NCBI RefSeq assembly: GCF_037076555.1
Contig: NZ_AP029023.1
Location: 1,240,001-1,304,000 of the forward strand
DNA length: 64,000 nucleotides
From: Methylophilus sp. DW102
GTDB lineage: Bacteria; Pseudomonadota; Gammaproteobacteria; Burkholderiales; Methylophilaceae
Direction of reading: 5' to 3'
The position numbers were made by a program, and so were the translations under genes. The notes beneath the pieces were generated by a model that ran no database searches, was not told the DNA's origin, and saw nothing but the letters and a program-made list of their open reading frames with translations. Positions 1 to 64,000 of the stretch are shown piece after piece (position 1 is the first letter of the stretch; the number at the start of each line of letters is the position of its first letter).

Positions 1-3000
1 CAGTGGCAAGACCCCAGCGACTAACTTCACAATTGATACAAGTACAGTAGGCGTGCCGACGATCACGGCGATTAACGATGACGTTGCGCCGATTACAGGG
101 ACAGTTGCACAAGGTGGAGACACTAATGACACTACGCCTACTGTTGTTGGTACAGCACCAGCGGGTGCGGTCAGTGTAGAAGTGTTCTTGAATGGTGTTT
201 CACAAGGTACGGTTGCTGTGAATAACGGTAGCTGGAGCTTTACGCCGAAAACGCCGTTGGCTGATGGAGCTTATGGCTTCAAGGCAATTGCGATCAACGC
301 AGCAGGCAAGCCAAGTGATGCGACCCCAGAGTACAAGATCAATGTAGATACGAAAGCGCCGGTAGCGCCTACGATAGACGACGTACAAGATGATGTTGGT
401 AGCAAGCAAGGCACGGTTGTGAATACTGGTGTGACAGATGACACCACGCCGACGATTTCTGGTAAAGGTGAAGCTGGTTCACAGATCACTGTGTACGATG
501 GCAATACCGTATTAGGCACAACGACCGTGAAGGCGGATGGTACTTGGAGCTTTACGCCAACAACGACGTTGGTTGATGGCTTGCATACGTTTACAGCGAA
601 GTCTACGGACAAGGCTGGCAATGAGTCGCCAACCTCTAACAGCTATGCAGTGACGATAGACACACAAGCGCCGAACAAGCCGACGATAGACAGTGTCTTT
701 GATGATGTAGGTGCGGTGACGGGTAATGTATCGAATGGTGGCTTTACCGATGATGCTAAGCCTACGATCAGTGGTAAAGGTGAGCCTGGCTCCACTATTA
801 CTGTATATGACGGCAAGAATGCGATTGGTACAACCGTTGTAAAAGCGGATGGTACATGGAGTCTTGAGCCCTCTAGCCCATTGCTGAACGGTACAAGAGA
901 GTTGACGGCTGTTTCTACGGATGCTGCTGGTAACAACAGTGTGCCTAGTGACAAGTACGTGATCAATGTCGACACGAATGCGCCACAAGACCCATCAATT
1001 GTTCGGATTGACGACGACTTTGGTGCAAAACAAGGACCGATTCAGAAGAACAGCACAACAGACGATACGACGCCGACTGTGGTAGGTACAGCGGGAGCTA
1101 ATCTGAAAATCAATGTTTATGACAATGGTGTACTGATTGGCACAACGACTTCTGATGCGAAGGGAGACTGGGTATTTACACCGACTAAGCCATTGAGCGA
1201 AGGCAATCACAATATTACTGCGACCGCAGTAAGTGCAGCTGGGGTTGAAAGTGGCAAGACAGGTGGGTTCCCATTTGTAGTAGACACCACGCCACCTGCG
1301 GTGAACGTGAACCAAATCACCGATGACGTTGCCCCGAAAGTTGGAGCGATCAACACTGGGGATACGACAGACGACAACACCCCAACGGTAAGTGGTACAG
1401 GCGAGCCTGGAGCTACGATCACTGTGTACGATAACAATCAGCCGATTGGTACGACCACAGTGCAGCCAGACGGTACTTGGAGCTTCACACCGACGACCCC
1501 ATTGGTAGATGGGCCGCACAGTATCAATGTCACGGCGACAGATGCTGCTGGCAATACCAGTGGCAAGACCCCAGCGACTAACTTCACAATTGATACAAGT
1601 ACAGTAGGCGTGCCGACGATCACGGCGATTAACGATGACGTTGCGCCGATTACAGGGACAGTTGCACAAGGTGGAGACACTAATGACACTACGCCTACTG
1701 TTGTTGGTACAGCACCAGCGGGTGCGGTCAGTGTAGAAGTGTTCTTGAATGGTGTTTCACAAGGTACGGTTGCTGTGAATAACGGTAGCTGGAGCTTTAC
1801 GCCGAAAACGCCGTTGGCTGATGGAGCTTATGGCTTCAAGGCAATTGCGATCAACGCAGCAGGCAAGCCAAGTGATGCGACCCCAGAGTACAAGATCAAT
1901 GTAGATACGAAAGCGCCGGTAGCGCCTACGATAGACGACGTACAAGATGATGTTGGTAGCAAGCAAGGCACGGTTGTGAATACTGGTGTGACAGATGACA
2001 CCACGCCGACGATTTCTGGTAAAGGTGAAGCTGGTTCACAGATCACTGTGTACGATGGCAATACCGTATTAGGCACAACGACCGTGAAGGCGGATGGTAC
2101 TTGGAGCTTTACGCCAACAACGACGTTGGTTGATGGCTTGCATACGTTTACAGCGAAGTCTACGGACAAGGCTGGCAATGAGTCGCCAACCTCTAACAGC
2201 TATGCAGTGACGATAGACACACAAGCGCCGAACAAGCCGACGATAGACAGTGTCTTTGATGATGTAGGTGCGGTGACGGGTAATGTATCGAATGGTGGCT
2301 TTACCGATGATGCTAAGCCTACGATCAGTGGTAAAGGTGAGCCTGGCTCCACTATTACTGTATATGACGGCAAGAATGCGATTGGTACAACCGTTGTAAA
2401 AGCGGATGGTACATGGAGTCTTGAGCCCTCTAGCCCATTGCTGAACGGTACAAGAGAGTTGACGGCTGTTTCTACGGATGCTGCTGGTAACAACAGTGTG
2501 CCTAGTGACAAGTACGTGATCAATGTCGACACGAATGCGCCACAAGACCCATCAATTGTTCGGATTGACGACGACTTTGGTGCAAAACAAGGACCGATTC
2601 AGAAGAACAGCACAACAGACGATACGACGCCGACTGTGGTAGGTACAGCGGGAGCTAATCTGAAAATCAATGTTTATGACAATGGTGTACTGATTGGCAC
2701 AACGACTTCTGATGCGAAGGGAGACTGGGTATTTACACCGACTAAGCCATTGAGCGAAGGCAATCACAATATTACTGCGACCGCAGTAAGTGCAGCTGGG
2801 GTTGAAAGTGGCAAGACAGGTGGGTTCCCATTTGTAGTAGACACCACGCCACCTGCGGTGAACGTGAACCAAATCACCGATGACGTTGCCCCGAAAGTTG
2901 GAGCGATCAACACTGGGGATACGACAGACGACAACACCCCAACGGTAAGTGGTACAGGCGAGCCTGGAGCTACGATCACTGTGTACGATAACAATCAGCC

Positions 3001-5412
3001 GATTGGTACGACCACAGTGCAGCCAGACGGTACTTGGAGCTTCACACCGACGACCCCATTGGTAGATGGGCCGCACAGTATCAATGTCACGGCGACAGAT
3101 GCTGCTGGCAATACCAGTGGCAAGACCCCAGCGACTAACTTCACAATTGATACAAGTACAGTAGGCGTGCCGACGATCACGGCGATTAACGATGACGTTG
3201 CGCCGATTACAGGGACAGTTGCACAAGGTGGAGACACTAATGACACTACGCCTACTGTTGTTGGTACAGCACCAGCGGGTGCGGTCAGTGTAGAAGTGTT
3301 CTTGAATGGTGTTTCACAAGGTACGGTTGCTGTGAATAACGGTAGCTGGAGCTTTACGCCGAAAACGCCGTTGGCTGATGGAGCTTATGGCTTCAAGGCA
3401 ATTGCGATCAACGCAGCAGGCAAGCCAAGTGATGCGACCCCAGAGTACAAGATCAATGTAGATACGAAAGCGCCGGTAGCGCCTACGATAGACGACGTAC
3501 AAGATGATGTTGGTAGCAAGCAAGGCACGGTTGTGAATACTGGTGTGACAGATGACACCACGCCGACGATTTCTGGTAAAGGTGAAGCTGGTTCACAGAT
3601 CACTGTGTACGATGGCAATACCGTATTAGGCACAACGACCGTGAAGGCGGATGGTACTTGGAGCTTTACGCCAACAACGACGTTGGTTGATGGCTTGCAT
3701 ACGTTTACAGCGAAGTCTACGGACAAGGCTGGCAATGAGTCGCCAACCTCTAACAGCTATGCAGTGACGATAGACACACAAGCGCCGAACAAGCCGACGA
3801 TAGACAGTGTCTTTGATGATGTAGGTGCGGTGACGGGTAATGTATCGAATGGTGGCTTTACCGATGATGCTAAGCCTACGATCAGTGGTAAAGGTGAGCC
3901 TGGCTCCACTATTACTGTATATGACGGCAAGAATGCGATTGGTACAACCGTTGTAAAAGCGGATGGTACATGGAGTCTTGAGCCCTCTAGCCCATTGCTG
4001 AACGGTACAAGAGAGTTGACGGCTGTTTCTACGGATGCTGCTGGTAACAACAGTGTGCCTAGTGACAAGTACGTGATCAATGTCGACACGAATGCGCCAC
4101 AAGACCCATCAATTGTTCGGATTGACGACGACTTTGGTGCAAAACAAGGACCGATTCAGAAGAACAGCACAACAGACGATACGACGCCGACTGTGGTAGG
4201 TACAGCGGGAGCTAATCTGAAAATCAATGTTTATGACAATGGTGTACTGATTGGCACAACGACTTCTGATGCGAAGGGAGACTGGGTATTTACACCGACT
4301 AAGCCATTGAGCGAAGGCAATCACAATATTACTGCGACCGCAGTAAGTGCAGCTGGGGTTGAAAGTGGCAAGACAGGTGGGTTCCCATTTGTAGTAGACA
4401 CCACGCCACCTGCGGTGAACGTGAACCAAATCACCGATGACGTTGCCCCGAAAGTTGGAGCGATCAACACTGGGGATACGACAGACGACAACACCCCAAC
4501 GGTAAGTGGTACAGGCGAGCCTGGAGCTACGATCACTGTGTACGATAACAATCAGCCGATTGGTACGACCACAGTGCAGCCAGACGGTACTTGGAGCTTC
4601 ACACCGACGACCCCATTGGTAGATGGGCCGCACAGTATCAATGTCACGGCGACAGATGCTGCTGGCAATACCAGTGGCAAGACCCCAGCGACTAACTTCA
4701 CAATTGATACAAGTACAGTAGGCGTGCCGACGATCACGGCGATTAACGATGACGTTGCGCCGATTACAGGGACAGTTGCACAAGGTGGAGACACTAATGA
4801 CACTACGCCTACTGTTGTTGGTACAGCACCAGCGGGTGCGGTCAGTGTAGAAGTGTTCTTGAATGGTGTTTCACAAGGTACGGTTGCTGTGAATAACGGT
4901 AGCTGGAGCTTTACGCCGAAAACGCCGTTGGCTGATGGAGCTTATGGCTTCAAGGCAATTGCGATCAACGCAGCAGGCAAGCCAAGTGATGCGACTCCAG
5001 AGTACAAGATCAATGTAGATACGAAAGCGCCGGTAGCGCCTACGATAGACGACGTACAAGATGATGTTGGTAGCAAGCAAGGCACGGTTGTGAATACTGG
5101 TGTGACAGATGACACCACGCCGACGATTTCTGGTAAAGGTGAAGCTGGTTCACAGATCACTGTGTACGATGGTAATACCGTATTAGGCACAACGACCGTG
5201 AAGGCGGATGGTACTTGGAGCTTTACGCCGACAACGACGTTGGTAGATGGGTTACATACGTTTACAGCGAAGTCTACGGACAAGGCTGGCAATGAGTCGC
5301 CAACCTCTAACAGCTATGCAGTGACGATAGACACACAAGCGCCGAACAAGCCGACGATAGACAGTGTCTTTGATGATGTAGGTGCGGTGACGGGTAATGT
5401 ATCGAATGGTGG
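1..5412 (+). repeat. 1557-bp tandem repeat encoding five Ig-like domains per unit
   Basis: Units start at 1, 1558, 3115 and 4672: three full copies and about 740 bp of a fourth. The unit is 519 codons, exactly five Ig-like domains of about 104 residues. Copies 1-3 look essentially identical in DNA. The fourth carries a few silent changes (for example near 4996, 5171 and 5229-5256) and then diverges abruptly at about 5412 into related but distinct domain sequence. The array continues beyond the left edge, so total copy number is unknown. Near-perfect identity suggests recent expansion or gene conversion, and such arrays are often collapsed in short-read assemblies. Confidence 0.95.
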
Positions 5413-8400
5413 CGTAGCCGATGACCCAACCCCAACCTTGAGTGGTAAGGCTGAAGCTGGTAGCACCGTGACTGTTTATGACGGCAAAAATGCGATTGGC
5501 ACAGCTATCGCTGACAAAAACGGTAACTGGACATTTACACCATCAACAGATATTGCTAAAGGCCTGCATAACTATACGGTGACTGCAACTGACAACGCTG
5601 GCAATACCAGTGTGCCAAGTGACAACTACGCCTACACTTTGAACCAGTCACCAGTGTTTGTGACTTTAAATGGTAGTGCCACTGTGTCTGAAGACGGTTT
5701 GCCAAATGGTGTTCTGGATCAAGGTGAGCCTTCAAATATTATTGCTTCTGGTGATTTGGGTATCTCCGATCCAAATGGCGATTTGCAGAGTGTGACATTG
5801 ACTGCGCCAACTCAAACTTATACCTCTGGTGGTGTCGCAATTACCTGGACAGGTAACAACACCGGGACGTTGATTGGCTCTGCTAATGGTCAGGAAATCT
5901 TGCGCATATCCATTGATACCTCAGGCAAGTACGCTGTCAAGCTGTCTGGCCCGCTGGATCACCCTGCTCAAGGTGAGGATACGCTTGCCCTGAAGTTTGG
6001 TGTAAATGCTAAAGACTCTGATACCACAACTACTGGTTCTATCACTGTTAATGTGGTTGATGATGCGCCGATTGCTACCAATCAGACGGTCACTGCTCAG
6101 GGCGACAAAGGCACAAACATCATGTTTACCATTGATGTCTCTGGCAGTATGGCGACATTGGATGGTGTCAATGGAACCTCACGTCTTGCTAGTGAAGTGA
6201 AGTCCATCAATACCTTGTTGGATCAATATGCTTCATTGGGCGGTGATGTTCGTGTCATGATCGTGACTTTCTCTGATGGCTATTATCAGAAAACACCAAC
6301 TTGGGTGACCATCTCAGAGGCAAAACAAGTGCTTGCTTCACTGCAAACGTTATCTGGCACCAATTATGATGCGGCGCTGGATGGAAGCAAAACAGCCTTT
6401 AACTCTGCCGGTAAGATCTCAGGCGCACAAAACATTGGTTACTTCTTCTCTGATGGCGAGCCAAATAGTGGCCGTGAAGTAGGGGATAGCGATAGACAGG
6501 CATGGGAAGCCTTCCTGAAAGCCAATAACATCAATGAATATGCGATTGGTGTGGGTAGCAGTGTATCTGCAACACAGGTGGCTAACAGCATGAACCAGAT
6601 TGCTTATAATGGATCAACCAGCACCGATACAAATGCAATTCAGGTATCTAACTTTGCGCAATTGGATGCTGTACTGAGCCAGACTGTACCAACCCCTGTA
6701 GTTGGCAGCTTGACCAGTGGTGGTGGCTTTGGCGCTGATGGTGGCTATGTCAAGTCAGTGGCGATTGAGGGCACCACTTATACCTTTGATGCTAAAACTG
6801 GTTCAATTTCAGTCGCTGGGACAAATAATAGCTCTTACAATGCGACGACTCATCAGCTAACAGTGGTTACCAAAGCTGGCACATTTGTTGTAGACATGGA
6901 CGACGGTAAATATGCCTTTACGCCAGGCCAACCAAAAGTAACCCTGATCAATACCACTTTTGATGCTAACGCTAATGGTCAGCAAACATCCCTGCCATCG
7001 GGTTGGTTCACGAATAACCCTAGTGGTAAGATTGAAGTCCAGGCAAGCACCATTTATGGCTTGTCAGCGAGTTACGGGAATGTGCTTGAGATTGAAAACT
7101 TTAAAGGCGATGGCAATATTTATACGCTCATCAATCCGTCTAAAAATGATACGGTTACTTTAAGTTTTGATTATGCAGCACGCTCCGGTTATACCTCTGG
7201 TACCGACTCTGCGATTCAGGTTCTTGTAGATGGTAAGGTCATTGATACCGTCAATACTAAAAACCTGACGATGACCACTTTCTCTTATACCTTCACAGGG
7301 ACTGGTAGCCAGATGCGCGTGGAGTTTAAATCAGTGGATACGAACAGTACCGGTGGTCTGCTTGATAACATTAAAATCACGACTTCAAGCACTACCCAGC
7401 CTGCAGACAGCACTAAAGTTACTTATACATTAAGTGACAAAGATGGCGACACCAGCACTGCTGATTTGACGGTGAATGTGGCGAAAAATAATACCTATAC
7501 ACCTACACCGCAGGTGGCGCCTGATGTCTCGACGGCTGTCGGTGCGGCTGGCTTGATTACCTTGCCTGGTCTGTTGAATGTTGATTTGCTTGACTTCTCA
7601 AGTCGTCAGAATTTCACAGCAAGTGATGCCAATAACAACATTACTAACGTCAATATTGCGTTCAATGCTGGGATTGGTGTGATCATCGGCTCTACACTGA
7701 TGAGTTACTCGCAAGCAGTAGCGAATGAGTTAGGCTTAAAAGTAAGCTATACAGAAAGTAGCGGCTTCCTTGGCTTAATCGGTGCAAATGGCAAACTGGT
7801 GGTTACAGCTGCTGACGGTGGCACGATCGACAACCTTGCTCTGAATGAATTCCTGTCAACGGTGAAGGTGAATCCGCAGCTTCTTGGCGTCAATGTGTTG
7901 GAAAACTTTACGATCACTGCAACTGACAGTACTGGCCTGCAAGATAGCGCAAGTGCAAGCAATCTGCTCAATCTCAGCTTGTTGAGTAGCAATAACACTA
8001 CGCCAATTATCGGTGGTGATGCAGGTGACAACGTTGTTAACGGTACCTCCGGCAATGACATTATCTACGGCTACGCTGGCAACGATACCTTGAATGGTGG
8101 CGATGGTAATGACATCCTGCGTGGTGGTGCTGGTAATGACACCTTGAACGGCGGTAATGGCAACGACATCCTGATCGGTGGTAAAGGTAACGATACCCTG
8201 ACCGGCGGCGCGGGTGTGGATGTGTTCAAGTGGGATCAAGGCGATGATGGTTCTGCTGGCGCGCCTGCACGTGACACGATCACAGATTTCAACAAAGCGC
8301 CTGTCAACCAAGGCGGCGATGTATTGGATATCCGTGATTTGTTGCAAGGTGAAAATCCAAACAACTTGGTCAACTACATGCACTTCGAGAAATCAGGCAG

Positions 8401-8593
8401 CGATACCATTATTCATATCAGTTCGAATGGTGGCTTTGCTAATGATGCACACAATGTTTCAGGTGCATTCAATAGTGGTCAAGAAACGCAGACCATTGTG
8501 GTGGCTGGTGTCGATTTAACCAACGGCCAAACCAGCGATGCAGCCGTGATCGCAAACCTGCTGACACAGCAAAATATTGTTGTGGATCACTAA
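2..8593 (+). CDS. Giant RTX/Ig-repeat adhesin, type I secreted (5' partial)
   Basis: The reading frame is open from base 2, so the N-terminus lies outside the window and the GTG at 53 is internal. In order the protein has tandem bacterial Ig-like domains of about 104 residues (1-5640), then a T1SS-143-like cadherin/Ig domain (about 5645-6075). A von Willebrand A domain follows (about 6115-6710) with a full MIDAS: DVSGS at 6134, SGTNYD, and SDGEP. Next come further beta-rich domains and about six GNDxLxGG RTX nonapeptides (about 8012-8220). The acidic C-terminal tail is typical of LapA/VCA0849-type type I secretion signals. The family builds cell-surface adhesins for biofilm or attachment, exported by an ABC-MFP-TolC machine. 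No such exporter genes are in this window. A retention module or LapG site, if present, would be upstream. Confidence is high for the class; the ligand is unknown. Confidence 0.93.
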
Positions 8594-8620
8594 TCGCAGC
8601 AGTATTGCTAATAGCAGTTC

Positions 8621-8651
8621 AAGAGCGACCCTTGTGGTCGCTCTTTTTTTA
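8621..8651 (+). terminator. Rho-independent terminator of the adhesin gene
   Basis: GAGCGACC (8623-8630), a five-base loop, and GGTCGCTC (8636-8643) form a perfect 8-bp stem. A run of T follows, 30 bp after the adhesin stop codon. Confidence 0.9.
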
Positions 8652-8680
8652 TTCAGCGTTTGGGTTTGATACAGGCAATA

Positions 8681-8709
8681 AAAAAGAGCGCTGCTTGAGC
8701 GCTCTTTTT
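8681..8709 (-). terminator. Bidirectional hairpin terminator after prpD
   Basis: AAAAAGAGCGCT (8681-8692) and AGCGCTCTTTTT (8698-8709) pair perfectly around a five-base loop. The arms carry A and T runs, so the hairpin can stop transcription from either side. It sits just past the prpD stop on the minus strand, separating that operon from the adhesin gene. Confidence 0.85.
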
Positions 8710-8728
8710 AGAGACTGAGTTTGCGTTG

Positions 8729-10189
8729 TTATAGCGCCAGCATATCTACAAACGCATTCACAGCAGTGGCTTCCAGCTTGGCCTGATCCTGACACAAGGC
8801 CAAAATGTCGGCTTGTCTTGATGTGTCAAAGCGACGTGCCAGATTGGTTTTGAATTTCTTCACCAGTTCCGGGATGCCTTCGCCACGGCGGCGGCGATGG
8901 CCAATCGGGTATTCCACCGCAATGTTGCTGGATTGCGTGCCATCCTTAAAGTAAATCTGAATGGCATTGGCAATGGATCGTTTTTCCGGATCCAGATAGT
9001 CACGCGTATATTCTGCTTTTTCGACGCAAGTCATCTTGTCACGCAGTGCATCTATGCGCGGATCAGCGGCTGCGGCATCTTCGTAATCCTGTGCAGTTAA
9101 ACTTCCTTTGAGCAAACCAACGGCTGCCATATATTGAATACAATGGTCGCGGTCAGCAGGGTTATCCAACGGGCCGGTTTTATCGATGATGCGAATGGCG
9201 GACTCGTGTGTGGTGATAATAATCTTGTCGATGTTGGCAATGTCTTCCAGGGTTTGCAGACGGCTGCCCACTTCCTTGTTGAGCTGGAAAGCGCACTCCA
9301 CCGCTGTTTGCGCGTGAAATTCGGCCGGGAAGGAGATTTTGAACAATACCTGCTCCATCACATAGCTGCCGTAAGGGCGCTGGAACTTGAAGGCATTACC
9401 TTTGAACAAGACATCATAAAAGCCCCAGGTTTTGGCTGTGAGTGCACTTGGGTAGCCCATTTCACCTTGCAAGGTCATCCAGGCCAGACGCACCGCTCGC
9501 GAGGTGGCATCGCCTGCCGCCCAGGATTTACGTGAACCGGTGTTTGGACTATGACGGTAGGTACGCAAGCTTTGACCATCAACAAAGGCGTTAGACACAG
9601 CATTGATAATATCCTGCTTGTTGCCCCCCAGTAATTTGGTCACGACAGCGGTAGAGGCAATTTTAACCAGAATGACGTGGTCCAGACCCACTCTGTTAAA
9701 GCTGTTTTCCAGCGCCAGTATGCCCTGAATTTCATGCGCCTTGATCATGGCGGTAAGTACGTCTTTCATGGTCAATGGCGCTTTGCCTTCGGCCACATTT
9801 TTGCGCGACATGTAATCCGCTGAAGCCAGAATCCCGCCCAGGTTGTCAGATGGATGTCCCCATTCTGCGGCCAGCCAGGTGTCATTAAAATCCAGCCAGC
9901 GGATCATGGCGCCAATATTAAAAGCGGCCAGGATAGGGTCCAGCTGATAAGGGGTGCCGGGAACTTTGGCGCCATTCGGCACAACCGTACCGGCAATCAC
10001 GGGGCCTAGTAATTTGGTACAGGCGGGATAATCCAATGCCTCGAAACCACAGCCCAGCGTATCCATCAGGCAGTTGCGGGCGGTATCGTAAGCTTCATGA
10101 GAGTTGATTTCAAAATCTGCCACGTAGTTGGCGATATCTACAATGACTTGATCGGGATCGGGACGTACATTAGAAATATGGGCGGACAT
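8729..10189 (-). CDS. prpD: 2-methylcitrate dehydratase PrpD
   Basis: Dehydrates 2-methylcitrate to 2-methyl-cis-aconitate in the methylcitrate cycle; cytoplasmic. The 486-residue protein aligns along its length with the MmgE/PrpD family, with the usual segments [10 protein letters not shown] near the N-terminus, WLDFNDTW and [10 protein letters not shown]. The frame extends to a TTG at 10204, but the ATG at 10187-10189 gives the normal family start ([13 protein letters not shown]). It is the last gene of a minus-strand operon after prpB and prpC. No prpF or acnD is present. The hydration of methylaconitate is therefore probably done by AcnB, encoded at 26.5 kb. Confidence 0.95.
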
Positions 10190-10220
10190 AAGAGATTCTT
10201 TCAAGTAAAAATTTAAGCAA

Positions 10221-10273
10221 CAGAGGCTACAGCAGAGTTTTCTCTGTGCTCTCTGAGTCCTCTGTGGCTAAAA
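10221..10273. repeat. Extragenic palindromic repeat between prpC and prpD
   Basis: This spacer carries CAGAG / CTCTG half-sites (ACAGAGGCTACAG ... CTCTGTGGCTAA) that can fold back on themselves. It belongs to the same sequence family as the longer copy at 12390-12483. The pattern of CACAGAG motifs is a recurrent intergenic repeat type. It lies inside an operon, where such hairpins can act as mRNA processing or stability elements; that role is inferred. Confidence 0.6.
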
Positions 10274-10284
10274 AATGGGTAAGA

Positions 10285-11460
10285 CTAACGTTTGTCTAAA
10301 GGCACAAACGCTCTGTTATCCGGGCCGTTATACTCTGCATTCGGGCGAATAATCTTGTTATCGATACGCTGCTCAATCGCATGCGCGACCCAGCCGGTGG
10401 TGCGCGAAATCACAAAAATTGGCGTGAACATGCCAGTTGGAATCCCCATCATGTGGTAGCTGGATGCGCTATACCAGTCCAGGTTGGGGAACATCTTTTT
10501 CTCGTTCCACATGATTTCTTCAATGCGGGCAGAGATGTCAAACAGCTGCATATTGCCGGCATCTTCACACAGTGACTTGCTGACGGCTTTGATCGACTCA
10601 TTGCGTGGATCGGCAATGGTATACACGGGATGGCCAAAGCCAATAATGATTTCTTTGCGCGCCATACGAGCCTTGATATCTGCTTCAGCTTCATCTGGTG
10701 TTTGGTAACGCTCAATAATCTCCATGGCGGCTTCATTGGCGCCACCATGTTTGGGCCCCCGTAGTGCGCCAATGGCACCGGTGACGCAAGAATACAAGTC
10801 GGAGAGGGTGCCAGCAATCACGCGTGAGGTGAAGGTGGAGGCGTTAAATTCATGTTCGGCATAGAGCACCAGTGAGGTATTCATGGCCTTGATATGCAGC
10901 TCGGATGGTTTTTTGCCATGCAGGAGATGCAGGAAGTGCGCCGCGATAGAGTCGTCATCAGTTTCTACCTCAATACGTACACCGCGATGGCTAAAGTGGT
11001 ACCAGTAAATGAGGATAGAGCCGAAACAGGCAATCAAGCGGTCCCCCAGAGCTTGTGCGCCAGCAGTATTGCGGTCGGTAGCTTCTGGTTCCAGTGTCCC
11101 CAGCATCGAGCAGCCTGTGCGCATCACATCCATTGGATGCGCATTGGCTGGAATCTGTTCCAGTACGGCTTTAAGTGCACTGGGCAGGCCGCGTAGCTTT
11201 TTGAGCTTTTGATGATAAGCAGTGAGTTGTGGTTGGGTGGGCAGCTCACCGTGAATCAGCAAATAAGCGACTTCTTCAAACGTGGCATGTTTAGCCAGTT
11301 CGATGATATCGTAACCGCGGTAATGCAGGTCATTACCGCTATGACCCACGGTACAAATGGCCGTGGTGCCCGCAGCCACACCCGCCAGCGCGACGCCTTT
11401 TTTACGCTTGGGCGCTTCGCTAGCCGGGGCCGTGTTGATAGGATCAGTGGTGGTGTTCAT
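10285..11460 (-). CDS. prpC: 2-methylcitrate synthase PrpC
   Basis: Condenses propionyl-CoA with oxaloacetate to 2-methylcitrate. The 391-residue citrate synthase-family protein shows [35 protein letters not shown] (catalytic His) and the late active-site Asp in [28 protein letters not shown] lies near the C-terminus. Its length fits PrpC/GltA type II short forms. The context between prpB and prpD supports the methylcitrate assignment. A strong AGGAGG lies just upstream of the ATG at 11460. The N-terminal 25 residues are a low-complexity extension. It may retain citrate synthase side activity. Confidence 0.95.
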
Positions 11461-11492
11461 AACTAACCTCCTTTATCTCTGGTCGCGTGCGC

Positions 11493-12371
11493 TTATTTTT
11501 TATAAAGCGCGTCTAGTTTCTGTTCAAAAGCGTGATAGCCAAGATGCTCGTACAGGTCCGCACGTGTCTGCATCAAATCCACCACATGCTTCTGTGTGCC
11601 ATCCTTGCGTACGCGCTGGTACACCTGAAGCGCCGCCTGGTTCATCGCGCGGAAGGCTGACAGTGGGTACAAGACCATGCCAACGCCTGCCGTGGCCAGT
11701 TCCTCTACGGTGAATAAAGGGGTGGAGCCAAATTCGGTGATATTGGCCAGTACCGGCACCTTGACGGCTTCGACAAACTGCTGATACATCCCCAGCTCCG
11801 TCATCGCTTCCGGAAAAATCATGTCGGCACCTGCTTCTACGCAAGCACAGGCGCGGTCTATGGCAGATTGCAATCCTTCCACCGCCAGCGCATCCGTGCG
11901 CGCCATGACCACGAAGTCATCATAGGGCTTGGCATCGACGGCAGCTTTTACCCGGTCTACCATTTCCTCCAGGCTCACAATCGCCTTGTTGGGGCGGTGC
12001 CCGCAACGCTTGGCGCTGACCTGATCTTCAATATGCACCGCTGCAGCCCCTGCTTTGGCAACGCTTTTAATGGTACGGGCAATGTTAAATGCCCCGCCAA
12101 AACCGGTATCAATATCGACCAGCAAAGGCGTGTCGACCGCGTCGGTAATGCGGCGCACATCGACCAGTACATCTTCCAGACCAGAAATCCCCAAGTCAGG
12201 CAGGCCTAAAGAGCCAGCGGCCACACCACCGCCAGACAGGTAGATGGCCTTAAACCCGGATTGTGTGGCGAGCATGGCGTGGTAGGCATTGATGGCACCT
12301 ATGATTTGTAGTGGCTTTTCGGCGACCAGCGCCGCGCGGAAACGTGCACCTGCTGTATTGATTTGTTGCAT
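11493..12371 (-). CDS. prpB: 2-methylisocitrate lyase PrpB
   Basis: Cleaves 2-methylisocitrate to pyruvate and succinate, the last step of the methylcitrate cycle. The 292-residue isocitrate lyase/PEP mutase-fold protein has the diagnostic catalytic loop [11 protein letters not shown], the metal/substrate segment DIDTGFGG, and the HIEDQ motif that precedes the loop. The start ATG at 12371 is preceded by AAGGTTTAAT. It is co-transcribed with prpC (32 bp downstream) and preceded by mcl across a repeat-containing spacer. The product succinate would be handled by the succinate dehydrogenase encoded at 17.7-21 kb. Confidence 0.95.
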
Positions 12372-12389
12372 ATTAAACCTTTATCTTTA

Positions 12390-12483
12390 AGCCACAGAGA
12401 ACACAGAGGTCACAGAGAGATCCATCAAACCGAATAAAAAATGTCTCAGATTTTCTCTGTGTGCTCAGTCAGCGCTGTGGCTA
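12390..12483. repeat. Extragenic palindromic repeat between mcl and prpB
   Basis: Begins AGCCACAGAGAACACAGAG and ends with CTGTGGCTA. The outer arms (AGCCACAG / CTGTGGCT) and inner CACAGAGAG / TTCTCTGTG arms form a long imperfect hairpin filling most of the intergenic space. Same family as 10221-10273. Confidence 0.7.
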
Positions 12484-12487
12484 AGTA

Positions 12488-13486
12488 TTAAAAGAACGCG
12501 TGTTCAGCATCTTCTGGCATGGCCACACCCGTTTGCTTGGCTTTTTGCAAGACCTCCCAGAAGTAGCGATAGGTCGCGCGGTCATGCAATTCACCTGCAT
12601 ATTGGATCGGCCCCCAGTCAGCGGCCTGTGCTGCCAGCAAAATGTTGGCGGCATCCGTCACTTCGTCATAATTCGGTTTCATGGCATCAACGATGGCCTG
12701 AATTTGTGTCGGGTAGATACTCCACATGCGCATAAAGCCAAACTCATTGCGCGCGCGTGCGGCGTCGCTAAAGGTCACTTCCACATTCTTGAGATCCAGC
12801 GTCACGTTATGGGCAGGCACGACACCATTTGCCAGTGCTGCGGAGACCACTTCCGTTTTAGCACGCGCCAGCAGGCGGTGATCAAACTGGCCAGGGCTGC
12901 GCATTGAGGCCGCAGGGATGGCGCCGTGGTGGGCGCTGACAAAGTCCATCAGGCCAAAGTCCAGCACTTGCAACCAGGGCAGTTGTGCAATCTCGTGCAC
13001 TTGGCGCAGGGCGCCATGGGTTTCAATCAGGATATGCACAGGGATTGCGCGGCGTATGCCATGTTGTTTGGCAACTTCTTGAATATAGCCGATCATTTCA
13101 CGGGCTTGCGCGATGTCGGTACATTTAGGGATCGTCAGGTAACTCAAGACTTCACCGGCCCCCCCCACCAAAATATCGATATCTTTTTTCCAGTGCGGAT
13201 GCGTATAGTCGTGAATGCGTGCCCCCGCCATATTGTATTGGTTGGCAGCAGAATTCAGCACACGCACGATCATTTCCGCATGCGCCTGCTCCTGGCCGCT
13301 GGCAGCGCCGTCTTCACAGTCGCAGGTGATGTCAAACACAGGACCGACCGCATTGGGGTTGGCCGGGTCTTGCAAGGACAAGGCTTTCAAAATCAGCTTT
13401 TCGCTGCCTGCAAAATGCTCACAAGCCGGGATCACCGGAAAGGGTTTTTCGCCACCAAAGAGCGCCTGGTTAGGATGAACGGCCAT
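12488..13486 (-). CDS. mcl: HpcH/HpaI-CitE family lyase, probable malyl-CoA/beta-methylmalyl-CoA lyase
   Basis: Probably the reversible aldol cleavage of beta-methylmalyl-CoA to propionyl-CoA and glyoxylate, and/or malyl-CoA to acetyl-CoA and glyoxylate. The 332-residue protein has the family's acidic motif (CDCEDGAASG), a metal-site Glu in ILIETHGAL, and a C-terminal SIYPTQIQAIVDA segment equivalent to the HP.QI motif of CoA-ester lyases. It sits two bases downstream of mch, whose product class is its substrate, and upstream of prpB. The symbol rests on this context. The exact acyl-CoA preference cannot be read from sequence, and citramalyl-CoA lyase activity is an alternative. Confidence 0.75.
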   Translation of the reverse strand: MAVHPNQALFGGEKPFPVIPACEHFAGSEKLILKALSLQDPANPNAVGPVFDITCDCEDGAASGQEQAHAEMIVRVLNSAANQYNMAGARIHDYTHPHWKKDIDILVGGAGEVLSYLTIPKCTDIAQAREMIGYIQEVAKQHGIRRAIPVHILIETHGALRQVHEIAQLPWLQVLDFGLMDFVSAHHGAIPAASMRSPGQFDHRLLARAKTEVVSAALANGVVPAHNVTLDLKNVEVTFSDAARARNEFGFMRMWSIYPTQIQAIVDAMKPNYDEVTDAANILLAAQAADWGPIQYAGELHDRATYRYFWEVLQKAKQTGVAMPEDAEHAFF

Positions 13487-13488
13487 GG

Positions 13489-14547
13489 TTAGTTTCCTTT
13501 TCGTGGAATTAAAACGGTGTAATCAAGGTCGAGTACCACATTGGGGTGGTAGCCCTGTGAGGTCTTGATGTTCTCAACATGATCTGGCGGAATATTCTTG
13601 AGGCCGATCATGCGTAGTCTGAGAGCGCCGAGCTGCGGGTGGGGCAGCGTCCATTGATCCAGCACTTCCGTCATGCAGTAAATCGTGTCGCCGGCGTAGC
13701 TGGGATTGGCATGTGTGCCGCCATTAATCGCCGCAATCGACAGCGCGTTTTCCAGGCCTTCAAAGCTCAATGCACGGCAGGCGGAAATCACTACGCCGCC
13801 ATAGACCAGACGCAGGCCTTGTGGCGTGGATTGCATCAGATGAGCATCAAAATGCAGTCTGGCATTGTTTTGGTACAAATGGGTAGCCAGCGTATGATCG
13901 CTATCGTTAATGGTGAGGCCAGCGGGATGGCGCAAACGTTCGCCTACGGTGTAGTCTTCCCAGAAGTAACGGCCACCGGTAGCCACCGCGATTTCTTGAT
14001 GCACATTAAACGGGGCGGGCAGGCGTAGATCCTTGGCAGCGACAAAGGCAGGCAAGTCAGGGATCACCGTGTCCGGCGCTGGGGCAGCCAGATTTTTCTT
14101 GTGCACCATTACCCAGCGCACCCAGCTTAAAACCGGTTGCTGGTCTTGATTGACAGAGGTCGAGCGTACCCAGACCACGCCATTTTTGCCACTTGAGTTT
14201 TGCTTGAGGCCGATCACTTCGCTGGAAGTGGTCAAGGTGTCACCGACATATACCGGCTGGATAAACCGTACATCGGCATATCCCAGGTTCGCCACGGCAT
14301 TGACTGAAATATCTGGTACCGTTTTGCCAAACGCGATATGAAAAGCCAGCAAGTCATCAATGGGCATCTGCGCATAGCCCAACGACAAGGCAAACGGCGC
14401 GCTGCAATGCAATGGATTGCGTGCGCCTGTCAGCGCGATATATAGAGCTGTGTCGCCGCTGGTGATGGTGCGAGGCGTCGCATGCGGGATGACTTCGCCC
14501 AGCTTGAAGTCTTCAAAAAAACGCCCGGCGTTGATTTTGCCTGTCAT
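13489..14547 (-). CDS. mch: Mesaconyl-CoA hydratase (beta-methylmalyl-CoA dehydratase), double hot-dog MaoC family
   Basis: Interconverts (2R,3S)-beta-methylmalyl-CoA and mesaconyl-C1-CoA. The 352-residue protein contains two MaoC-like hot-dog domains. From memory it resembles Chloroflexus-type Mch through most of its length, in segments such as FFEDFKLGE, ATPRTITSGD, FGKTVPDISVNA, YVGDTL, ALSIAAINGGTHANPSYAGD and LDYTVLIPR. Both the length and the terminal VLIPR segment fit that family. It is placed between the citE-like gene and mcl with almost no spacing, giving a hydratase-lyase pair. In the ethylmalonyl-CoA pathway and the 3-hydroxypropionate bicycle this enzyme works directly with Mcl. 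Confidence 0.88.
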   Translation of the reverse strand: MTGKINAGRFFEDFKLGEVIPHATPRTITSGDTALYIALTGARNPLHCSAPFALSLGYAQMPIDDLLAFHIAFGKTVPDISVNAVANLGYADVRFIQPVYVGDTLTTSSEVIGLKQNSSGKNGVVWVRSTSVNQDQQPVLSWVRWVMVHKKNLAAPAPDTVIPDLPAFVAAKDLRLPAPFNVHQEIAVATGGRYFWEDYTVGERLRHPAGLTINDSDHTLATHLYQNNARLHFDAHLMQSTPQGLRLVYGGVVISACRALSFEGLENALSIAAINGGTHANPSYAGDTIYCMTEVLDQWTLPHPQLGALRLRMIGLKNIPPDHVENIKTSQGYHPNVVLDLDYTVLIPRKGN

Positions 14548-14556
14548 GTTGATTCC

Positions 14557-15438
14557 TTAAATGAATTCTTCTTCTAGCTCTGCAATCGCTTCTGATAATT
14601 TGATGAGTCGTTGTGCAGCTTTAATATGGTGGTGTTCCACCAGTTTGTCGTTGACCACGACCGTTCCTTTACCGCCTTCGTTTGCCTCTTTCAGGGCTTT
14701 AATAATCAACCTTGCATGTTCGACCTCAGACCTTTGCGGGGTATACGCATCATTGCAATAAGCAATTTGCGCTGGATGCACCAGTGACTTGCCATCCATG
14801 CCTATGTCGCGCCCCAGGCGGCAGGCATATTCAAACGAATGCATGTTCTTAAAATCAGACGTAATGCCATCAATCACGCCTTTGCCATACGCACGCGCCG
14901 CCAGAATGACCAGCGATAAGGAGGTGAGGATGGCAGAGCGTTCATGCGTTACACGTGCATGCAGTTGCGAAATGAGGTCAGAGGTGGCCATCACCATACA
15001 GATCACGCGCTCAGAGGCGGCCGCAATTTCCTTAGCGTTTAATACTGCCAGCGGGCTCTCTATCATCACCATCATCGGCACATCCTTGCCACCGGCATCA
15101 TCCAGCAGCTGTTGTGCCTGCAACACGTCTTCGCGAGACTCGATATTGGGGAACAGAATGGCATCTGCGCCAATATTGGCCACTGCCTTGATGTCGTCAT
15201 GGCCCCAAATCGAGTGCAGATCATTGACACGCACCACCACTTCACGTTTGCCATAGCCACCTTGCTTGACGGCATTAACAACGTTTTCCCGTGATTGCAC
15301 TTTGACATCCACCAGAATCGGGTCGCCCAGATCCAGAATGACGGAGTCTGCCGCTAATGTGCGCGCGCGCTCCAAATAGTGCTGATTGCAGCCAGGGACA
15401 TATAGCATCGAGCGTCGTGGTCTGAGTGCATATGACAT
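14557..15438 (-). CDS. CitE-like CoA-ester lyase, candidate citramalyl-CoA lyase
   Basis: A 293-residue CitE/HpcH family protein. Likely first gene of the minus-strand operon citE - mch - mcl - prpBCD. The open frame continues upstream to 15615, but the ATG at 15436-15438 (MSYALRPRRSMLYVPG) has AAGGAAAA at the right distance and gives the normal family N-terminus. MIESPLAVLNAKEI (metal-site Glu), TSDL (Asp) and SLVHPAQI are present. The usual LEDAV motif is changed to LGDPI, so the conserved Glu is replaced by Gly. By neighbours it could cleave citramalyl-CoA to pyruvate and acetyl-CoA, but the substitution makes substrate or activity uncertain. Confidence 0.8.
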   Translation of the reverse strand: MSYALRPRRSMLYVPGCNQHYLERARTLAADSVILDLGDPILVDVKVQSRENVVNAVKQGGYGKREVVVRVNDLHSIWGHDDIKAVANIGADAILFPNIESREDVLQAQQLLDDAGGKDVPMMVMIESPLAVLNAKEIAAASERVICMVMATSDLISQLHARVTHERSAILTSLSLVILAARAYGKGVIDGITSDFKNMHSFEYACRLGRDIGMDGKSLVHPAQIAYCNDAYTPQRSEVEHARLIIKALKEANEGGKGTVVVNDKLVEHHHIKAAQRLIKLSEAIAELEEEFI

Positions 15439-15472
15439 GGGTTTTCCTTTGTTGCAGCTAGAATTGAATTCA

Positions 15473-15525
15473 TTATTCATGAATAAAAAAACTCTGTCAA
15501 CAAATATCTTATGTCTTATATAAGA
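15473..15525. promoter_or_regulatory. Candidate operators in the citE-mch-mcl-prp / gntR divergent region
   Basis: Two perfect palindromes lie in the AT-rich divergent spacer. TTATTCATGAATAA (15473-15486) is close to the citE-like start. TCTTATATAAGA (15514-15525) is nested within a wider dyad, ATATCTTA (15504-15511) and TAAGATAT (15521-15528). Short AT-rich palindromes of this kind are typical GntR-family sites and this is the only space the two transcripts share. Autoregulation and control of the prp operon by the adjacent regulator is inferred. Confidence 0.55.
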
Positions 15526-15619
15526 TATAAAATAGTAGACAACAAAAAAGCGCTGTGATATAAATTGAATAACTAATTTTTTGGCGTCTTGTGATGCCTG
15601 CAAGTGTGGAGTCAAGGAT

Positions 15620-16354
15620 ATGGATAAACAAGTCGGATCGGCCAGCTACAGACCGTTATATGACCAGATTAAGGTGTTGATCACCCAGAGCCTGATTGGT
15701 GGGGAGTGGCGCCCGGGTGACATGATCCCGAGTGAGATTGATCTGGCTCAGCGTTACAAGGTCAGTCAGGGCACGGTGCGCAAGGCAATAGATAGTCTGG
15801 CTACTGAAAATATTCTGATTCGTCGTCAGGGCAAGGGTACGTTTGTCGCGACCCATAATCAGGATGATGTGAAATTACGCTTTTTGCGTTTGACTGCTGA
15901 AACCGGCCAAAAAGAATTGTTACAGAATGAGTTTATCTCCTGTGTCAAAAGCAAAGCCAGTGTGCATATCGGTAAGGTGCTGGAAATGAAGGCAGGCGCG
16001 ACCACCATAGAGGTCAAGCGCTTGCTGACTTTTTCCGGCCGACCTCTGATTTATGACCACATTATTGTGCCCGCTGCGCCATTCAAAGGCTTGAATCGCG
16101 CCAAGGTGGAAGAAAGCAATGGCTCTATGTACAGCATGTATGAGTCGCAGTTTGGCATACGCATGATACGTGCTGAAGAGCGGATCAAAGCGGTGGCCGC
16201 AAATGCTGAAGTGGCGAAAGCCCTGGGGCTGAAAGAGGGCTATCCGCTGCTGAGCATAGAGCGCGTGTCGTTCACCTATGGCGATAAGCCAATGGAGTGG
16301 CGGTTAGGTTTGTGTCTGACCGATGACCACCACTACATGAGTGAATTGGAATGA
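15620..16354 (+). CDS. GntR-family (HutC/UTRA type) transcriptional regulator
   Basis: A 244-residue protein with an N-terminal GntR winged helix (residues about 8-75: LYDQIKVLITQSL, GDMIPSEIDLAQRYKVSQ, GTVRKAIDSLATENIL, GKGTFV) and a C-terminal UTRA ligand-binding domain. UTRA domains usually sense small carboxylates, sugars or amino acids. The ATG at 15620 follows GTCAAGGAT; the frame also extends to 15581 without a ribosome binding site. It is divergent from the citE-mch-mcl-prpBCD operon and upstream of malic enzyme and sdh. It is therefore the obvious candidate for controlling propionate/methylcitrate genes, with methylcitrate, propionyl-CoA or mesaconate as possible signals (inference). 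Confidence 0.9.
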   Translation: MDKQVGSASYRPLYDQIKVLITQSLIGGEWRPGDMIPSEIDLAQRYKVSQGTVRKAIDSLATENILIRRQGKGTFVATHNQDDVKLRFLRLTAETGQKELLQNEFISCVKSKASVHIGKVLEMKAGATTIEVKRLLTFSGRPLIYDHIIVPAAPFKGLNRAKVEESNGSMYSMYESQFGIRMIRAEERIKAVAANAEVAKALGLKEGYPLLSIERVSFTYGDKPMEWRLGLCLTDDHHYMSELE

Positions 16355-16363
16355 TTGAAAAAT

Positions 16364-16414
16364 CTTCATCAGCGGCGTTGAGCTGCGTATGTCCGTCTGG
16401 CTGCTGAAGTTTTT
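16364..16414 (+). terminator. Probable terminator after gntR
   Basis: CTTCATCAGC (16364-16373) pairs with GCTGCTGAAG (16400-16409) with one mismatch, and is followed by TTTTT. It lies 10 bp past the stop of the regulator gene, so malic enzyme probably has its own promoter in the remaining 130 bp. Confidence 0.6.
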
Positions 16415-16546
16415 GAATTATTCGGGATAAAAGAAATGACTTTTGAAAACACATTTTCGCGTTGTTGGGCTTTGCTTAGCTAGCCAACATGTATTTTGAA
16501 AAGTCTTGGTCGACGCAAAGACTGGTGAATAGAAAGAGGTTAATGA

Positions 16547-17749
16547 ATGGATGACTTAAAAAAACGCGCGCTGGACTACCACCAGTTTCCCAAGCCGGGC
16601 AAGCTGAGCGTGGAGTCGTCCAAGCCATGCGCAACGCAACAGGATTTATCCCTGGCCTACACGCCAGGGGTGGCCGCGCCAGTACTCGAAATAGAGGCGG
16701 ATCCTGCCAATGCCTACAAATATACCAACAAGGGCAATTTGGTGGCGGTGATCACCGATGGCACAGCCGTACTCGGACTGGGCAACGTCGGTGCTTTGGC
16801 CGGCAAGCCGGTGATGGAAGGCAAGGGCGTGCTGTTTAAACGCTTTGCAGATATTGATGTATTTGATATTGAAGTCAATGCCGCCACGCCTGACGAGTTT
16901 ATCCAGACCGTCGTCAATATCGCGCCGACTTTTGGCGGGATCAATCTGGAAGATATCGCTGCCCCGCACTGTTTTTATATTGAATCCGAACTGAAAAAAC
17001 GCCTGGATATTCCGGTGTTTCATGATGACCAGCATGGTACGGCCGTGATTGTGGCAGCAGCCTTGTTAAATGCGCTTGAACTCCAAGGCAAAACCTTGCC
17101 CCGCGCCAAAATTGTATTTTTAGGTGCGGGTGCGGCGGGTTGCTCGTGTGCCAAGTTGCTTAAGCTGATGGGCGCCACTGATATCACCATGGTGGATCGC
17201 AAAGGCGTGCTCGATTTGGCGCGGGATGACTTGCATGACAATAACCGTGCGTTGGCCATTACGGCTGGCAAGGTGAGCTCCCTGGCAGAGGCCATGCAGG
17301 GCGCAGATGTATTTATCGGTGTGTCGGCCAAAAATGGCTTGCCAGCAGAGCTGGTGGCCAGTATGGCGGCCAAACCGGTGATTTTTGCACTGGCCAATCC
17401 AGATCCTGAAATTTTACCCAGCCAGGTTTTCGCCGTGCGTGATGACGTGATTATGGCCACCGGCCGCAGTGATTTCCCGAATCAGGTTAATAATGCCTTG
17501 TGCTTCCCCTATTTGTTCCGTGGTGCGCTGGATGCCAAGGCCAAACAGATTACCGAGCAGATGAAAGTGGCGGCAGCAAAAGCGCTCAGTCAGCTGGCGC
17601 GCGAGCCTGTGCCGCAGCAAGTACTGGAGGCGTACCAGTTAACGTCTTTGTCGTTTGGCAAGGAATACATTATTCCCAAGCCGTTTGATCCACGCTTGAT
17701 GGAATACGTGGCTGGTGCAGTGGCACGTGCAGCGCAGGCAGACGAGTAG
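16547..17749 (+). CDS. Malic enzyme (NAD(P)-dependent malate dehydrogenase, oxaloacetate-decarboxylating), short form
   Basis: Converts malate to pyruvate and CO2 with reduction of NAD(P). The 400-residue protein has an N-terminal malic domain (YTPGVAAPVLEI; GNVGALAGKPVMEGK) and the catalytic-site segment FHDDQHGTA. A Rossmann domain follows (FLGAGAAGCSCAKLLKLMG). It lacks the phosphotransacetylase-like C-terminal half of enterobacterial MaeB, so it is the compact form. AGAGG precedes the ATG. It is followed four bases later by sdhC. This suggests that malate made from succinate via SDH and fumarase is drained to pyruvate. Cofactor preference is not evident from sequence. Confidence 0.92.
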   Translation: MDDLKKRALDYHQFPKPGKLSVESSKPCATQQDLSLAYTPGVAAPVLEIEADPANAYKYTNKGNLVAVITDGTAVLGLGNVGALAGKPVMEGKGVLFKRFADIDVFDIEVNAATPDEFIQTVVNIAPTFGGINLEDIAAPHCFYIESELKKRLDIPVFHDDQHGTAVIVAAALLNALELQGKTLPRAKIVFLGAGAAGCSCAKLLKLMGATDITMVDRKGVLDLARDDLHDNNRALAITAGKVSSLAEAMQGADVFIGVSAKNGLPAELVASMAAKPVIFALANPDPEILPSQVFAVRDDVIMATGRSDFPNQVNNALCFPYLFRGALDAKAKQITEQMKVAAAKALSQLAREPVPQQVLEAYQLTSLSFGKEYIIPKPFDPRLMEYVAGAVARAAQADE

Positions 17750-17753
17750 CCGC

Positions 17754-18146
17754 ATGATTGTTAAAAAGCAGAAAAAACAGCGGCCCAAGAATCTGGATTT
17801 ATTCACGATCCGGCTGCCGGTCAATGCCGTGGTGTCTATCATGCACCGGGCCAGTGGCGTCGCACTGTTTTTGATCCAGCCATTGCTGTTATGGACCTTG
17901 TATCTGTCATTGTCTAGCGCTGCGGGCTATCAAAGCGTGGCCGGCCAATTGCAAACATGGCCAGTCAAGTGTCTGGTCACGGCCTTGGCCTGGGCGTTTT
18001 TTCATCATTTTTATGCAGGTATTCGTCATCTGGCGATGGATGTGCATTGGATGACCACCCTGCAAAAGGCAAGGTTCTCCAGCCGCGTTGTGCTGGGATT
18101 GGTGGCGTTCACCATGTTGTGGATGTTATGGGCGATTTGGGGCTGA
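17754..18146 (+). CDS. sdhC: Succinate dehydrogenase cytochrome b556 subunit SdhC
   Basis: Membrane anchor of complex II that helps bind heme b and ubiquinone. The 130-residue protein has three hydrophobic helices and the family segments SIMHRASGVALF and HHFYAGIRHLAMD. The latter has the His residues expected for heme ligation. The ATG at 17754 is chosen over a longer frame from 17715 because it follows the malic enzyme stop by four bases and gives the usual basic N-terminus (MIVKKQKKQRPKNLDLF). Confidence 0.93.
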   Translation: MIVKKQKKQRPKNLDLFTIRLPVNAVVSIMHRASGVALFLIQPLLLWTLYLSLSSAAGYQSVAGQLQTWPVKCLVTALAWAFFHHFYAGIRHLAMDVHWMTTLQKARFSSRVVLGLVAFTMLWMLWAIWG

Positions 18147-18152
18147 GTCAGC

Positions 18153-18506
18153 ATGCTATTTGAACTGCTTACGGCGAAATACCCTGGCATGCGTCGCTGG
18201 CTGACGCAGCGGCTGTGTGCCTTGTCCATGGCCTTGGGGCTGTTGTTATTCTGCATGCGGCTGCTGTGGTTGTCGCCAGCTAGTTATCACGACTGGGTGG
18301 CCTTGTTTGCGCCCTGGTGGTGGCGCCTGCTGACACTGTGGTTTTTTATCTGCATGTTATTGCATGCGTGGCTGGGTGTGCGAGATGTGCTGAGGGATTA
18401 TGTGCCGCATCTGGGCGTACGGTCGGTGCTGCAACGATTGGTAGATATTGCGGTGTGGGGAAATGCACTCGCAGTATTGTGGATTTTATTTGGAATGAAG
18501 ATTTAA
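18153..18506 (+). CDS. sdhD: Succinate dehydrogenase membrane anchor subunit SdhD
   Basis: A 117-residue protein with three predicted membrane helices (about residues 20-40, 53-72 and 90-112). The heme-proximal segment [16 protein letters not shown] is characteristic of SdhD. It lies between sdhC and sdhA with gaps of 6 and 10 bp. The tryptophan-rich [11 protein letters not shown] is at the start of helix 2. Confidence 0.9.
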
Positions 18507-18516
18507 GGTGAATGGC

Positions 18517-20304
18517 ATGACCAAGACAGCGCAGGGGACAGGTGCAAGCAAACTACAGCATCATCAGGTAGATGCCGTCATCGTCGGCGGTGGTGGGGCT
18601 GGCTTGCGTGCGGCATTGCAGCTGGCGGAATCCGGCGCCGATGTCGCTGTGCTGTCCAAAGTGTTCCCCACCCGTTCACATACCGTGGCGGCACAAGGCG
18701 GCATTGCCGCCGCGCTCGGTAATGTGTCTGATGACAACTGGTTGTGGCATATGTATGACACCATCAAGGGCTCGGATTACCTGGGCGACCAGGATGCGAT
18801 TGAGTTTATGTGCCGCAATGCGGCCAAGGCCATTATTGAACTGGAGCACTTTGGCATGCCGTTCGACCGCCTCGAAAATGGCCGCATCTTTCAGCGCCCG
18901 TTTGGCGGCATGACCCGCAATTTTGGCGAGCAAGCGATTTCGCGGACCTGTGCTGTGGCGGACCGCACCGGCCATGCCATGCTGCATACGCTGTATCAGC
19001 GCAACGTCAAGGCCAACACTCAATTCCTGATTGAGTGGTTTGCCCTGGACCTGATTCGGGATGCCGATGGAGATATCTTGGGCGTGATTGCGCTCGAAAT
19101 CGAAACCGGCGACATTCATGTGATTCATGCCAAAGCCACCATGCTGGCCACGGGTGGCGGTGGCCGCATCTTCCAGGCCAGTACCAATGCCTATATCAAT
19201 ACGGGGGATGGCTTGGGCATGGCCGCGCGCGCAGGCCTGCCGTTGCAGGATATGGAGTTCTGGCAGTTTCACCCCACCGGGGTATTGAATGCCGGCGTAT
19301 TGATTACTGAAGGCGTGCGTGGCGAGGGCGGTTATTTGGTGAATAGCGAGGGCGAGCGTTTTATGGAGCGCTATGCGCCCAATGCCAAAGACCTGGCCAG
19401 CCGCGATGTGGTGTCGCGCGCCATGGCGACCGAGATTAAAGAAGGCCGCGGCGTTGGCAAGCATAAAGACGCGGTGTACCTCAAGCTAGATCATTTAGGG
19501 GAAGACATCATCAGCAAACGCTTGCCTGGCATCCGCGAGATTGCCAAAACCTTTGCCGGCGTAGACCCAACCCAGGCGCCTATCCCGGTGGTGCCGACCG
19601 CGCATTACATGATGGGTGGCGTGCCCACCAATCTGGATGGTCAGGTTGTGGTACATGACGGCCAGTCTGAGCGTGTCGTCAATGGTTTGTATGCGGTGGG
19701 CGAATGTGCCTGCGTCTCTGTGCATGGCGCCAATCGTCTGGGCTCTAACTCTTTACTGGATCTGGTGGTGTTTGGCAAAGCGGCAGGTGACAAAATGGCG
19801 GCAGAGATTGCTGCCAACCGTGCGCACAAGCCGCTGCCCGCGAATGTCGCGGATGCAACGCTGGCGCGTGTTAACCGCCTTGAAAATGGTGGGGGCGAGA
19901 AAGTGGCTGAGGTGGGCTTGGCGATGCGCCAGACCATGCAAAAACATTGCGGGGTATTCCGTTTTCCTGATTTATTGGCCGACGGCGTAGACGCCATCAA
20001 GCAAGTGGCCCAGCGTGCCGGGCAGTTAAGAATTGCTGATACAAGCAAGGTGTTTAACACGGCCAGGGTCGAAGCGCTGGAGCTGGATAACCTGATGGAG
20101 GTGGCGCTGGCAACCATGCAAGCGGCCCATGCGCGTCAGGAAAGCCGCGGCGCCCATGCCCGTGAGGATTATCCCGAGCGTGACGATACGCATTGGCTCA
20201 GTCATTCGCTGTATTTTGCCCGCGAGCAAAAGCTGGTGTACAAGCCGGTGCGCCTTAAACCATTGACCGTAGAACCATTCGAGTTGAAGAAAAGGGTGTA
20301 TTGA
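18517..20304 (+). CDS. sdhA: Succinate dehydrogenase flavoprotein subunit SdhA
   Basis: Catalytic subunit oxidising succinate to fumarate. The 595-residue protein has the FAD-binding [11 protein letters not shown], the covalent-FAD histidine in [11 protein letters not shown], and active-site segments HPTG and GEGGYLVN. The second FAD contact is [20 protein letters not shown] at 18508 is in frame, but the ATG at 18517 has AAGGTG at a suitable distance. Both prp-derived succinate and general TCA succinate would enter here. Confidence 0.97.
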
Positions 20305-20305
20305 T

Positions 20306-21052
20306 ATGCGTTTCTCTATTTACCGGTTTAATCCCGACGTAGACAAAAAGCCCTATATGCAGGACTACGAGGTCACGCTGGAAGACAGTGACCAGATGTT
20401 ATTGGACGCGCTGATGCGGATTAAAGAACTGGACGAAACGCTCAGTATGCGCAAGTCCTGCCGTGAAGGTGTGTGTGGCAGTGATGCCATGAATATCAAT
20501 GGCAAAAATGGCCTGGCCTGTATTACCAAACTCAGCGATCTGCAAGAACCTGTGGTATTGCGTCCCATGCCTGGCTTGCCTGTGATTCGTGATCTGGTCG
20601 TGGATATGACGCAATTCTTTGATAACTATCATTCGGTGATGCCTTATTTGCAAAACCACGAGACGCCGCCGGAAACCGAGCGCCTGCAAAGCCCGGAAGA
20701 CCGTGCCAAGCTGGATGGCTTGTATGAGTGCATTTTGTGTGGGGCTTGTACAACCTCTTGCCCCAGCTTCTGGTGGAATCCGGACAAATTTGTCGGTCCG
20801 GCAGGGCTGATGCAGGCTTACCGCTTTATTGCCGACAGCCGTGATCAGGAACAGGATGCGCGGTTGGAGAATCTGGAAGACCCTTACCGTTTGTATCGTT
20901 GCCACAACATCATGAACTGTACCGATGTCTGCCCGAAAAAGCTGAATCCAAACGCTGCCATTGCAGCGATTAAAGACCTCAAGATCGAAAAAGCCAAGGC
21001 CCATCAAGACAGCAAGCCGGGTAAGAAGATATTTGGTATCAAAGTGTTATAG
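20306..21052 (+). CDS. sdhB: Succinate dehydrogenase iron-sulfur subunit SdhB
   Basis: Electron-transfer subunit of complex II, 248 residues. Cys motifs for the three clusters are visible: SCREGVCGSDAMN for [2Fe-2S], CILCGACTTSCPSFWW, and CHNIMNCTDVCPKKLNP for [4Fe-4S] and [3Fe-4S]. The start codon is one base after the sdhA stop, indicating tight coupling. Confidence 0.97.
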   Translation: MRFSIYRFNPDVDKKPYMQDYEVTLEDSDQMLLDALMRIKELDETLSMRKSCREGVCGSDAMNINGKNGLACITKLSDLQEPVVLRPMPGLPVIRDLVVDMTQFFDNYHSVMPYLQNHETPPETERLQSPEDRAKLDGLYECILCGACTTSCPSFWWNPDKFVGPAGLMQAYRFIADSRDQEQDARLENLEDPYRLYRCHNIMNCTDVCPKKLNPNAAIAAIKDLKIEKAKAHQDSKPGKKIFGIKVL

Positions 21053-21061
21053 GGGGAAGCC

Positions 21062-21352
21062 ATGCTGAATGCTGAAATTTTACGTGACGCCGAGCAGCGG
21101 CGACTGACCTGGCGCTGCCGCCGCGGCATGCTGGAACTCGATATCGTATTGCAACGCTTTGTCAGTGAGCAATTTGGCAGCCTGACACTGGCAGAAATGG
21201 AGCAACTGGATGCCTTGCTCGAACTGCCAGATAACGTGTTTTGGGACTTGATTCAGGGCGTAAAAGCCCCGACCGGAGACCTCAAGCCTATGGCAGCCCT
21301 TCTTCAAAAATTGAGTGCGAGCCGGCCGACGGCAGAACAGGAGACCAGATGA
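21062..21352 (+). CDS. sdhE: FAD assembly factor SdhE
   Basis: A 96-residue SdhE/YgfY-family protein that promotes covalent flavinylation of SdhA. The signature RRGMLELD (RGxxE) is at residues 20-27, followed by the helical ALLELPDNVFWDLI segment. It has a longer C-terminal tail than most homologues, and that tail overlaps the next gene by four bases. Confidence 0.93.
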   Translation: MLNAEILRDAEQRRLTWRCRRGMLELDIVLQRFVSEQFGSLTLAEMEQLDALLELPDNVFWDLIQGVKAPTGDLKPMAALLQKLSASRPTAEQETR

Positions 21353-22479
21353 TTCAGCATATGGGAGAAGAGCCGATTGCACTGGATGCCAGTGCCTTGG
21401 GGGATTACTGGCCAGGCATACAGTTGTATTACCCGCCAGTGAAATATGCGCCCAGCCTGGGCATTTATGAAGACATGGAGCAGGCGGCCAACCGCATGGT
21501 CAAGCATGCGCACTTTACCAATGCGCATACGCTGATTTTTGACCTGGAAGATGGTTGTCGGCAGAAAGAAATGAGCCGCACCTTGCTGCGGCAGGAGCTG
21601 CCCAAACTGCGCAAGGTCAATGAGCGCGTCACCATTGCCATCCGCGCCAACTCCTTCCGTACCGATGAGTACGAAGAAGACATGAAGCTGGTACGCGACA
21701 TGGGCGAATTTATTGATGTCGTCATGCTGGCCAAGGCGGGTGAATCCTACGGTGCCGCCGAGGTGCGTGATCTGTCTAGCTTTTTATTGAGTATCAACCC
21801 GCAAATCACCATACAGCCGATTATCGAACACCCTAAATCGCTCAAGATTGCGCCTGAACTGATGCAATACGACACCGTGAAACATGTGGTGTTCGGCATC
21901 CATGACTTCTCCAAAGCCTTGGGGATCCATATCACGCCCGAGCATTGGATAGAAGAGCTGTTCTATTTTATCAACCAGCTGATTTTTGAAGCCAGGATCG
22001 CCGGTAAAGGTGTGATTGGCGGTGTGGAAACGCTGATTGGCAGCAACATCATGCCGGACAAATTTGTGGAACCGCACGACGTGCGTCGCTGGCTGGATTT
22101 GCATGGCGATAACGAGTCGCGCGTGGTGTACAAACACGCTTGCCAGGAAGCGGCCATGGGCCTGACTGGCAAGCAGGTGATCCATCCCGGGCATATTCAT
22201 TTGTGTAAAACCGCTTACACGCCATCGCCGACAGAGATCAACCAGAAGGTGGCGATTTTGAAAGCGGCGATTGAAGCCGATGCCTTGTTGGGTGGGGCGA
22301 TCAAGTTTGAAGGCGAGATGTTGGACCCGCCCATGTTTGGGAAGGCGTTGCAGACGCTGCTGAGAGCGCATGCCTTGCGCGCGCTCAAGGTCAGCGATAT
22401 GGAGTTTGCCTTGCATGTGCTGCAGTTGATGCCGGCGCAGGTCGTACGCCAAAACTGGCCCTACGGCATTCTGCTTTAA
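21349..22479 (+). CDS. HpcH/HpaI-CitE family CoA-ester lyase, long form
   Basis: A 376-residue member of the citrate lyase beta/malyl-CoA lyase superfamily. Key elements are the intact acidic motif FDLEDGCRQKEMS, the metal-site Glu in PIIEHPKSLK, the Asp in FGIHDFSKALGI, and KQVIHPGHIHLC near the C-terminus. The ATG at 21349 overlaps the sdhE stop (ATGA) and has AGGAG eight bases upstream. Earlier in-frame starts are within sdhE. It is the third lyase of this superfamily in the window and clearly different from the other two. Likely substrates are malyl-CoA, beta-methylmalyl-CoA or citramalyl-CoA, but which one cannot be told. Confidence 0.85.
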   Translation: MIQHMGEEPIALDASALGDYWPGIQLYYPPVKYAPSLGIYEDMEQAANRMVKHAHFTNAHTLIFDLEDGCRQKEMSRTLLRQELPKLRKVNERVTIAIRANSFRTDEYEEDMKLVRDMGEFIDVVMLAKAGESYGAAEVRDLSSFLLSINPQITIQPIIEHPKSLKIAPELMQYDTVKHVVFGIHDFSKALGIHITPEHWIEELFYFINQLIFEARIAGKGVIGGVETLIGSNIMPDKFVEPHDVRRWLDLHGDNESRVVYKHACQEAAMGLTGKQVIHPGHIHLCKTAYTPSPTEINQKVAILKAAIEADALLGGAIKFEGEMLDPPMFGKALQTLLRAHALRALKVSDMEFALHVLQLMPAQVVRQNWPYGILL

Positions 22480-22499
22480 ATCAATGGCTGCGCGGGCGA

Positions 22500-22610
22500 A
22501 TCACGGCGTTGCGCGGTACTCGAAATCCTCATGTACTTTTAGTACATTCCGGTTTCTGTGATCCGTGCGCCTTGTGCTTCATCCCGCTCGCTCATTGATG
22601 AGCGTTTAAG
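22500..22610. repeat. Extragenic hairpin repeat between CoA-ester lyase and acyl-CoA ligase
   Basis: Contains ATGTACT-TTT-AGTACAT (22531-22547) set in a CGAAATCCTC...TTCCGGTTTCTG context. A second hairpin, CGCTCAT-TG-ATGAGCG (22589-22604), is followed by TTTAAG. The first resembles a common betaproteobacterial intergenic repeat. The second may terminate the sdh transcript, in which case the downstream ligase and fumarase would form a separate unit. Confidence 0.55.
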
Positions 22611-22704
22611 CGTCATTGAAGATTTAAAAAGCATTTTCAAAAGAAATGCATATAACAGCATCGCATCAACCATGCGTGCATAGAGTGATTGGAAAGGTTT
22701 GAAC

Positions 22705-24354
22705 ATGACACAGTTAGCCCCTTATCCACAATGGCAATGGGACATCCCTGAGTTTTTCAATATCGGGGTGGCTTGTAGTGACCGGCACTTGGGGAGTCCC
22801 AAAGCCGATGAAATTGCCATGATTGTGGAGGATGACAGTTTTGGTACCAGCATTATCACCTTTGCCGAACTGGCGGCCAGGACAGACCGTTTTGCGCAGG
22901 TGTTGCGTGAATTGGCTGTCAAGCCAGGGGATAGGGTGCTGATTCGCCTGCCGAACAGCCTGGATTACCCGACGGCCTTTCTCGGCACCATGAAAACCGG
23001 GGCGATTTCCGTGCCGACGTCTACTTTGCTCACTGCAGAAGAAGTGGCTTATCTGGCCAAGGATTCCGGCGCCGTGGTCCTGGTAACTGACGCGGCCGCC
23101 TGGCAGGCGATGTCTGCCAAAATGCAGCAGAATATCGCGCAAACACCCCATCTGAAACATGTGCTGCTGACACAGTTATCCGGCGAGGTCTCGCCCGTGG
23201 ATGGGTTTAATGTCGTGTCACTGGAGGCAGCCCTGGCGAATGTGACTGACGCAGCGCCCGCCTATGCCACGCGGGCAGAAGATCCGGCTTATTTGGTCTA
23301 TACCTCAGGTACGACTGGTTATCCTAAAGGCGTGTTGCATGCGCATCGTGCCTTGTTGGGGCGCCAGCCAGCCGCCAAATACTGGTTTAACTACAGCGAC
23401 ACGGTGCAAGACCGCATCATGCACTCCGGTAAGTTTAACTGGACCTATGTGCTGGGCACTGGGCTGATGGACCCGTTATACCTGGGTAAAACCGTGATTG
23501 TGCATGAAGGCAAAAATGATGCGCAAAAGTGGCTGGAGTTGATTGCCAAACACAAAGCCACCATCTTTATTGGTGTCCCGACCATTTACCGCCAGTTATT
23601 GCAAAAAACCACCGCTATACAGGCAGATATCCCCAGTGTGCGTCACTATATGAGTGCGGGCGAGCATTTGTCGGACGAAGTGTTAACGCAATGGCGTGAG
23701 CGTTTTGGGTTGGATATTTATGAAGCGGTAGGCATGAGTGAGTTTTCCTACTATTTGTCACAAAGTGTGTATCGGCCGATTCGTGCGGGCTCTGCCGGTT
23801 TTCCGCAACCTGGGCACCAGATTGTATTGCTCAATCCCGACACCCGTGAGCCGGTGGCCGAAGGTGAGGAGGGCATGATTAGTGTGCCGGATAATGATCC
23901 TGGGTTGTTCCTGAATTACTGGAACCTGCCGGAAGAGACCACCAAATACAAGCATGATGGCTATTTCTTTACCGGCGACTACGCCAAGTATGATGCCGAT
24001 GGCTATCTCTGGTTTTTGGGCCGTAAGGATGACATTATCAAGAGCTTTGGCTACCGCGTTTCACCCTATGAAATCGAGCGCGTCTATAAAGGCCATCCGG
24101 CCGTGGCAGATTGCGCAGCCGTTGGCGAAGAAGTTGAAAAAGACAAACTGCTGGTGGTGATTTATGTGATCCCCAAACCGGATGCCGAGATTGCGCCAGA
24201 AGACCTGATGGTGTTTGGCAAGCAGCATCTGGCGGCGTATAAAGCACCGAAAACAGTCTACCTGGCCAAGGAGTTCCCACGCACCAAAAATGGTAAAATC
24301 TTGCGTAAAGATGTGAGTCCTGCCATTGCTTATCAGAAAAGCAATGCGCGCTAA
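22705..24354 (+). CDS. AMP-forming acyl-CoA synthetase (benzoate-CoA ligase-like family)
   Basis: Activates a carboxylic acid to its CoA ester with ATP. The 549-residue protein shows the P-loop-like YTSGTTGYPKGVLHAH, the A5 segment YEAVGMSEF, YFFTGDYAKYDADGYLWFLG, RKDDIIKSFGYRVSP, and the catalytic Lys region PRTKNGKILRKD. GGAAAGG precedes the ATG at 22705; the frame also permits a TTG at 22699. Substrate is not identifiable. Placement between a CoA-ester lyase and class I fumarase makes a short organic acid (propionate, mesaconate or citramalate) a reasonable guess. Its sequence type is closer to aryl/acyl ligases than to PrpE or Acs. Confidence 0.85.
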   Translation: MTQLAPYPQWQWDIPEFFNIGVACSDRHLGSPKADEIAMIVEDDSFGTSIITFAELAARTDRFAQVLRELAVKPGDRVLIRLPNSLDYPTAFLGTMKTGAISVPTSTLLTAEEVAYLAKDSGAVVLVTDAAAWQAMSAKMQQNIAQTPHLKHVLLTQLSGEVSPVDGFNVVSLEAALANVTDAAPAYATRAEDPAYLVYTSGTTGYPKGVLHAHRALLGRQPAAKYWFNYSDTVQDRIMHSGKFNWTYVLGTGLMDPLYLGKTVIVHEGKNDAQKWLELIAKHKATIFIGVPTIYRQLLQKTTAIQADIPSVRHYMSAGEHLSDEVLTQWRERFGLDIYEAVGMSEFSYYLSQSVYRPIRAGSAGFPQPGHQIVLLNPDTREPVAEGEEGMISVPDNDPGLFLNYWNLPEETTKYKHDGYFFTGDYAKYDADGYLWFLGRKDDIIKSFGYRVSPYEIERVYKGHPAVADCAAVGEEVEKDKLLVVIYVIPKPDAEIAPEDLMVFGKQHLAAYKAPKTVYLAKEFPRTKNGKILRKDVSPAIAYQKSNAR

Positions 24355-24378
24355 AACGCCCGCCTGAAAGACCAAAAC

Positions 24379-25884
24379 ATGGCCCTGATTAAAACCCAAG
24401 ACTTTATCGAGAGTATTGCCGACGCCTTGCAATATATCTCGTACTATCATCCGGAAGACTACATCCGGGCACTGGCCACGGCTTATGCACGCGAGGAATC
24501 GGTGGCAGCCAAGGATGCGATTGCCCAGATTTTGACCAACTCACGCATGTGCGCCGAAGGCAAGCGTCCGCTATGCCAGGATACCGGCATCGTGGTGGCC
24601 TTTATCAAGGTTGGCATGCATGCCAGGTTTGAAGGCGACATGACGCTGGAAGCCATGGTCAATGAAGGCGTACGCCGTGCCTATCTGCATCCTGACAATA
24701 CCCTGCGGGCTTCCATCGTCAACGATCCGGCCGGGGCACGTAAAAACACTAAAGACAATACGCCAGCGATTACCCACGTGGAAATGGTCGCAGGGGATAA
24801 GGTCGACGTGCAAGTGGCAGCCAAGGGTGGTGGCTCCGAGAACAAGTCCAAACTGGCGATGCTGAACCCGAATGAAAGCATTGTCGATTGGGTACTTGAA
24901 GTGGTGCCGGAGATGGGCGCAGGCTGGTGTCCGCCAGGCATGCTGGGCATAGGCATAGGCGGTAGCGCTGAAAAAGCCATGTTGTTGGCCAAAGAGTCAT
25001 TGATGGCCCCGATCGATATTCAGGCGTTGCAGGCACGAGGCGCGCAAAACCGTATTGAAGAACTGCGTTTGGAGCTCTACGAGAAGGTTAATCGCTTAGG
25101 CATAGGCGCACAGGGTCTAGGTGGCTTAACCACGGTACTCGATGTGAAAATTCTCGATTACCCCACCCATGCAGCCAGTTTGCCGGTGGCGATTATCCCC
25201 AACTGTGCCGCCACCAGACATGTGCACTTCACGCTGGATGGCTCAGGGGTGGCGGTGCTGACTCCGCCCAGCCCTGAGGTTTACCCTGATGTGCATTGGG
25301 CACCCAGTCCGCAAGCCAAGCGCGTGAATCTGGAGACGGTGACGCGCGAAGAAACCCAGCGCTGGAAAACCGGCGACACGCTGTTGCTGACCGGCAAGAT
25401 TCTGACCGGTCGTGATGCCGCGCATAAACGGATTCAAACCATGCTGGCCAAGGGTGAGCCCTTGCCGGTGGATTTCACCAACAAGTTTATCTACTACGTT
25501 GGCCCGGTGGATGCCGTGCGCGATGAGGCGGTAGGCCCCGCTGGCCCGACCACCGCCACTCGGATGGATAGCTATACCGACATGATGCTGAACACCGGAT
25601 TGCTTGGCTCCATCGGTAAAGCTGAACGCGGTGACGAAGCGCTGACTGAGATTGCCAGACACAAGTCGGTCTACCTGATGGCGGTTGGTGGTGCGGCTTA
25701 CCTGGTCAGCAAGGCCATCAAACATGCGCGCGTGCTGGCATTTGAAGATTTAGGCATGGAGGCCATCTATGAGTTTGAAGTGGAAAACATGCCGGTGACG
25801 GTGGCAGTGAGTGCCGATGGCGATTCTGCGCACAAGAGCGGCCCAGCCCTCTGGCGCAAGAAGATTGCGCTCAAAGCGGTTTAA
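24379..25884 (+). CDS. Class I (Fe-S) fumarate hydratase, possible mesaconase
   Basis: Hydrates fumarate to malate; several class I enzymes also hydrate mesaconate to (S)-citramalate. The 501-residue protein has both halves of the FumA/FumB fold. Cluster cysteines are evident in CQDTGIVVAF, in the APP..GIGIGGSAEKA-type segment and in PNCAATRHVHFTLDG. The C-terminal beta half has FTNKFIYYVGPVDAV and GPTTATRMDSYTDMML. It starts 25 bp after the acyl-CoA ligase stop, so the two are probably co-transcribed. Here it links SDH to malate in the methylcitrate cycle. Dual use for mesaconate is inferred from context. Confidence 0.93.
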   Translation: MALIKTQDFIESIADALQYISYYHPEDYIRALATAYAREESVAAKDAIAQILTNSRMCAEGKRPLCQDTGIVVAFIKVGMHARFEGDMTLEAMVNEGVRRAYLHPDNTLRASIVNDPAGARKNTKDNTPAITHVEMVAGDKVDVQVAAKGGGSENKSKLAMLNPNESIVDWVLEVVPEMGAGWCPPGMLGIGIGGSAEKAMLLAKESLMAPIDIQALQARGAQNRIEELRLELYEKVNRLGIGAQGLGGLTTVLDVKILDYPTHAASLPVAIIPNCAATRHVHFTLDGSGVAVLTPPSPEVYPDVHWAPSPQAKRVNLETVTREETQRWKTGDTLLLTGKILTGRDAAHKRIQTMLAKGEPLPVDFTNKFIYYVGPVDAVRDEAVGPAGPTTATRMDSYTDMMLNTGLLGSIGKAERGDEALTEIARHKSVYLMAVGGAAYLVSKAIKHARVLAFEDLGMEAIYEFEVENMPVTVAVSADGDSAHKSGPALWRKKIALKAV

Positions 25885-25962
25885 TGTGCTTTCCATCACA
25901 GAACATGCGCACGATTTGCTAAACACTACGTCATACTACTAAGCGTCAGAATGGGGGTAAGT

Positions 25963-26295
25963 ATGATAAAAGGATTAAAAGCAAATACAGGTGTCAGCAT
26001 GTGTTGCGCCGTTGTGCTTATGATGTTGGCTGTGCAAGCGCACGCAGAGTCTGCCCTGGAGTATTTTACGGATAGCACTGGCAAATATGCCGGACCGAGT
26101 CTGGAAGACCAGGTGGCGTTAATGGACACCGACCATAATGGTTTTGCCGATGTGTTTGAGGTACGTGCCTACCTGGAAAAGCAACATGGCAAGGGCTATC
26201 AGAAAGAACTGCTCGATAAATGGGAGTCCTCTGCTGCTGGCAAAAGCTGCAGTACCCCGTTTGCCAAGCAACTTTACGGAGACAGTACACGCTGA
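25963..26295 (+). CDS. Small secreted EF-hand protein
   Basis: About 110 residues, with a signal peptide (basic start, hydrophobic core, probable cleavage after AHA) and one canonical EF-hand loop, DTDHNGFADVFE, with Asp/Asp/Asn/Asp/Glu at the metal positions. Expected to be periplasmic or exported and to bind calcium or another divalent ion. An ATG at 25951 is also in frame; the one at 25963 follows GGGGGTAAGT. It is flanked by fumarase and acnB, but nothing in it suggests a metabolic enzyme. Confidence 0.75.
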   Translation: MIKGLKANTGVSMCCAVVLMMLAVQAHAESALEYFTDSTGKYAGPSLEDQVALMDTDHNGFADVFEVRAYLEKQHGKGYQKELLDKWESSAAGKSCSTPFAKQLYGDSTR

Positions 26296-26348
26296 CAGCG
26301 TTCGCAGTGTTGTTTTGATGCTGACAACGGCTGTCATTTTGATCAATT

Positions 26349-26399
26349 GCCAGAATGTTACAAGCAGTTAACATTCTGGCGGAGGGAGTGCATTATAAT
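26349..26399 (+). promoter_or_regulatory. acnB promoter region with overlapping inverted repeat
   Basis: GCCAGAATGTTA (26349-26360) and TAACATTCTGGC (26369-26380) form a perfect 12-bp inverted repeat with an 8-base spacer. There is no T run after it, so it is a poor terminator. TATAAT at 26394-26399 is a consensus -10 box. The right arm of the repeat covers the place where the -35 element should lie, which suggests an operator for acnB. The leader from here to the ATG is about 100 nt. Confidence 0.5.
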
Positions 26400-26500
26400 C
26401 AAATCAAAAGAATGCCTCGCGGCCAGTGGTTAATACCGGCCCATTCCCCGATTTTCGTTTTATTGCCCAAGTTTGATTTATTAAATAGAGCCTACACATC

Positions 26501-29080
26501 ATGTTAGAAGCATACGACACCCACGTAAAAGAGCGCGCTGCGCAAAACCTTCCTCCCTTACCCCTGAACGCTGAGCAAGTGGCCGCCCTGGTTGAGTTAC
26601 TCAAGTCTCCTCCAGCCGGGCAGGAAGCCTTGCTGGTGCATCTGCTTGAAAACCGCATTCCGGCCGGTGTAGACCAGGCGGCGTACGTCAAAGCGGCCTT
26701 TTTGGCCGATATTGCCAATGGCAAGGCCAGCTCACCCTTGGTCAGCGCTGAAAAAGCCGTTGAGCTGCTGGGGACCATGCTGGGTGGCTATAACGTGCAG
26801 GCACTGGTGGCTTTACTGGATACGCCCATGGCGGCGCATGCCGTGAAGGCCTTGTCCACGACCATCCTCATGTTTGATGCCTTCCATGATGTGGATGCCA
26901 AAATGAAGGCCGGTAACACGCATGCCAAAACATTGATGCAAGCCTGGGCAGAGGCACAATGGTTTACCAGCAAGCCAGTGCTCAAAGATGAGATCAAAGT
27001 GGTGGTGTTCAAGCTGGATGGTGAAACCAACACCGATGACCTGAGCCCGGCGCAAGATGCCTGGAGCCGTCCCGATATCCCGTTACACGCCAAGGCGATG
27101 CTGGTCAACCGTATGTCTGATGGCCTCAAAGTGATTGAGGACCTGAAGCAAAAAGGCTTGCCATTGGCTTATGTAGGCGATGTGGTCGGGACAGGTTCTT
27201 CACGCAAATCTGCCATCAACTCAGTGCAATGGTGGATGGGCGACGATATTCCGTTTATCCCGAACAAGCGCACGGGTGGCGTGGTGATTGGCAGCAAGAT
27301 TGCGCCTATCTTCTTTAATACGGCTGAAGACTCTGGTGCCTTGCCGATTCAATGTGATGTCTCCAAACTGAATACGGGTGATGTGATTGTCATTAAGCCG
27401 TTTGAAGGCAAAGTGTTGTCTGAAGCGGGCGAGGTTCTGGCCACATTTGAAATGAACCCGGTTACCCTGGCGGATGAAGTGCGCGCCGGTGGCCGCATTC
27501 CGCTGATTATTGGCCGCGGCCTGACTTCAAATGCCCGCAAAGCGCTGGGCTTGGGTGAGACCGATCTCTTTATTAAAGCGGTGCCTGCCAAAGATACTGG
27601 CAAAGGCTATACGCTGGCGCAAAAAATGGTGGGCCGTGCGTGTGGCCTGCCTGAAGGCATGGGTGTGCGACCAGGCACCTATTGCGAACCTAAAGCCACC
27701 ACCGTCGGCTCTCAGGATACCACTGGCGGCATGACGCGTGACGAGCTCAAAGAGCTAGCCTGTCTGGGCTTTAGCGCCGATCTGGTCATGCAGAGCTTCT
27801 GCCATACCGCGGCCTATCCAAAGCCGGTTGATATCAAGTTGCAGCACGAGCTACCAGAGTTTATGTCCAGCCGTGGCGGTGTCAGTCTGCGCGCTGGCGA
27901 TGGCGTGATCCACTCCTGGCTCAACCGCATGATTCTGCCGGATACCGTGGGTACGGGCGGTGATTCGCATACCCGTTTCCCAATAGGTATCAGCTTCCCG
28001 GCCGGGTCTGGTCTGGTGGCGTTTGCCGCAGCAACCGGGGCGATGCCACTGGATATGCCTGAGTCGGTCTTGGTGCGCTTTAAAGGTGAAATGCAACCAG
28101 GCATCACTTTGCGTGACCTGGTGAACGCGATTCCTTATGCGGCCATTCAGGAAGGAACCTTGACCGTCGGCAAGCAAGGCAAGAAAAACGTATTTAACGG
28201 CCGCGTGCTTGAAATTGAAGGCTTGCCTGATCTCAAGGTCGAGCAAGCGTTTGAATTGGCCGATGCCTCGGCAGAGCGCTCTGCCAACGGTTGCACGGTG
28301 CTGCTGAACAAAGAGCCGGTGATCGAATTCCTCAATTCCAATATCGTGCTGATGCAGAACATGATCGAAAACGGGTATGCCGACGCACGCACGCTGGAGC
28401 GCCGGATTGCCAGCATGAAGGCCTGGCTGGAAAAACCGGAGCTGTTGCAGCCTGACAGTGATGCCGAATACGCCCACGTAATCGAAATTGATCTTAACGA
28501 AATCAAAGAGCCATTGGTGGCCTGCCCGAATGACCCGGATGACATTAAACCCTTGTCAGCCGTGGTGGGGGACAAGATCGATGAAGTGTTTATCGGTAGC
28601 TGCATGACCAATATCGGCCATTACCGTGCTGCGGGCAAGGTGCTTGAAGGTGCAGGTGGCATCCCAACCCGCTTGTGGATTGCCCCACCGACCCGCATGG
28701 ACGAAGCACAACTGCGTGCCGAGGGGGTTTATTCCACCTTTGGGGTGGCAGGGGCCCGTACCGAAGTGCCCGGCTGCTCGCTTTGCATGGGTAACCAGGC
28801 ACGCGTGGCGGACAAGGCCACCGTGTTCTCGACCTCTACCCGTAACTTTGATAACCGTATGGGCAAGGATGCTCGCGTCTATCTGGGTTCTGCCGAGCTG
28901 GCGGCGGTGTGCGCCAAGCTGGGTCGCATGCCGACCATGCAGGAATATATGGACACCTTGGGCAGCAAACTGACCAATACTGCCGAGATATACAAATATC
29001 TCAACTTCAATCAGATGACGCAGTATGCAACCTCACTGGAAAACAGTAAAAAGATTATTCCGATCAAAGAAACGGCATAA
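26501..29080 (+). CDS. acnB: Bifunctional aconitate hydratase B / 2-methylisocitrate dehydratase
   Basis: Isomerises citrate to isocitrate, and in this setting hydrates 2-methyl-cis-aconitate to 2-methylisocitrate between PrpD and PrpB. The 859-residue protein has the AcnB order: an N-terminal HEAT-like helical domain ([15 protein letters not shown]..., residues 1-150), the swivel domain ([20 protein letters not shown]), then the aconitase catalytic domains. Cluster cysteines are in [14 protein letters not shown] and [15 protein letters not shown]. It is the last gene of the central-metabolism block and is followed by a strong terminator. Confidence 0.96.
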
Positions 29081-29098
29081 GGGCTTAATCTTGAAGTA

Positions 29099-29132
29099 CA
29101 ACAAGGGGGCGCAAGCCCCCTTTGTTTTTTTT
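29099..29132 (+). terminator. Rho-independent terminator of acnB
   Basis: AAGGGGGC and GCCCCCTT pair around a GCAA tetraloop (29111-29114), and T-rich sequence follows (TTTGTTTTTTTT). Confidence 0.9.
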
Positions 29133-29321
29133 CAGCGTCGTTCTTTTGTTTTCTGCTGTTGTTTTTCCAGCCGCACATTTGCTTGCAACTGTAAAAGCGG
29201 TAACGGCGATATTCGCAGGTGATCTGTTTTGATTATGATGTATTGGCTGTAAGCAATGATGGCTGCGGCTAGCACAGCCATTCATTGGTTTAACAGGTTG
29301 CCAATATCCAAGGAGAAACCC

Positions 29322-30305
29322 ATGAAATCGTGCGAACAAACACTGCCTTACCTCCCTCAACAACGCTTGCTTGCTCATGATTACGGCCAGGTGTATTGCC
29401 GTTATGATGAAAAATCGCAGGCATTGTGGACTTATCTTTCGCAGCCGCAACGGATTCCGTGCATCAATCACGCCTTGTTGCTGGACTTGCATGCGCACCA
29501 CCATGATATCGAACGCAGTGGCGGTTATATTGAAGCCGCGAATGGGGCGTCATTGCCGATCCGCTATTCGGTATTCGCCTCTGCCACGCCCGGCTATTTT
29601 AATATGGGTGGCGATCTGCAAAAGATGGCTGCGGCCATCCGCCAACAGGACCGGGCGCAACTGGAGGCCTATGCCAGACTCAGTATAGATGTGGTGGCAC
29701 AACGCGCTTTCCGCTTTCAACTGGGCAATGTCACCAAAATTTCACTGCTGCAAGGTGAGGTGTTGGGGGCAGGCATAGAAGCGGCTTTAACCAGTGACGT
29801 GTTGATCGCAGAGCGACAGGCTGTGTTTTGCTTTCCCGAGCTATTCTTCAATATGATTCCAGGCATGGGCGCTTACAGCCTCATTGCACGCAAAGCAGGC
29901 ATGGCAGTGGCTGACAAAATGATTTTGGGGTGCGAGCGCTATAGCGCGGAAGAGTGCCTGCAGATGGGGTTGATCGATATGGTGGTCGAGCAAGGGGAAG
30001 GCGAGCAGGCCGTACGCACCTTTATCGATAAAAACAATAAACATGCCGCAGGGTTTTTATCCGCACAAAAAGCCAAGGAAAAAATTCATCCGCTAAGCTA
30101 TGATGAATTGACGGCGATTGTGCAGCTTTGGGTTGAAAATGCCTTGCAACTCAGTGAGCGCGACTTGAAAGTGATGGACCGTTTTTATCGTGCGCAGTCA
30201 CGCTTGTTTCAGCCAGTGACTGCAGATCAGCAGAGAGAAGCTGTGCTGACACCGTCTACTGAAAGTGAGGCGTTCTTCATGCATGACCGCGTGGTGAACC
30301 AGTAA
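29322..30305 (+). CDS. rpfF: RpfF-like diffusible signal factor (DSF) synthase, crotonase family
   Basis: Crotonase-fold enzyme predicted to make a cis-2-unsaturated fatty acid signal from acyl-ACP. In the 327-residue protein the two glutamates that define RpfF are present: one in GIEAALTSD and one in FPELFFNMIPGMGAYS. They are 20 residues apart, as between E141 and E161 of Xanthomonas RpfF. The FNxxPGMGAYS segment is a hallmark of RpfF over generic enoyl-CoA hydratases. The ATG at 29322 has AAGGAG upstream; the longer frame from 29256 lacks one. It is convergent with an RpfC-like kinase, the arrangement known from Xanthomonas. No rpfB or rpfG homologue is next to it. Confidence 0.85.
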   Translation: MKSCEQTLPYLPQQRLLAHDYGQVYCRYDEKSQALWTYLSQPQRIPCINHALLLDLHAHHHDIERSGGYIEAANGASLPIRYSVFASATPGYFNMGGDLQKMAAAIRQQDRAQLEAYARLSIDVVAQRAFRFQLGNVTKISLLQGEVLGAGIEAALTSDVLIAERQAVFCFPELFFNMIPGMGAYSLIARKAGMAVADKMILGCERYSAEECLQMGLIDMVVEQGEGEQAVRTFIDKNNKHAAGFLSAQKAKEKIHPLSYDELTAIVQLWVENALQLSERDLKVMDRFYRAQSRLFQPVTADQQREAVLTPSTESEAFFMHDRVVNQ

Positions 30306-30346
30306 GCGTGTGCTTGATATTGGGGGATGCCAGGCGCTTGCACTAG

Positions 30347-32539
30347 CTATTTTTTTGACCGCTTGGATGAAAGCTTGTCTCGCTCTTGCATGAGCTGGCC
30401 ACGGGTTTCTTCGTAGCAGTCTGCAACTGCCTGATATAGCAGGGAAATGGTCGAGGCATCCTTCATGTTTAAGCCCAGCAGGCGACGACTGTGCTTGCTC
30501 AATGGAATCAGGCCCATGTTGGCGGATTCCCCAGCCAGGCTGTGCGCCAGTGTATGAACTTGTGCAAAGTTGAGGTCCATGCATTGCTTGCCTAAGTCGC
30601 GGACCAGGTCATCTGTTGTCTCGATAAATTCGCGGATAAGTTTGTTTAAAAACGCCTCGCTGCCACCGAGCTTGAGCAAGTGCGCCATACGGTCCTGATC
30701 CAGCAGCGGCTCGGTCATCGGTGCAATGGTCGGGATACTTTCTGCGGTTGCCGAGGGATGGGCATCTGCTGGCGATTGCAGTTTGCCACGTTTTCTATTG
30801 GTGGATGTGGTGGCGGCAAGCGCCTCGGCGCCAGCTTGCGTGTCCAGTGTGCTTGTAATCGCTTCCACCAGGGTTTGTATCTGACGCGATACCACAGGCT
30901 TGGTCAATACCTGATAAACACCGGCACGCAAACAGCGATCTTGTGTGGCTTTGGTGGCATCTGCGGTGAGGATCACGGTACGGGTAGGCTGACTGCCCGG
31001 CAAGGCATGATAAATCCTGAACACCTCCAGGCCATTCATCTCAGGCATGTTGTAATCCAGGATCATCAGGTCAAACTGATGCCGCTCCAGCGTATCAAGC
31101 GCGGCATCACCGTTGTCCACGGATTTCACCACACAGTGCATTCTTTGCAGGGTCTCATTCAGGATCATCCGGTTGACCACATTATCATCTGCAATCAGCA
31201 CACGGATTTTTTTGCGGAATCGGGTGTGGCTACTTAATGGCACCACATTGGAGGCGTTATCCAGGTTGATTTCGGTGCTCCTGTCAACACTGGGCGCGAT
31301 TGCGTGCGTCAGGGGCAAGCTGACCTCAAAGACTGTGCCTACATTTTCCTTGCTGCTCACGCTAATGCTGCCACCCATGACCTCAACCAGTTGTTTGGCA
31401 ATCGTCGTACCCAAGCCCGTGCCGCCATAACGCCGGGTGATGCTGCTATCGGCCTGGGTGAAGCTGTCAAAAATAAAAGGCAAGGCCTCTGCCTTGATGC
31501 CGATGCCGCTATCTTGGATGCGGAAACATAACAGGCTGCGGTTGGCATACTGTTCCTGGACACTGACCGTGATCTCGACGCCACCGTGCTGCGTGAATTT
31601 AATCGCGTTGGCGATCAAATTGGTCAATATCTGCTCCAGATGATGCATGCTGCCAGAAAAGTGCCGTTCCGCTTCATTGGCGAGATTGAACTTCAACCAG
31701 AGTTGCTTGCGCTCCACTTCAAGTTGAAACACGAGGTGCAAGCGGTTGATCAAGTCTGGCAGGTAAAAAGCAATCTCTTCGAGATCGACTTTACCTTTTT
31801 CAATCTTGCTGATATCGAGCACGTCATTGATGAGCTTTTTCAGGCTGCTGGCTGAGGCCCCAACCATATTCAAGAATTCGGCTTGTTTGCGGTCAAGCTT
31901 GGTCTGGGCCAGCAGTTCACTGGCGCCAATAATGCCATTGAGCGGTGTGCGCATCTCATGGCTGATATTCGACAGAAAGTTTGTCTTTGCCTCGCTGGCC
32001 TGGTCAGCCTCTTTGGTGGCTTTTTCCAGGCTCACCAGCAACCGTAGGGCATGCGGTGGAATCAGTAACAGCGTCAGCAAAAAGCCATAAGCCAGATGCT
32101 GGTGTTCTATCCAATAAGGGTTTAAATACAAGGTTAGACTAAAGCCCACCAGACTTAGCATATAGCAGCCTTTGAAAAACTTGGTGCCATAACGCAAGCC
32201 ATAGCCAATAATCAGCCACAGATAAATGCCGATAAATACGCCGGCCATCGCCCCCGAGATCATTTGCTCTAGCGAGGTGGCAGTGATGTCCATCACCATG
32301 GCGGTCCATTGCCGTTTTTCGTTTTTGGCCGGGTTGCGCAAGATGTTATACAACATCAGAAAACCAAAGCCCAGATAAATCAGACACAACAATACGGGTT
32401 CATAGCTGCTGCGATTAATCAGCAAGTAAAGCGTAATCATGCTGACAAAAAGCACGCGGATCAGTGCCTGCTCAGTTTCATAACTGACAGATTTGATCTC
32501 GCTTACTTTGTGCACCAACTGCTTTACTAGGGTTCGCAT
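30347..32539 (-). CDS. rpfC: RpfC-like hybrid sensor histidine kinase (HK-REC-HPt)
   Basis: A 730-residue membrane sensor. A short N-terminal cytoplasmic segment (1-25) precedes five or six hydrophobic helices (about 27-165). The HisKA domain has the phospho-acceptor His194 in SNISHEMRTPLNG, and the HATPase domain has NLIANAIKFT, DSGIGI and GGTGLGTTIA. A receiver domain carries LILDYNMPEMNG, and a C-terminal HPt has VHTLAHSLAGESANMG. This order, the lack of a periplasmic loop and the neighbouring rpfF match RpfC of the DSF system. No cognate HD-GYP regulator (RpfG) lies in the window. Genes for output must be elsewhere. Confidence 0.85.
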   Translation of the reverse strand: MRTLVKQLVHKVSEIKSVSYETEQALIRVLFVSMITLYLLINRSSYEPVLLCLIYLGFGFLMLYNILRNPAKNEKRQWTAMVMDITATSLEQMISGAMAGVFIGIYLWLIIGYGLRYGTKFFKGCYMLSLVGFSLTLYLNPYWIEHQHLAYGFLLTLLLIPPHALRLLVSLEKATKEADQASEAKTNFLSNISHEMRTPLNGIIGASELLAQTKLDRKQAEFLNMVGASASSLKKLINDVLDISKIEKGKVDLEEIAFYLPDLINRLHLVFQLEVERKQLWLKFNLANEAERHFSGSMHHLEQILTNLIANAIKFTQHGGVEITVSVQEQYANRSLLCFRIQDSGIGIKAEALPFIFDSFTQADSSITRRYGGTGLGTTIAKQLVEVMGGSISVSSKENVGTVFEVSLPLTHAIAPSVDRSTEINLDNASNVVPLSSHTRFRKKIRVLIADDNVVNRMILNETLQRMHCVVKSVDNGDAALDTLERHQFDLMILDYNMPEMNGLEVFRIYHALPGSQPTRTVILTADATKATQDRCLRAGVYQVLTKPVVSRQIQTLVEAITSTLDTQAGAEALAATTSTNRKRGKLQSPADAHPSATAESIPTIAPMTEPLLDQDRMAHLLKLGGSEAFLNKLIREFIETTDDLVRDLGKQCMDLNFAQVHTLAHSLAGESANMGLIPLSKHSRRLLGLNMKDASTISLLYQAVADCYEETRGQLMQERDKLSSKRSKK

Positions 32540-32772
32540 GTTTGATGGGATATCAGGGTATTAGCCAATGATTAGTGAGAGAAAAACTTAACTTTATTGA
32601 TAGTTAACGGCTTTTTCTTAAGATAACTTAAAGTTTAACAGGCAAGGTTTGATTATCAAAGTAAGTTTACTTTTCAAACGCGCAAAATAAGATTGTGTTT
32701 CGTGCAGGGCATGCGCAAAATACCGCCCTGATACAAAATGCTGCCTGATGACAGATGTGGAAAGTGTAATAA

Positions 32773-33888
32773 ATGATGACTGATCAAGCGCAAGCCCTTT
32801 CAAGATGGTCACGTTGGCTTGCCCGTAGCCGCATGGCGCTGCCGATAGTGTTTTTTATCGGCGGCTTTGTCTGGGACGCGATTACCATAGGCAAAAAAGT
32901 CGCCATGTCCGACATGATCATTTTTGCCTTGTATTTGCTGGTGGCCGCTATTCTCATGTACCAGTTGGCCGAACCTTCTTCTTCCATCCGGCGGCTGGGC
33001 GAGCGGCTGTTGCGCTTCCAATGGGTGCAGCACAAAGTCACGCGCTGGCCAGTGCACGATTGGCCATACTGGGTATTACAATTTTTGTTTGGCAGCTTGT
33101 TAAGCGCTCTGTTTATTCTGTACTTCAAAAGCTCCAGCGAGGGCGTGGCCTGGATTATTACCCTGGTGTTGGGCGCGTTGCTGGTCGCCAACGAGTTTCT
33201 TGAGAGTGAATACCGGCGCCTGAGCTTGTGCTGGAGTATGTTCGGCCTGTGCTCCATCCTGTGGTGTAACTTTGCCTTTCCCTTTTTGTTTGGCAGCGTG
33301 CATGCGGCTTGGTTTTACCTGAGTACCTTGCTCGGGGCGACCATCACTTATGTGCTTTACCAGCGCGCGCCGCATCACAGAGGCCGAATCTGGCCAGTGT
33401 GGGCAATTGCCGGGTTACTCATGCTGGCTTACCGGCAAGACATGATTCCGCCTGTGCCGTTGGTCAAGCAAGCCGTGGTGGTAGCCTACGATCTGGAAAA
33501 GTCACCTCAAGGCTATTGGATGACGGTGGAAAAGTCGCCCTGGTGGCAGTTTTGGCGGGTGGATACCGACCATTTTTACTTGCAGCCCGGTCAACGGCTG
33601 GTATGCTTTTCTGCCATTTTTGCGCCACAAGGCCTCAAAACCCATCTGCTGCATGATTGGCAGAAAAAACAGGATGACCAGTGGGTGAGTGTCTCTACCC
33701 CGGGGTTTTCATTGACAGGCGGACGTGACAGCGGTTATCGCGGCTATACCTATAAAACCAATCTCACGCCAGGCGAGTGGCGGGTGCGTATCCAGACTGG
33801 TAACCGGCAAACCATCGCCAGCCATCAATTCACCGTCACGCTTGGGCAGGGCAGGGATACGCATAAACGCATCCGTATCCGCTATTAG
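32773..33888 (+). CDS. DUF5924/DUF2914 membrane protein of unknown function
   Basis: A 371-residue protein. The N-terminal two thirds contain about seven hydrophobic segments (residues about 20-40, 47-65, 98-115, 120-138, 150-165, 172-190 and 208-222). The C-terminal 130 residues form a soluble DUF2914-like beta domain (RLVCFSAIFAPQG, HDWQKK, GYTYKTNLTPGEWRVRIQT). The family is found widely in proteobacteria without an assigned role. Two ATG codons (32773, 32776) are adjacent. It is divergent from the rpfC-like gene across a 233-bp spacer in which I recognise no clear element. Confidence 0.7.
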   Translation: MMTDQAQALSRWSRWLARSRMALPIVFFIGGFVWDAITIGKKVAMSDMIIFALYLLVAAILMYQLAEPSSSIRRLGERLLRFQWVQHKVTRWPVHDWPYWVLQFLFGSLLSALFILYFKSSSEGVAWIITLVLGALLVANEFLESEYRRLSLCWSMFGLCSILWCNFAFPFLFGSVHAAWFYLSTLLGATITYVLYQRAPHHRGRIWPVWAIAGLLMLAYRQDMIPPVPLVKQAVVVAYDLEKSPQGYWMTVEKSPWWQFWRVDTDHFYLQPGQRLVCFSAIFAPQGLKTHLLHDWQKKQDDQWVSVSTPGFSLTGGRDSGYRGYTYKTNLTPGEWRVRIQTGNRQTIASHQFTVTLGQGRDTHKRIRIRY

Positions 33889-33963
33889 GGGCATGAGTGT
33901 TTGCCCATTCCAGCTCGCCTAATCAAGACTAGTTGAATCAAGCACAGTTGAATCAAACCTAGT

Positions 33964-34800
33964 CTAGCGCTGTTTGCCTTCGCAACTGGCTTGTGCACCT
34001 GCATCTTGCGCTAACACTTGTGCCAGCCACGGCAGGTGTGGCTCTACCGATTGCCGCAAGGTCCACGGCGGGTTAATCACCCACATGCCACTGCCATACA
34101 TGCCAAAGCCATCGGCTGAAGGTTGTTCTACATCCATCGTCACATGCAAAAAGTCGGTGTCCAGGCGGCGCAGCTTGTCTATCATCTGCTGCGGTTCTGG
34201 GCGTTGCAAGCGGGGATACCAAATAAGGTAGGTCCCGGTAGCAAAGCGCTTCAGGCTATCTTTAATGCAATCCACCACGCGTGAGTAATCATCTTTGACT
34301 TCATAAGGCGGATCAATCAGCACGATGCCACGTTTGGTCGGTGGCGGCAGGCAAGCCTTGATGCCCTCAAAGCCGTCTTTTTGCTGAATCGCGATTTGCC
34401 GTTTTTGTGATGCAAATTGCTGTTCCAGCAAAGCCGCATCGGCCGGGTGTAGCTCAAACAAGCGTAATTTATCCACCGGGTTGATTAGGTGGCTGGCCAG
34501 CCAAGGTGAGCCCGGGTAAAGCATGGGCTGATCTTTATTTGCTGCGGCAATAGCCTCCAGATAGATTTGAAACGGCTCAGGCGCCTGGCTTTGCTGCAAA
34601 CGCAAAATGCCATCCACGTATTCCGCTGTTTTATTCGCCACGCTACTGTCCAGGCGATACAGTCCGGCCCCCGCATGGGTATCAACCACCCAATAAGGCT
34701 TATCCTTCTGGTTGAAATAATCCAGCACCAGGCTGAATATCCAGTGTTTTAAAACGTCGGCATGGTTGCCAGCATGAAAGGCGTGTCTGTAACTTAACAT
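33964..34800 (-). CDS. rlmJ: 23S rRNA (adenine(2030)-N(6))-methyltransferase RlmJ
   Basis: Methylates A2030 of 23S rRNA. The 278-residue protein has the family N-terminus MLSYRHAFHAGNHADVLKH, the SAM-binding segment VVDTHAGAGLY, and the N6-adenine methyltransferase motif IDPPYE. The late segments TYLIWYPR and GMYGSGMWVINPPW are also typical. Length and motifs match RlmJ/YhiR. It stands alone. Confidence 0.95.
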   Translation of the reverse strand: MLSYRHAFHAGNHADVLKHWIFSLVLDYFNQKDKPYWVVDTHAGAGLYRLDSSVANKTAEYVDGILRLQQSQAPEPFQIYLEAIAAANKDQPMLYPGSPWLASHLINPVDKLRLFELHPADAALLEQQFASQKRQIAIQQKDGFEGIKACLPPPTKRGIVLIDPPYEVKDDYSRVVDCIKDSLKRFATGTYLIWYPRLQRPEPQQMIDKLRRLDTDFLHVTMDVEQPSADGFGMYGSGMWVINPPWTLRQSVEPHLPWLAQVLAQDAGAQASCEGKQR

Positions 34801-34869
34801 GATGATTTTCTCTACAAGCCAGCATTATCCCAGATTTTTCATTAGAGACTGTTTTATGTCAGAAAGTCG

Positions 34870-35072
34870 ATAGGGTGCTTTTATAAAATCAAGTGACTTA
34901 TGTTTAGAATGCATGGGCTAGACAAGGCGCGATTAAAAAAATCTGACGCAGCATATAAGTAATATGTAAGGAAGAGTTTTTTGCGAGCATTCGCTTTGCG
35001 AATTGCCTGCTTAACCCACTATATGAGCAACGCCGTATCGCGACGTAAATTGAATTTATAGAAGTGCCCTAT
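34870..35072. mobile_element. MITE-like element with terminal inverted repeats
   Basis: A 23-base left end beginning ATAGGGTGCTTTTAT (34870) matches the reverse complement of the right end finishing AGAAGTGCCCTAT (35072) at 19 of 23 positions. The 203-bp interior has no open reading frame. It includes further GC-rich dyad pieces (AAGGCGCGA near 34923 and CGCCGTATCGCGACG near 35030). Ends, size and lack of coding capacity fit a miniature inverted-repeat transposable element, probably mobilised by an insertion sequence with matching ends elsewhere in the genome. It fills most of the 307-bp gap between rlmJ and the cation transporter. Confidence 0.6.
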
Positions 35073-35107
35073 TGTGAAAAGCAGCTAATTTGCATTAGCA
35101 TGCCATC

Positions 35108-35839
35108 ATGAAACCTAGCCATACACCTCACGAACATTCTCACTCTTCTGGTCGCTGCCCTTATGGTCACGATCACGCAGATAATCACGGGCATGATCAT
35201 AGCCACGAACACGCGCATAGCCATGATAATCACGAGCACGGTAACCCGTTTTGGCTGCCATTTCTCGCCATTTCCGTCTTTACCGTGGTTGAGTTTGTCG
35301 GTGGCTGGTGGACCCAATCCCTCGCCTTGCTCAGCGACGCCTGGCACATGCTGTTTGATGTGCTGGCACTCGGCCTTGCGATGTGGGCAGCACAGCAGGC
35401 GCGCAGTGGGCATCCTGCCTCAAAACACACCGAGCGTCGGGTCTCCATGATCAACGCCGTCTCCATGCTGCTAGTCACCGGCTGGATTGTCTACGAAGCC
35501 ATCGAGCGCTTGCAAAATCCGCGGCCAGTCGCAGGCGGTTATGTCAGCATCATTGCCCTGGTAGGCTTATTGGTTAACATCGTTGTTGCAAAACACATGC
35601 ATCATCAGCAACACCATCACGGCGGTGATGAAAACTTAAACCACCGTGCCGCCTTCCTGCATGTGCTAGGCGACTTGCTCGGCTCTGTTACCGCCGTGGT
35701 CGCAGGCGTAGTCATCTACTTTACCGGCTGGATGAACATAGACCCCATCCTCTCTATCCTGATTTCAGTACTGCTGCTGGTGGTCACGCTCAACCTCATC
35801 CGCGATATTCTCCGCGGCGGCGCAGGTCATCACCACTAG
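35108..35839 (+). CDS. Cation diffusion facilitator (CDF) family metal exporter, CzcD/ZitB-like
   Basis: Inner-membrane divalent cation/proton antiporter, most likely for zinc. It has 243 residues, an N-terminal tail very rich in His (about residues 1-42) and another His stretch in the loop at about 163-175. Six membrane helices are predicted. The two tetrahedral site motifs are DAWHMLFD in helix 2 and HVLGD in helix 5. The usual cytoplasmic C-terminal domain is nearly absent, ending shortly after helix 6 with GGAGHHH. It is therefore a short form. Confidence 0.9.
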   Translation: MKPSHTPHEHSHSSGRCPYGHDHADNHGHDHSHEHAHSHDNHEHGNPFWLPFLAISVFTVVEFVGGWWTQSLALLSDAWHMLFDVLALGLAMWAAQQARSGHPASKHTERRVSMINAVSMLLVTGWIVYEAIERLQNPRPVAGGYVSIIALVGLLVNIVVAKHMHHQQHHHGGDENLNHRAAFLHVLGDLLGSVTAVVAGVVIYFTGWMNIDPILSILISVLLLVVTLNLIRDILRGGAGHHH

Positions 35840-35878
35840 TTTAAAGATCATTTAACCAACCACAAAAGGAGTGTCAAT

Positions 35879-36058
35879 ATGCCTTATGTCAATGTGAAAC
35901 TAGCAGGCTCAGTCACCAAAGAGCAGAAAAAACAAATCGCCAAAGAGATCACTGAAACCCTGCAAAAGCACGCGCATAAACCAGCTAATTACACCTATAT
36001 CGTGTTTGAAGAGGTCGAGTATGAGGATTGGGCGATTGGTGGGGAGCTTTTAGGGTAA
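35879..36058 (+). CDS. 4-oxalocrotonate tautomerase family protein
   Basis: A 59-residue protein beginning MPYVNVKLAG, which leaves Pro as the catalytic residue after Met removal. The rest fits the 4-OT fold (TKEQKKQIAKEITETL, YIVFEEVEYEDWAIGGELL). AAAAGGAG lies seven bases upstream of the ATG. It starts 40 bp after the CDF gene and may share its transcript. Substrate is unknown. It marks the native left boundary next to the cassette array. Confidence 0.85.
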   Translation: MPYVNVKLAGSVTKEQKKQIAKEITETLQKHAHKPANYTYIVFEEVEYEDWAIGGELLG

Positions 36059-36226
36059 CTAGTCTTAATCAGGTGTGTTTTGTTATTGATTTAATAAAAT
36101 TTTTTTACTCATGATTATTAAATTAATTAATATAAACAAATGGTTATTGAGAATGATGGTTGATTGTAACAATAGCTCTGCCTCAGGATATACACCGATT
36201 CCGGTGTCTACATTACGTTGGGCTTT

Positions 36227-36739
36227 ATGACATATAGGATACTAAGAGCGGTCGGCGCACTCTTTGGGCTATGCATTTTCGCGACCTCAATTGATAGCTC
36301 AATACAGTCTTATACATCACCCGTATCGAAAGAATCTCTAAAGTTCATCGATGGCAAATTGACCGATGTTACTAGGTGTACCTATGGACGACGTGCCCAT
36401 TTCTTTTACACAATTACCAGCCCGACCAATCAGACTACCTTTAAAGATTGGTGTCCTAACGAAAGATACAATAACCTGCGCATATCAAAAGGAGCGTCTG
36501 TTCAAATCGGCTTTCACACTGAACGCGGCTTTATGTTTTCAGCAGTAAATGATGTTTACGAACTTACAGTTGCAGGCCATGTATTGTCCACCTATGAATC
36601 TAGAGCTAAGCATCTACACTCTGTTTCATGGCTCGTTATATTGCTTAATTTGGCATCCGCATGTTGTGGCCTTGCAATGATTTATTTGTTATTGAGCCTT
36701 AGTTCTTGGCCCAACCCATCATTCAAGCGGGACGCCTAA
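36227..36739 (+). CDS. Cassette 1 protein, membrane, unknown function
   Basis: A 170-residue protein starting at the ATG four bases past the GTTGGGC core. It has an N-terminal hydrophobic helix (about 5-22), a soluble middle and a C-terminal hydrophobic helix (about 140-163). The reading frame runs into the attC site and ends NPSFKRDA, the tail typical of cassette ORFs whose stop lies in the site. A DUF3592-like topology is possible but not certain. Confidence 0.6.
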   Translation: MTYRILRAVGALFGLCIFATSIDSSIQSYTSPVSKESLKFIDGKLTDVTRCTYGRRAHFFYTITSPTNQTTFKDWCPNERYNNLRISKGASVQIGFHTERGFMFSAVNDVYELTVAGHVLSTYESRAKHLHSVSWLVILLNLASACCGLAMIYLLLSLSSWPNPSFKRDA

Positions 36740-36766
36740 CGGCGCCCCTTAATTCAAGCGTTAGCG
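36709..36766 (+). repeat. attC site 1
   Basis: GCCCAAC (36709-36715, fits RYYYAAC) opens the site. The arm TCATTCAAGCGGG pairs with CCCCTTAATTCAAG, and the centre is GACGCC/GGCG. The site closes with GTTAGCG (36760-36766). It is about 58 bp, a usual short attC. Confidence 0.8.
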
Positions 36767-36771
36767 TAAAT

Positions 36772-37311
36772 ATGATCCATAAGATTTCAGTGTTTTATAT
36801 TTTTGGTGTAGTGATGCTTTGCATTTGTAATGCAGCACATTCAAACCCATCACCAAAACCTATTGATATGTTGCAAGTGCAAATCAGTAAGCCCTTTCCT
36901 TACACAGCAGCTGTTCCTGGCGCCTCTGATAGCATGGCTAGCCAACTTGGTTTCTATACCTTTAATGCACCGAACGCATCAAACTCCAAATTACCGTTCG
37001 TTGATTATCAGGTTGCAATTAATAACAGCACTCAGGCTGTTTACTACGTCAGAGGCACAAAGCAATACTCTGAAATGAATGGTTGCCTTGAAAGTTTAAG
37101 GATAGTAAGTAATCTATTAGCTCCGCTTTATGCCACATCCGCTCAAGACATAAAAGGTGCAACACTCATGAGGAAATCAAGTGATATTCTTATTGAGGCA
37201 ATGTGTAGTTATAAGGCTTTATCACCTTATGTAGAGCTATCCCTCAATATCCAAAGTGAGTCGCAATATAAAGAAATTGATAATAATATCAAGAGAAAAT
37301 ATGCACGCTAA
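36772..37311 (+). CDS. Cassette 2 protein, secreted, unknown function
   Basis: A 179-residue protein with a signal peptide (hydrophobic FYIFGVVMLCICNAA, cut near AAHS). It starts six bases after the attC1 core. I recognise no domain. Two cysteines in the mature part (about positions 126 and 166) could pair. The stop codon lies inside attC2, as for most cassettes. Confidence 0.6.
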   Translation: MIHKISVFYIFGVVMLCICNAAHSNPSPKPIDMLQVQISKPFPYTAAVPGASDSMASQLGFYTFNAPNASNSKLPFVDYQVAINNSTQAVYYVRGTKQYSEMNGCLESLRIVSNLLAPLYATSAQDIKGATLMRKSSDILIEAMCSYKALSPYVELSLNIQSESQYKEIDNNIKRKYAR

Positions 37312-37363
37312 CCTCTCATTCAAGCGGTGTGCCTAACGGCGGCCCTTAATTCAAACGGTATGC
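37306..37363 (+). repeat. attC site 2 (degenerate core)
   Basis: CGCTAAC (37306-37312), TCATTCAAGCGGT, a GCCTAACGGC centre and CCCTTAATTCAAAC are recognisable. The right core reads GGTATGC (37357-37363), where GTTATGC would be expected. The T at the cleavage dinucleotide is lost, so the site may be inactive. Confidence 0.7.
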
Positions 37364-37366
37364 GCC

Positions 37367-37855
37367 ATGAGAATTTTATTACTCACACTTTCATTGCTGT
37401 ACTCACTCGTTGCTGGTGCTCAAAACATGAGTACGCCCAAGGCTGAGTGCGAAAATCTCATGAACACGGCACTCCCATTCGCAGAGCAAATGCTCCAGAA
37501 GCATGGTGAGTTCTTTCCATACAGTGCTGCTCTAAAAGAAAACGGCGAAATCGCGAGCGTGGCAGGCTACGACGGTCGCGAACTACCGCCATCGAGCGAC
37601 ATCATCCGTTTGCTAAAGCAAGGTTTTGCTAAAGGTGCAAAGTCAGGAGAGTACAAAGCTACGGCATTGGTTTACGATGTGAAAGTCACATTACCGTCGT
37701 CTGGGAAAAAATCTGATGCCATAGCTGTGTCTCTCAATCACCGCGAGAACTATTCGGTAGTTGTCTTCTTTCCATACCAATTAAATAAAGACCAACTCAC
37801 CTTTGGTGAGGTTTTCGCGCAGAAGGGGGAAGCAGAGGTATTCCCATCAAAGTAA
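37367..37855 (+). CDS. Cassette 3 protein, secreted, unknown function
   Basis: A 162-residue protein with an N-terminal signal peptide (MRILLLTLSLLYSLVAGAQ) and a mature, mostly alpha/beta domain (FPYSAALKENGEI, AVSLNHRENYSVVVFFPYQ). Proteins of this type are frequent in cassette arrays and have no assigned role. It starts four bases past the attC2 core, and its stop is two bases before attC3. Confidence 0.65.
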   Translation: MRILLLTLSLLYSLVAGAQNMSTPKAECENLMNTALPFAEQMLQKHGEFFPYSAALKENGEIASVAGYDGRELPPSSDIIRLLKQGFAKGAKSGEYKATALVYDVKVTLPSSGKKSDAIAVSLNHRENYSVVVFFPYQLNKDQLTFGEVFAQKGEAEVFPSK

Positions 37856-37857
37856 GT

Positions 37858-37961
37858 GCATAACCTATCAGTCAAGCGGGACTGGCGAGAAAAAGCTTTT
37901 ATGAAATGTTTATTAATAACGAAGGTTGAGCCAAGTTTTTCGCCAGCCCCTTACTTCAAAC
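37858..37961 (+). repeat. attC site 3 (long form)
   Basis: GCATAAC (37858-37864) is followed by CAGTCAAGCGGGACTGGCGA. The complementary arm TCGCCAGCCCCTTACTTCAAAC ends at 37961. The central loop between the arms is about 40 nt. No separate right core (GTTRRRY) follows, because the sequence runs straight into attC4. Confidence 0.7.
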
Positions 37962-37998
37962 CCATCATTCAAGCGGGACGCCTAACGGCGCACCTATG
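37958..37998 (+). repeat. attC site 4 remnant fused to attC3
   Basis: Left half of the attC1-type site (CAAACCCATCATTCAAGCGG, then GACGCCTAACGGCGC). The right arm and core are missing and replaced by ACCTATGC. It looks like a deletion or recombination scar between two attC sites that removed a cassette. Confidence 0.6.
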
Positions 37999-38016
37999 CA
38001 TAGAAGGAAACAATAA

Positions 38017-38496
38017 ATGTACCTATGGAAAGTTGACTCGCTAGTAAAAGACTTTAAGTCGGGAAAAGTGTCACAAAAAGAAGAGTTCAAATATATGCTG
38101 ATGTTTACTATATTGATGTCTGTAGCTTCAAATCAGGCTCTTTATATTGAGTCAATCTATAATTATTACGACGCCCTTAGCTCTGCTCTAGTTTTTGGAA
38201 TATCCATATTTGGAGTCTATTATTGCTATAAAATTAACTCCTGTGGTGATGATAGGGATTTTCTTGTAAGGGTATTCTGTATTGGGCTACCAGTATTGAT
38301 ACGTGTTTCAGCAGTAATGATTCCACTGTTAATTGGTAGCAAGAGTTTAGAGACATTGTTGTTAAATCCAGAGTTTCTTAATGAAGTAACAGTTGAAACA
38401 ACGGTAGTAGATGTAGTTGTAATTTCTACGTCAATAGCAGCTTACTATTGGTATCTGGCAACAAAGATTAGAGCTGTATCATCAAAGAATGCATAA
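38017..38496 (+). CDS. Cassette 4 protein, four-helix membrane protein, unknown function
   Basis: A 159-residue protein with hydrophobic segments at about 28-45, 53-72, 87-108 and 130-148. AAGGAAACAATAA precedes the ATG. The N-terminal 25 residues are charged (WKVDSLVKDFKSGKVSQKE). No family is recognised. The stop codon lies in attC5. Confidence 0.6.
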   Translation: MYLWKVDSLVKDFKSGKVSQKEEFKYMLMFTILMSVASNQALYIESIYNYYDALSSALVFGISIFGVYYCYKINSCGDDRDFLVRVFCIGLPVLIRVSAVMIPLLIGSKSLETLLLNPEFLNEVTVETTVVDVVVISTSIAAYYWYLATKIRAVSSKNA

Positions 38497-38655
38497 CAAA
38501 AATTCAGCACCCAATTGACTGGTGACTTTGCACTCAAACCTGACAATAGGCTCGCGATATTTTCTCCAGCAATCTGTATTTAGCAGATGAAAAATATACC
38601 TCCTTTGTATTGAGTGCAGTCAGGCGAAGCCAGTCCGCCTATGGCGATGTTAGAA
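38491..38655 (+). repeat. attC site 5 (about 165 bp), last of the array
   Basis: GCATAAC (38491-38497) and GTTAGAA (38649-38655) bound the element. Internal arms GACTGG (38517-38522) / CCAGTC (38630-38635) and GCACTCAA (38530-38537) / TTGAGTGC (38610-38617) are complementary, with an unpaired pair of bases on one side, as in folded attC sites. The long variable loop resembles VCR-type sites. It ends seven bases before the uvrC start codon. Confidence 0.65.
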
Positions 38656-38662
38656 TATTCAT

Positions 38663-40462
38663 ATGTTTGACCCCAAACCCATCCTGAAAAACCTTCCAAA
38701 CCTGCCAGGCGTTTACCGCATGCTCAATGCGGAAAATAACGTGATCTATGTGGGTAAAGCCAAAGATTTAAAAAAGCGGGTTTCGAGTTACTTTAATAAA
38801 AACCTCGCCAGTCCGCGTACCAAATTGATGGTGTCGCAGATTACCAATATCGAGACGACGGTGACCCGCTCTGAGGCGGAGGCGTTGCTGCTTGAGAATA
38901 ACCTTATCAAGAGCATCATGCCGCGTTATAACGTGTTGTTTCGCGACGATAAGTCTTATCCCTATATTAGCCTCACAGGCGATGCGTTTCCGCGGCTGGC
39001 GTTCCATCGTGGCACCCAGCGTAAAGGACATCAGTATTTTGGGCCTTTCCCCAGCTCGCCAGCGGTGCGTGAGAGCATTCAGTTGCTGCAAAAGGTGTTT
39101 AAGCTTCGCACCTGTGAAAACACCGTGTTTGCCAACCGATCACGACCTTGTTTGCAATATCAGATTGCGCGGTGTACTGCACCGTGTGTGAATCTGATTT
39201 CCCAAGAAGACTATGCGAGTGATGTGCGCCACGCGGCGCTATTTTTGCTGGGCAAAACCAGTGAGGTGATGGATTCATTAGCGGATGGGATGAATGCTGC
39301 AGCCGAGGCGATGGAATACGAGCAGGCGGCGGTGTTGCGTGACCGGATTCAGGCCTTGCGTCAGGTGCAGGCCAAGCAGTTTGTCAGTGACTTTAGCGTG
39401 AGTGATGCGGATGTGATTGCCTGCGCCGAGATTGAGGGTCAGCACTGCATTAATCTGGTGATGATCCGTGGCGGGCGTCATTTGGGTGACAAGAGCTTTT
39501 TCCCCAAGAACGCGCAAGATGCCGAGCTGGTAGAAACGGTAGAGGCGTTTATTACCCAGTATTATGTGGCGCAAAACACGCCGCCTTTGCTGGTGTGTGG
39601 GGCGGAGATCGACAAAACCGAGTTCGAAACCATGCTCAGTGAGCAGGCCGAGCGCAAAATCCGCGTGCTGACCAATGCGATTGGCGATAAAAAAGTCTGG
39701 CTCAAAATGGCGCAGACGAATGCCGAGTTGGCGCTACAACAACGGCTGGCGACTTCGGCCAACCAGCAGGCGCGTTTGCTCTCGTTGCGTGAGGCGCTTA
39801 ACCTCGCCGAGAACACCGAGCGCATTGAGTGCTTTGATATCAGCCATACCATGGGTGAAGCCACGGTAGGCAGTTGCGTGGTGTTTGACCGTGGTGATAT
39901 GCAAAACAGTGAATACCGCCGCTATAACGTCACTGGTATCACGCCAGGCGATGATTATGCGGCGATGCGGGATGTGCTGACCCGGCGCTATAAAAAAGTT
40001 GCTGCGGGCGAGGGCAAACGCCCTGACCTGATTTTTATTGATGGTGGCAAGGGCCAGTTGGGTGTGGCGATGGAGGTCATGCAAGAGGTCGGTTTAGACG
40101 ATATCCTGCTGATTGGTATTGCCAAGGGAGAAGAGCGCAAACCGGGCCTCGAAACCATGATTTTCTCCGACACTGGCGAAATGCTGAATTTACCCGTGGA
40201 TAATCCCGGCTTGCACCTGCTGCAACAAATCCGCGATGAAGCACATCGGTTTGCCATTACCGGCCACCGGGCCAAGCGCGCCAAAGCGCGCATTACCTCT
40301 AGCCTGGAGGAGATTGAAGGGGTAGGGGCCAAGCGCCGCAAAGCCTTGTTGACGCGATTTGGTGGCCTGGATGCGATAAAAAGTGCTAGCATAGACGAGA
40401 TTGCACAAGTCGAAGGCATTAGCCTGGCACTGGCGCAAACCATATACGAACGATTGCATTAA
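38663..40462 (+). CDS. uvrC: Excinuclease ABC subunit UvrC
   Basis: Nuclease subunit of nucleotide excision repair that makes the 3' and 5' incisions. The 599-residue protein has, in order, the GIY-YIG domain (GVYRMLNAENNVIYVGKAKD), the UvrB-interacting UVR motif (AAEAMEYEQAAVLRDRIQAL), and the RNase H-like endonuclease domain (ERIECFDISHTMGEATV, LIFIDGGKGQL). Two helix-hairpin-helix motifs lie at the C-terminus (IEGVGAKRRKALLTRFGG). Its upstream region is replaced by the cassette array, so its promoter may lie within attC5 (TAGAAT at 38651). Confidence 0.97.
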   Translation: MFDPKPILKNLPNLPGVYRMLNAENNVIYVGKAKDLKKRVSSYFNKNLASPRTKLMVSQITNIETTVTRSEAEALLLENNLIKSIMPRYNVLFRDDKSYPYISLTGDAFPRLAFHRGTQRKGHQYFGPFPSSPAVRESIQLLQKVFKLRTCENTVFANRSRPCLQYQIARCTAPCVNLISQEDYASDVRHAALFLLGKTSEVMDSLADGMNAAAEAMEYEQAAVLRDRIQALRQVQAKQFVSDFSVSDADVIACAEIEGQHCINLVMIRGGRHLGDKSFFPKNAQDAELVETVEAFITQYYVAQNTPPLLVCGAEIDKTEFETMLSEQAERKIRVLTNAIGDKKVWLKMAQTNAELALQQRLATSANQQARLLSLREALNLAENTERIECFDISHTMGEATVGSCVVFDRGDMQNSEYRRYNVTGITPGDDYAAMRDVLTRRYKKVAAGEGKRPDLIFIDGGKGQLGVAMEVMQEVGLDDILLIGIAKGEERKPGLETMIFSDTGEMLNLPVDNPGLHLLQQIRDEAHRFAITGHRAKRAKARITSSLEEIEGVGAKRRKALLTRFGGLDAIKSASIDEIAQVEGISLALAQTIYERLH

Positions 40463-40492
40463 GCCATTGCAACAGCCCTGAGCAAAATAACC

Positions 40493-41074
40493 ATGTGGAA
40501 TGTCCCCAATATACTCACCCTGCTACGCATCGCGATGATCCCGGTGTTTGTTGGTATCTTCTTTTTGCCCGCGAATGCCATCGCCAGCGACGGGCTGCCA
40601 GCACACTGGGTAAACCTCACCGCTGCAAGTGTGTTTATTCTGGCCTCATTCACCGACTGGCTAGATGGCTACTGGGCCCGCAAATATCACCAAATGTCCA
40701 AGTTTGGCGCGTTTCTTGACCCTGTGGCTGACAAGCTGATGGTGGCCGCCGCCTTGATTGTGCTGGTGGAGTTGCACCGGGTCGGGGCGGTGGTCGCGCT
40801 CATCATCATCGGCCGCGAAATTGCCATCAGTGCCTTGCGCGAGTGGATGGCCAGCATAGGCAAAAGCGCCAATGTCGCGGTCGCCATGGTCGGAAAAATC
40901 AAAACAGCGGCGCAGATGGTCGCCATCATCCTGCTACTTTGGTTTGATCCGCTGTTTGGCATCAACATCCAGTGGCTGGGTGAATGGCTCATTGTGATCG
41001 CCGCATTGCTGACCCTGATCTCCATGGGTTACTACCTGCGCGCGGCGTGGCCGGCGATACGCGAAACCATCTAA
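40493..41074 (+). CDS. pgsA: CDP-diacylglycerol-glycerol-3-phosphate 3-phosphatidyltransferase
   Basis: Membrane enzyme making phosphatidylglycerophosphate from CDP-diacylglycerol and glycerol-3-phosphate. The 193-residue protein has the CDP-alcohol phosphotransferase signature spread over DWLDGYWARK and FGAFLDPVADK, plus about five membrane helices. It starts 30 bp after uvrC, the common uvrC-pgsA pairing. Confidence 0.95.
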   Translation: MWNVPNILTLLRIAMIPVFVGIFFLPANAIASDGLPAHWVNLTAASVFILASFTDWLDGYWARKYHQMSKFGAFLDPVADKLMVAAALIVLVELHRVGAVVALIIIGREIAISALREWMASIGKSANVAVAMVGKIKTAAQMVAIILLLWFDPLFGINIQWLGEWLIVIAALLTLISMGYYLRAAWPAIRETI

Positions 41075-41116
41075 AAAAGCAAGGCGAAAAAAGACATATT
41101 ATTTTCAAAATCTTCC

Positions 41117-41144
41117 TTGACACCTGTCTCAAAATCATTAAAAT
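41117..41144 (+). promoter_or_regulatory. Sigma-70 promoter for the tRNA cluster
   Basis: TTGACA (41117-41122), a 16-base spacer and TAAAAT (41139-41144). The start would be near 41152, about 30 bp before the first tRNA. Confidence 0.7.
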
Positions 41145-41180
41145 GCCAGCTTCTTTACGACACATGACGTAAGGAAATAC

Positions 41181-41256
41181 GCGGGAATAGCTCAGTTGGT
41201 AGAGCGCAACCTTGCCAAGGTTGAGGTCGCGAGTTCGAGACTCGTTTCCCGCTCCA
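41181..41256 (+). tRNA. tRNA-Gly (anticodon GCC)
   Basis: A 76-nt cloverleaf with acceptor stem GCGGGAA / TTCCCGC, encoded CCA, and GTTCGAGAC T-loop. Anticodon GCC is at 41214-41216 within CTTGCCAAGG. Confidence 0.97.
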
Positions 41257-41317
41257 AATTCTGGGGAAAGCGCGGCTTTCCCTTTTTAACATAAGTTGTT
41301 TTTATGTTGTTGGTTCT

Positions 41318-41391
41318 GGCGCGATAGCAAAGCGGTTATGCCGCGGCCTGCAAAGCCGTTTAGGCCGGTTCGACTCCGGCTCGCGCCTCCA
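41318..41391 (+). tRNA. tRNA-Cys (anticodon GCA)
   Basis: A 74-nt cloverleaf, GGCGCGA / TCGCGCC acceptor stem with encoded CCA. Anticodon GCA is at 41350-41352 and the T-arm is GGTTCGACTCC. Confidence 0.96.
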
Positions 41392-41409
41392 GTCTCATGT
41401 TGTAAATAT

Positions 41410-41485
41410 GCGGGAATAGCTCAGTTGGTAGAGCGCAACCTTGCCAAGGTTGAGGTCGCGAGTTCGAGACTCGTTTCCCGCTCCA
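41410..41485 (+). tRNA. tRNA-Gly (anticodon GCC), second copy
   Basis: Identical in all 76 bases to the copy at 41181-41256, including the encoded CCA. It lies 18 bp after tRNA-Cys. Confidence 0.97.
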
Positions 41486-41563
41486 AATCTTTCTCAAGCA
41501 CACATTCTCACCGCTATGCAACATAGATCACGGTGTTAGAATACAAAGCTTGCTAGACCTACC

Positions 41564-41650
41564 GCCCGGATGGTGAAACTGGTAGACACAAGGGACTTAA
41601 AATCCCTCGGCTTAACGGCTGTGCCGGTTCGATTCCGGCTCCGGGCACCA
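41564..41650 (+). tRNA. tRNA-Leu (anticodon TAA)
   Basis: An 87-nt class II tRNA with GCCCGGA / TCCGGGC acceptor stem, a long variable arm (CTCGGCTTAACGGCTGTG), GGTTCGATTCC T-arm and encoded CCA. Anticodon TAA is at 41598-41600 in loop CTTAAAA. Confidence 0.96.
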
Positions 41651-41939
41651 TACTTCACTTATATACTGGCTAATTAGGCTGGTTTTTCACTTTCAAATTT
41701 TTTTTACGCCTGTCCGTGAATGACTGTATTTTTTATTCATGCTGTGGGATTGGTGTGGGAGTTATGTATTCGGTTGTCTAACAGCGCGGGTGAAGTCCAG
41801 ATCTCCATTTATGAGAGCCAAGCTCCGTTTTCATTTCTACGAAGTGACAAAATTAGCCACTTAGAAAAAGGTAGTTTGTGAATGAGCATTCTTTGCTACC
41901 TTAGCCGGTGAGATATGACTAGTTAAAAATGTACAACAA

Positions 41940-42398
41940 TTATAAAAATAATCTTCTCGCATTTAACTGAGTGCTTTCCCAACCCAGGTGCCGGTAATAC
42001 CCTATCGCGGGTTCATTTTCAATATCGACCAATAGCTGGGCACGAGTCGCTCCTTTTTCTTTTGCCCAATCCAATGCCGACTGCAGTAGTTTTCTACCAA
42101 TTCCTTGATGTCTAAATTCTGCATGAACGACCATGTCCTCTACCCAAGCAGAGCGTGCTCCTTGTGCGGTGGAAATGACTAGTTGCGCGCTAACCATCCC
42201 AATCAGTTTCCCGTCTTCTGTAAATGCAGCTTTGATTACCCCATGTTCTGGTTGTGATATCAGCATAGTTAAACCGGCTTTTTGTTTCTCCATGTCCGGT
42301 TTGAAATCGGCTTCTATACTAAATAGCGCATGTAGAAGGTTGGCTAGTTGAGCGGCATCTTTTTCTTGTGCATCTCGAATACTTATGACTGCGTCCAC
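41940..42398 (-). CDS. GNAT family N-acetyltransferase
   Basis: A 152-residue acetyl-CoA-dependent acyltransferase. The acetyl-CoA pyrophosphate loop is RHQGIGRKLL, preceded by AWVEDMVVHAEF. NEPAIGYYRHLGW is the motif B region. Its start overlaps the end of the XRE/cupin gene by 16 bp, so both are one transcript divergent from the methylamine operon. Its acceptor could be an amine or amino acid linked to that pathway, but this is a guess. Confidence 0.85.
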   Translation of the reverse strand: MDAVISIRDAQEKDAAQLANLLHALFSIEADFKPDMEKQKAGLTMLISQPEHGVIKAAFTEDGKLIGMVSAQLVISTAQGARSAWVEDMVVHAEFRHQGIGRKLLQSALDWAKEKGATRAQLLVDIENEPAIGYYRHLGWESTQLNARRLFL

Positions 42399-43036
42399 TC
42401 ACTGCCTCCTGAATGATCAACTGGGTCGTGATGAATAATGGCCAGGAAACGGATTGGGACCTCTATGAGCTTGGCTGGCTGATGCGGCTGGTCTCCTCTA
42501 AAGGTCAGTGAGTCGCCTGGCTCAAGTAAGAAAGTCTCCAAGCCTACCTTGTACTCTAATACCCCCTCCAGCATATGAATGAATTCAGTCCCTCCATGTT
42601 CAAAAGGGGGGAATTCTTCCGCCTGATCTTCCAGCGTGATCAAGAATGGCTCAAAAGTCTTTTGAGGCCCTTGGTCATAGGCTAATAAATGATATGTGTG
42701 GCCGAGCTTTGTGCCGCGGCGTACCACTTCCATACCATGCCCTTTTTTAACGAATTGTGCATTTCCTGAGGGGGCGTTGTAGTCGCGGAACAGTCTTGAA
42801 AGCGTTACGCCAAGCGCGTTGGCTACTTGTTCCAATGTTTCAAGACTGGTCGATACATGACCATTCTCAATTTTACTGAACATTCCAACACTAATATTCG
42901 CTCTCTCAGCGACATCAGCAATCGTCAGGCCATGTTGCTTTCTGACCTCTTTAATGACATTCCCCAAGTGTTTACCCAAAGGTTTGGATTCTGTTTCAGT
43001 AATAGGGACAACATTTTTTTTCAAATCAGAGGTCAT
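42383..43036 (-). CDS. XRE-family regulator with C-terminal cupin domain
   Basis: A 217-residue protein with an N-terminal XRE helix-turn-helix (residues about 25-85: GNVIKEVRKQHGLTIADVAE, NISVGMFSKIENGHVSTSL) and a C-terminal RmlC-like cupin (about 135-205: FEPFLITLEDQ, HGGTEFIHMLEGVLEY, LEPGDSLTFRGDQPHQP). The cupin histidines and glutamate can bind a metal or small ligand. It is divergent from mgdABCD-gmaS-mgsABC across 347 bp. It is the likely regulator of methylamine oxidation. Repression or activation cannot be told from sequence. Confidence 0.9.
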   Translation of the reverse strand: MTSDLKKNVVPITETESKPLGKHLGNVIKEVRKQHGLTIADVAERANISVGMFSKIENGHVSTSLETLEQVANALGVTLSRLFRDYNAPSGNAQFVKKGHGMEVVRRGTKLGHTYHLLAYDQGPQKTFEPFLITLEDQAEEFPPFEHGGTEFIHMLEGVLEYKVGLETFLLEPGDSLTFRGDQPHQPAKLIEVPIRFLAIIHHDPVDHSGGSEWTQS

Positions 43037-43244
43037 TGGCGGCTAAAACTCCCATATCCATTCTTCTCGTTCAATTATCACAGGCCCAATAAATCAAGTG
43101 ACGGCAAATCAAGTTTCTGCTGGAGAATTAATTAACTAATCATCCCAGTCATTAACCCACCCTCAGCCACTTTTTAAGGCTATCCCGATGCTCTAAATGG
43201 GTTCATCAGTCCAAATTATGCACCAAATCATTGCAAAATAGGTA

Positions 43245-43343
43245 AATTTATTCCTGGAAGGAAAAAAATATTCATAAAGCCGTTGACAGCGGTTTTTGCA
43301 ATGCGTATAAATGGAATTGTTGTTTCCTGCTGGGAATAAAATT
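43245..43343 (+). promoter_or_regulatory. mgd operon promoter flanked by paired operator-like dyads
   Basis: TTGACA (43283-43288), exactly 17 bases, then TATAAA (43306-43311) is a near-consensus sigma-70 promoter. A TTCC-N5-GGAA dyad lies on each side (43251-43263 and 43324-43336). The wider sequences match as inverted copies (TTTCCTnCnnGGAATAAA). A third, weaker match is at 43114-43133 (TTTCTGCTGGAGAATTAATT). Dyad centres are 73 bp apart, about seven helical turns. The remainder of the 347-bp divergent region shows nothing else I recognise. Confidence 0.7.
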
Positions 43344-43383
43344 TTCATGTCGAGATTGATGTTGGATAGTTGCGGAGCGTTGA

Positions 43384-44625
43384 ATGCCTCTAAGATTGCT
43401 TAAATATGCGTTGAGTAAAGAGTACAAAGAGACTCGGTTTTTTAGGGAGAATGTGACCCCTAAGAAAAGTTACGACGCAGTCATTATTGGCGGAGGCGGA
43501 CACGGTTTGGCTGCTGCCTACTATCTGGCTAAAGACCATGGCATGACTAATATAGCCGTGCTTGAAAAGGGTTATTTGGGTGGCGGCAACACCGGCCGCA
43601 ATACCACCATTGTCAGGTCTAATTACCTGACCCCAGAGGGCGTGAACTTCTATGATGCCAGCGTCAAAATATACGAAGGTTTGTCCGAAGAGTTAGATAT
43701 CAATCTATTCTATTCAACGCGCGGCCATTTCACATTGGCACATACAGAATCAGCGATGCGGACAATGCGTTGGCGCGCTGAGGTCAATAAACATGTGGGC
43801 GTGGATAGTTATGTCGTTGGTCCGGATGAGATTTCAAAAGCCTGCCCCCAGCTAGACATCAGCTGCAGTGGCCATGCGCCCATTTTAGGGGCTTTGTATC
43901 ATGGGCCAGGTTCTGTGGCTCGGCATGATGCTGTCGCTTGGGGTTACGCCCGCGGCGCCGATAGGTTAGGTGTCGATATATTTCAGAGTACAGAAGTGAC
44001 TGGCATCGATATCAAGGGCGGTAAGGTTCAAGGGGTACAAACGAGCCGAGGTTATATCTCTACCCCCAGAGTGCTTTCAGCGGTGGCAGGGTTCACTCCC
44101 CGCATTTGCAAAATGGCTGGCATTGATACGCCTATTGTCATTCATCCCTTGCAAGCCTGTGTGACTGAGCCAATGAAGCCCTGGCTGGATTCAATCCTGG
44201 TTTCCGGTAGCTTGCATGTCTACGTCAGTCAATCTTCCCGTGGCGAATTGGTCATGGGGTCTTCGTTGGATCCCTATGAGGTTCATTCGACCAGGTCTTC
44301 TTTAGACTTTGTGGAGGGACTGACGTCTCACATGTTAGACATGTTCCCATTCCTCTCCAATGTGAAGATCGTCAGGCAGTGGGGCGGGATGGCAGACATG
44401 ACCCCAGACTTCTCTCCCATTATGGGCAAGACACCGGTGGAAGGTTTTTATCTCGATGCCGGGTGGGGAACGTGGGGATTCAAGGCCACACCGATCAGCG
44501 GGAAAACGATGGCTGCCACGATTGCTAATGATATGGCGCCAGATCTCATCAAGCCTTTCAGGCTTTCAAGATTTGAAGAGTACGAATTGACTGGCGAAAA
44601 AGGTGCGGCTTCGGTCGGTCACTAA
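43384..44625 (+). CDS. mgdA: N-methylglutamate dehydrogenase subunit A (SoxB-like)
   Basis: FAD-dependent subunit related to heterotetrameric sarcosine oxidase beta. The 413-residue protein has the dinucleotide-binding GGGGHGLAAAYYLA (residues about 35-48), GGGNTGRNTTIVRSNY, and the C-terminal FAD contact PVEGFYLDAGWGTWGFKATP. First gene of an eight-gene operon. With MgdBCD it oxidises N-methylglutamate to glutamate and formaldehyde or methylene-tetrahydrofolate. The neighbouring gmaS and mgsABC distinguish it from true sarcosine oxidase. Confidence 0.9.
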   Translation: MPLRLLKYALSKEYKETRFFRENVTPKKSYDAVIIGGGGHGLAAAYYLAKDHGMTNIAVLEKGYLGGGNTGRNTTIVRSNYLTPEGVNFYDASVKIYEGLSEELDINLFYSTRGHFTLAHTESAMRTMRWRAEVNKHVGVDSYVVGPDEISKACPQLDISCSGHAPILGALYHGPGSVARHDAVAWGYARGADRLGVDIFQSTEVTGIDIKGGKVQGVQTSRGYISTPRVLSAVAGFTPRICKMAGIDTPIVIHPLQACVTEPMKPWLDSILVSGSLHVYVSQSSRGELVMGSSLDPYEVHSTRSSLDFVEGLTSHMLDMFPFLSNVKIVRQWGGMADMTPDFSPIMGKTPVEGFYLDAGWGTWGFKATPISGKTMAATIANDMAPDLIKPFRLSRFEEYELTGEKGAASVGH

Positions 44626-44643
44626 GCATCAGGAAGATTAGAA

Positions 44644-44904
44644 ATGAAATTACTTACTTGCCCGATTAATGGCGTGAGACCACTAAGCGAATTTGTCTTT
44701 GGTGGTGAACTACGTGATATGCCCGAAGCTGAATGCAGCGACAAAGAGTGGGCCGATTATGTTTATAACCGCAATGGCGCGCCAGGGCTAAAAAAAGAAT
44801 GGTGGTATCACTCTCCTAGCGGAACCTGGTTTGTTGCAGAAAGAGACACCTTAACAGACAACGTAGCACGTACCTACTTATACGAACAGGAAGCTGCTAA
44901 ATGA
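44644..44904 (+). CDS. mgdB: N-methylglutamate dehydrogenase subunit B (SoxD-like)
   Basis: An 86-residue small subunit (LLTCPINGVRPLSEF, GGELRDMP, WADYVYNRNGAPG, EWWYHSPSGTWFVAERDT). Sarcosine oxidase delta subunits have a CPxCG zinc motif. Here the second Cys is Asn (CPIN), so the zinc site appears to be missing. Overlaps mgdC by four bases. Confidence 0.88.
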   Translation: MKLLTCPINGVRPLSEFVFGGELRDMPEAECSDKEWADYVYNRNGAPGLKKEWWYHSPSGTWFVAERDTLTDNVARTYLYEQEAAK

Positions 44905-47795
44905 GCATGAGGTTGCAAAATACTTCCGGTGAGTGGATCAATCGGAACAACAAAATCAAATTCTCATTTGAAGGTAAAGAGTATGAGGGTTTTGAAGGCG
45001 ATACGATTAGCAGCGCCTTGTGGGCGGCTGGCGAGAAAGTATTAGGCCGTAGTTTTAAATACCATCGCCCCAGAGGCATTTTTACCTTGGCAAATCATGA
45101 CGTCAACATCATGGTGACAGATGGTGTCGATACCAATATCCGAGCCGATGTTGTTCAGCTTAAAGCGGGGATGAAACTCCAAGTAGTCAATGTTGACGGC
45201 GGGGTGATGGCGGATAAGAAGCGCTTTCTTGATTCGATATCGGCGCTCTTACCCGTTGGTTTTTATTACAAAGCATTTCATACCCCACGTGGTTTGTTTC
45301 CGTTTTGGGAGCGCATCATTCGCAATGCAGCTGGTTTGGGCGTGGTGAACTTTAACTATCCGCGGCTCTTAAAAAAGAAACAGCATTCGCATTACGATCT
45401 CCTTGTGGTTGGCGCTGGCCCTTCAGGGATATCTGCTGCTTTGACTGCAGCCCGTGAAGGCTTAGAGGTTCTTTTGGTGGATGAAAATGCCAACCCCGGC
45501 GGAAGTTTTGCTTACGACAATGCAGGCAATTCAGAGCATCACGAACAGTTAGCAAACATGTTGAGTGAAGCACAAAGCCTGCGTAATTTAAAAGTGAAAA
45601 CTAATGCTTATGCAGCCGGATATTATGCTGATCATCTGATCCCGATCGTAGACGAATCTGGAATCACAAAAGTACGTGCTAAAGCAGTGATTGTTGCCAG
45701 TGGCGCCTTTGAGCAACCTCCTGTGTTCAGAAACAACGATCTACCGGGAGTCATGCTTGGTTCCGCCGCGCAACGTCTCATTGCACGATACGCCGTTAAG
45801 CCATTCTTGAAGGGGGTAGTCGTCACCGCTAATAGCCATGGTTACCGGGTGGCGCTTGATCTGATTGCATCCGGTGTAGAGGTCGCGGCGATTGTTGATA
45901 TGCGGGCGGGTGGAGAGACGGATGCCATTGCCAGTGTGGTCGCAAATAAAGGCATACCAATCCATAACGGTGCTTGCATCTATGAAGCTGTGCCGGTATC
46001 CGGCAAGTTAGGTGTCAAAGGCGCGATTGTCGCGGATTACGATGAAGGCTCTGCGCAGGCCGATATTCGGAAATCCGTACAGATTGACTGTGACGGTATT
46101 GTCATGTGTGCAGGCTGGGCGCCTGCTGCTGCATTGCTCTATCAAGCTGGTACCGGCATGCGTTATGACGATCAAATACACCAATTCGTACCGTCAAGAC
46201 TGCCCAATGGCATTTTCGCTGCAGGTAAGGTGAACGGTGTTTTTGGCTTGAATCAACGCCTCCAGGATGGCGCCCGGGCTGCCTCTGATGCCCTCAAGTA
46301 TTTGGGTTATGTTGGAAACGACACCACCGTAGACAGTTTTTCCGGCTCATCGCCTAGCCATCCTTATCCGATTGTGATGCATCCCAAAGGTAAAAACTTT
46401 GTGGATTTCGATGAGGATATCAGCGTAAAAGATTTCATTCATGCGGCTCAGGAAGGCTTCGATAACATCGAGTTAATGAAGCGTTTCACGACCGTTGGCA
46501 TGGGCCCCAGCCAGGGCAAGCATTCAAATATGAATGCGATTCGTATTCTGGCACGCATCAGAAGTCTTCCAGTCAATAAAATTGGCACGACAACGGCACG
46601 GCCCTTCTTTCATCCAACACCAATAGGTCATTTGGCAGGCAGGGGGTTGCATCCTCATCGAGATACCCCGCTGCATCAGTGGCACGCAGAACACGGTGCA
46701 GTGTTCACGGATGTCGGCGCATGGAAACGTCCAGCCTACTACAAAGTGGATGGGCAAACCAAAGAGCAGTCTATCCAGAACGAAGCAAAAGCCGTCAGAA
46801 GTGCAGCCGGCATCATTGATGTCAGTACCTTAGGCAAGATAGAGATTCATGGCGCCAATGCCGCTGAATTTTTGGAACGTTTCTATACTGGTAATTTTAA
46901 AGATCAAAGGGTTGGGCGCTCCCGATATGCCTTAATGCTGGACGAATCAGGGGTGATGGTAGATGACGGTGTCGCGTGCCGGATCGCAGAAAATTTCTTC
47001 TATGTGACCGCAAGTACCAGCAATGCAGCCGCGGTTTACCGTGAGATGCAGCGGTGGAATCAGATTTGGGGCCTGAATGTGACCTTCATCAATGTCACGG
47101 GCGCATATGGCGCGGTGAACATTGCCGGGCCATTGGCCAGAAAGGTGCTGCAGAAAATCACCCTTTTGGATCTTTCTGAAGACCAGTTTTTATTAGGTGC
47201 AGTAGCCGATACATCCATAGGAGAAATAAAGGCACGTGTGATTCGCGTTGGATTTGTCTCTAATCAGGCCTATGAGATCCATGTGCCTGCCTCATCTGTG
47301 CTTAAGTTGTGGAATTTGCTGCTAGACAGTGGAAGCGTTGATGGGCGTGTTAAACCATTTGGGACAGAGGCACAAAGATTGCTTCGATTGGAAATGGGCC
47401 ACCCATTAGTGGGGCATGATACCGATGGTCTTACAAACCCCTTTGAGCTTGGTGCTGACTGGGCCATCAACCTCAATAAATCTTTCTTTATCGGTAAACG
47501 CAGTTTGCAAATTATCCGCAAACGTCCTCTGCTAAAAAAACTGGTGGCTTTTTCGTTTAAGCCAGATTTCCAGGGCCCTGTGCCATGTGAATGTAATTTA
47601 GTGATCAGCAAGAGTGGCCAGATTGAGGGCAGGGTCACCAGTCTATCGTTGAGTCCTACACTGCAAAGATTCATCGGGTTTGCATATGTATCCCCAACGA
47701 ATACAACGTTGGGTGACGTCTTGAGTATTAGAACTGACAGCGGCCAGATGGTGGAGGCCTATGTTGTGCAGTCACCATTTATTGAAGGGGATTAA
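44901..47795 (+). CDS. mgdC: N-methylglutamate dehydrogenase subunit C (SoxA-like)
   Basis: A 964-residue large subunit. Residues about 15-100 are a 2Fe-2S-ferredoxin-like Fer2_4 domain (FEGKEYEGFEGDTISSALW). Next comes an NAD(P)-binding oxidoreductase domain (DLLVVGAGPSGISAALTAA, residues about 170-190; VDENANPGGS). A linker precedes a C-terminal aminomethyltransferase (GcvT-like) half that binds folate (AAGIIDVSTLGKIEIHG, AEFLERFYTGNF, FGTEAQRLLRLEMG). This half would trap the methyl-derived carbon on tetrahydrofolate. Confidence 0.9.
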   Translation: MSMRLQNTSGEWINRNNKIKFSFEGKEYEGFEGDTISSALWAAGEKVLGRSFKYHRPRGIFTLANHDVNIMVTDGVDTNIRADVVQLKAGMKLQVVNVDGGVMADKKRFLDSISALLPVGFYYKAFHTPRGLFPFWERIIRNAAGLGVVNFNYPRLLKKKQHSHYDLLVVGAGPSGISAALTAAREGLEVLLVDENANPGGSFAYDNAGNSEHHEQLANMLSEAQSLRNLKVKTNAYAAGYYADHLIPIVDESGITKVRAKAVIVASGAFEQPPVFRNNDLPGVMLGSAAQRLIARYAVKPFLKGVVVTANSHGYRVALDLIASGVEVAAIVDMRAGGETDAIASVVANKGIPIHNGACIYEAVPVSGKLGVKGAIVADYDEGSAQADIRKSVQIDCDGIVMCAGWAPAAALLYQAGTGMRYDDQIHQFVPSRLPNGIFAAGKVNGVFGLNQRLQDGARAASDALKYLGYVGNDTTVDSFSGSSPSHPYPIVMHPKGKNFVDFDEDISVKDFIHAAQEGFDNIELMKRFTTVGMGPSQGKHSNMNAIRILARIRSLPVNKIGTTTARPFFHPTPIGHLAGRGLHPHRDTPLHQWHAEHGAVFTDVGAWKRPAYYKVDGQTKEQSIQNEAKAVRSAAGIIDVSTLGKIEIHGANAAEFLERFYTGNFKDQRVGRSRYALMLDESGVMVDDGVACRIAENFFYVTASTSNAAAVYREMQRWNQIWGLNVTFINVTGAYGAVNIAGPLARKVLQKITLLDLSEDQFLLGAVADTSIGEIKARVIRVGFVSNQAYEIHVPASSVLKLWNLLLDSGSVDGRVKPFGTEAQRLLRLEMGHPLVGHDTDGLTNPFELGADWAINLNKSFFIGKRSLQIIRKRPLLKKLVAFSFKPDFQGPVPCECNLVISKSGQIEGRVTSLSLSPTLQRFIGFAYVSPTNTTLGDVLSIRTDSGQMVEAYVVQSPFIEGD

Positions 47796-47797
47796 AT

Positions 47798-48472
47798 ATG
47801 GAAATGGTATTTGACCGACTCTCCCCCGTCAGTTTTGCGCAATCAGGGTTAACGATGAAGAAAGCAATCTTGAATGGGATGGAAATCGTTCTAAGTTATG
47901 AAAATACGGATATCGAGATGCAAAGGATGAAGAAGCTCGGTATTTGTGATGTGAGCGCATTTTCCAGAGCAGGCATTAAAGGAGCAAAGGCCGTTGAGTG
48001 GCTTGAATCCCAAGGCTTTACCGTGCCAGAAGCACCCAATACATGGCGTAAAGATCACGCTGGAGGATTGGTGTTAAGACTTGGGCGGAGTGAATTTTTA
48101 TTGGAAGGTTTCCACCAAGGGCAGATTGCAATCAATGCAAATGATGCACCAGAGCATCTTTATGAAGTGGCGCGTTATGACGCTTCGTTCATCCTGAGCG
48201 GCGTGCATTTCCACAGTGCATTCAGTGAAATATGTGCACTAGACCTGAGTGAAGGCGCGTTTGCTGCGGATGCTGTGTTGATGACCAGTGTGGCTGGCGT
48301 GTCTGTGACTTTAATCCGCCAATTGCTGAATGGGGAGCTGGTCTACCGCTTATGGTGCGATGGTAGCTATGGTAACTACATGTGGAGCACGCTCACCGAA
48401 ATCGCCGGGGAGTTCGGCGGAGGCGCTGTTGGCCTGGATGTTCACTTCAAACAGATGATAACTAGTTCTTGA
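47798..48472 (+). CDS. mgdD: N-methylglutamate dehydrogenase subunit D (SoxG-like)
   Basis: A 224-residue subunit resembling sarcosine oxidase gamma and the N-terminal part of GcvT (GICDVSAFSRAGIKGAKAVEWL, DLSEGAF, GVSVTLIRQ). Starts two bases after mgdC, so translation is tightly coupled. Confidence 0.85.
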   Translation: MEMVFDRLSPVSFAQSGLTMKKAILNGMEIVLSYENTDIEMQRMKKLGICDVSAFSRAGIKGAKAVEWLESQGFTVPEAPNTWRKDHAGGLVLRLGRSEFLLEGFHQGQIAINANDAPEHLYEVARYDASFILSGVHFHSAFSEICALDLSEGAFAADAVLMTSVAGVSVTLIRQLLNGELVYRLWCDGSYGNYMWSTLTEIAGEFGGGAVGLDVHFKQMITSS

Positions 48473-48514
48473 TCGTTTCGAATTTTAATTAATAAATTTT
48501 AGGTGAGGCACTCA

Positions 48515-49849
48515 ATGAAGTCTTTGCAGGAAGCACAAAAGTTTTTGCAGGAAAACAAGGTCAAGTACGTCCTTGCCCAATTCGTCGATATTCATGGGGT
48601 AGCTAAGGTAAAGTCAGTACCTGCTGAGCATCTCAACGATATTCTGACGAAGGGCGCAGGTTTTGCTGGTGGTGCAATTTGGGGGACAGGCATTGCACCC
48701 AATGGCCCTGATTATATGGCGGTTGGTGAGCTGAGCACCATTGGCTTGGTGCCTTGGCAACCTGGTTATGCGCGACTGGTGTGCGATGGGCATGTTAACA
48801 ATAAACCGCATGAATATGATGCACGCGTCGTTCTTAAGAAGCAGATTGCCCGGTTATCCGAACGTGGATGGACTTTCTACACAGGATTAGAGCCAGAGTT
48901 CTCATTACTGCGTCGTGACGAACAGGGTCAGATTCTGCCGTTTGATGAAACTGATACGTTGCAAAAACCCTGTTACGACTATAAAGGGATCACCAGACAC
49001 TCTGAGTATCTGGGTAAGTTAACTGAGTCGCTGATTGCGGCAGGGATGGATGTTTATCAAATCGATCATGAGGATGCGAATGGTCAGTTTGAAATTAACT
49101 ACACCTATTCTGAATGCCTCAAAAGTGCAGACGATTACATTTTATTCAAGATGGCTGCGAGTGAAATAGCCAATGAGATGGGCATGATCTGCTCGTTCAT
49201 GCCTAAGCCATTTAGCAATCGGCCAGGCAATGGTATGCACATGCATATGTCCATAGGGGATGGAGAAAAAAGCCTGTTCCAAGACGACAATGATCCCTCT
49301 GGCCTAGGGTTGTCTAGCCTGGCCTATCATTTCCTGGGCGGGATCCTCGCGCATGCCCCGGCACTGACCGCCTTATGTAATCCGACCGTAAATTCGTACA
49401 AAAGACTGGTCGTTGGGCGCTCATTAACTGGGTCAACGTGGGCGCCAGCGTATATCAGTTACGGTAACAATAACCGTTCGACATTGGTGCGTATTCCTTA
49501 TGGCCGCTTAGAACTGCGGCTCCCTGACGGCAGCTGTAATCCATATCTTGCAACTGCAGCCGTGATCGCAGCGGGCTTGGATGGCGTTGCCCGTCAGTTA
49601 AACCCAGGCAAGGGGCATGATGAGAATCTCTACGATTACAGCCCCGAGCAACTTCAAGCGTTGAAAATTGGCATCCTTCCACAGAATCTGGGTGAGGCAT
49701 TGGATGCGCTTGAGAGTGATGCGGTCATCATGGATGCGCTGGGGGCAAATCTTGCCCAAGAGTTTTTAAAGATCAAACGCATGGAGTGGATAGATTATCA
49801 ACGGCATGTTTCCCAGTGGGAAATTGATAGGTATGTTGAGTTCTTTTAA
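48515..49849 (+). CDS. gmaS: Gamma-glutamylmethylamide synthetase
   Basis: Joins methylamine to glutamate with ATP, giving gamma-glutamylmethylamide. The 444-residue glutamine synthetase-fold protein has [15 protein letters not shown] at the N-terminus, [22 protein letters not shown] (metal/substrate) and [24 protein letters not shown] at 48503 is in frame, but the ATG at 48515 has GAGG six bases upstream. Located between mgd and mgs genes, which excludes an ordinary GlnA or PuuA role. Confidence 0.92.
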
Positions 49850-49907
49850 TTGTTTGATGTGCGTGACGCATTGGTCATCGAACATGAAGTATTGATAGGA
49901 GAAAATG

Positions 49908-50804
49908 ATGTGTGGAATTGTAGGATTACTGGTTAAAAACCAGAGTATGCGCGCAAATATCGGTCAATTGATGATGCCGATGCTGATTGGGATGACAGAG
50001 CGAGGACCGGACTCTGCTGGCATGGCTGTGTTTACATCGCCTGTGGATGCAAATGCGTTGAAATATAGCCTGTATGCACCGACGGCAGATTTTAGCTGGA
50101 AGGCATTGGAGCGAGACTTTAATTCTGAGCACTCAGATCAGGTCACTCTCGCGGTGAAGGGTAATCATGCGATTCTCACCTCCGCAGTGGACACCGCGAA
50201 AGTAAAAAGCTGGATCAAGCAAGCCTATCCGCAGATTCATATCCTTTCTGTGGGTCAATCGATCGACGTGTACAAAGATACCGGCCTGCCTGCGGATGTG
50301 GCTGCGCGTTATGATTTGCCAGCATTGAGTGGCACGCATTTGGTCGGGCATACACGGATGGCGACTGAATCTGCCATTACGCCAGCGCATGCGCACCCTT
50401 TTACAGCAGGCACTGACTGGTGCCTGGTGCACAATGGATCTCTTTCTAACCCCAACAGCCTCCGTCGCAAGCTGCAACATGAAGGGATCAATTTTGAAAC
50501 CGACAATGACACTGAAGCAGCCTGCCGCTTCCTTGAGTGGCGTATGCGTGAAGGCGACGATTTGAAAACCGCCCTGGAACATGGTTTCGACGAGCTGGAT
50601 GGTTTCTATACATTGTTGATGGGTACCAAAGATCAATTGGCCTTGGTGAGGGATCCATTTGCTTGTAAGCCTGCAGTGGTCGCGGAGCATGATGATTATG
50701 TCGCGATCGCTTCAGAGTTCCGCTCTTTAGCCCACCTTCCTGATGTGAAGAATGCTCACGTTTTTGAACCTTCACCAAAGGAGATGTACGTATGGAAAGT
50801 CTAA
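49908..50804 (+). CDS. mgsA: N-methylglutamate synthase subunit A (class II glutamine amidotransferase)
   Basis: A 298-residue Ntn-type amidotransferase-like subunit. The second of two adjacent ATG codons (49908) gives MCGIVGLLV with the catalytic Cys at position 2, and has GGAG six bases upstream; starting at 49905 would shift the Cys. GLHxRxATE-type GHTRMATESAITPAHAHPF and the HNGSLSNPNSLR motif are present. In N-methylglutamate synthase it releases methylamine from gamma-glutamylmethylamide for transfer. Confidence 0.9.
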   Translation: MCGIVGLLVKNQSMRANIGQLMMPMLIGMTERGPDSAGMAVFTSPVDANALKYSLYAPTADFSWKALERDFNSEHSDQVTLAVKGNHAILTSAVDTAKVKSWIKQAYPQIHILSVGQSIDVYKDTGLPADVAARYDLPALSGTHLVGHTRMATESAITPAHAHPFTAGTDWCLVHNGSLSNPNSLRRKLQHEGINFETDNDTEAACRFLEWRMREGDDLKTALEHGFDELDGFYTLLMGTKDQLALVRDPFACKPAVVAEHDDYVAIASEFRSLAHLPDVKNAHVFEPSPKEMYVWKV

Positions 50805-51484
50805 AATTTGACTTGGAAAATACCGAGTTGAGAGCCGTTAATCAATATCTGCATCGTCCTGCAGCAGAGTTGAGTGGTAAAAACGTGGTCATTAGCAATC
50901 CCAATGGTGCTCACAACATCGCAGTCGGCCTGAATGCTGAGGTGAATGTCACAATCGATGGTCACGCCGGATATTACGCCGCAGGCATGAACCAACTGGC
51001 GACAGTCACTGTGACCGGAAGTGCCTCCACTGGTGTGGCGGAGAATATGATGTCCGGCGTGGTACATGTGAAAGGCTTCGCTTCTAATGCTGCTGGCGCT
51101 ACGGCGCAAGGTGGTTTGTTAATCATTGACGGTGACGCCGGGCTTCGCTGCGGCATCTCGCTCAAAGGGGCTGATATTGTGGTTGGCGGTTCTGTGGGCA
51201 GCTTTTCCGCATTCATGGCACAAGCTGGCAATCTGGTGGTGCTTGGAGACGCAGGTGAGGCATTAGGCGACTCATTATATGAGGCTAGACTCTTTGTGCG
51301 CGGTAATGTCAAGAGCTTGGGTGCCGATTGTGAAGAGAAGGAGATGGATCAGGAGTCACGCAATATTTTAGTGGATCTTCTGGCCAAATCAGGCCACGCA
51401 GACGTGGATCCGGATAGCTTCAAATTATTTGGCTCTGCACGCACTCTCTATAACTTCCATGTTGATAACGCAGGAGCATATTAA
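50792..51484 (+). CDS. mgsB: N-methylglutamate synthase subunit B (GXGXG domain)
   Basis: A 230-residue right-handed beta-helix protein equivalent to the C-terminal GXGXG domain of glutamate synthase (GGLLIIDGDAGLRCG, GADIVVGGSVGSFSAFMAQ, GNLVVLGDAGEALGDSLYE). Overlaps mgsA by 13 bp. Confidence 0.9.
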   Translation: MESLKFDLENTELRAVNQYLHRPAAELSGKNVVISNPNGAHNIAVGLNAEVNVTIDGHAGYYAAGMNQLATVTVTGSASTGVAENMMSGVVHVKGFASNAAGATAQGGLLIIDGDAGLRCGISLKGADIVVGGSVGSFSAFMAQAGNLVVLGDAGEALGDSLYEARLFVRGNVKSLGADCEEKEMDQESRNILVDLLAKSGHADVDPDSFKLFGSARTLYNFHVDNAGAY

Positions 51485-51486
51485 TC

Positions 51487-52824
51487 ATGAGCGATACCTC
51501 TAAAAAAACTCCGCAAACAGAACCGCGTTTTTCTGCGACGTTCGATCCGGGAACGATGTCAGAAATTCGCCGTGCAGCAGCCACCGGTATTTATGATATT
51601 CGTGGCGCGGGTGCTAAACGAAAATTGCCACATTTCGATGACCTACTATTCTTGGGGGCTTCTGTCAGTCGATATCCACTGGAAGGTTATCGTGAGAAAT
51701 GTGGCACAGATGTGGTCCTCGGAACACGTTATGCCAAGAAACCTATTCATCTCAAAACACCAGTGACTATCGCGGGCATGAGCTTTGGTGCGCTGTCTGG
51801 GCCAGCAAAAGAGGCGCTGGGCCGTGGGGCAAGCGCAGTCGGTACCAGTACAACCACTGGGGATGGCGGTATGACGCCTGAGGAGCGTGGTCAGTCTTCG
51901 ATTCTGGTCTATCAATACTTGCCTTCCCGGTATGGCATGAATCCAGATGATCTGCGGAAAGCGGATGCCATTGAAGTGGTGATTGGCCAAGGCGCGAAGC
52001 CTGGTGGCGGGGGGATGTTGCTGGGCCAGAAAATTAGTGACCGTGTCGCGAAAATGCGTTGCTTGCCTAAAGGCGTCGATCAACGTTCTGCCTGTCGTCA
52101 TCCAGACTGGACTGGTCCAGATGACTTGGAAATTAAGATTGCTGAACTGCGTGAGATCACAGATTGGGAAAAACCAATTTATGTGAAGGTGGGTGCGACG
52201 CGTCCATATTTTGATGTCACTCTCGCTGTTAAATCGGGTGCCGATGTTGTGGTACTCGATGGTATGCAAGGTGGGACCGCTGCCACACAAGAGGTGTTTA
52301 TTGAACATGTGGGTATTCCGATTCTTGCGGCAATTCGACCAGCTGTACAGGCACTGCAAGATATGGGTATGCACCGTAAAGTTCAGCTGATTGTTTCAGG
52401 TGGTATCAGAAATGGTGCTGATGTCGCTAAAGCTTTGGCGTTGGGCGCAGATGCTGTTGCTATCGGCACCGCTGCATTAATTGCGTTGGGTGATAACGAT
52501 CCACATCTGGAAGAGGAATACCAAAAACTTGGGACCACTGCCGGCGCTTATGATGATTGGCATGAAGGCAAGGACCCTGCAGGGATTACTACTCAAGATC
52601 CAGAGTTGATGAAGCGTTTAGATCCGGTGAAAGCTGGCCGTCGCCTTGCAAACTATCTCTCTGTGCTGACGATGGAGGCTCAGGTGATTGCTAGAGCATG
52701 CGGTAAATCTCATTTGCATAATTTGGAACCTGAGGATTTGGTGGCACTCACGATTGAATCAGCTGCGATGGCCAAGGTTCCGCTCGCAGGCACTAACTGG
52801 ATTCCAGGCGCGTCTTCGTTCTGA
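51487..52824 (+). CDS. mgsC: N-methylglutamate synthase subunit C (FMN-binding glutamate synthase-like)
   Basis: A 445-residue TIM-barrel protein matching the FMN domain of glutamate synthase: TIAGMSFGALSGPAKEALG, TSTTTGDGGMTPEERG, GQGAKPGGGGMLLGQKIS, VLDGMQGGTAATQEVF, GADAVAIGTAALIALG. Cysteines near CLPKGVDQRSACRHP may be part of an iron-sulfur site. Completes an MgsABC enzyme whose three chains correspond to the domains of one glutamate synthase large subunit. Last gene of the methylamine operon. Confidence 0.92.
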   Translation: MSDTSKKTPQTEPRFSATFDPGTMSEIRRAAATGIYDIRGAGAKRKLPHFDDLLFLGASVSRYPLEGYREKCGTDVVLGTRYAKKPIHLKTPVTIAGMSFGALSGPAKEALGRGASAVGTSTTTGDGGMTPEERGQSSILVYQYLPSRYGMNPDDLRKADAIEVVIGQGAKPGGGGMLLGQKISDRVAKMRCLPKGVDQRSACRHPDWTGPDDLEIKIAELREITDWEKPIYVKVGATRPYFDVTLAVKSGADVVVLDGMQGGTAATQEVFIEHVGIPILAAIRPAVQALQDMGMHRKVQLIVSGGIRNGADVAKALALGADAVAIGTAALIALGDNDPHLEEEYQKLGTTAGAYDDWHEGKDPAGITTQDPELMKRLDPVKAGRRLANYLSVLTMEAQVIARACGKSHLHNLEPEDLVALTIESAAMAKVPLAGTNWIPGASSF

Positions 52825-52851
52825 CATAAAGCGACTAATCAATACTGCAAG

Positions 52852-52881
52852 AAGGGGCAAGGCTAAGAGGTCTTGTCCCTT
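52852..52881 (+). terminator. Possible terminator hairpin after mgsC
   Basis: AAGGGGCAAG (52852-52861) and CTTGTCCCTT (52872-52881) pair with one G-T, with a 10-base loop. No real T run follows, so termination strength is doubtful. Confidence 0.5.
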
Positions 52882-53083
52882 GACGTTTGGTAGATGATCG
52901 TAGGGTTATCCTTTGGCCTTTACTCTATCCAATGTGCCAGTAGAGGAGAGCTGTTCGCTTTTGAACGTTAATATTATTCCATTCAAGGTTTAATATTTCA
53001 GACTGTCGCAAAAATAGCCTTAGCCACCCTCATAGTTGACAAGGCTGCGAGATTGCGACATTCTTAGCCCAACGGAGGTCGAA

Positions 53084-53272
53084 ATGCTATTCCTAAAGAT
53101 GAGTGCCAATAGTAAGTTGCTGGCAGAGCAGGTCAAAAATGCCAAGAAAAAATACCCGACATTAAAAGTGGTCGGTCGTGGCACGGTGACAATTAACCCG
53201 GCCAGCATTGTCAATTCAGCCAGTTTTCAGGCAGATGCTTCAAAGATTGCGAATCTTCCCCTGCAAAAATAG
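53084..53272 (+). CDS. Small protein of unknown function
   Basis: A 62-residue protein starting at the ATG at 53084, which has GGAGG five bases upstream. Earlier in-frame TTG codons have no such site. Basic N-terminal half (KLLAEQVKNAKKKYPTLKV), no membrane segment. The stop is two bases before the next ATG, so the pair is translationally coupled. I recognise no family. Confidence 0.6.
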   Translation: MLFLKMSANSKLLAEQVKNAKKKYPTLKVVGRGTVTINPASIVNSASFQADASKIANLPLQK

Positions 53273-53274
53273 CC

Positions 53275-54054
53275 ATGGGGGTGTTATTTGTTCTGCTGAT
53301 ATTGGTTTCAGGGTTTCTTGTTTGTCATTACCATCCCCAGTACTTCTTTAAGCTGCATCGATACGAAGGCCAGTATCTTTACCTGCAAGCGGCCTATCTC
53401 GGTATTCTCTGCCTGATCTCGGCGGCCATTTTTCATGTTTTGTTGATCAATCTGTCAGCGATCGCGGTGTTTGAGGGGACGCGTACTCTTGGCATCGATT
53501 ATGTCGATTTGCTGGCCCGTTATCTGCCGGATAGCCTGGGGCTCACCGAGGGGGATAAAAAACGCTATGTGCTGTTAGGTGTGATTGCCCTGACGACATT
53601 GTTGATGCCGTTATTGATTTCAAAGTGGGTGTATTGGCGGCTTAAACATTATTTGCAGCTCGATAGCGATGAAGAAGTGGATATTGTCATTATGTCGGAG
53701 TTGTTTTCTGACAGTCCTTTGGACCAGTTGCTGTTTTCGGCGATGATTAACGACCGCAACCTGATGTTGGTGCTGGATGACCGCAAGGTGTATGTGGGGC
53801 GGGTGGCCACCATGGGCGAGCCCAACGAGAATGAGGGTGCGGATCAGGAAATCAGTTTTCTGCCTTTTGTGAGCGGTTATCGCGACAAAGACACGTTGCA
53901 GGTGATGTTTACTACCGATTACAAAAAAGTCGGCGACAATTTGCCGCTGGTGATCCGGCAAGAGTCGATTGTCAGTGCGCGTGAGTTTGATTTTTCTGTG
54001 TATGATACCTTTCAGGAGACTGGTAGACCTTCAGCAGGTCTAGCCACTACCTAA
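53275..54054 (+). CDS. Membrane protein of unknown function
   Basis: A 259-residue protein with an N-terminal membrane helix (residues about 3-18), further helices at about 38-62 and 98-118, and a C-terminal cytoplasmic beta-rich half (LVLDDRKVYVGRVATMG, DKDTLQVMFTTDYKK). The soluble half looks like a small ligand or protein-binding domain, but I cannot name it. Coupled to the small gene upstream. Confidence 0.65.
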   Translation: MGVLFVLLILVSGFLVCHYHPQYFFKLHRYEGQYLYLQAAYLGILCLISAAIFHVLLINLSAIAVFEGTRTLGIDYVDLLARYLPDSLGLTEGDKKRYVLLGVIALTTLLMPLLISKWVYWRLKHYLQLDSDEEVDIVIMSELFSDSPLDQLLFSAMINDRNLMLVLDDRKVYVGRVATMGEPNENEGADQEISFLPFVSGYRDKDTLQVMFTTDYKKVGDNLPLVIRQESIVSAREFDFSVYDTFQETGRPSAGLATT

Positions 54055-54285
54055 TCTGCAAGCGTAATGCTGAATACCAATCCCGCATGCTTCGCCGTAA
54101 CTCTGTGCGGTCAGCCGCCGCGCAGTCCGTCGGCCATTTCTGACAGCGAGATACCCCTTTGACCGATAGGGCGTGGCCGTGCCCTTGGGTATGCTGGAGT
54201 CAGGTTTCTGCTGCGTTTAACGTTGGCAAAGCTACCCCTTGCTGCTAAACGGCAAGTCTTTATAGTCTATGCATGGATAATCTGG

Positions 54286-55140
54286 ATGAAACAAGTCTGG
54301 CTACTGGTGAAAACGGCCTTTGTCGGTTGGCGGGATGATTACGCACAAAGCATGGGTGCCGCCCTGGCTTACTACACGTTGTTCTCGATTGCACCGCTTT
54401 TATTGATAGTGATTTCAATTGCGGGGCTGATATTTGGGCAGGAGGCTGCGCGCGGCGAAATTATTGGCCAGTTGAATAGCTTGATGGGGCAACGTGGCGC
54501 GGTGGCAATACAAACACTGCTAGAAAGCGTGAGCCGACCGTCCGAAGGCATTGCTGCCACTGCCATTGGGGTGGTGCTATTGCTGGTAGGGGCGACTTCT
54601 GTGTTTGGCGAGTTGCAGGACTCGCTGGATCGTATCTGGAAAGCACCGATGCGGGAAGGCAGCGGCTTGTGGTACTTGCTGCGGGTGCGCTTGTTATCGT
54701 TTGGCATGATCTTGGGCATCGGCTTTTTGCTCATGGTCTCACTAGTGTTTAGCGCCGGGCTGGCGGCGATCAGCAAATGGTGGTCGCCGGTGTTTTCTGG
54801 CTGGATACTGATTGCGGGGATACTGAATACCGTGTTCAGTTTTGCATTGACGACTGGTATGTTCGCCATGATTTACAAGACCATGCCACGTGCACAGATT
54901 CAATGGGATGAAGTTTGGATAGGCGCCATCATTACGGCAGTTTTATTCACCATCGGTAAGTGGCTGATTGGCATTTATATCGGCAACAGTGCGTTTTCCA
55001 GTGCCTATGGGGCAGCCGGGTCCATTTTGGTATTGTTGATCTGGGTTTATTACTCCGCGCAGATATTCCTGATGGGCGCCGAATTGACGCGTGCCTATTC
55101 GCATGTGATGGGCAGGGCAAAGCGTATTGACGTTGATTGA
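54286..55140 (+). CDS. YihY/BrkB family inner-membrane protein
   Basis: A 284-residue protein with six membrane helices. Motifs of the YihY (formerly RNase BN) family are visible: SMGAALAYYTLFSIAPLLLI, GATSVFGELQDSLDRIW, and GAAGSILVLLIWVYYSAQIFLMGAELTRAY. The frame extends to a TTG at 54223. The ATG at 54286 (MKQVWLLVKTAF) matches the usual N-terminus, though no strong ribosome binding site is seen at either. Function is unresolved; an RNase role was withdrawn for this family. Confidence 0.85.
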   Translation: MKQVWLLVKTAFVGWRDDYAQSMGAALAYYTLFSIAPLLLIVISIAGLIFGQEAARGEIIGQLNSLMGQRGAVAIQTLLESVSRPSEGIAATAIGVVLLLVGATSVFGELQDSLDRIWKAPMREGSGLWYLLRVRLLSFGMILGIGFLLMVSLVFSAGLAAISKWWSPVFSGWILIAGILNTVFSFALTTGMFAMIYKTMPRAQIQWDEVWIGAIITAVLFTIGKWLIGIYIGNSAFSSAYGAAGSILVLLIWVYYSAQIFLMGAELTRAYSHVMGRAKRIDVD

Positions 55141-55341
55141 ACCAAATCAGCCTAGCATGCGTCTTTTCACGTATCGCAAACACTTTATAAAATTGTATAA
55201 TGTTTTGTGTCCTCAGGCAGTCGCGTAGTTGAGGAGGATTGATATCGATCAAGCCCAGGCATTCATGTGCAGACTACACTTTATCCAAGTGTGGCATCGC
55301 GCTTGAAACACGCGAACAATCAAAAGTTGTCAGGAAGTTGT

Positions 55342-55590
55342 GTGATTTACGTAGAGTTAAAGAACGTTATTTTAAAAAAACAATTAGAGTGGGGCAGAAC
55401 CATCACCATCACCGAAATTGCAGATGCAAGCGGGATTAGCCGCATGACTTTGCACAGAATGCTCAAAGACCGGACCTATAATGCCAGTACCGAGCACTTG
55501 AACAAGCTATGTGCTTACCTGCAGTGCGATTTATTTACCCTGATCCGTTGGGAGCCTGATCTGCCAGTCGCGCAGGTACATGTTGCCTGA
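55342..55590 (+). CDS. Small XRE-type helix-turn-helix DNA-binding protein
   Basis: An 82-residue protein consisting of one HTH_26-like domain (ITITEIADASGISRMTLHRML, STEHLNKLCAYLQCDLFTLI). The GTG at 55342 is preferred, with AGGAAG upstream and a family-typical N-terminus (IYVELKNVILKKQLE). A GTG at 55267 is also in frame. A TATAAT box at 55196-55201 may drive it. Target unknown. Confidence 0.75.
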   Translation: MIYVELKNVILKKQLEWGRTITITEIADASGISRMTLHRMLKDRTYNASTEHLNKLCAYLQCDLFTLIRWEPDLPVAQVHVA

Positions 55591-55941
55591 ACATCGCCTT
55601 GTACTTGATCACAGGTCGTCCTCGCCAGGCTTCTTCCCTGGCCAGACTGTCCTTTCCGCTATATTTGTTATCCCACCTGGTTTTCTTGCCGGTCATGTCT
55701 CATGAGCGGGGCATGTTTACGGCAGCCCTGGTTTTTTCTTTAATGGTTGCGCGTGTTGGTATGCTTCTGACATAAAACGATATTTTCTCCTCAATCCAGA
55801 GTTGGTGCGGCTTGGCAAGCATTTCGTCTGGGCTGTCACCATGCTGAACACATAAGCTGGCTGGTGTTTTCCGCTTTTTTTAAGCGATGCCTTTGCACAG
55901 GAGTTTTCAATAATAAGAGAAAATTTTTGGAACTCTCTGTT
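55591..55941. other. Non-coding gap before the TPR/OGT gene
   Basis: 351 bp without a credible gene. A hairpin GCCAGG-7-CCTGGC (55624-55642) lacks a T run. I see no clear promoter, although this gap must hold that of the large downstream gene. Confidence 0.5.
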
Positions 55942-58900
55942 ATGAACAAGCTTGCTGTCACCCCGTTTGCCCAGGATAGCCAAACACATGGCAGCGCACC
56001 TGGCCGCCAGCAACTGTTGCAGCAGCTGGCACAGCTTTGGCAGCAAGGGGCCACTGAAGCCTGCTTTAGCATTGCCCGGCAGTTAACAAGTGAGTTTCCA
56101 AAAGAGGGGATTGCCTGGAAAATTTTGGGCGGTTTACTGCAACAGCGCGGTGACCTGCAAGGCGCCGGCGAGGCCCTTGCGCAAGCCGTCAAGCTGCTTA
56201 AAAAAGATGCAGAGGTATTCTTGAATGCCGCGAACGTAGCCGCGCAACTGGGGGATGTGACCCTGGCCACCAAGCATTATCGTCAGGCGATCCGTTTAAA
56301 TCCATCCATGACCCGCGCTTATGCCAATCTGGCCAGCTTGCTCAAAGAAGCCGGGCAGCAGAAAGAAGCCGAGAAACTGTTGCGTACCGCTTTGCAGCTC
56401 AACAAGCGCGATGCACTGGTATTGTTTGACCTGGCGGCGTTGCTGCATGAATCCGGCAAGTCACTTGAGGCTGTGCAATATTATCGTCAGGCGCTAGAGA
56501 TTGAGCCTGACAATGCCGTGCTGGCCTACAACATGGCACAAGTCTTGTTTGTCCTGGGTAACCTGGATGAGGCGCTGGTACATTTTCAGCGCGCCATTGA
56601 TCTGAACCCGACCTATTTTGATGCACTGCACCAGTACGGGCATTGTCTGCGGCAAAAAAACCGTTTTAAGGAAGCCGAGCAAGTGTGGTTGCAAGCCCGG
56701 GTACTCAATCCTGAGAGCTGGCAGTTGCTCAATGACCTGGCTCAACTGTATAAACAGTTACAACAACCGTTGGAATATGAAGCTTGCGCCAAGGCCATCA
56801 TGCAGGTCAAAGCGCCAGAGATCGAAGAACTCAATAACTTTACCTCTACCCTGATTAACCAGCAGTTGCTCACTGAAGCAGAACGTTATTGCAAGCAAGC
56901 GATGAGCCTGGGGATCGAAGATCCGTTTACCTATTGCAATATGGCTTTGCTGCTGTATTACAAACAAGAGTATGCACAATCTCTGGAATATTATGAAAAA
57001 GCGTTGCAGCTCAAGCCGGACTGCGCCGCTTTTTGGAGTAACTACAGTGTTTCGCTGCGTTTGGTTGGCGAGGTGGAGCGTGCGCGGCAGGCTCTGGAAA
57101 AGGCGATTGCGCTGGATCCTGAGTATCTGGACTCTTACATCAATCTGGGCAGTGCCTATCTGGAGCAGGGCGATGTCAAGCTGGCGGTGGAGACTTATGT
57201 CAAGCTCATCGCACGCGCACCCCATTTGGATAAAGCCTACCGTAACCTGTTATACACCAACAGTTTTGCCAATGAGCTGAGCCCGAAAGAGCATTTAAAG
57301 TATGCACGTGCCTGTGGTGAGCAGTTCATGGCCAAGGCTGCACCTTTCAAAAACTGGTTGGTCAACGCGCAAGACCAGCGTTTGCGCATTGGTCTGGTGT
57401 CTGCAGATTTGCGCAGTCATCCGGTGGGCTATTTTCTTGAGCATTGGTTAAAACATATCAATGCCGGTAAAACAGAAATCTATGCTTACTCAGCCGATGG
57501 GCGTGAGGACAATTACAGCCAGGTCTTGAAAAAACACTGCACGCAATGGCGTTCATTGGCTGGCATGAATGATGCCCGTGCTGCCAGCCTTATCCGTGAA
57601 GATGGCATTCATATTCTGCTCGACCTCTCTGGCTATACGGCAGACAGCCGCGTGTCATTATTTGCCTGGCGTCCGGCGCCCGTGCAGGCCTCCTGGCTGG
57701 GCTACTGGGACACCACAGGCCTGCCCACCATGGATGCGGTGCTTGCTGACCCGGTCAGCGTGCCTGCGGGTAGTGAAGGGCAATTTACCGAAAGCGTTGT
57801 CAAACTGCCGCATACCCGTTTGTGTTTCTCAGCACCTGACTCCAATGAGCAGGTGAATGCGTTACCTGCCTTGCAAAATGGCTATGTGACCTTTGGCTGC
57901 TTTCAAAAATACAGCAAGGTCAGCGACGAGGTATTGACGGTTTGGGCACAAGTGTTTCTTGCACTGCCTGCGGCCAAACTTTACTGGCAGTGCAAGGCCT
58001 TTCAAGATGACCAGATACAAGCTGAAGCCCTGGCCAGACTGCAACAAGCGGGTATCCAGCCTGAACAATGTGTCTTGATGCGTCCCACAGCGCGAGATGC
58101 CTATTTCAAAAACTATCATGCTGTAGACATGATTCTGGACAGTTTCCCCTTTAACGGCGGGACAACGACCTGCGAAGCCTTGTGGATGGGCGTACCTACG
58201 CTAACCATGCCAGGCGAGACCATGATCTCCCGCCAAGGCGCCAGCATGATGACCAGCGCTGGCTTGCCAGAGTGGGTTGCCGAAGATAAGAAAGCTTTTG
58301 TACAAAAAGCAATTCAATTCGCTGCGGATTTACCTGCTCTTGCCAATCTGCGGGCAGGCTTACGTGCGCAAGTGATGCGCTCCCCATTGATGGATGGCGA
58401 GCGTTTTGCACGCGATATGGAACAGTTGCTGTGGAATGTCTGGAGCGAGCGGGTGACGGGTATTGCCGACGCGCTGTTGACTAAAACACGCATTCAGGAC
58501 GCTTATGCCGGTGAGGATCCAGTCTGGATCATTAGCGCCACTCGGGCCAGTGAAGAGGCCTTCTGGGATTCTTCTGCACTCGGCGTATCGCTCAAGCGGC
58601 ATATGCAGCAAGATGCCAGAATCGTTCCGTATGTGTATTACGAAAATACACGCGGTCTATCCGAAGTTTTTAATGAGGCCGTTGCCATCGCGCCTGACAA
58701 TGCGCTGGTCATTTTTGCCCATGACGATATCTGGCTGGACCAGAACCCTTTTGTGCAAACTGTGATGGATGGCCTGGCGGCCTATGATGTGATTGGCGTC
58801 GCCGGCACTGCGCGCATGTTGCCCAAGCAACCGGCATGGTTATTTACCGACCTTGCCTTTACCTGGGAGCAGTCTGCGTTCTTGCGTGGCAAGGTTGCGC

Positions 58901-61900
58901 ACAGCGAACACCCGTTTGGGCACAACACTTATTTTGGTGCTGAACAAGGCGATTGCGTCTTGATGGATGGTGTCTTCATGGCCGCCTACAAACGCACGCT
59001 GACGCAAGCCAATGTGCGCCATGACCCGCAATTTGATTTTGAATTTTATGACCTGGATTTTTGCCGTACAGCGACCCAGGCCGGGCTTAAGCTTGGCATT
59101 TGGCCGATCAGCCTGACGCACCAGAGCATGGGCAATTTTGGCAAGCAGCGCTGGCGTGACAAATATCAGATGTATCTGCATAAATGGGGTGAGGGTGAGG
59201 CCGCAGTTGGCACGCCGATGACAGCAGAACTTGGCGCTGCGCTTGAAGAAGTGTTTACACTGGCTCTGCAGCATCAGCAAGCGGGTGATCTGCAAACCGC
59301 GACACAGTTATATCAAGAGATTCTGGCGGTTGCTCCACAATCCGCCGCTGCCTGGTTTAATCTGGGACTCATCGCCTGGGCGCAAGGGCATCAGCAAGAG
59401 GCCGTGGCCTGTTTTGCGCAAGCCCATGCTGCGCAACCGGCTGAATGGGAGTATCTGCAACATTATTTGGTGGCCATGCATGCCACGGCGAGTGCCGATA
59501 CCTTGGCTGCCACCTTTGAGCAAGCCATGGCATTGCCGCAGCATGCGGAGGCGGTGCACCAGCTTGCCGAAGCGTTACAGATGCCTGGGTTCACTCGCCA
59601 ATCCGGGCAACATGCACAAGCTTCGTCGCAAGACGCAGCCATGCAACCGGATGCCGCCCAGCAACAAGCCTTGCTTACAGCGTTTGAGCAGCAACAATAT
59701 GGACAAATGGAACAGGCCCTGCACACCTATTTGGGGCAATATCCGCAGTGGCTGGCGGGCTGGAAAATGCTAGCGGATGTCTTGATGCTGCAAAAAAAGG
59801 ATGCCAGCGCTGCGGCCAAACAGGCCCTGACATTGAATGCGCAAGATCCACAAGAACATTGCTATTACGGCATCGTCCTCAAGGCCAAGGGAGATCTGCC
59901 TGGAGCGGCAACTGCCTTTCAACAAGCGATTGCCCTCAAGTCGGACTACGCTGCGGCTTACAATAATCTGGGGACAGTGCTCAAGGATCTGGGTCAGGTA
60001 GAAACGGCCATCGAGCACTTTAAATGCGCATTGGCCTTGCAACCCAACTATGCCGATTGCTTCAGCAACTTGCTGTTTTGCATGACCCACGCAGAACACA
60101 TAGACAATGCCGCACTCATGCAAGCACATCAAGCCTATGCCGACTTGTATGAAGCGCCGCTCAAAGCAGCCTGGCTGCCACATCAGAATACACGTGACGT
60201 GCACAGGCCACTTAATATCGGCTGGGTCTCTGCAGATTTCAGGGCCCATTCGGTCGCGCACTTTATGCTGCCTTTACTTAATGAGCTGGCCAAAGAAACC
60301 TCTCTGCGCTTGGTTGCCTATGCCAATCAACCGCTGGTGGATAATGTCACCACCCAGATGCAGGGCTATTTTTCAACATGGTACGAAGTCTCATCCTGGT
60401 CAGACCAGGCACTGGCCGAGCAAATCCGGGCTGACGGCATTGACATCCTGATTGATTTATCTGGTCATACCTCAGGCAACCGCTTGCTGACATTTGCGCG
60501 CAAGCCTGCACCTGTTCAGGTGAGCTGGCTGGGCTACCTCAACACCACCGGCTTGAGCAGCATGGATTATTACCTGGCAGACTCTTATCTGTTGCCCCCC
60601 GGCCAGTTTGATGACCAGTTTACTGAAAAGCTGGTGCAGCTGCCGGTGAATGCTACCTTTATCCCATATGAGCAAGCGCCAGAGGTGAATTCCTTGCCTG
60701 CACTGAACAACGGCTATGTCACGTTTGCTTGCTTTAACCGGATTCTCAAAATCACCCAGGCTACCGTGCAACAATGGGCCGCGTTGATGCAAGCCTTGCC
60801 TGACAGCCGCCTGGTGATTGGTGGGGTGGGAGAGGGCGAAAGCACGCAGCATTTGCAAACCTGGTTTGCCGAAGCTGGCATTGCCGCTAACCGCATCCGC
60901 TATTACGCACGCACTGACATGGCAAGCTATTTAGGCTATTACCACGAGGTCGATATTTGCCTGGATACCTTCCCCTCCAACGGCGTCACCACCACTGCAC
61001 ATGCGCTGTGGATGGGCGTGCCCACGTTATGTGTTGCCGGTGACCGCTTAGCAAGCCGTGGCGCCATGGCATTGATGCAGCATCTGGGGTTGATGCAGTT
61101 TATTGCCTCAGACCATGACAGCCTGATCAAGCAGACCCTGGACCTGTGTGCTGACTTTACAAAGTTGGCAGCGTGTCGCGCCCACATGCGTGAACACTTT
61201 TCTAACAGTTTGCTCGCCAAACCTGGCTTGCAAGCAGAGGCGTTACGCCAGATGTTATTCCAGATGTGGCAACGCTGGTGTGCGCAACAGGCCCCAGCTT
61301 CAATTCAAAGCAGATGGGTGGATGCCGACCTATCTCACCCCACTCTACATATGGAGCCAGAGATGCTTGTGGAAGAAATTGATACTATAGAAGCCGTAAA
61401 CACACTTTCTCCTGTCACGCCTAGTAGTGATTTAATGGCTGCCGCCCAGAAATTACAGGCAGAAGGAGAGATTACGCAGGCTGCTGAACTTTATCTTGCC
61501 TTGCTTAAGGCAGAACCCCAACATGCGGAAGCCAATTTCCAGTTGGGATGGATTGAAACACATACCCGCGGTGTCACATTCGCTTTGCCAAGACTGGAGC
61601 AAGCAGTCATGCAGCAGCCAGAAGTAGAGCAATATTGGGTTACCTATATTGATGCATTGATGATGCAAGACAACATTCGAGCAGCGCTCTTGGCTATTCA
61701 GCAAGGGCAGCAACATGGGTTAACCGCTGCGTCAGCAGCCATGCTGATGAATGATTGCATGCAAGCGGCGAGCCAACAGTTTGCTGAGAAAAACAAGTCT
61801 GATTCAGCCCTGGTTTCTGTCGAGCAATTACAACAACAGCTATTTGCTGAAAGCAAGATGCAGACGACTGTTACCGATGACGTGCCAGTGTCCGTTGTCC

Positions 61901-63084
61901 CTCAGCAGCCTCTGTTAGCGCAACCTGTTCAGTGGTTTAACAAGACAAAACCACTTGCGGATCAGACAGTCTTCCCTGAAAGCTGGTTAAAGGCTTATCC
62001 TCAGGCATTGATGATTGAGTACACTTCCCGTTGTAATTTGCGCTGCAAGTATTGCTCCAAGAGTAATCCCGGTGACGACCAAATTCCTGGGCGTAATATG
62101 GATATGACAACCACAACCGTGGATGCGGTCATTCATTTAATCGAGCAATCTTCTTATAGCGAGTTGTTGCTGGCAGGAACCGGCGAGTCTACTTTTCATC
62201 CGCATTGGCGTGAAGATTTTCCACGCATGATACACGCTGGCAAGTCTCGTAATCCGTCATGTTATATCCATGTCAACAGCAACTTTGCGGCCAAATATGA
62301 AGATGAGGATTGGGCGGTCTTTGCCCAGCTAGACGGGATCGTGATCTCAATTGACACCGCTGATCGGCAATTGACACGTGAGGTGCGCGCAAAGTCCGAC
62401 CTCGGTTTGATTATTTACAACATTACCCGTTTGCAGACTTATTGCCAGTTTCACGGCCTCAAGTTACCCAAACTGACGGTGAACGTCACTTTATATCATG
62501 AAGCCGCTGCTGGCCTGCCTGAATTGATGGCGATGCTTTCTAATTTGCCGATCACGTCGGTGACGATTTCAGATTTGTTTGAGCGTGAAGCCACTGACAA
62601 ACATGCGATTCGTCCTTTGCATAACGATGATCCAGTGTCATTCAAGCAAGCTGTTGAGCATTTAAAACATGCCATGGAAATTGCAGATAAGCAGCAGGGC
62701 TTTCGCGTCACCATACAGCCACATTTGATGGAGAGAATCGAAGCGATGGCGAGAAGTATCAATGCTGCTGCCACTGATACAGGCACTGTGCAGGCCGATC
62801 CGCAACTTTCCACCAAACTTTGTTTGCAGCCTTGGACACGCTTTACACTGGCGGCCGATGCTGCGATCTTCCCTTGCTGTATGACTGAAATGGATCCAGT
62901 GGGCAATCTCGATAGTGGCAAAGAAGAGGAGGGGTTGAACGGTGAAGGGATTCGTGCTTTCCGTCATGCCTTGCTGCGTGGTGATATGCCAACCTCCTGC
63001 AAGCATTGCACGAATGCACCAGATGTCAGCCCGCAAACCCTGCAGGCAGCAATCCATGAACTTTCAAGAAAGGCCAATGCATGA
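55942..63084 (+). CDS. Multi-domain TPR - OGT - GT - TPR - OGT - TPR - radical SAM protein
   Basis: A 2380-residue cytoplasmic fusion. Residues about 20-460 are TPR repeats. About 480-836 is a SPINDLY/OGT-type (GT41) glycosyltransferase domain (GLVSADLRSHPVGYFLEHW, LLDLSGYTADSR, LDSFPFNGGTTTCEALWMGV). About 860-1083 is a GT-A-like domain (IFAHDDIWLDQNPF, DFEFYDLDFCRTA). About 1096-1390 is a second TPR array. About 1423-1783 is a second OGT domain (GWVSADFRAHSVAHF, LDTFPSNGVTTTAHALWMGV). About 1831-1937 is a third, short TPR array. About 2018-2310 is a radical SAM domain with C2031, C2035 and C2038 (CNLRCKYC), and late Cys motifs FPCC and CKHC resemble a SPASM site. The start at 55942 (MNKLAVTP) is chosen over 55864 for lack of better evidence. 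It probably glycosylates and otherwise modifies a surface protein such as flagellin; the substrate is unknown. Confidence 0.85.
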   Translation: MNKLAVTPFAQDSQTHGSAPGRQQLLQQLAQLWQQGATEACFSIARQLTSEFPKEGIAWKILGGLLQQRGDLQGAGEALAQAVKLLKKDAEVFLNAANVAAQLGDVTLATKHYRQAIRLNPSMTRAYANLASLLKEAGQQKEAEKLLRTALQLNKRDALVLFDLAALLHESGKSLEAVQYYRQALEIEPDNAVLAYNMAQVLFVLGNLDEALVHFQRAIDLNPTYFDALHQYGHCLRQKNRFKEAEQVWLQARVLNPESWQLLNDLAQLYKQLQQPLEYEACAKAIMQVKAPEIEELNNFTSTLINQQLLTEAERYCKQAMSLGIEDPFTYCNMALLLYYKQEYAQSLEYYEKALQLKPDCAAFWSNYSVSLRLVGEVERARQALEKAIALDPEYLDSYINLGSAYLEQGDVKLAVETYVKLIARAPHLDKAYRNLLYTNSFANELSPKEHLKYARACGEQFMAKAAPFKNWLVNAQDQRLRIGLVSADLRSHPVGYFLEHWLKHINAGKTEIYAYSADGREDNYSQVLKKHCTQWRSLAGMNDARAASLIREDGIHILLDLSGYTADSRVSLFAWRPAPVQASWLGYWDTTGLPTMDAVLADPVSVPAGSEGQFTESVVKLPHTRLCFSAPDSNEQVNALPALQNGYVTFGCFQKYSKVSDEVLTVWAQVFLALPAAKLYWQCKAFQDDQIQAEALARLQQAGIQPEQCVLMRPTARDAYFKNYHAVDMILDSFPFNGGTTTCEALWMGVPTLTMPGETMISRQGASMMTSAGLPEWVAEDKKAFVQKAIQFAADLPALANLRAGLRAQVMRSPLMDGERFARDMEQLLWNVWSERVTGIADALLTKTRIQDAYAGEDPVWIISATRASEEAFWDSSALGVSLKRHMQQDARIVPYVYYENTRGLSEVFNEAVAIAPDNALVIFAHDDIWLDQNPFVQTVMDGLAAYDVIGVAGTARMLPKQPAWLFTDLAFTWEQSAFLRGKVAHSEHPFGHNTYFGAEQGDCVLMDGVFMAAYKRTLTQANVRHDPQFDFEFYDLDFCRTATQAGLKLGIWPISLTHQSMGNFGKQRWRDKYQMYLHKWGEGEAAVGTPMTAELGAALEEVFTLALQHQQAGDLQTATQLYQEILAVAPQSAAAWFNLGLIAWAQGHQQEAVACFAQAHAAQPAEWEYLQHYLVAMHATASADTLAATFEQAMALPQHAEAVHQLAEALQMPGFTRQSGQHAQASSQDAAMQPDAAQQQALLTAFEQQQYGQMEQALHTYLGQYPQWLAGWKMLADVLMLQKKDASAAAKQALTLNAQDPQEHCYYGIVLKAKGDLPGAATAFQQAIALKSDYAAAYNNLGTVLKDLGQVETAIEHFKCALALQPNYADCFSNLLFCMTHAEHIDNAALMQAHQAYADLYEAPLKAAWLPHQNTRDVHRPLNIGWVSADFRAHSVAHFMLPLLNELAKETSLRLVAYANQPLVDNVTTQMQGYFSTWYEVSSWSDQALAEQIRADGIDILIDLSGHTSGNRLLTFARKPAPVQVSWLGYLNTTGLSSMDYYLADSYLLPPGQFDDQFTEKLVQLPVNATFIPYEQAPEVNSLPALNNGYVTFACFNRILKITQATVQQWAALMQALPDSRLVIGGVGEGESTQHLQTWFAEAGIAANRIRYYARTDMASYLGYYHEVDICLDTFPSNGVTTTAHALWMGVPTLCVAGDRLASRGAMALMQHLGLMQFIASDHDSLIKQTLDLCADFTKLAACRAHMREHFSNSLLAKPGLQAEALRQMLFQMWQRWCAQQAPASIQSRWVDADLSHPTLHMEPEMLVEEIDTIEAVNTLSPVTPSSDLMAAAQKLQAEGEITQAAELYLALLKAEPQHAEANFQLGWIETHTRGVTFALPRLEQAVMQQPEVEQYWVTYIDALMMQDNIRAALLAIQQGQQHGLTAASAAMLMNDCMQAASQQFAEKNKSDSALVSVEQLQQQLFAESKMQTTVTDDVPVSVVPQQPLLAQPVQWFNKTKPLADQTVFPESWLKAYPQALMIEYTSRCNLRCKYCSKSNPGDDQIPGRNMDMTTTTVDAVIHLIEQSSYSELLLAGTGESTFHPHWREDFPRMIHAGKSRNPSCYIHVNSNFAAKYEDEDWAVFAQLDGIVISIDTADRQLTREVRAKSDLGLIIYNITRLQTYCQFHGLKLPKLTVNVTLYHEAAAGLPELMAMLSNLPITSVTISDLFEREATDKHAIRPLHNDDPVSFKQAVEHLKHAMEIADKQQGFRVTIQPHLMERIEAMARSINAAATDTGTVQADPQLSTKLCLQPWTRFTLAADAAIFPCCMTEMDPVGNLDSGKEEEGLNGEGIRAFRHALLRGDMPTSCKHCTNAPDVSPQTLQAAIHELSRKANA

Positions 63085-64000
63085 GCCAAGACACGATCAA
63101 CCAGATGGATGCTACGCCGGAGCAACTGATGGCCGAAGCTAATGCGCTGTTAGATCAACCGGAGCAAGTGTTAAAACACTATCAGGCTATTTTGCAGCAA
63201 TATCCTCGCTATGCACCTGCTTATCATCAACTTGGATTGGTTTTACGCTCACAAGGCGATACCGGTGCAATTGGCAAACTTGAACAGGCTATTCAGCTGG
63301 ATGCCGGGAATGAGCAATATTGGGGCAGCTATATTGAGGCGTTGATGTCCTTCGCGCAATTGCAAAAAGCTGCGGCGGCGATTCAGTTGGGGCTGCAATA
63401 TGGTTTAGGCGTGTCAAAAGCACACCTCCTGGCCCAGACATGTGTAGACCTAATGCAAGCGGCCGCGCCTTCAGACATGCGCAGTGCGAGTGAGGTGTCT
63501 ACTGCATTTGTCAACCCAGGCAACAAAGCGAAGGTTAAGATTTACCAAGCCTATTATTCAGAACAAAGTCGCCTCGAGTTGGATCAAGGATTTATTCCGT
63601 TTGATAACCTGGCCAACCCTAGACCAGACTGGCGCGAGTATTGGTTTATGCGGCAATATTTTTTGAATGAGCAGCTGGATGAAAATACGTTTTACGGATT
63701 TTTATCACCCAAATTTCACGAGAAAACCGGACTTTCTTCACAGCAAGTCTATTCTTTTATTGATGCTAATGCCGATCAGGCAGACATCATTTTATTTTCG
63801 CCCTTTTTTGACCAGACGGTGATGTATCTGAATCAGTTTCAGCAGGGAGTCCTCGCACATAAAGGGATCGAGCAATGTTTTAAAATGGTCATTAACAAAA
63901 TTGCACCTGGTACAGATATGAATGATCTCATCATGCACAGTGGCAATTCTGTTTACTCAAATTATTTTGTGGCGAAGCCAGTGTTCTGGCAAAAGTGGTT
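63081..64000 (+). CDS. TPR protein with uncharacterised glycosyltransferase-associated domain (3' partial)
   Basis: The ATG at 63081 overlaps the stop of the previous gene (ATGA), and the frame is open to the window end (306 codons). Residues about 10-130 contain TPR-like helices (HYQAILQQYPRYAPAYHQLG, AIGKLEQAIQLDAGNEQYW) very close in style to TPR3 of the upstream protein. From residue about 150 a different domain begins (VKIYQAYYSEQSRLELDQGF, ANPRPDWREYWFMRQYF, FYGFLSPKFHEKTGLS, ILFSPFFDQTVMYLN). It resembles an uncharacterised module I associate with large glycosyltransferase proteins. Probably acts with the upstream protein. Confidence 0.8.
   Translation, partial: MSQDTINQMDATPEQLMAEANALLDQPEQVLKHYQAILQQYPRYAPAYHQLGLVLRSQGDTGAIGKLEQAIQLDAGNEQYWGSYIEALMSFAQLQKAAAAIQLGLQYGLGVSKAHLLAQTCVDLMQAAAPSDMRSASEVSTAFVNPGNKAKVKIYQAYYSEQSRLELDQGFIPFDNLANPRPDWREYWFMRQYFLNEQLDENTFYGFLSPKFHEKTGLSSQQVYSFIDANADQADIILFSPFFDQTVMYLNQFQQGVLAHKGIEQCFKMVINKIAPGTDMNDLIMHSGNSVYSNYFVAKPVFWQKW

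Follow-up and report, generated by a model that had tools for sequence, protein, structure and literature searches.

The gene at 55942-63084 on the plus strand of the window (the whole analysed stretch of 64,000 nt from Methylophilus sp. DW102) is one unbroken ORF encoding a protein of 2380 residues. It is probably a flagellin glycan enzyme with an exchanged tailoring module, a radical SAM domain that would alter a sugar. From the N-terminus the domain order is TPR, SPINDLY-type GT41, probable GT-A, TPR, second GT41, TPR connector and radical SAM/SPASM. The genome has a size of 3.02 Mb and is represented by a single contig. The features are:

55942..63084, plus strand: whole gene, 2380 aa
55999..57276, plus strand: N-terminal TPR superhelix, residues about 20-445 (Pfam); candidate flagellin-binding arm by analogy with FlmG as described in the available part of PMC7591256
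57355..58446, plus strand: GT41 domain 1, residues 472-835, SPINDLY-like fold
58522..59187, plus strand: probable GT-A domain, residues 861-1082, PF13712, conserved HDD-W-D and D-DFCR motifs
59248..59526, plus strand: TPR stretch 2, residues 1103-1195
59647..60126, plus strand: TPR stretch 3, residues 1236-1395 (Pfam; boundaries by eye)
60199..61275, plus strand: GT41 domain 2, residues 1420-1778
61042..61640, no strand: left edge of the exchanged cassette, from identity to the conspecific; the BLAST match ends at 61640
61429..61737, plus strand: TPR connector, residues 1830-1932, of a kind recurring between modules here and in the 1153-aa gene
61984..63051, plus strand: radical SAM/SPASM module, residues 2015-2370
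62032..62055, plus strand: CX3CX2C radical SAM cluster motif, C2031/C2035/C2038
62821..63012, plus strand: SPASM region, residues 2294-2357; five cysteines invariant in 8 sequences
63081..64000, plus strand: start of the 1153-aa gene, which ends 2.5 kb beyond the window; module class 4, connectors, module class 1

Domain layout and the glycosyltransferase domains

On the whole protein Pfam reports GT41 (PF13844) in four matched stretches together with many TPR families. The TPR matches form four stretches (residues about 20-445, 1103-1195, 1236-1395 and 1830-1932). A preliminary description had proposed two OGT domains, a GT-A domain and a radical SAM domain on three TPR scaffolds; the domains are all found, while the number of TPR stretches has to be corrected to four. 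In the domain search that it had suggested, GT41, TPR, Radical_SAM and SPASM score above the Pfam cut-off and GT-A does so only as an isolated domain.

Both GT41 domains retain the His and Lys positions in an alignment with SPINDLY, as expected from the preliminary description. We take the His to be the active-site residue and the Lys to be nucleotide-binding. The two-lobed catalytic domain and both residues that characterize GT41 are present. Of the known GT41 structures, Arabidopsis SPINDLY and Thermobaculum OGT have a single GT41 domain, and SPINDLY targets plant proteins. The motif TTAHA does replace TTCEA in the second domain, yet it is no oddity: it is found in 13 of the 14 second GT41 domains listed, the pattern having missed the divergent L105. 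As a mark of a degenerate second GT41 it is ruled out. A second, short TPR-GT41 protein (593 aa; L009, 9942-11723) is encoded elsewhere in the genome and adjoins an MnmC-like gene, as judged by eye. All 8 congeners searched contain GT41 frames of 593-665 aa, one of these with an internal TAG.

The GT-A domain matches PF13712 above the cut-off when scored in isolation (30.2 bits; 25 bits in the whole protein versus a cut-off of 27), and seven of eight aligned relatives match this family. Hhalign of the domain against 4 GT2 proteins gave no match, and the best hit of a PDB sequence search had an E-value of 0.69. The structure search, covering mainly model residues 1-371, returned relatives of the GT41 part and no GT-A relative among the matches listed.

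The radical SAM/SPASM module

PF04055 (Radical_SAM) matches residues 2025-2161 with 29.6 bits in the whole protein and 32.6 bits in the isolated domain (cut-off 29.5). PF13186 (SPASM) is above its cut-off at residues 2294-2357. The intact CX3CX2C and the extra C-terminal cysteines noted earlier are borne out by C2031, C2035 and C2038 and by C2294, C2312, C2313, C2353 and C2356, the latter five being invariant in an alignment of eight sequences. All 17 invariant columns of this alignment, cysteines and GE included, are present here. With both Pfam families, CX3CX2C, GE and the five C-terminal cysteines the module is a member of the SPASM subgroup.

None of the named NCBIfam radical SAM equivalogs reaches its cut-off, the best scoring 81.7 versus 380 bits (TIGR04317; 25 of 30 listed). 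The top scores belong to metalloenzyme maturases, all far under cut-off. A structure predicted without alignment has a pLDDT of 50.9, and a fold search with this model retrieves radical SAM enzymes and unrelated TIM barrels equally. The best E-value in a PDB sequence search with the domain was 0.51.

The domain is absent from 186 other genomes of the family (E<=1e-10) and from 398 other genomes of the order (1e-8). It is matched in 12 of 397 other genomes of the phylum (1e-6), the match with the best E-value having 27% identity, and no open frame over 788 aa occurs among these phylum-wide matches. The three draws overlap. A widespread fusion with radical SAM is ruled out by these counts, and the survey for the same fusion elsewhere that had been proposed finds it in this strain only within the sample. 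Pattern scans for close relatives gave none in viral contigs and 0 among 18 stretches of genome contigs. PHROGs returned only weak generic radical SAM rows, and none for the other three pieces. A profile of eight sequences, this one included, was run on ORFs of at least 90 aa from 121 sequence sets (named and unnamed sets overlapping). It matches this protein and one separate gene, which has only 25% identity to our module over 115 residues. That gene (441 aa; L099, reverse strand 8347-9672) lies in another flagellin island, which also holds ATP-grasp, Gfo/Idh, Fe-ADH and FkbM genes.

The neighbourhoods of radical SAM relatives were inspected for four of 13 other matches of the phylum draw (L011, L012, L018, L020) and three of 13 plasmid records (H1-H3). 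Six of these genes, namely L011, L012, L018, H1, H2 and H3, adjoin glycosyltransferases, sugar enzymes or polysaccharide export genes. In L020 the radical SAM domain is fused to a methyltransferase within its own frame. Judged from this gene context, a sugar is the most likely substrate of the radical SAM module.

Peptides are frequent substrates of SPASM radical SAM enzymes, and SPASM domains are typical of peptide maturases. The module might accordingly work on the flagellin polypeptide itself, e.g. by epimerisation, crosslinking or side-chain oxidation, and leave its glycosylation to the GT domains. Several NCBIfam peptide-maturase models do score weakly, and the TPR arm would present flagellin to such an enzyme. 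We nevertheless regard a polypeptide substrate as rather unlikely. The radical SAM relatives examined sit among glycan genes, the isolated domain contains Radical_SAM, SPASM and Fer4_12 only and no peptide-recognition domain (Pfam), and every module named by Pfam at the same position in relatives is a glycosyltransferase or a methyltransferase.

The core in relatives and the exchanged cassette

Of the 186 other family genomes, 41 contain the GT-A domain, and a stretch was fetched for 40 of them. A GT41 stands ahead of GT-A within a single frame in all but two of these (38 of 40), the exceptions being L108 and L111. The homologues are therefore not always split, so that this case, named beforehand as one that would refute the proposal, does not apply. 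An alignment scan of genome contigs yielded 268 GT-A relatives. The best 80 were taken, many of them overlapping with the family genomes: GT41 comes ahead of GT-A within one frame in 36 of them but not in the other 44, among which L155 has GT41 after GT-A. The unfused loci are mostly single-domain proteins in other taxa, e.g. Variovorax, Pelomonas, Gallionella and Chlorobium. Outside the family such single-domain GT-A proteins measure ~225-280 aa (L143-L191, e.g. L160, L175, L181). Of the 44 unfused loci, 13 do have a GT41 frame within the stretch that was fetched. That the core is fused wherever GT-A occurs is ruled out, 44 of the 80 loci being unfused in that order. The fused core is typical of Methylophilaceae and a few other Betaproteobacteria, e.g. 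Nitrosomonas mobilis (L130). Broken copies were seen as well: L106 (G069) is split by a TGA, and G059 holds a second GT-A remnant with four stops (G059:C1:181364-182002).

Behind the core the proteins differ. The 41 C-terminal segments fall into ten classes, comprising methyltransferase (11), an unnamed fold of ~470 aa (10), GT2 (6), GT61 (5) and smaller classes. The protein described here is the only member of the radical SAM class. Class names derive from Pfam matches of few representatives per class, with class 9 (L154) left out of the scan, and Pfam gives no enzyme name for classes 1, 4 and 6. Several core proteins end with the connector without a further tail, and L107 has a short GT61-class segment. 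In a quick tree of 37 cores, 8 rows have no tail label, and L109 is cut by the contig end. The 29 labelled rows carry 8 tail types and need 8 changes versus a minimum of 7. Hence tails mostly track descent and swaps are occasional. Close cores with unlike tails are those of this strain (G000) and Methylophilus sp. 13 (G060), with branch lengths of 0.014 and 0.007. L099, likewise, has a close core and another tail inside the class 1 clade.

The conspecific Methylophilus sp. 13 (NZ_JADKYR010000001.1; stretches L073, L112) allows the exchange to be followed along the gene. DNA identity is about 97% into GT41 domain 2, and GT41 domain 1 and GT-A are both 98% identical. Per 50 codons, identity is 94-100% to residue 1700, 82.7% at residues 1701-1750 (61042-61191) and 63-74% at residues 1751-1900, then it is lost; the BLAST match stops at 61640. 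A swap point exactly at the connector is ruled out, as identity already drops within the end of GT41 domain 2. Homology returns at 71558 (window numbering, past the window end) before the flagellins. About 10 kb containing the radical SAM module and six genes are replaced as a block between the two strains. G+C content gives no sharp edge, ranging from 0.46 to 0.55 in window stretches and from 0.43 to 0.55 in the island beyond. The equivalent protein of Methylophilus sp. 13 has 3017 aa with connectors, a GT61 module and a GT2 module. It is followed in the cassette by a formyltransferase-ankyrin gene (403 aa; L073, reverse strand), presumably similar to QdtF-type sugar N-formyltransferases.

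In our strain the stop codon of the megaprotein overlaps the start of the 1153-aa gene (ATGA), which suggests translational coupling of the two. The 1153-aa protein resembles class 4 tails in its N-terminal part (38-42% identity) and class 1 tails in its C-terminal part (41-46%). The same kind of connector lies between its modules, and in some relatives both belong to the megaprotein itself. The GNAT-MT-FAD gene set of the cassette also accompanies core proteins in L085, L086, L106, L108 and Nitrosomonas mobilis L130. The aldo/keto reductase and PhyH-like genes have no match among the relatives' loci listed.

As it was seen in a single strain of those sampled, the radical SAM module might be a functionless passenger that arrived recently by cassette exchange. 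We consider this improbable. The frame is open, the 17 invariant columns including cysteines and GE are kept, and so are the connector linkage and the overlapping 1153-aa gene.

The flagellin island and the proposed function

The megaprotein gene heads an island that ends in three flagellins. It is followed by the genes for the 1153-aa TPR protein, a FemAB/GNAT-like acyltransferase, a methyltransferase and an FAD oxidoreductase (weak Pfam matches). Then come an aldo/keto reductase, a PhyH-like hydroxylase, an opposite-strand 2OG oxygenase, the three flagellins, FliD and FliS; a DegT aminotransferase gene separates the first flagellin from the second. The first flagellin was identified by Pfam, the two paralogues, FliD and FliS by eye. 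All three flagellins measure 266 aa (L007, 10331-15132). A promoter scan gave 6 sites versus 8.1 in shuffles. Methylophilus sp. 13 has three flagellins and the DegT gene at the same place. This aminotransferase is 98% identical between the strains and points to an amino sugar in both. The FemAB-like acyltransferase and methyltransferase of our strain versus the formyltransferase of Methylophilus sp. 13 suggest a different dressing of the amino sugar per strain. With glycosyltransferase and sugar-modifying genes adjoining flagellins and varying between strains, the locus has the make-up of a flagellin glycosylation island.

Of the 38 family loci counted (the 40 fetched stretches minus L111 with its 230-aa frame and L026, which was outside the filter), 25 have a flagellin downstream on the same strand. 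It is 6.6-7.4 kb away in all 11 methyltransferase-tailed relatives. In the best 80 of the 268 GT-A loci, with flanks ending 10 kb from GT-A, only 6 of the 36 fused loci and 2 of the 44 unfused ones have a flagellin. By gene neighbourhood, flagellin is the likely target.

In the remaining 13 of the 38 loci the fetched stretch, short in 4 cases, contains no flagellin, and the window holds a giant RTX-type adhesin. The main target might be such another surface protein, with flagellin nearby by chance. Since the adhesin is 47 kb off, whereas 25 of 38 family loci have a flagellin in their vicinity, this is highly improbable. The adhesin frame (53-8593, 2846 aa) has long internal repeats spaced 1557 bp, and minus-strand shadow frames at 995, 2552 and 4109 share one translation. 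Tandem Repeats Finder (periods <=500 bp) reports short glycine-rich repeats near its end only.

An assembly chimera, finally, is practically out of the question: the junction into the radical SAM module was seen in this genome only and in no second one sampled, but the frame is open on a single contig and passes in frame through the junction after a homologous connector, the right edge rejoins Methylophilus sp. 13, parts of the cassette occur in relatives' islands, and the core is fused in 38/40 family genomes fetched, so that the frameshift or assembly join considered in the preliminary description is not apparent.

We therefore return to the flagellin glycan enzyme. The megaprotein would be a cytoplasmic multi-site glycosyltransferase with flagellin as putative acceptor. 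The N-terminal TPR arm may hold flagellin, as in FlmG, and present it to GT41 domain 1, which would put the first sugar on Ser/Thr. GT-A and GT41 domain 2 would lengthen the chain or glycosylate more sites, in an order that we infer. The exchangeable tailoring module would sit after the second GT41, joined via the TPR connector. Here, radical SAM/SPASM would remove a hydrogen atom from a sugar, either in the flagellin glycan or in its activated precursor, both being candidate substrates, and yield an epimerised, oxidised, deoxygenated or otherwise altered sugar. Its partners could be the 1153-aa protein, the FemAB/GNAT-like acyltransferase, the methyltransferase, the FAD oxidoreductase, the aldo/keto reductase and the PhyH-like hydroxylase. 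Replacement of the whole cassette would shift the flagellar glycan type between strains. A further-reaching version is tentative and, to us, doubtful as yet: connector-based flagellin-glycan assembly lines with a fixed core and swappable modules on one or two chains, diversified by cassette exchange, in which radical SAM rewrites a sugar of the protein-bound glycan in cis.

Related systems are known in part. In Caulobacter FlmG, according to the available part of the source, a TPR domain binds flagellins and a GT domain glycosylates them (PMC7591256). The megaprotein shares the TPR arm N-terminal to a GT domain, seems comparable as a soluble enzyme, and has flagellins as candidate targets. In contrast, FlmG as described there binds flagellin with its N-terminal domain, has its GT domain at the C-terminus and uses pseudaminic acid (PMC7591256), whereas the megaprotein combines two GT41 domains with one GT-A and one radical SAM module. 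Flagellin islands of Enterobacteria contain GT41-methyltransferase fusions (PMC4875605, available part). They resemble our locus in a SPINDLY-type GT41 fused to a tailoring enzyme, a variable island by the flagellin gene, DegT aminotransferases and modification genes replaced from strain to strain. They differ in that the main text has 0 occurrences of radical SAM and its available part describes no double GT41 plus GT-A core and no TPR connectors. As GT41-methyltransferase fusions are published (PMC4875605), the joining of a glycosyltransferase and a tailoring enzyme in one chain has precedents. Successive modification of one glycoprotein, much as first proposed from the sequence, remains the best reading. 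The type B flagellin cluster of Clostridioides difficile builds a peptidylamido sugar (PMC5207246, available part). It shares a glycosyltransferase with a methyltransferase domain, a FemAB-like acyltransferase, an FdtB-like aminotransferase and ATP-grasp (as in L099). In that part of the source its PF00535 glycosyltransferases are separate genes, and neither GT41 nor a radical SAM module is described.

A GT41-radical SAM fusion is not named in the literature searched (titles and abstract openings among the matches listed, covering few subscription papers). For flagellin glycosylation together with radical SAM a single paper came up, which deals with a Rickettsia genome. Within the literature searched, again with few subscription papers, no description of the radical SAM module, the double-GT41 plus GT-A core or the recurrent connector was found either.

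The locus ties natural diversity of flagellar glycans to the exchange of enzyme modules on one scaffold. Such diversity may be relevant to recognition by phages and grazers. The two conspecifics, with near-identical cores and unlike tails, are a natural comparison for module function, radical SAM included, and the connector idea suggests joining points for such enzymes. If the in-cis reading is true, an unusual radical SAM tailoring would be coupled to protein O-glycosylation in a single polypeptide.
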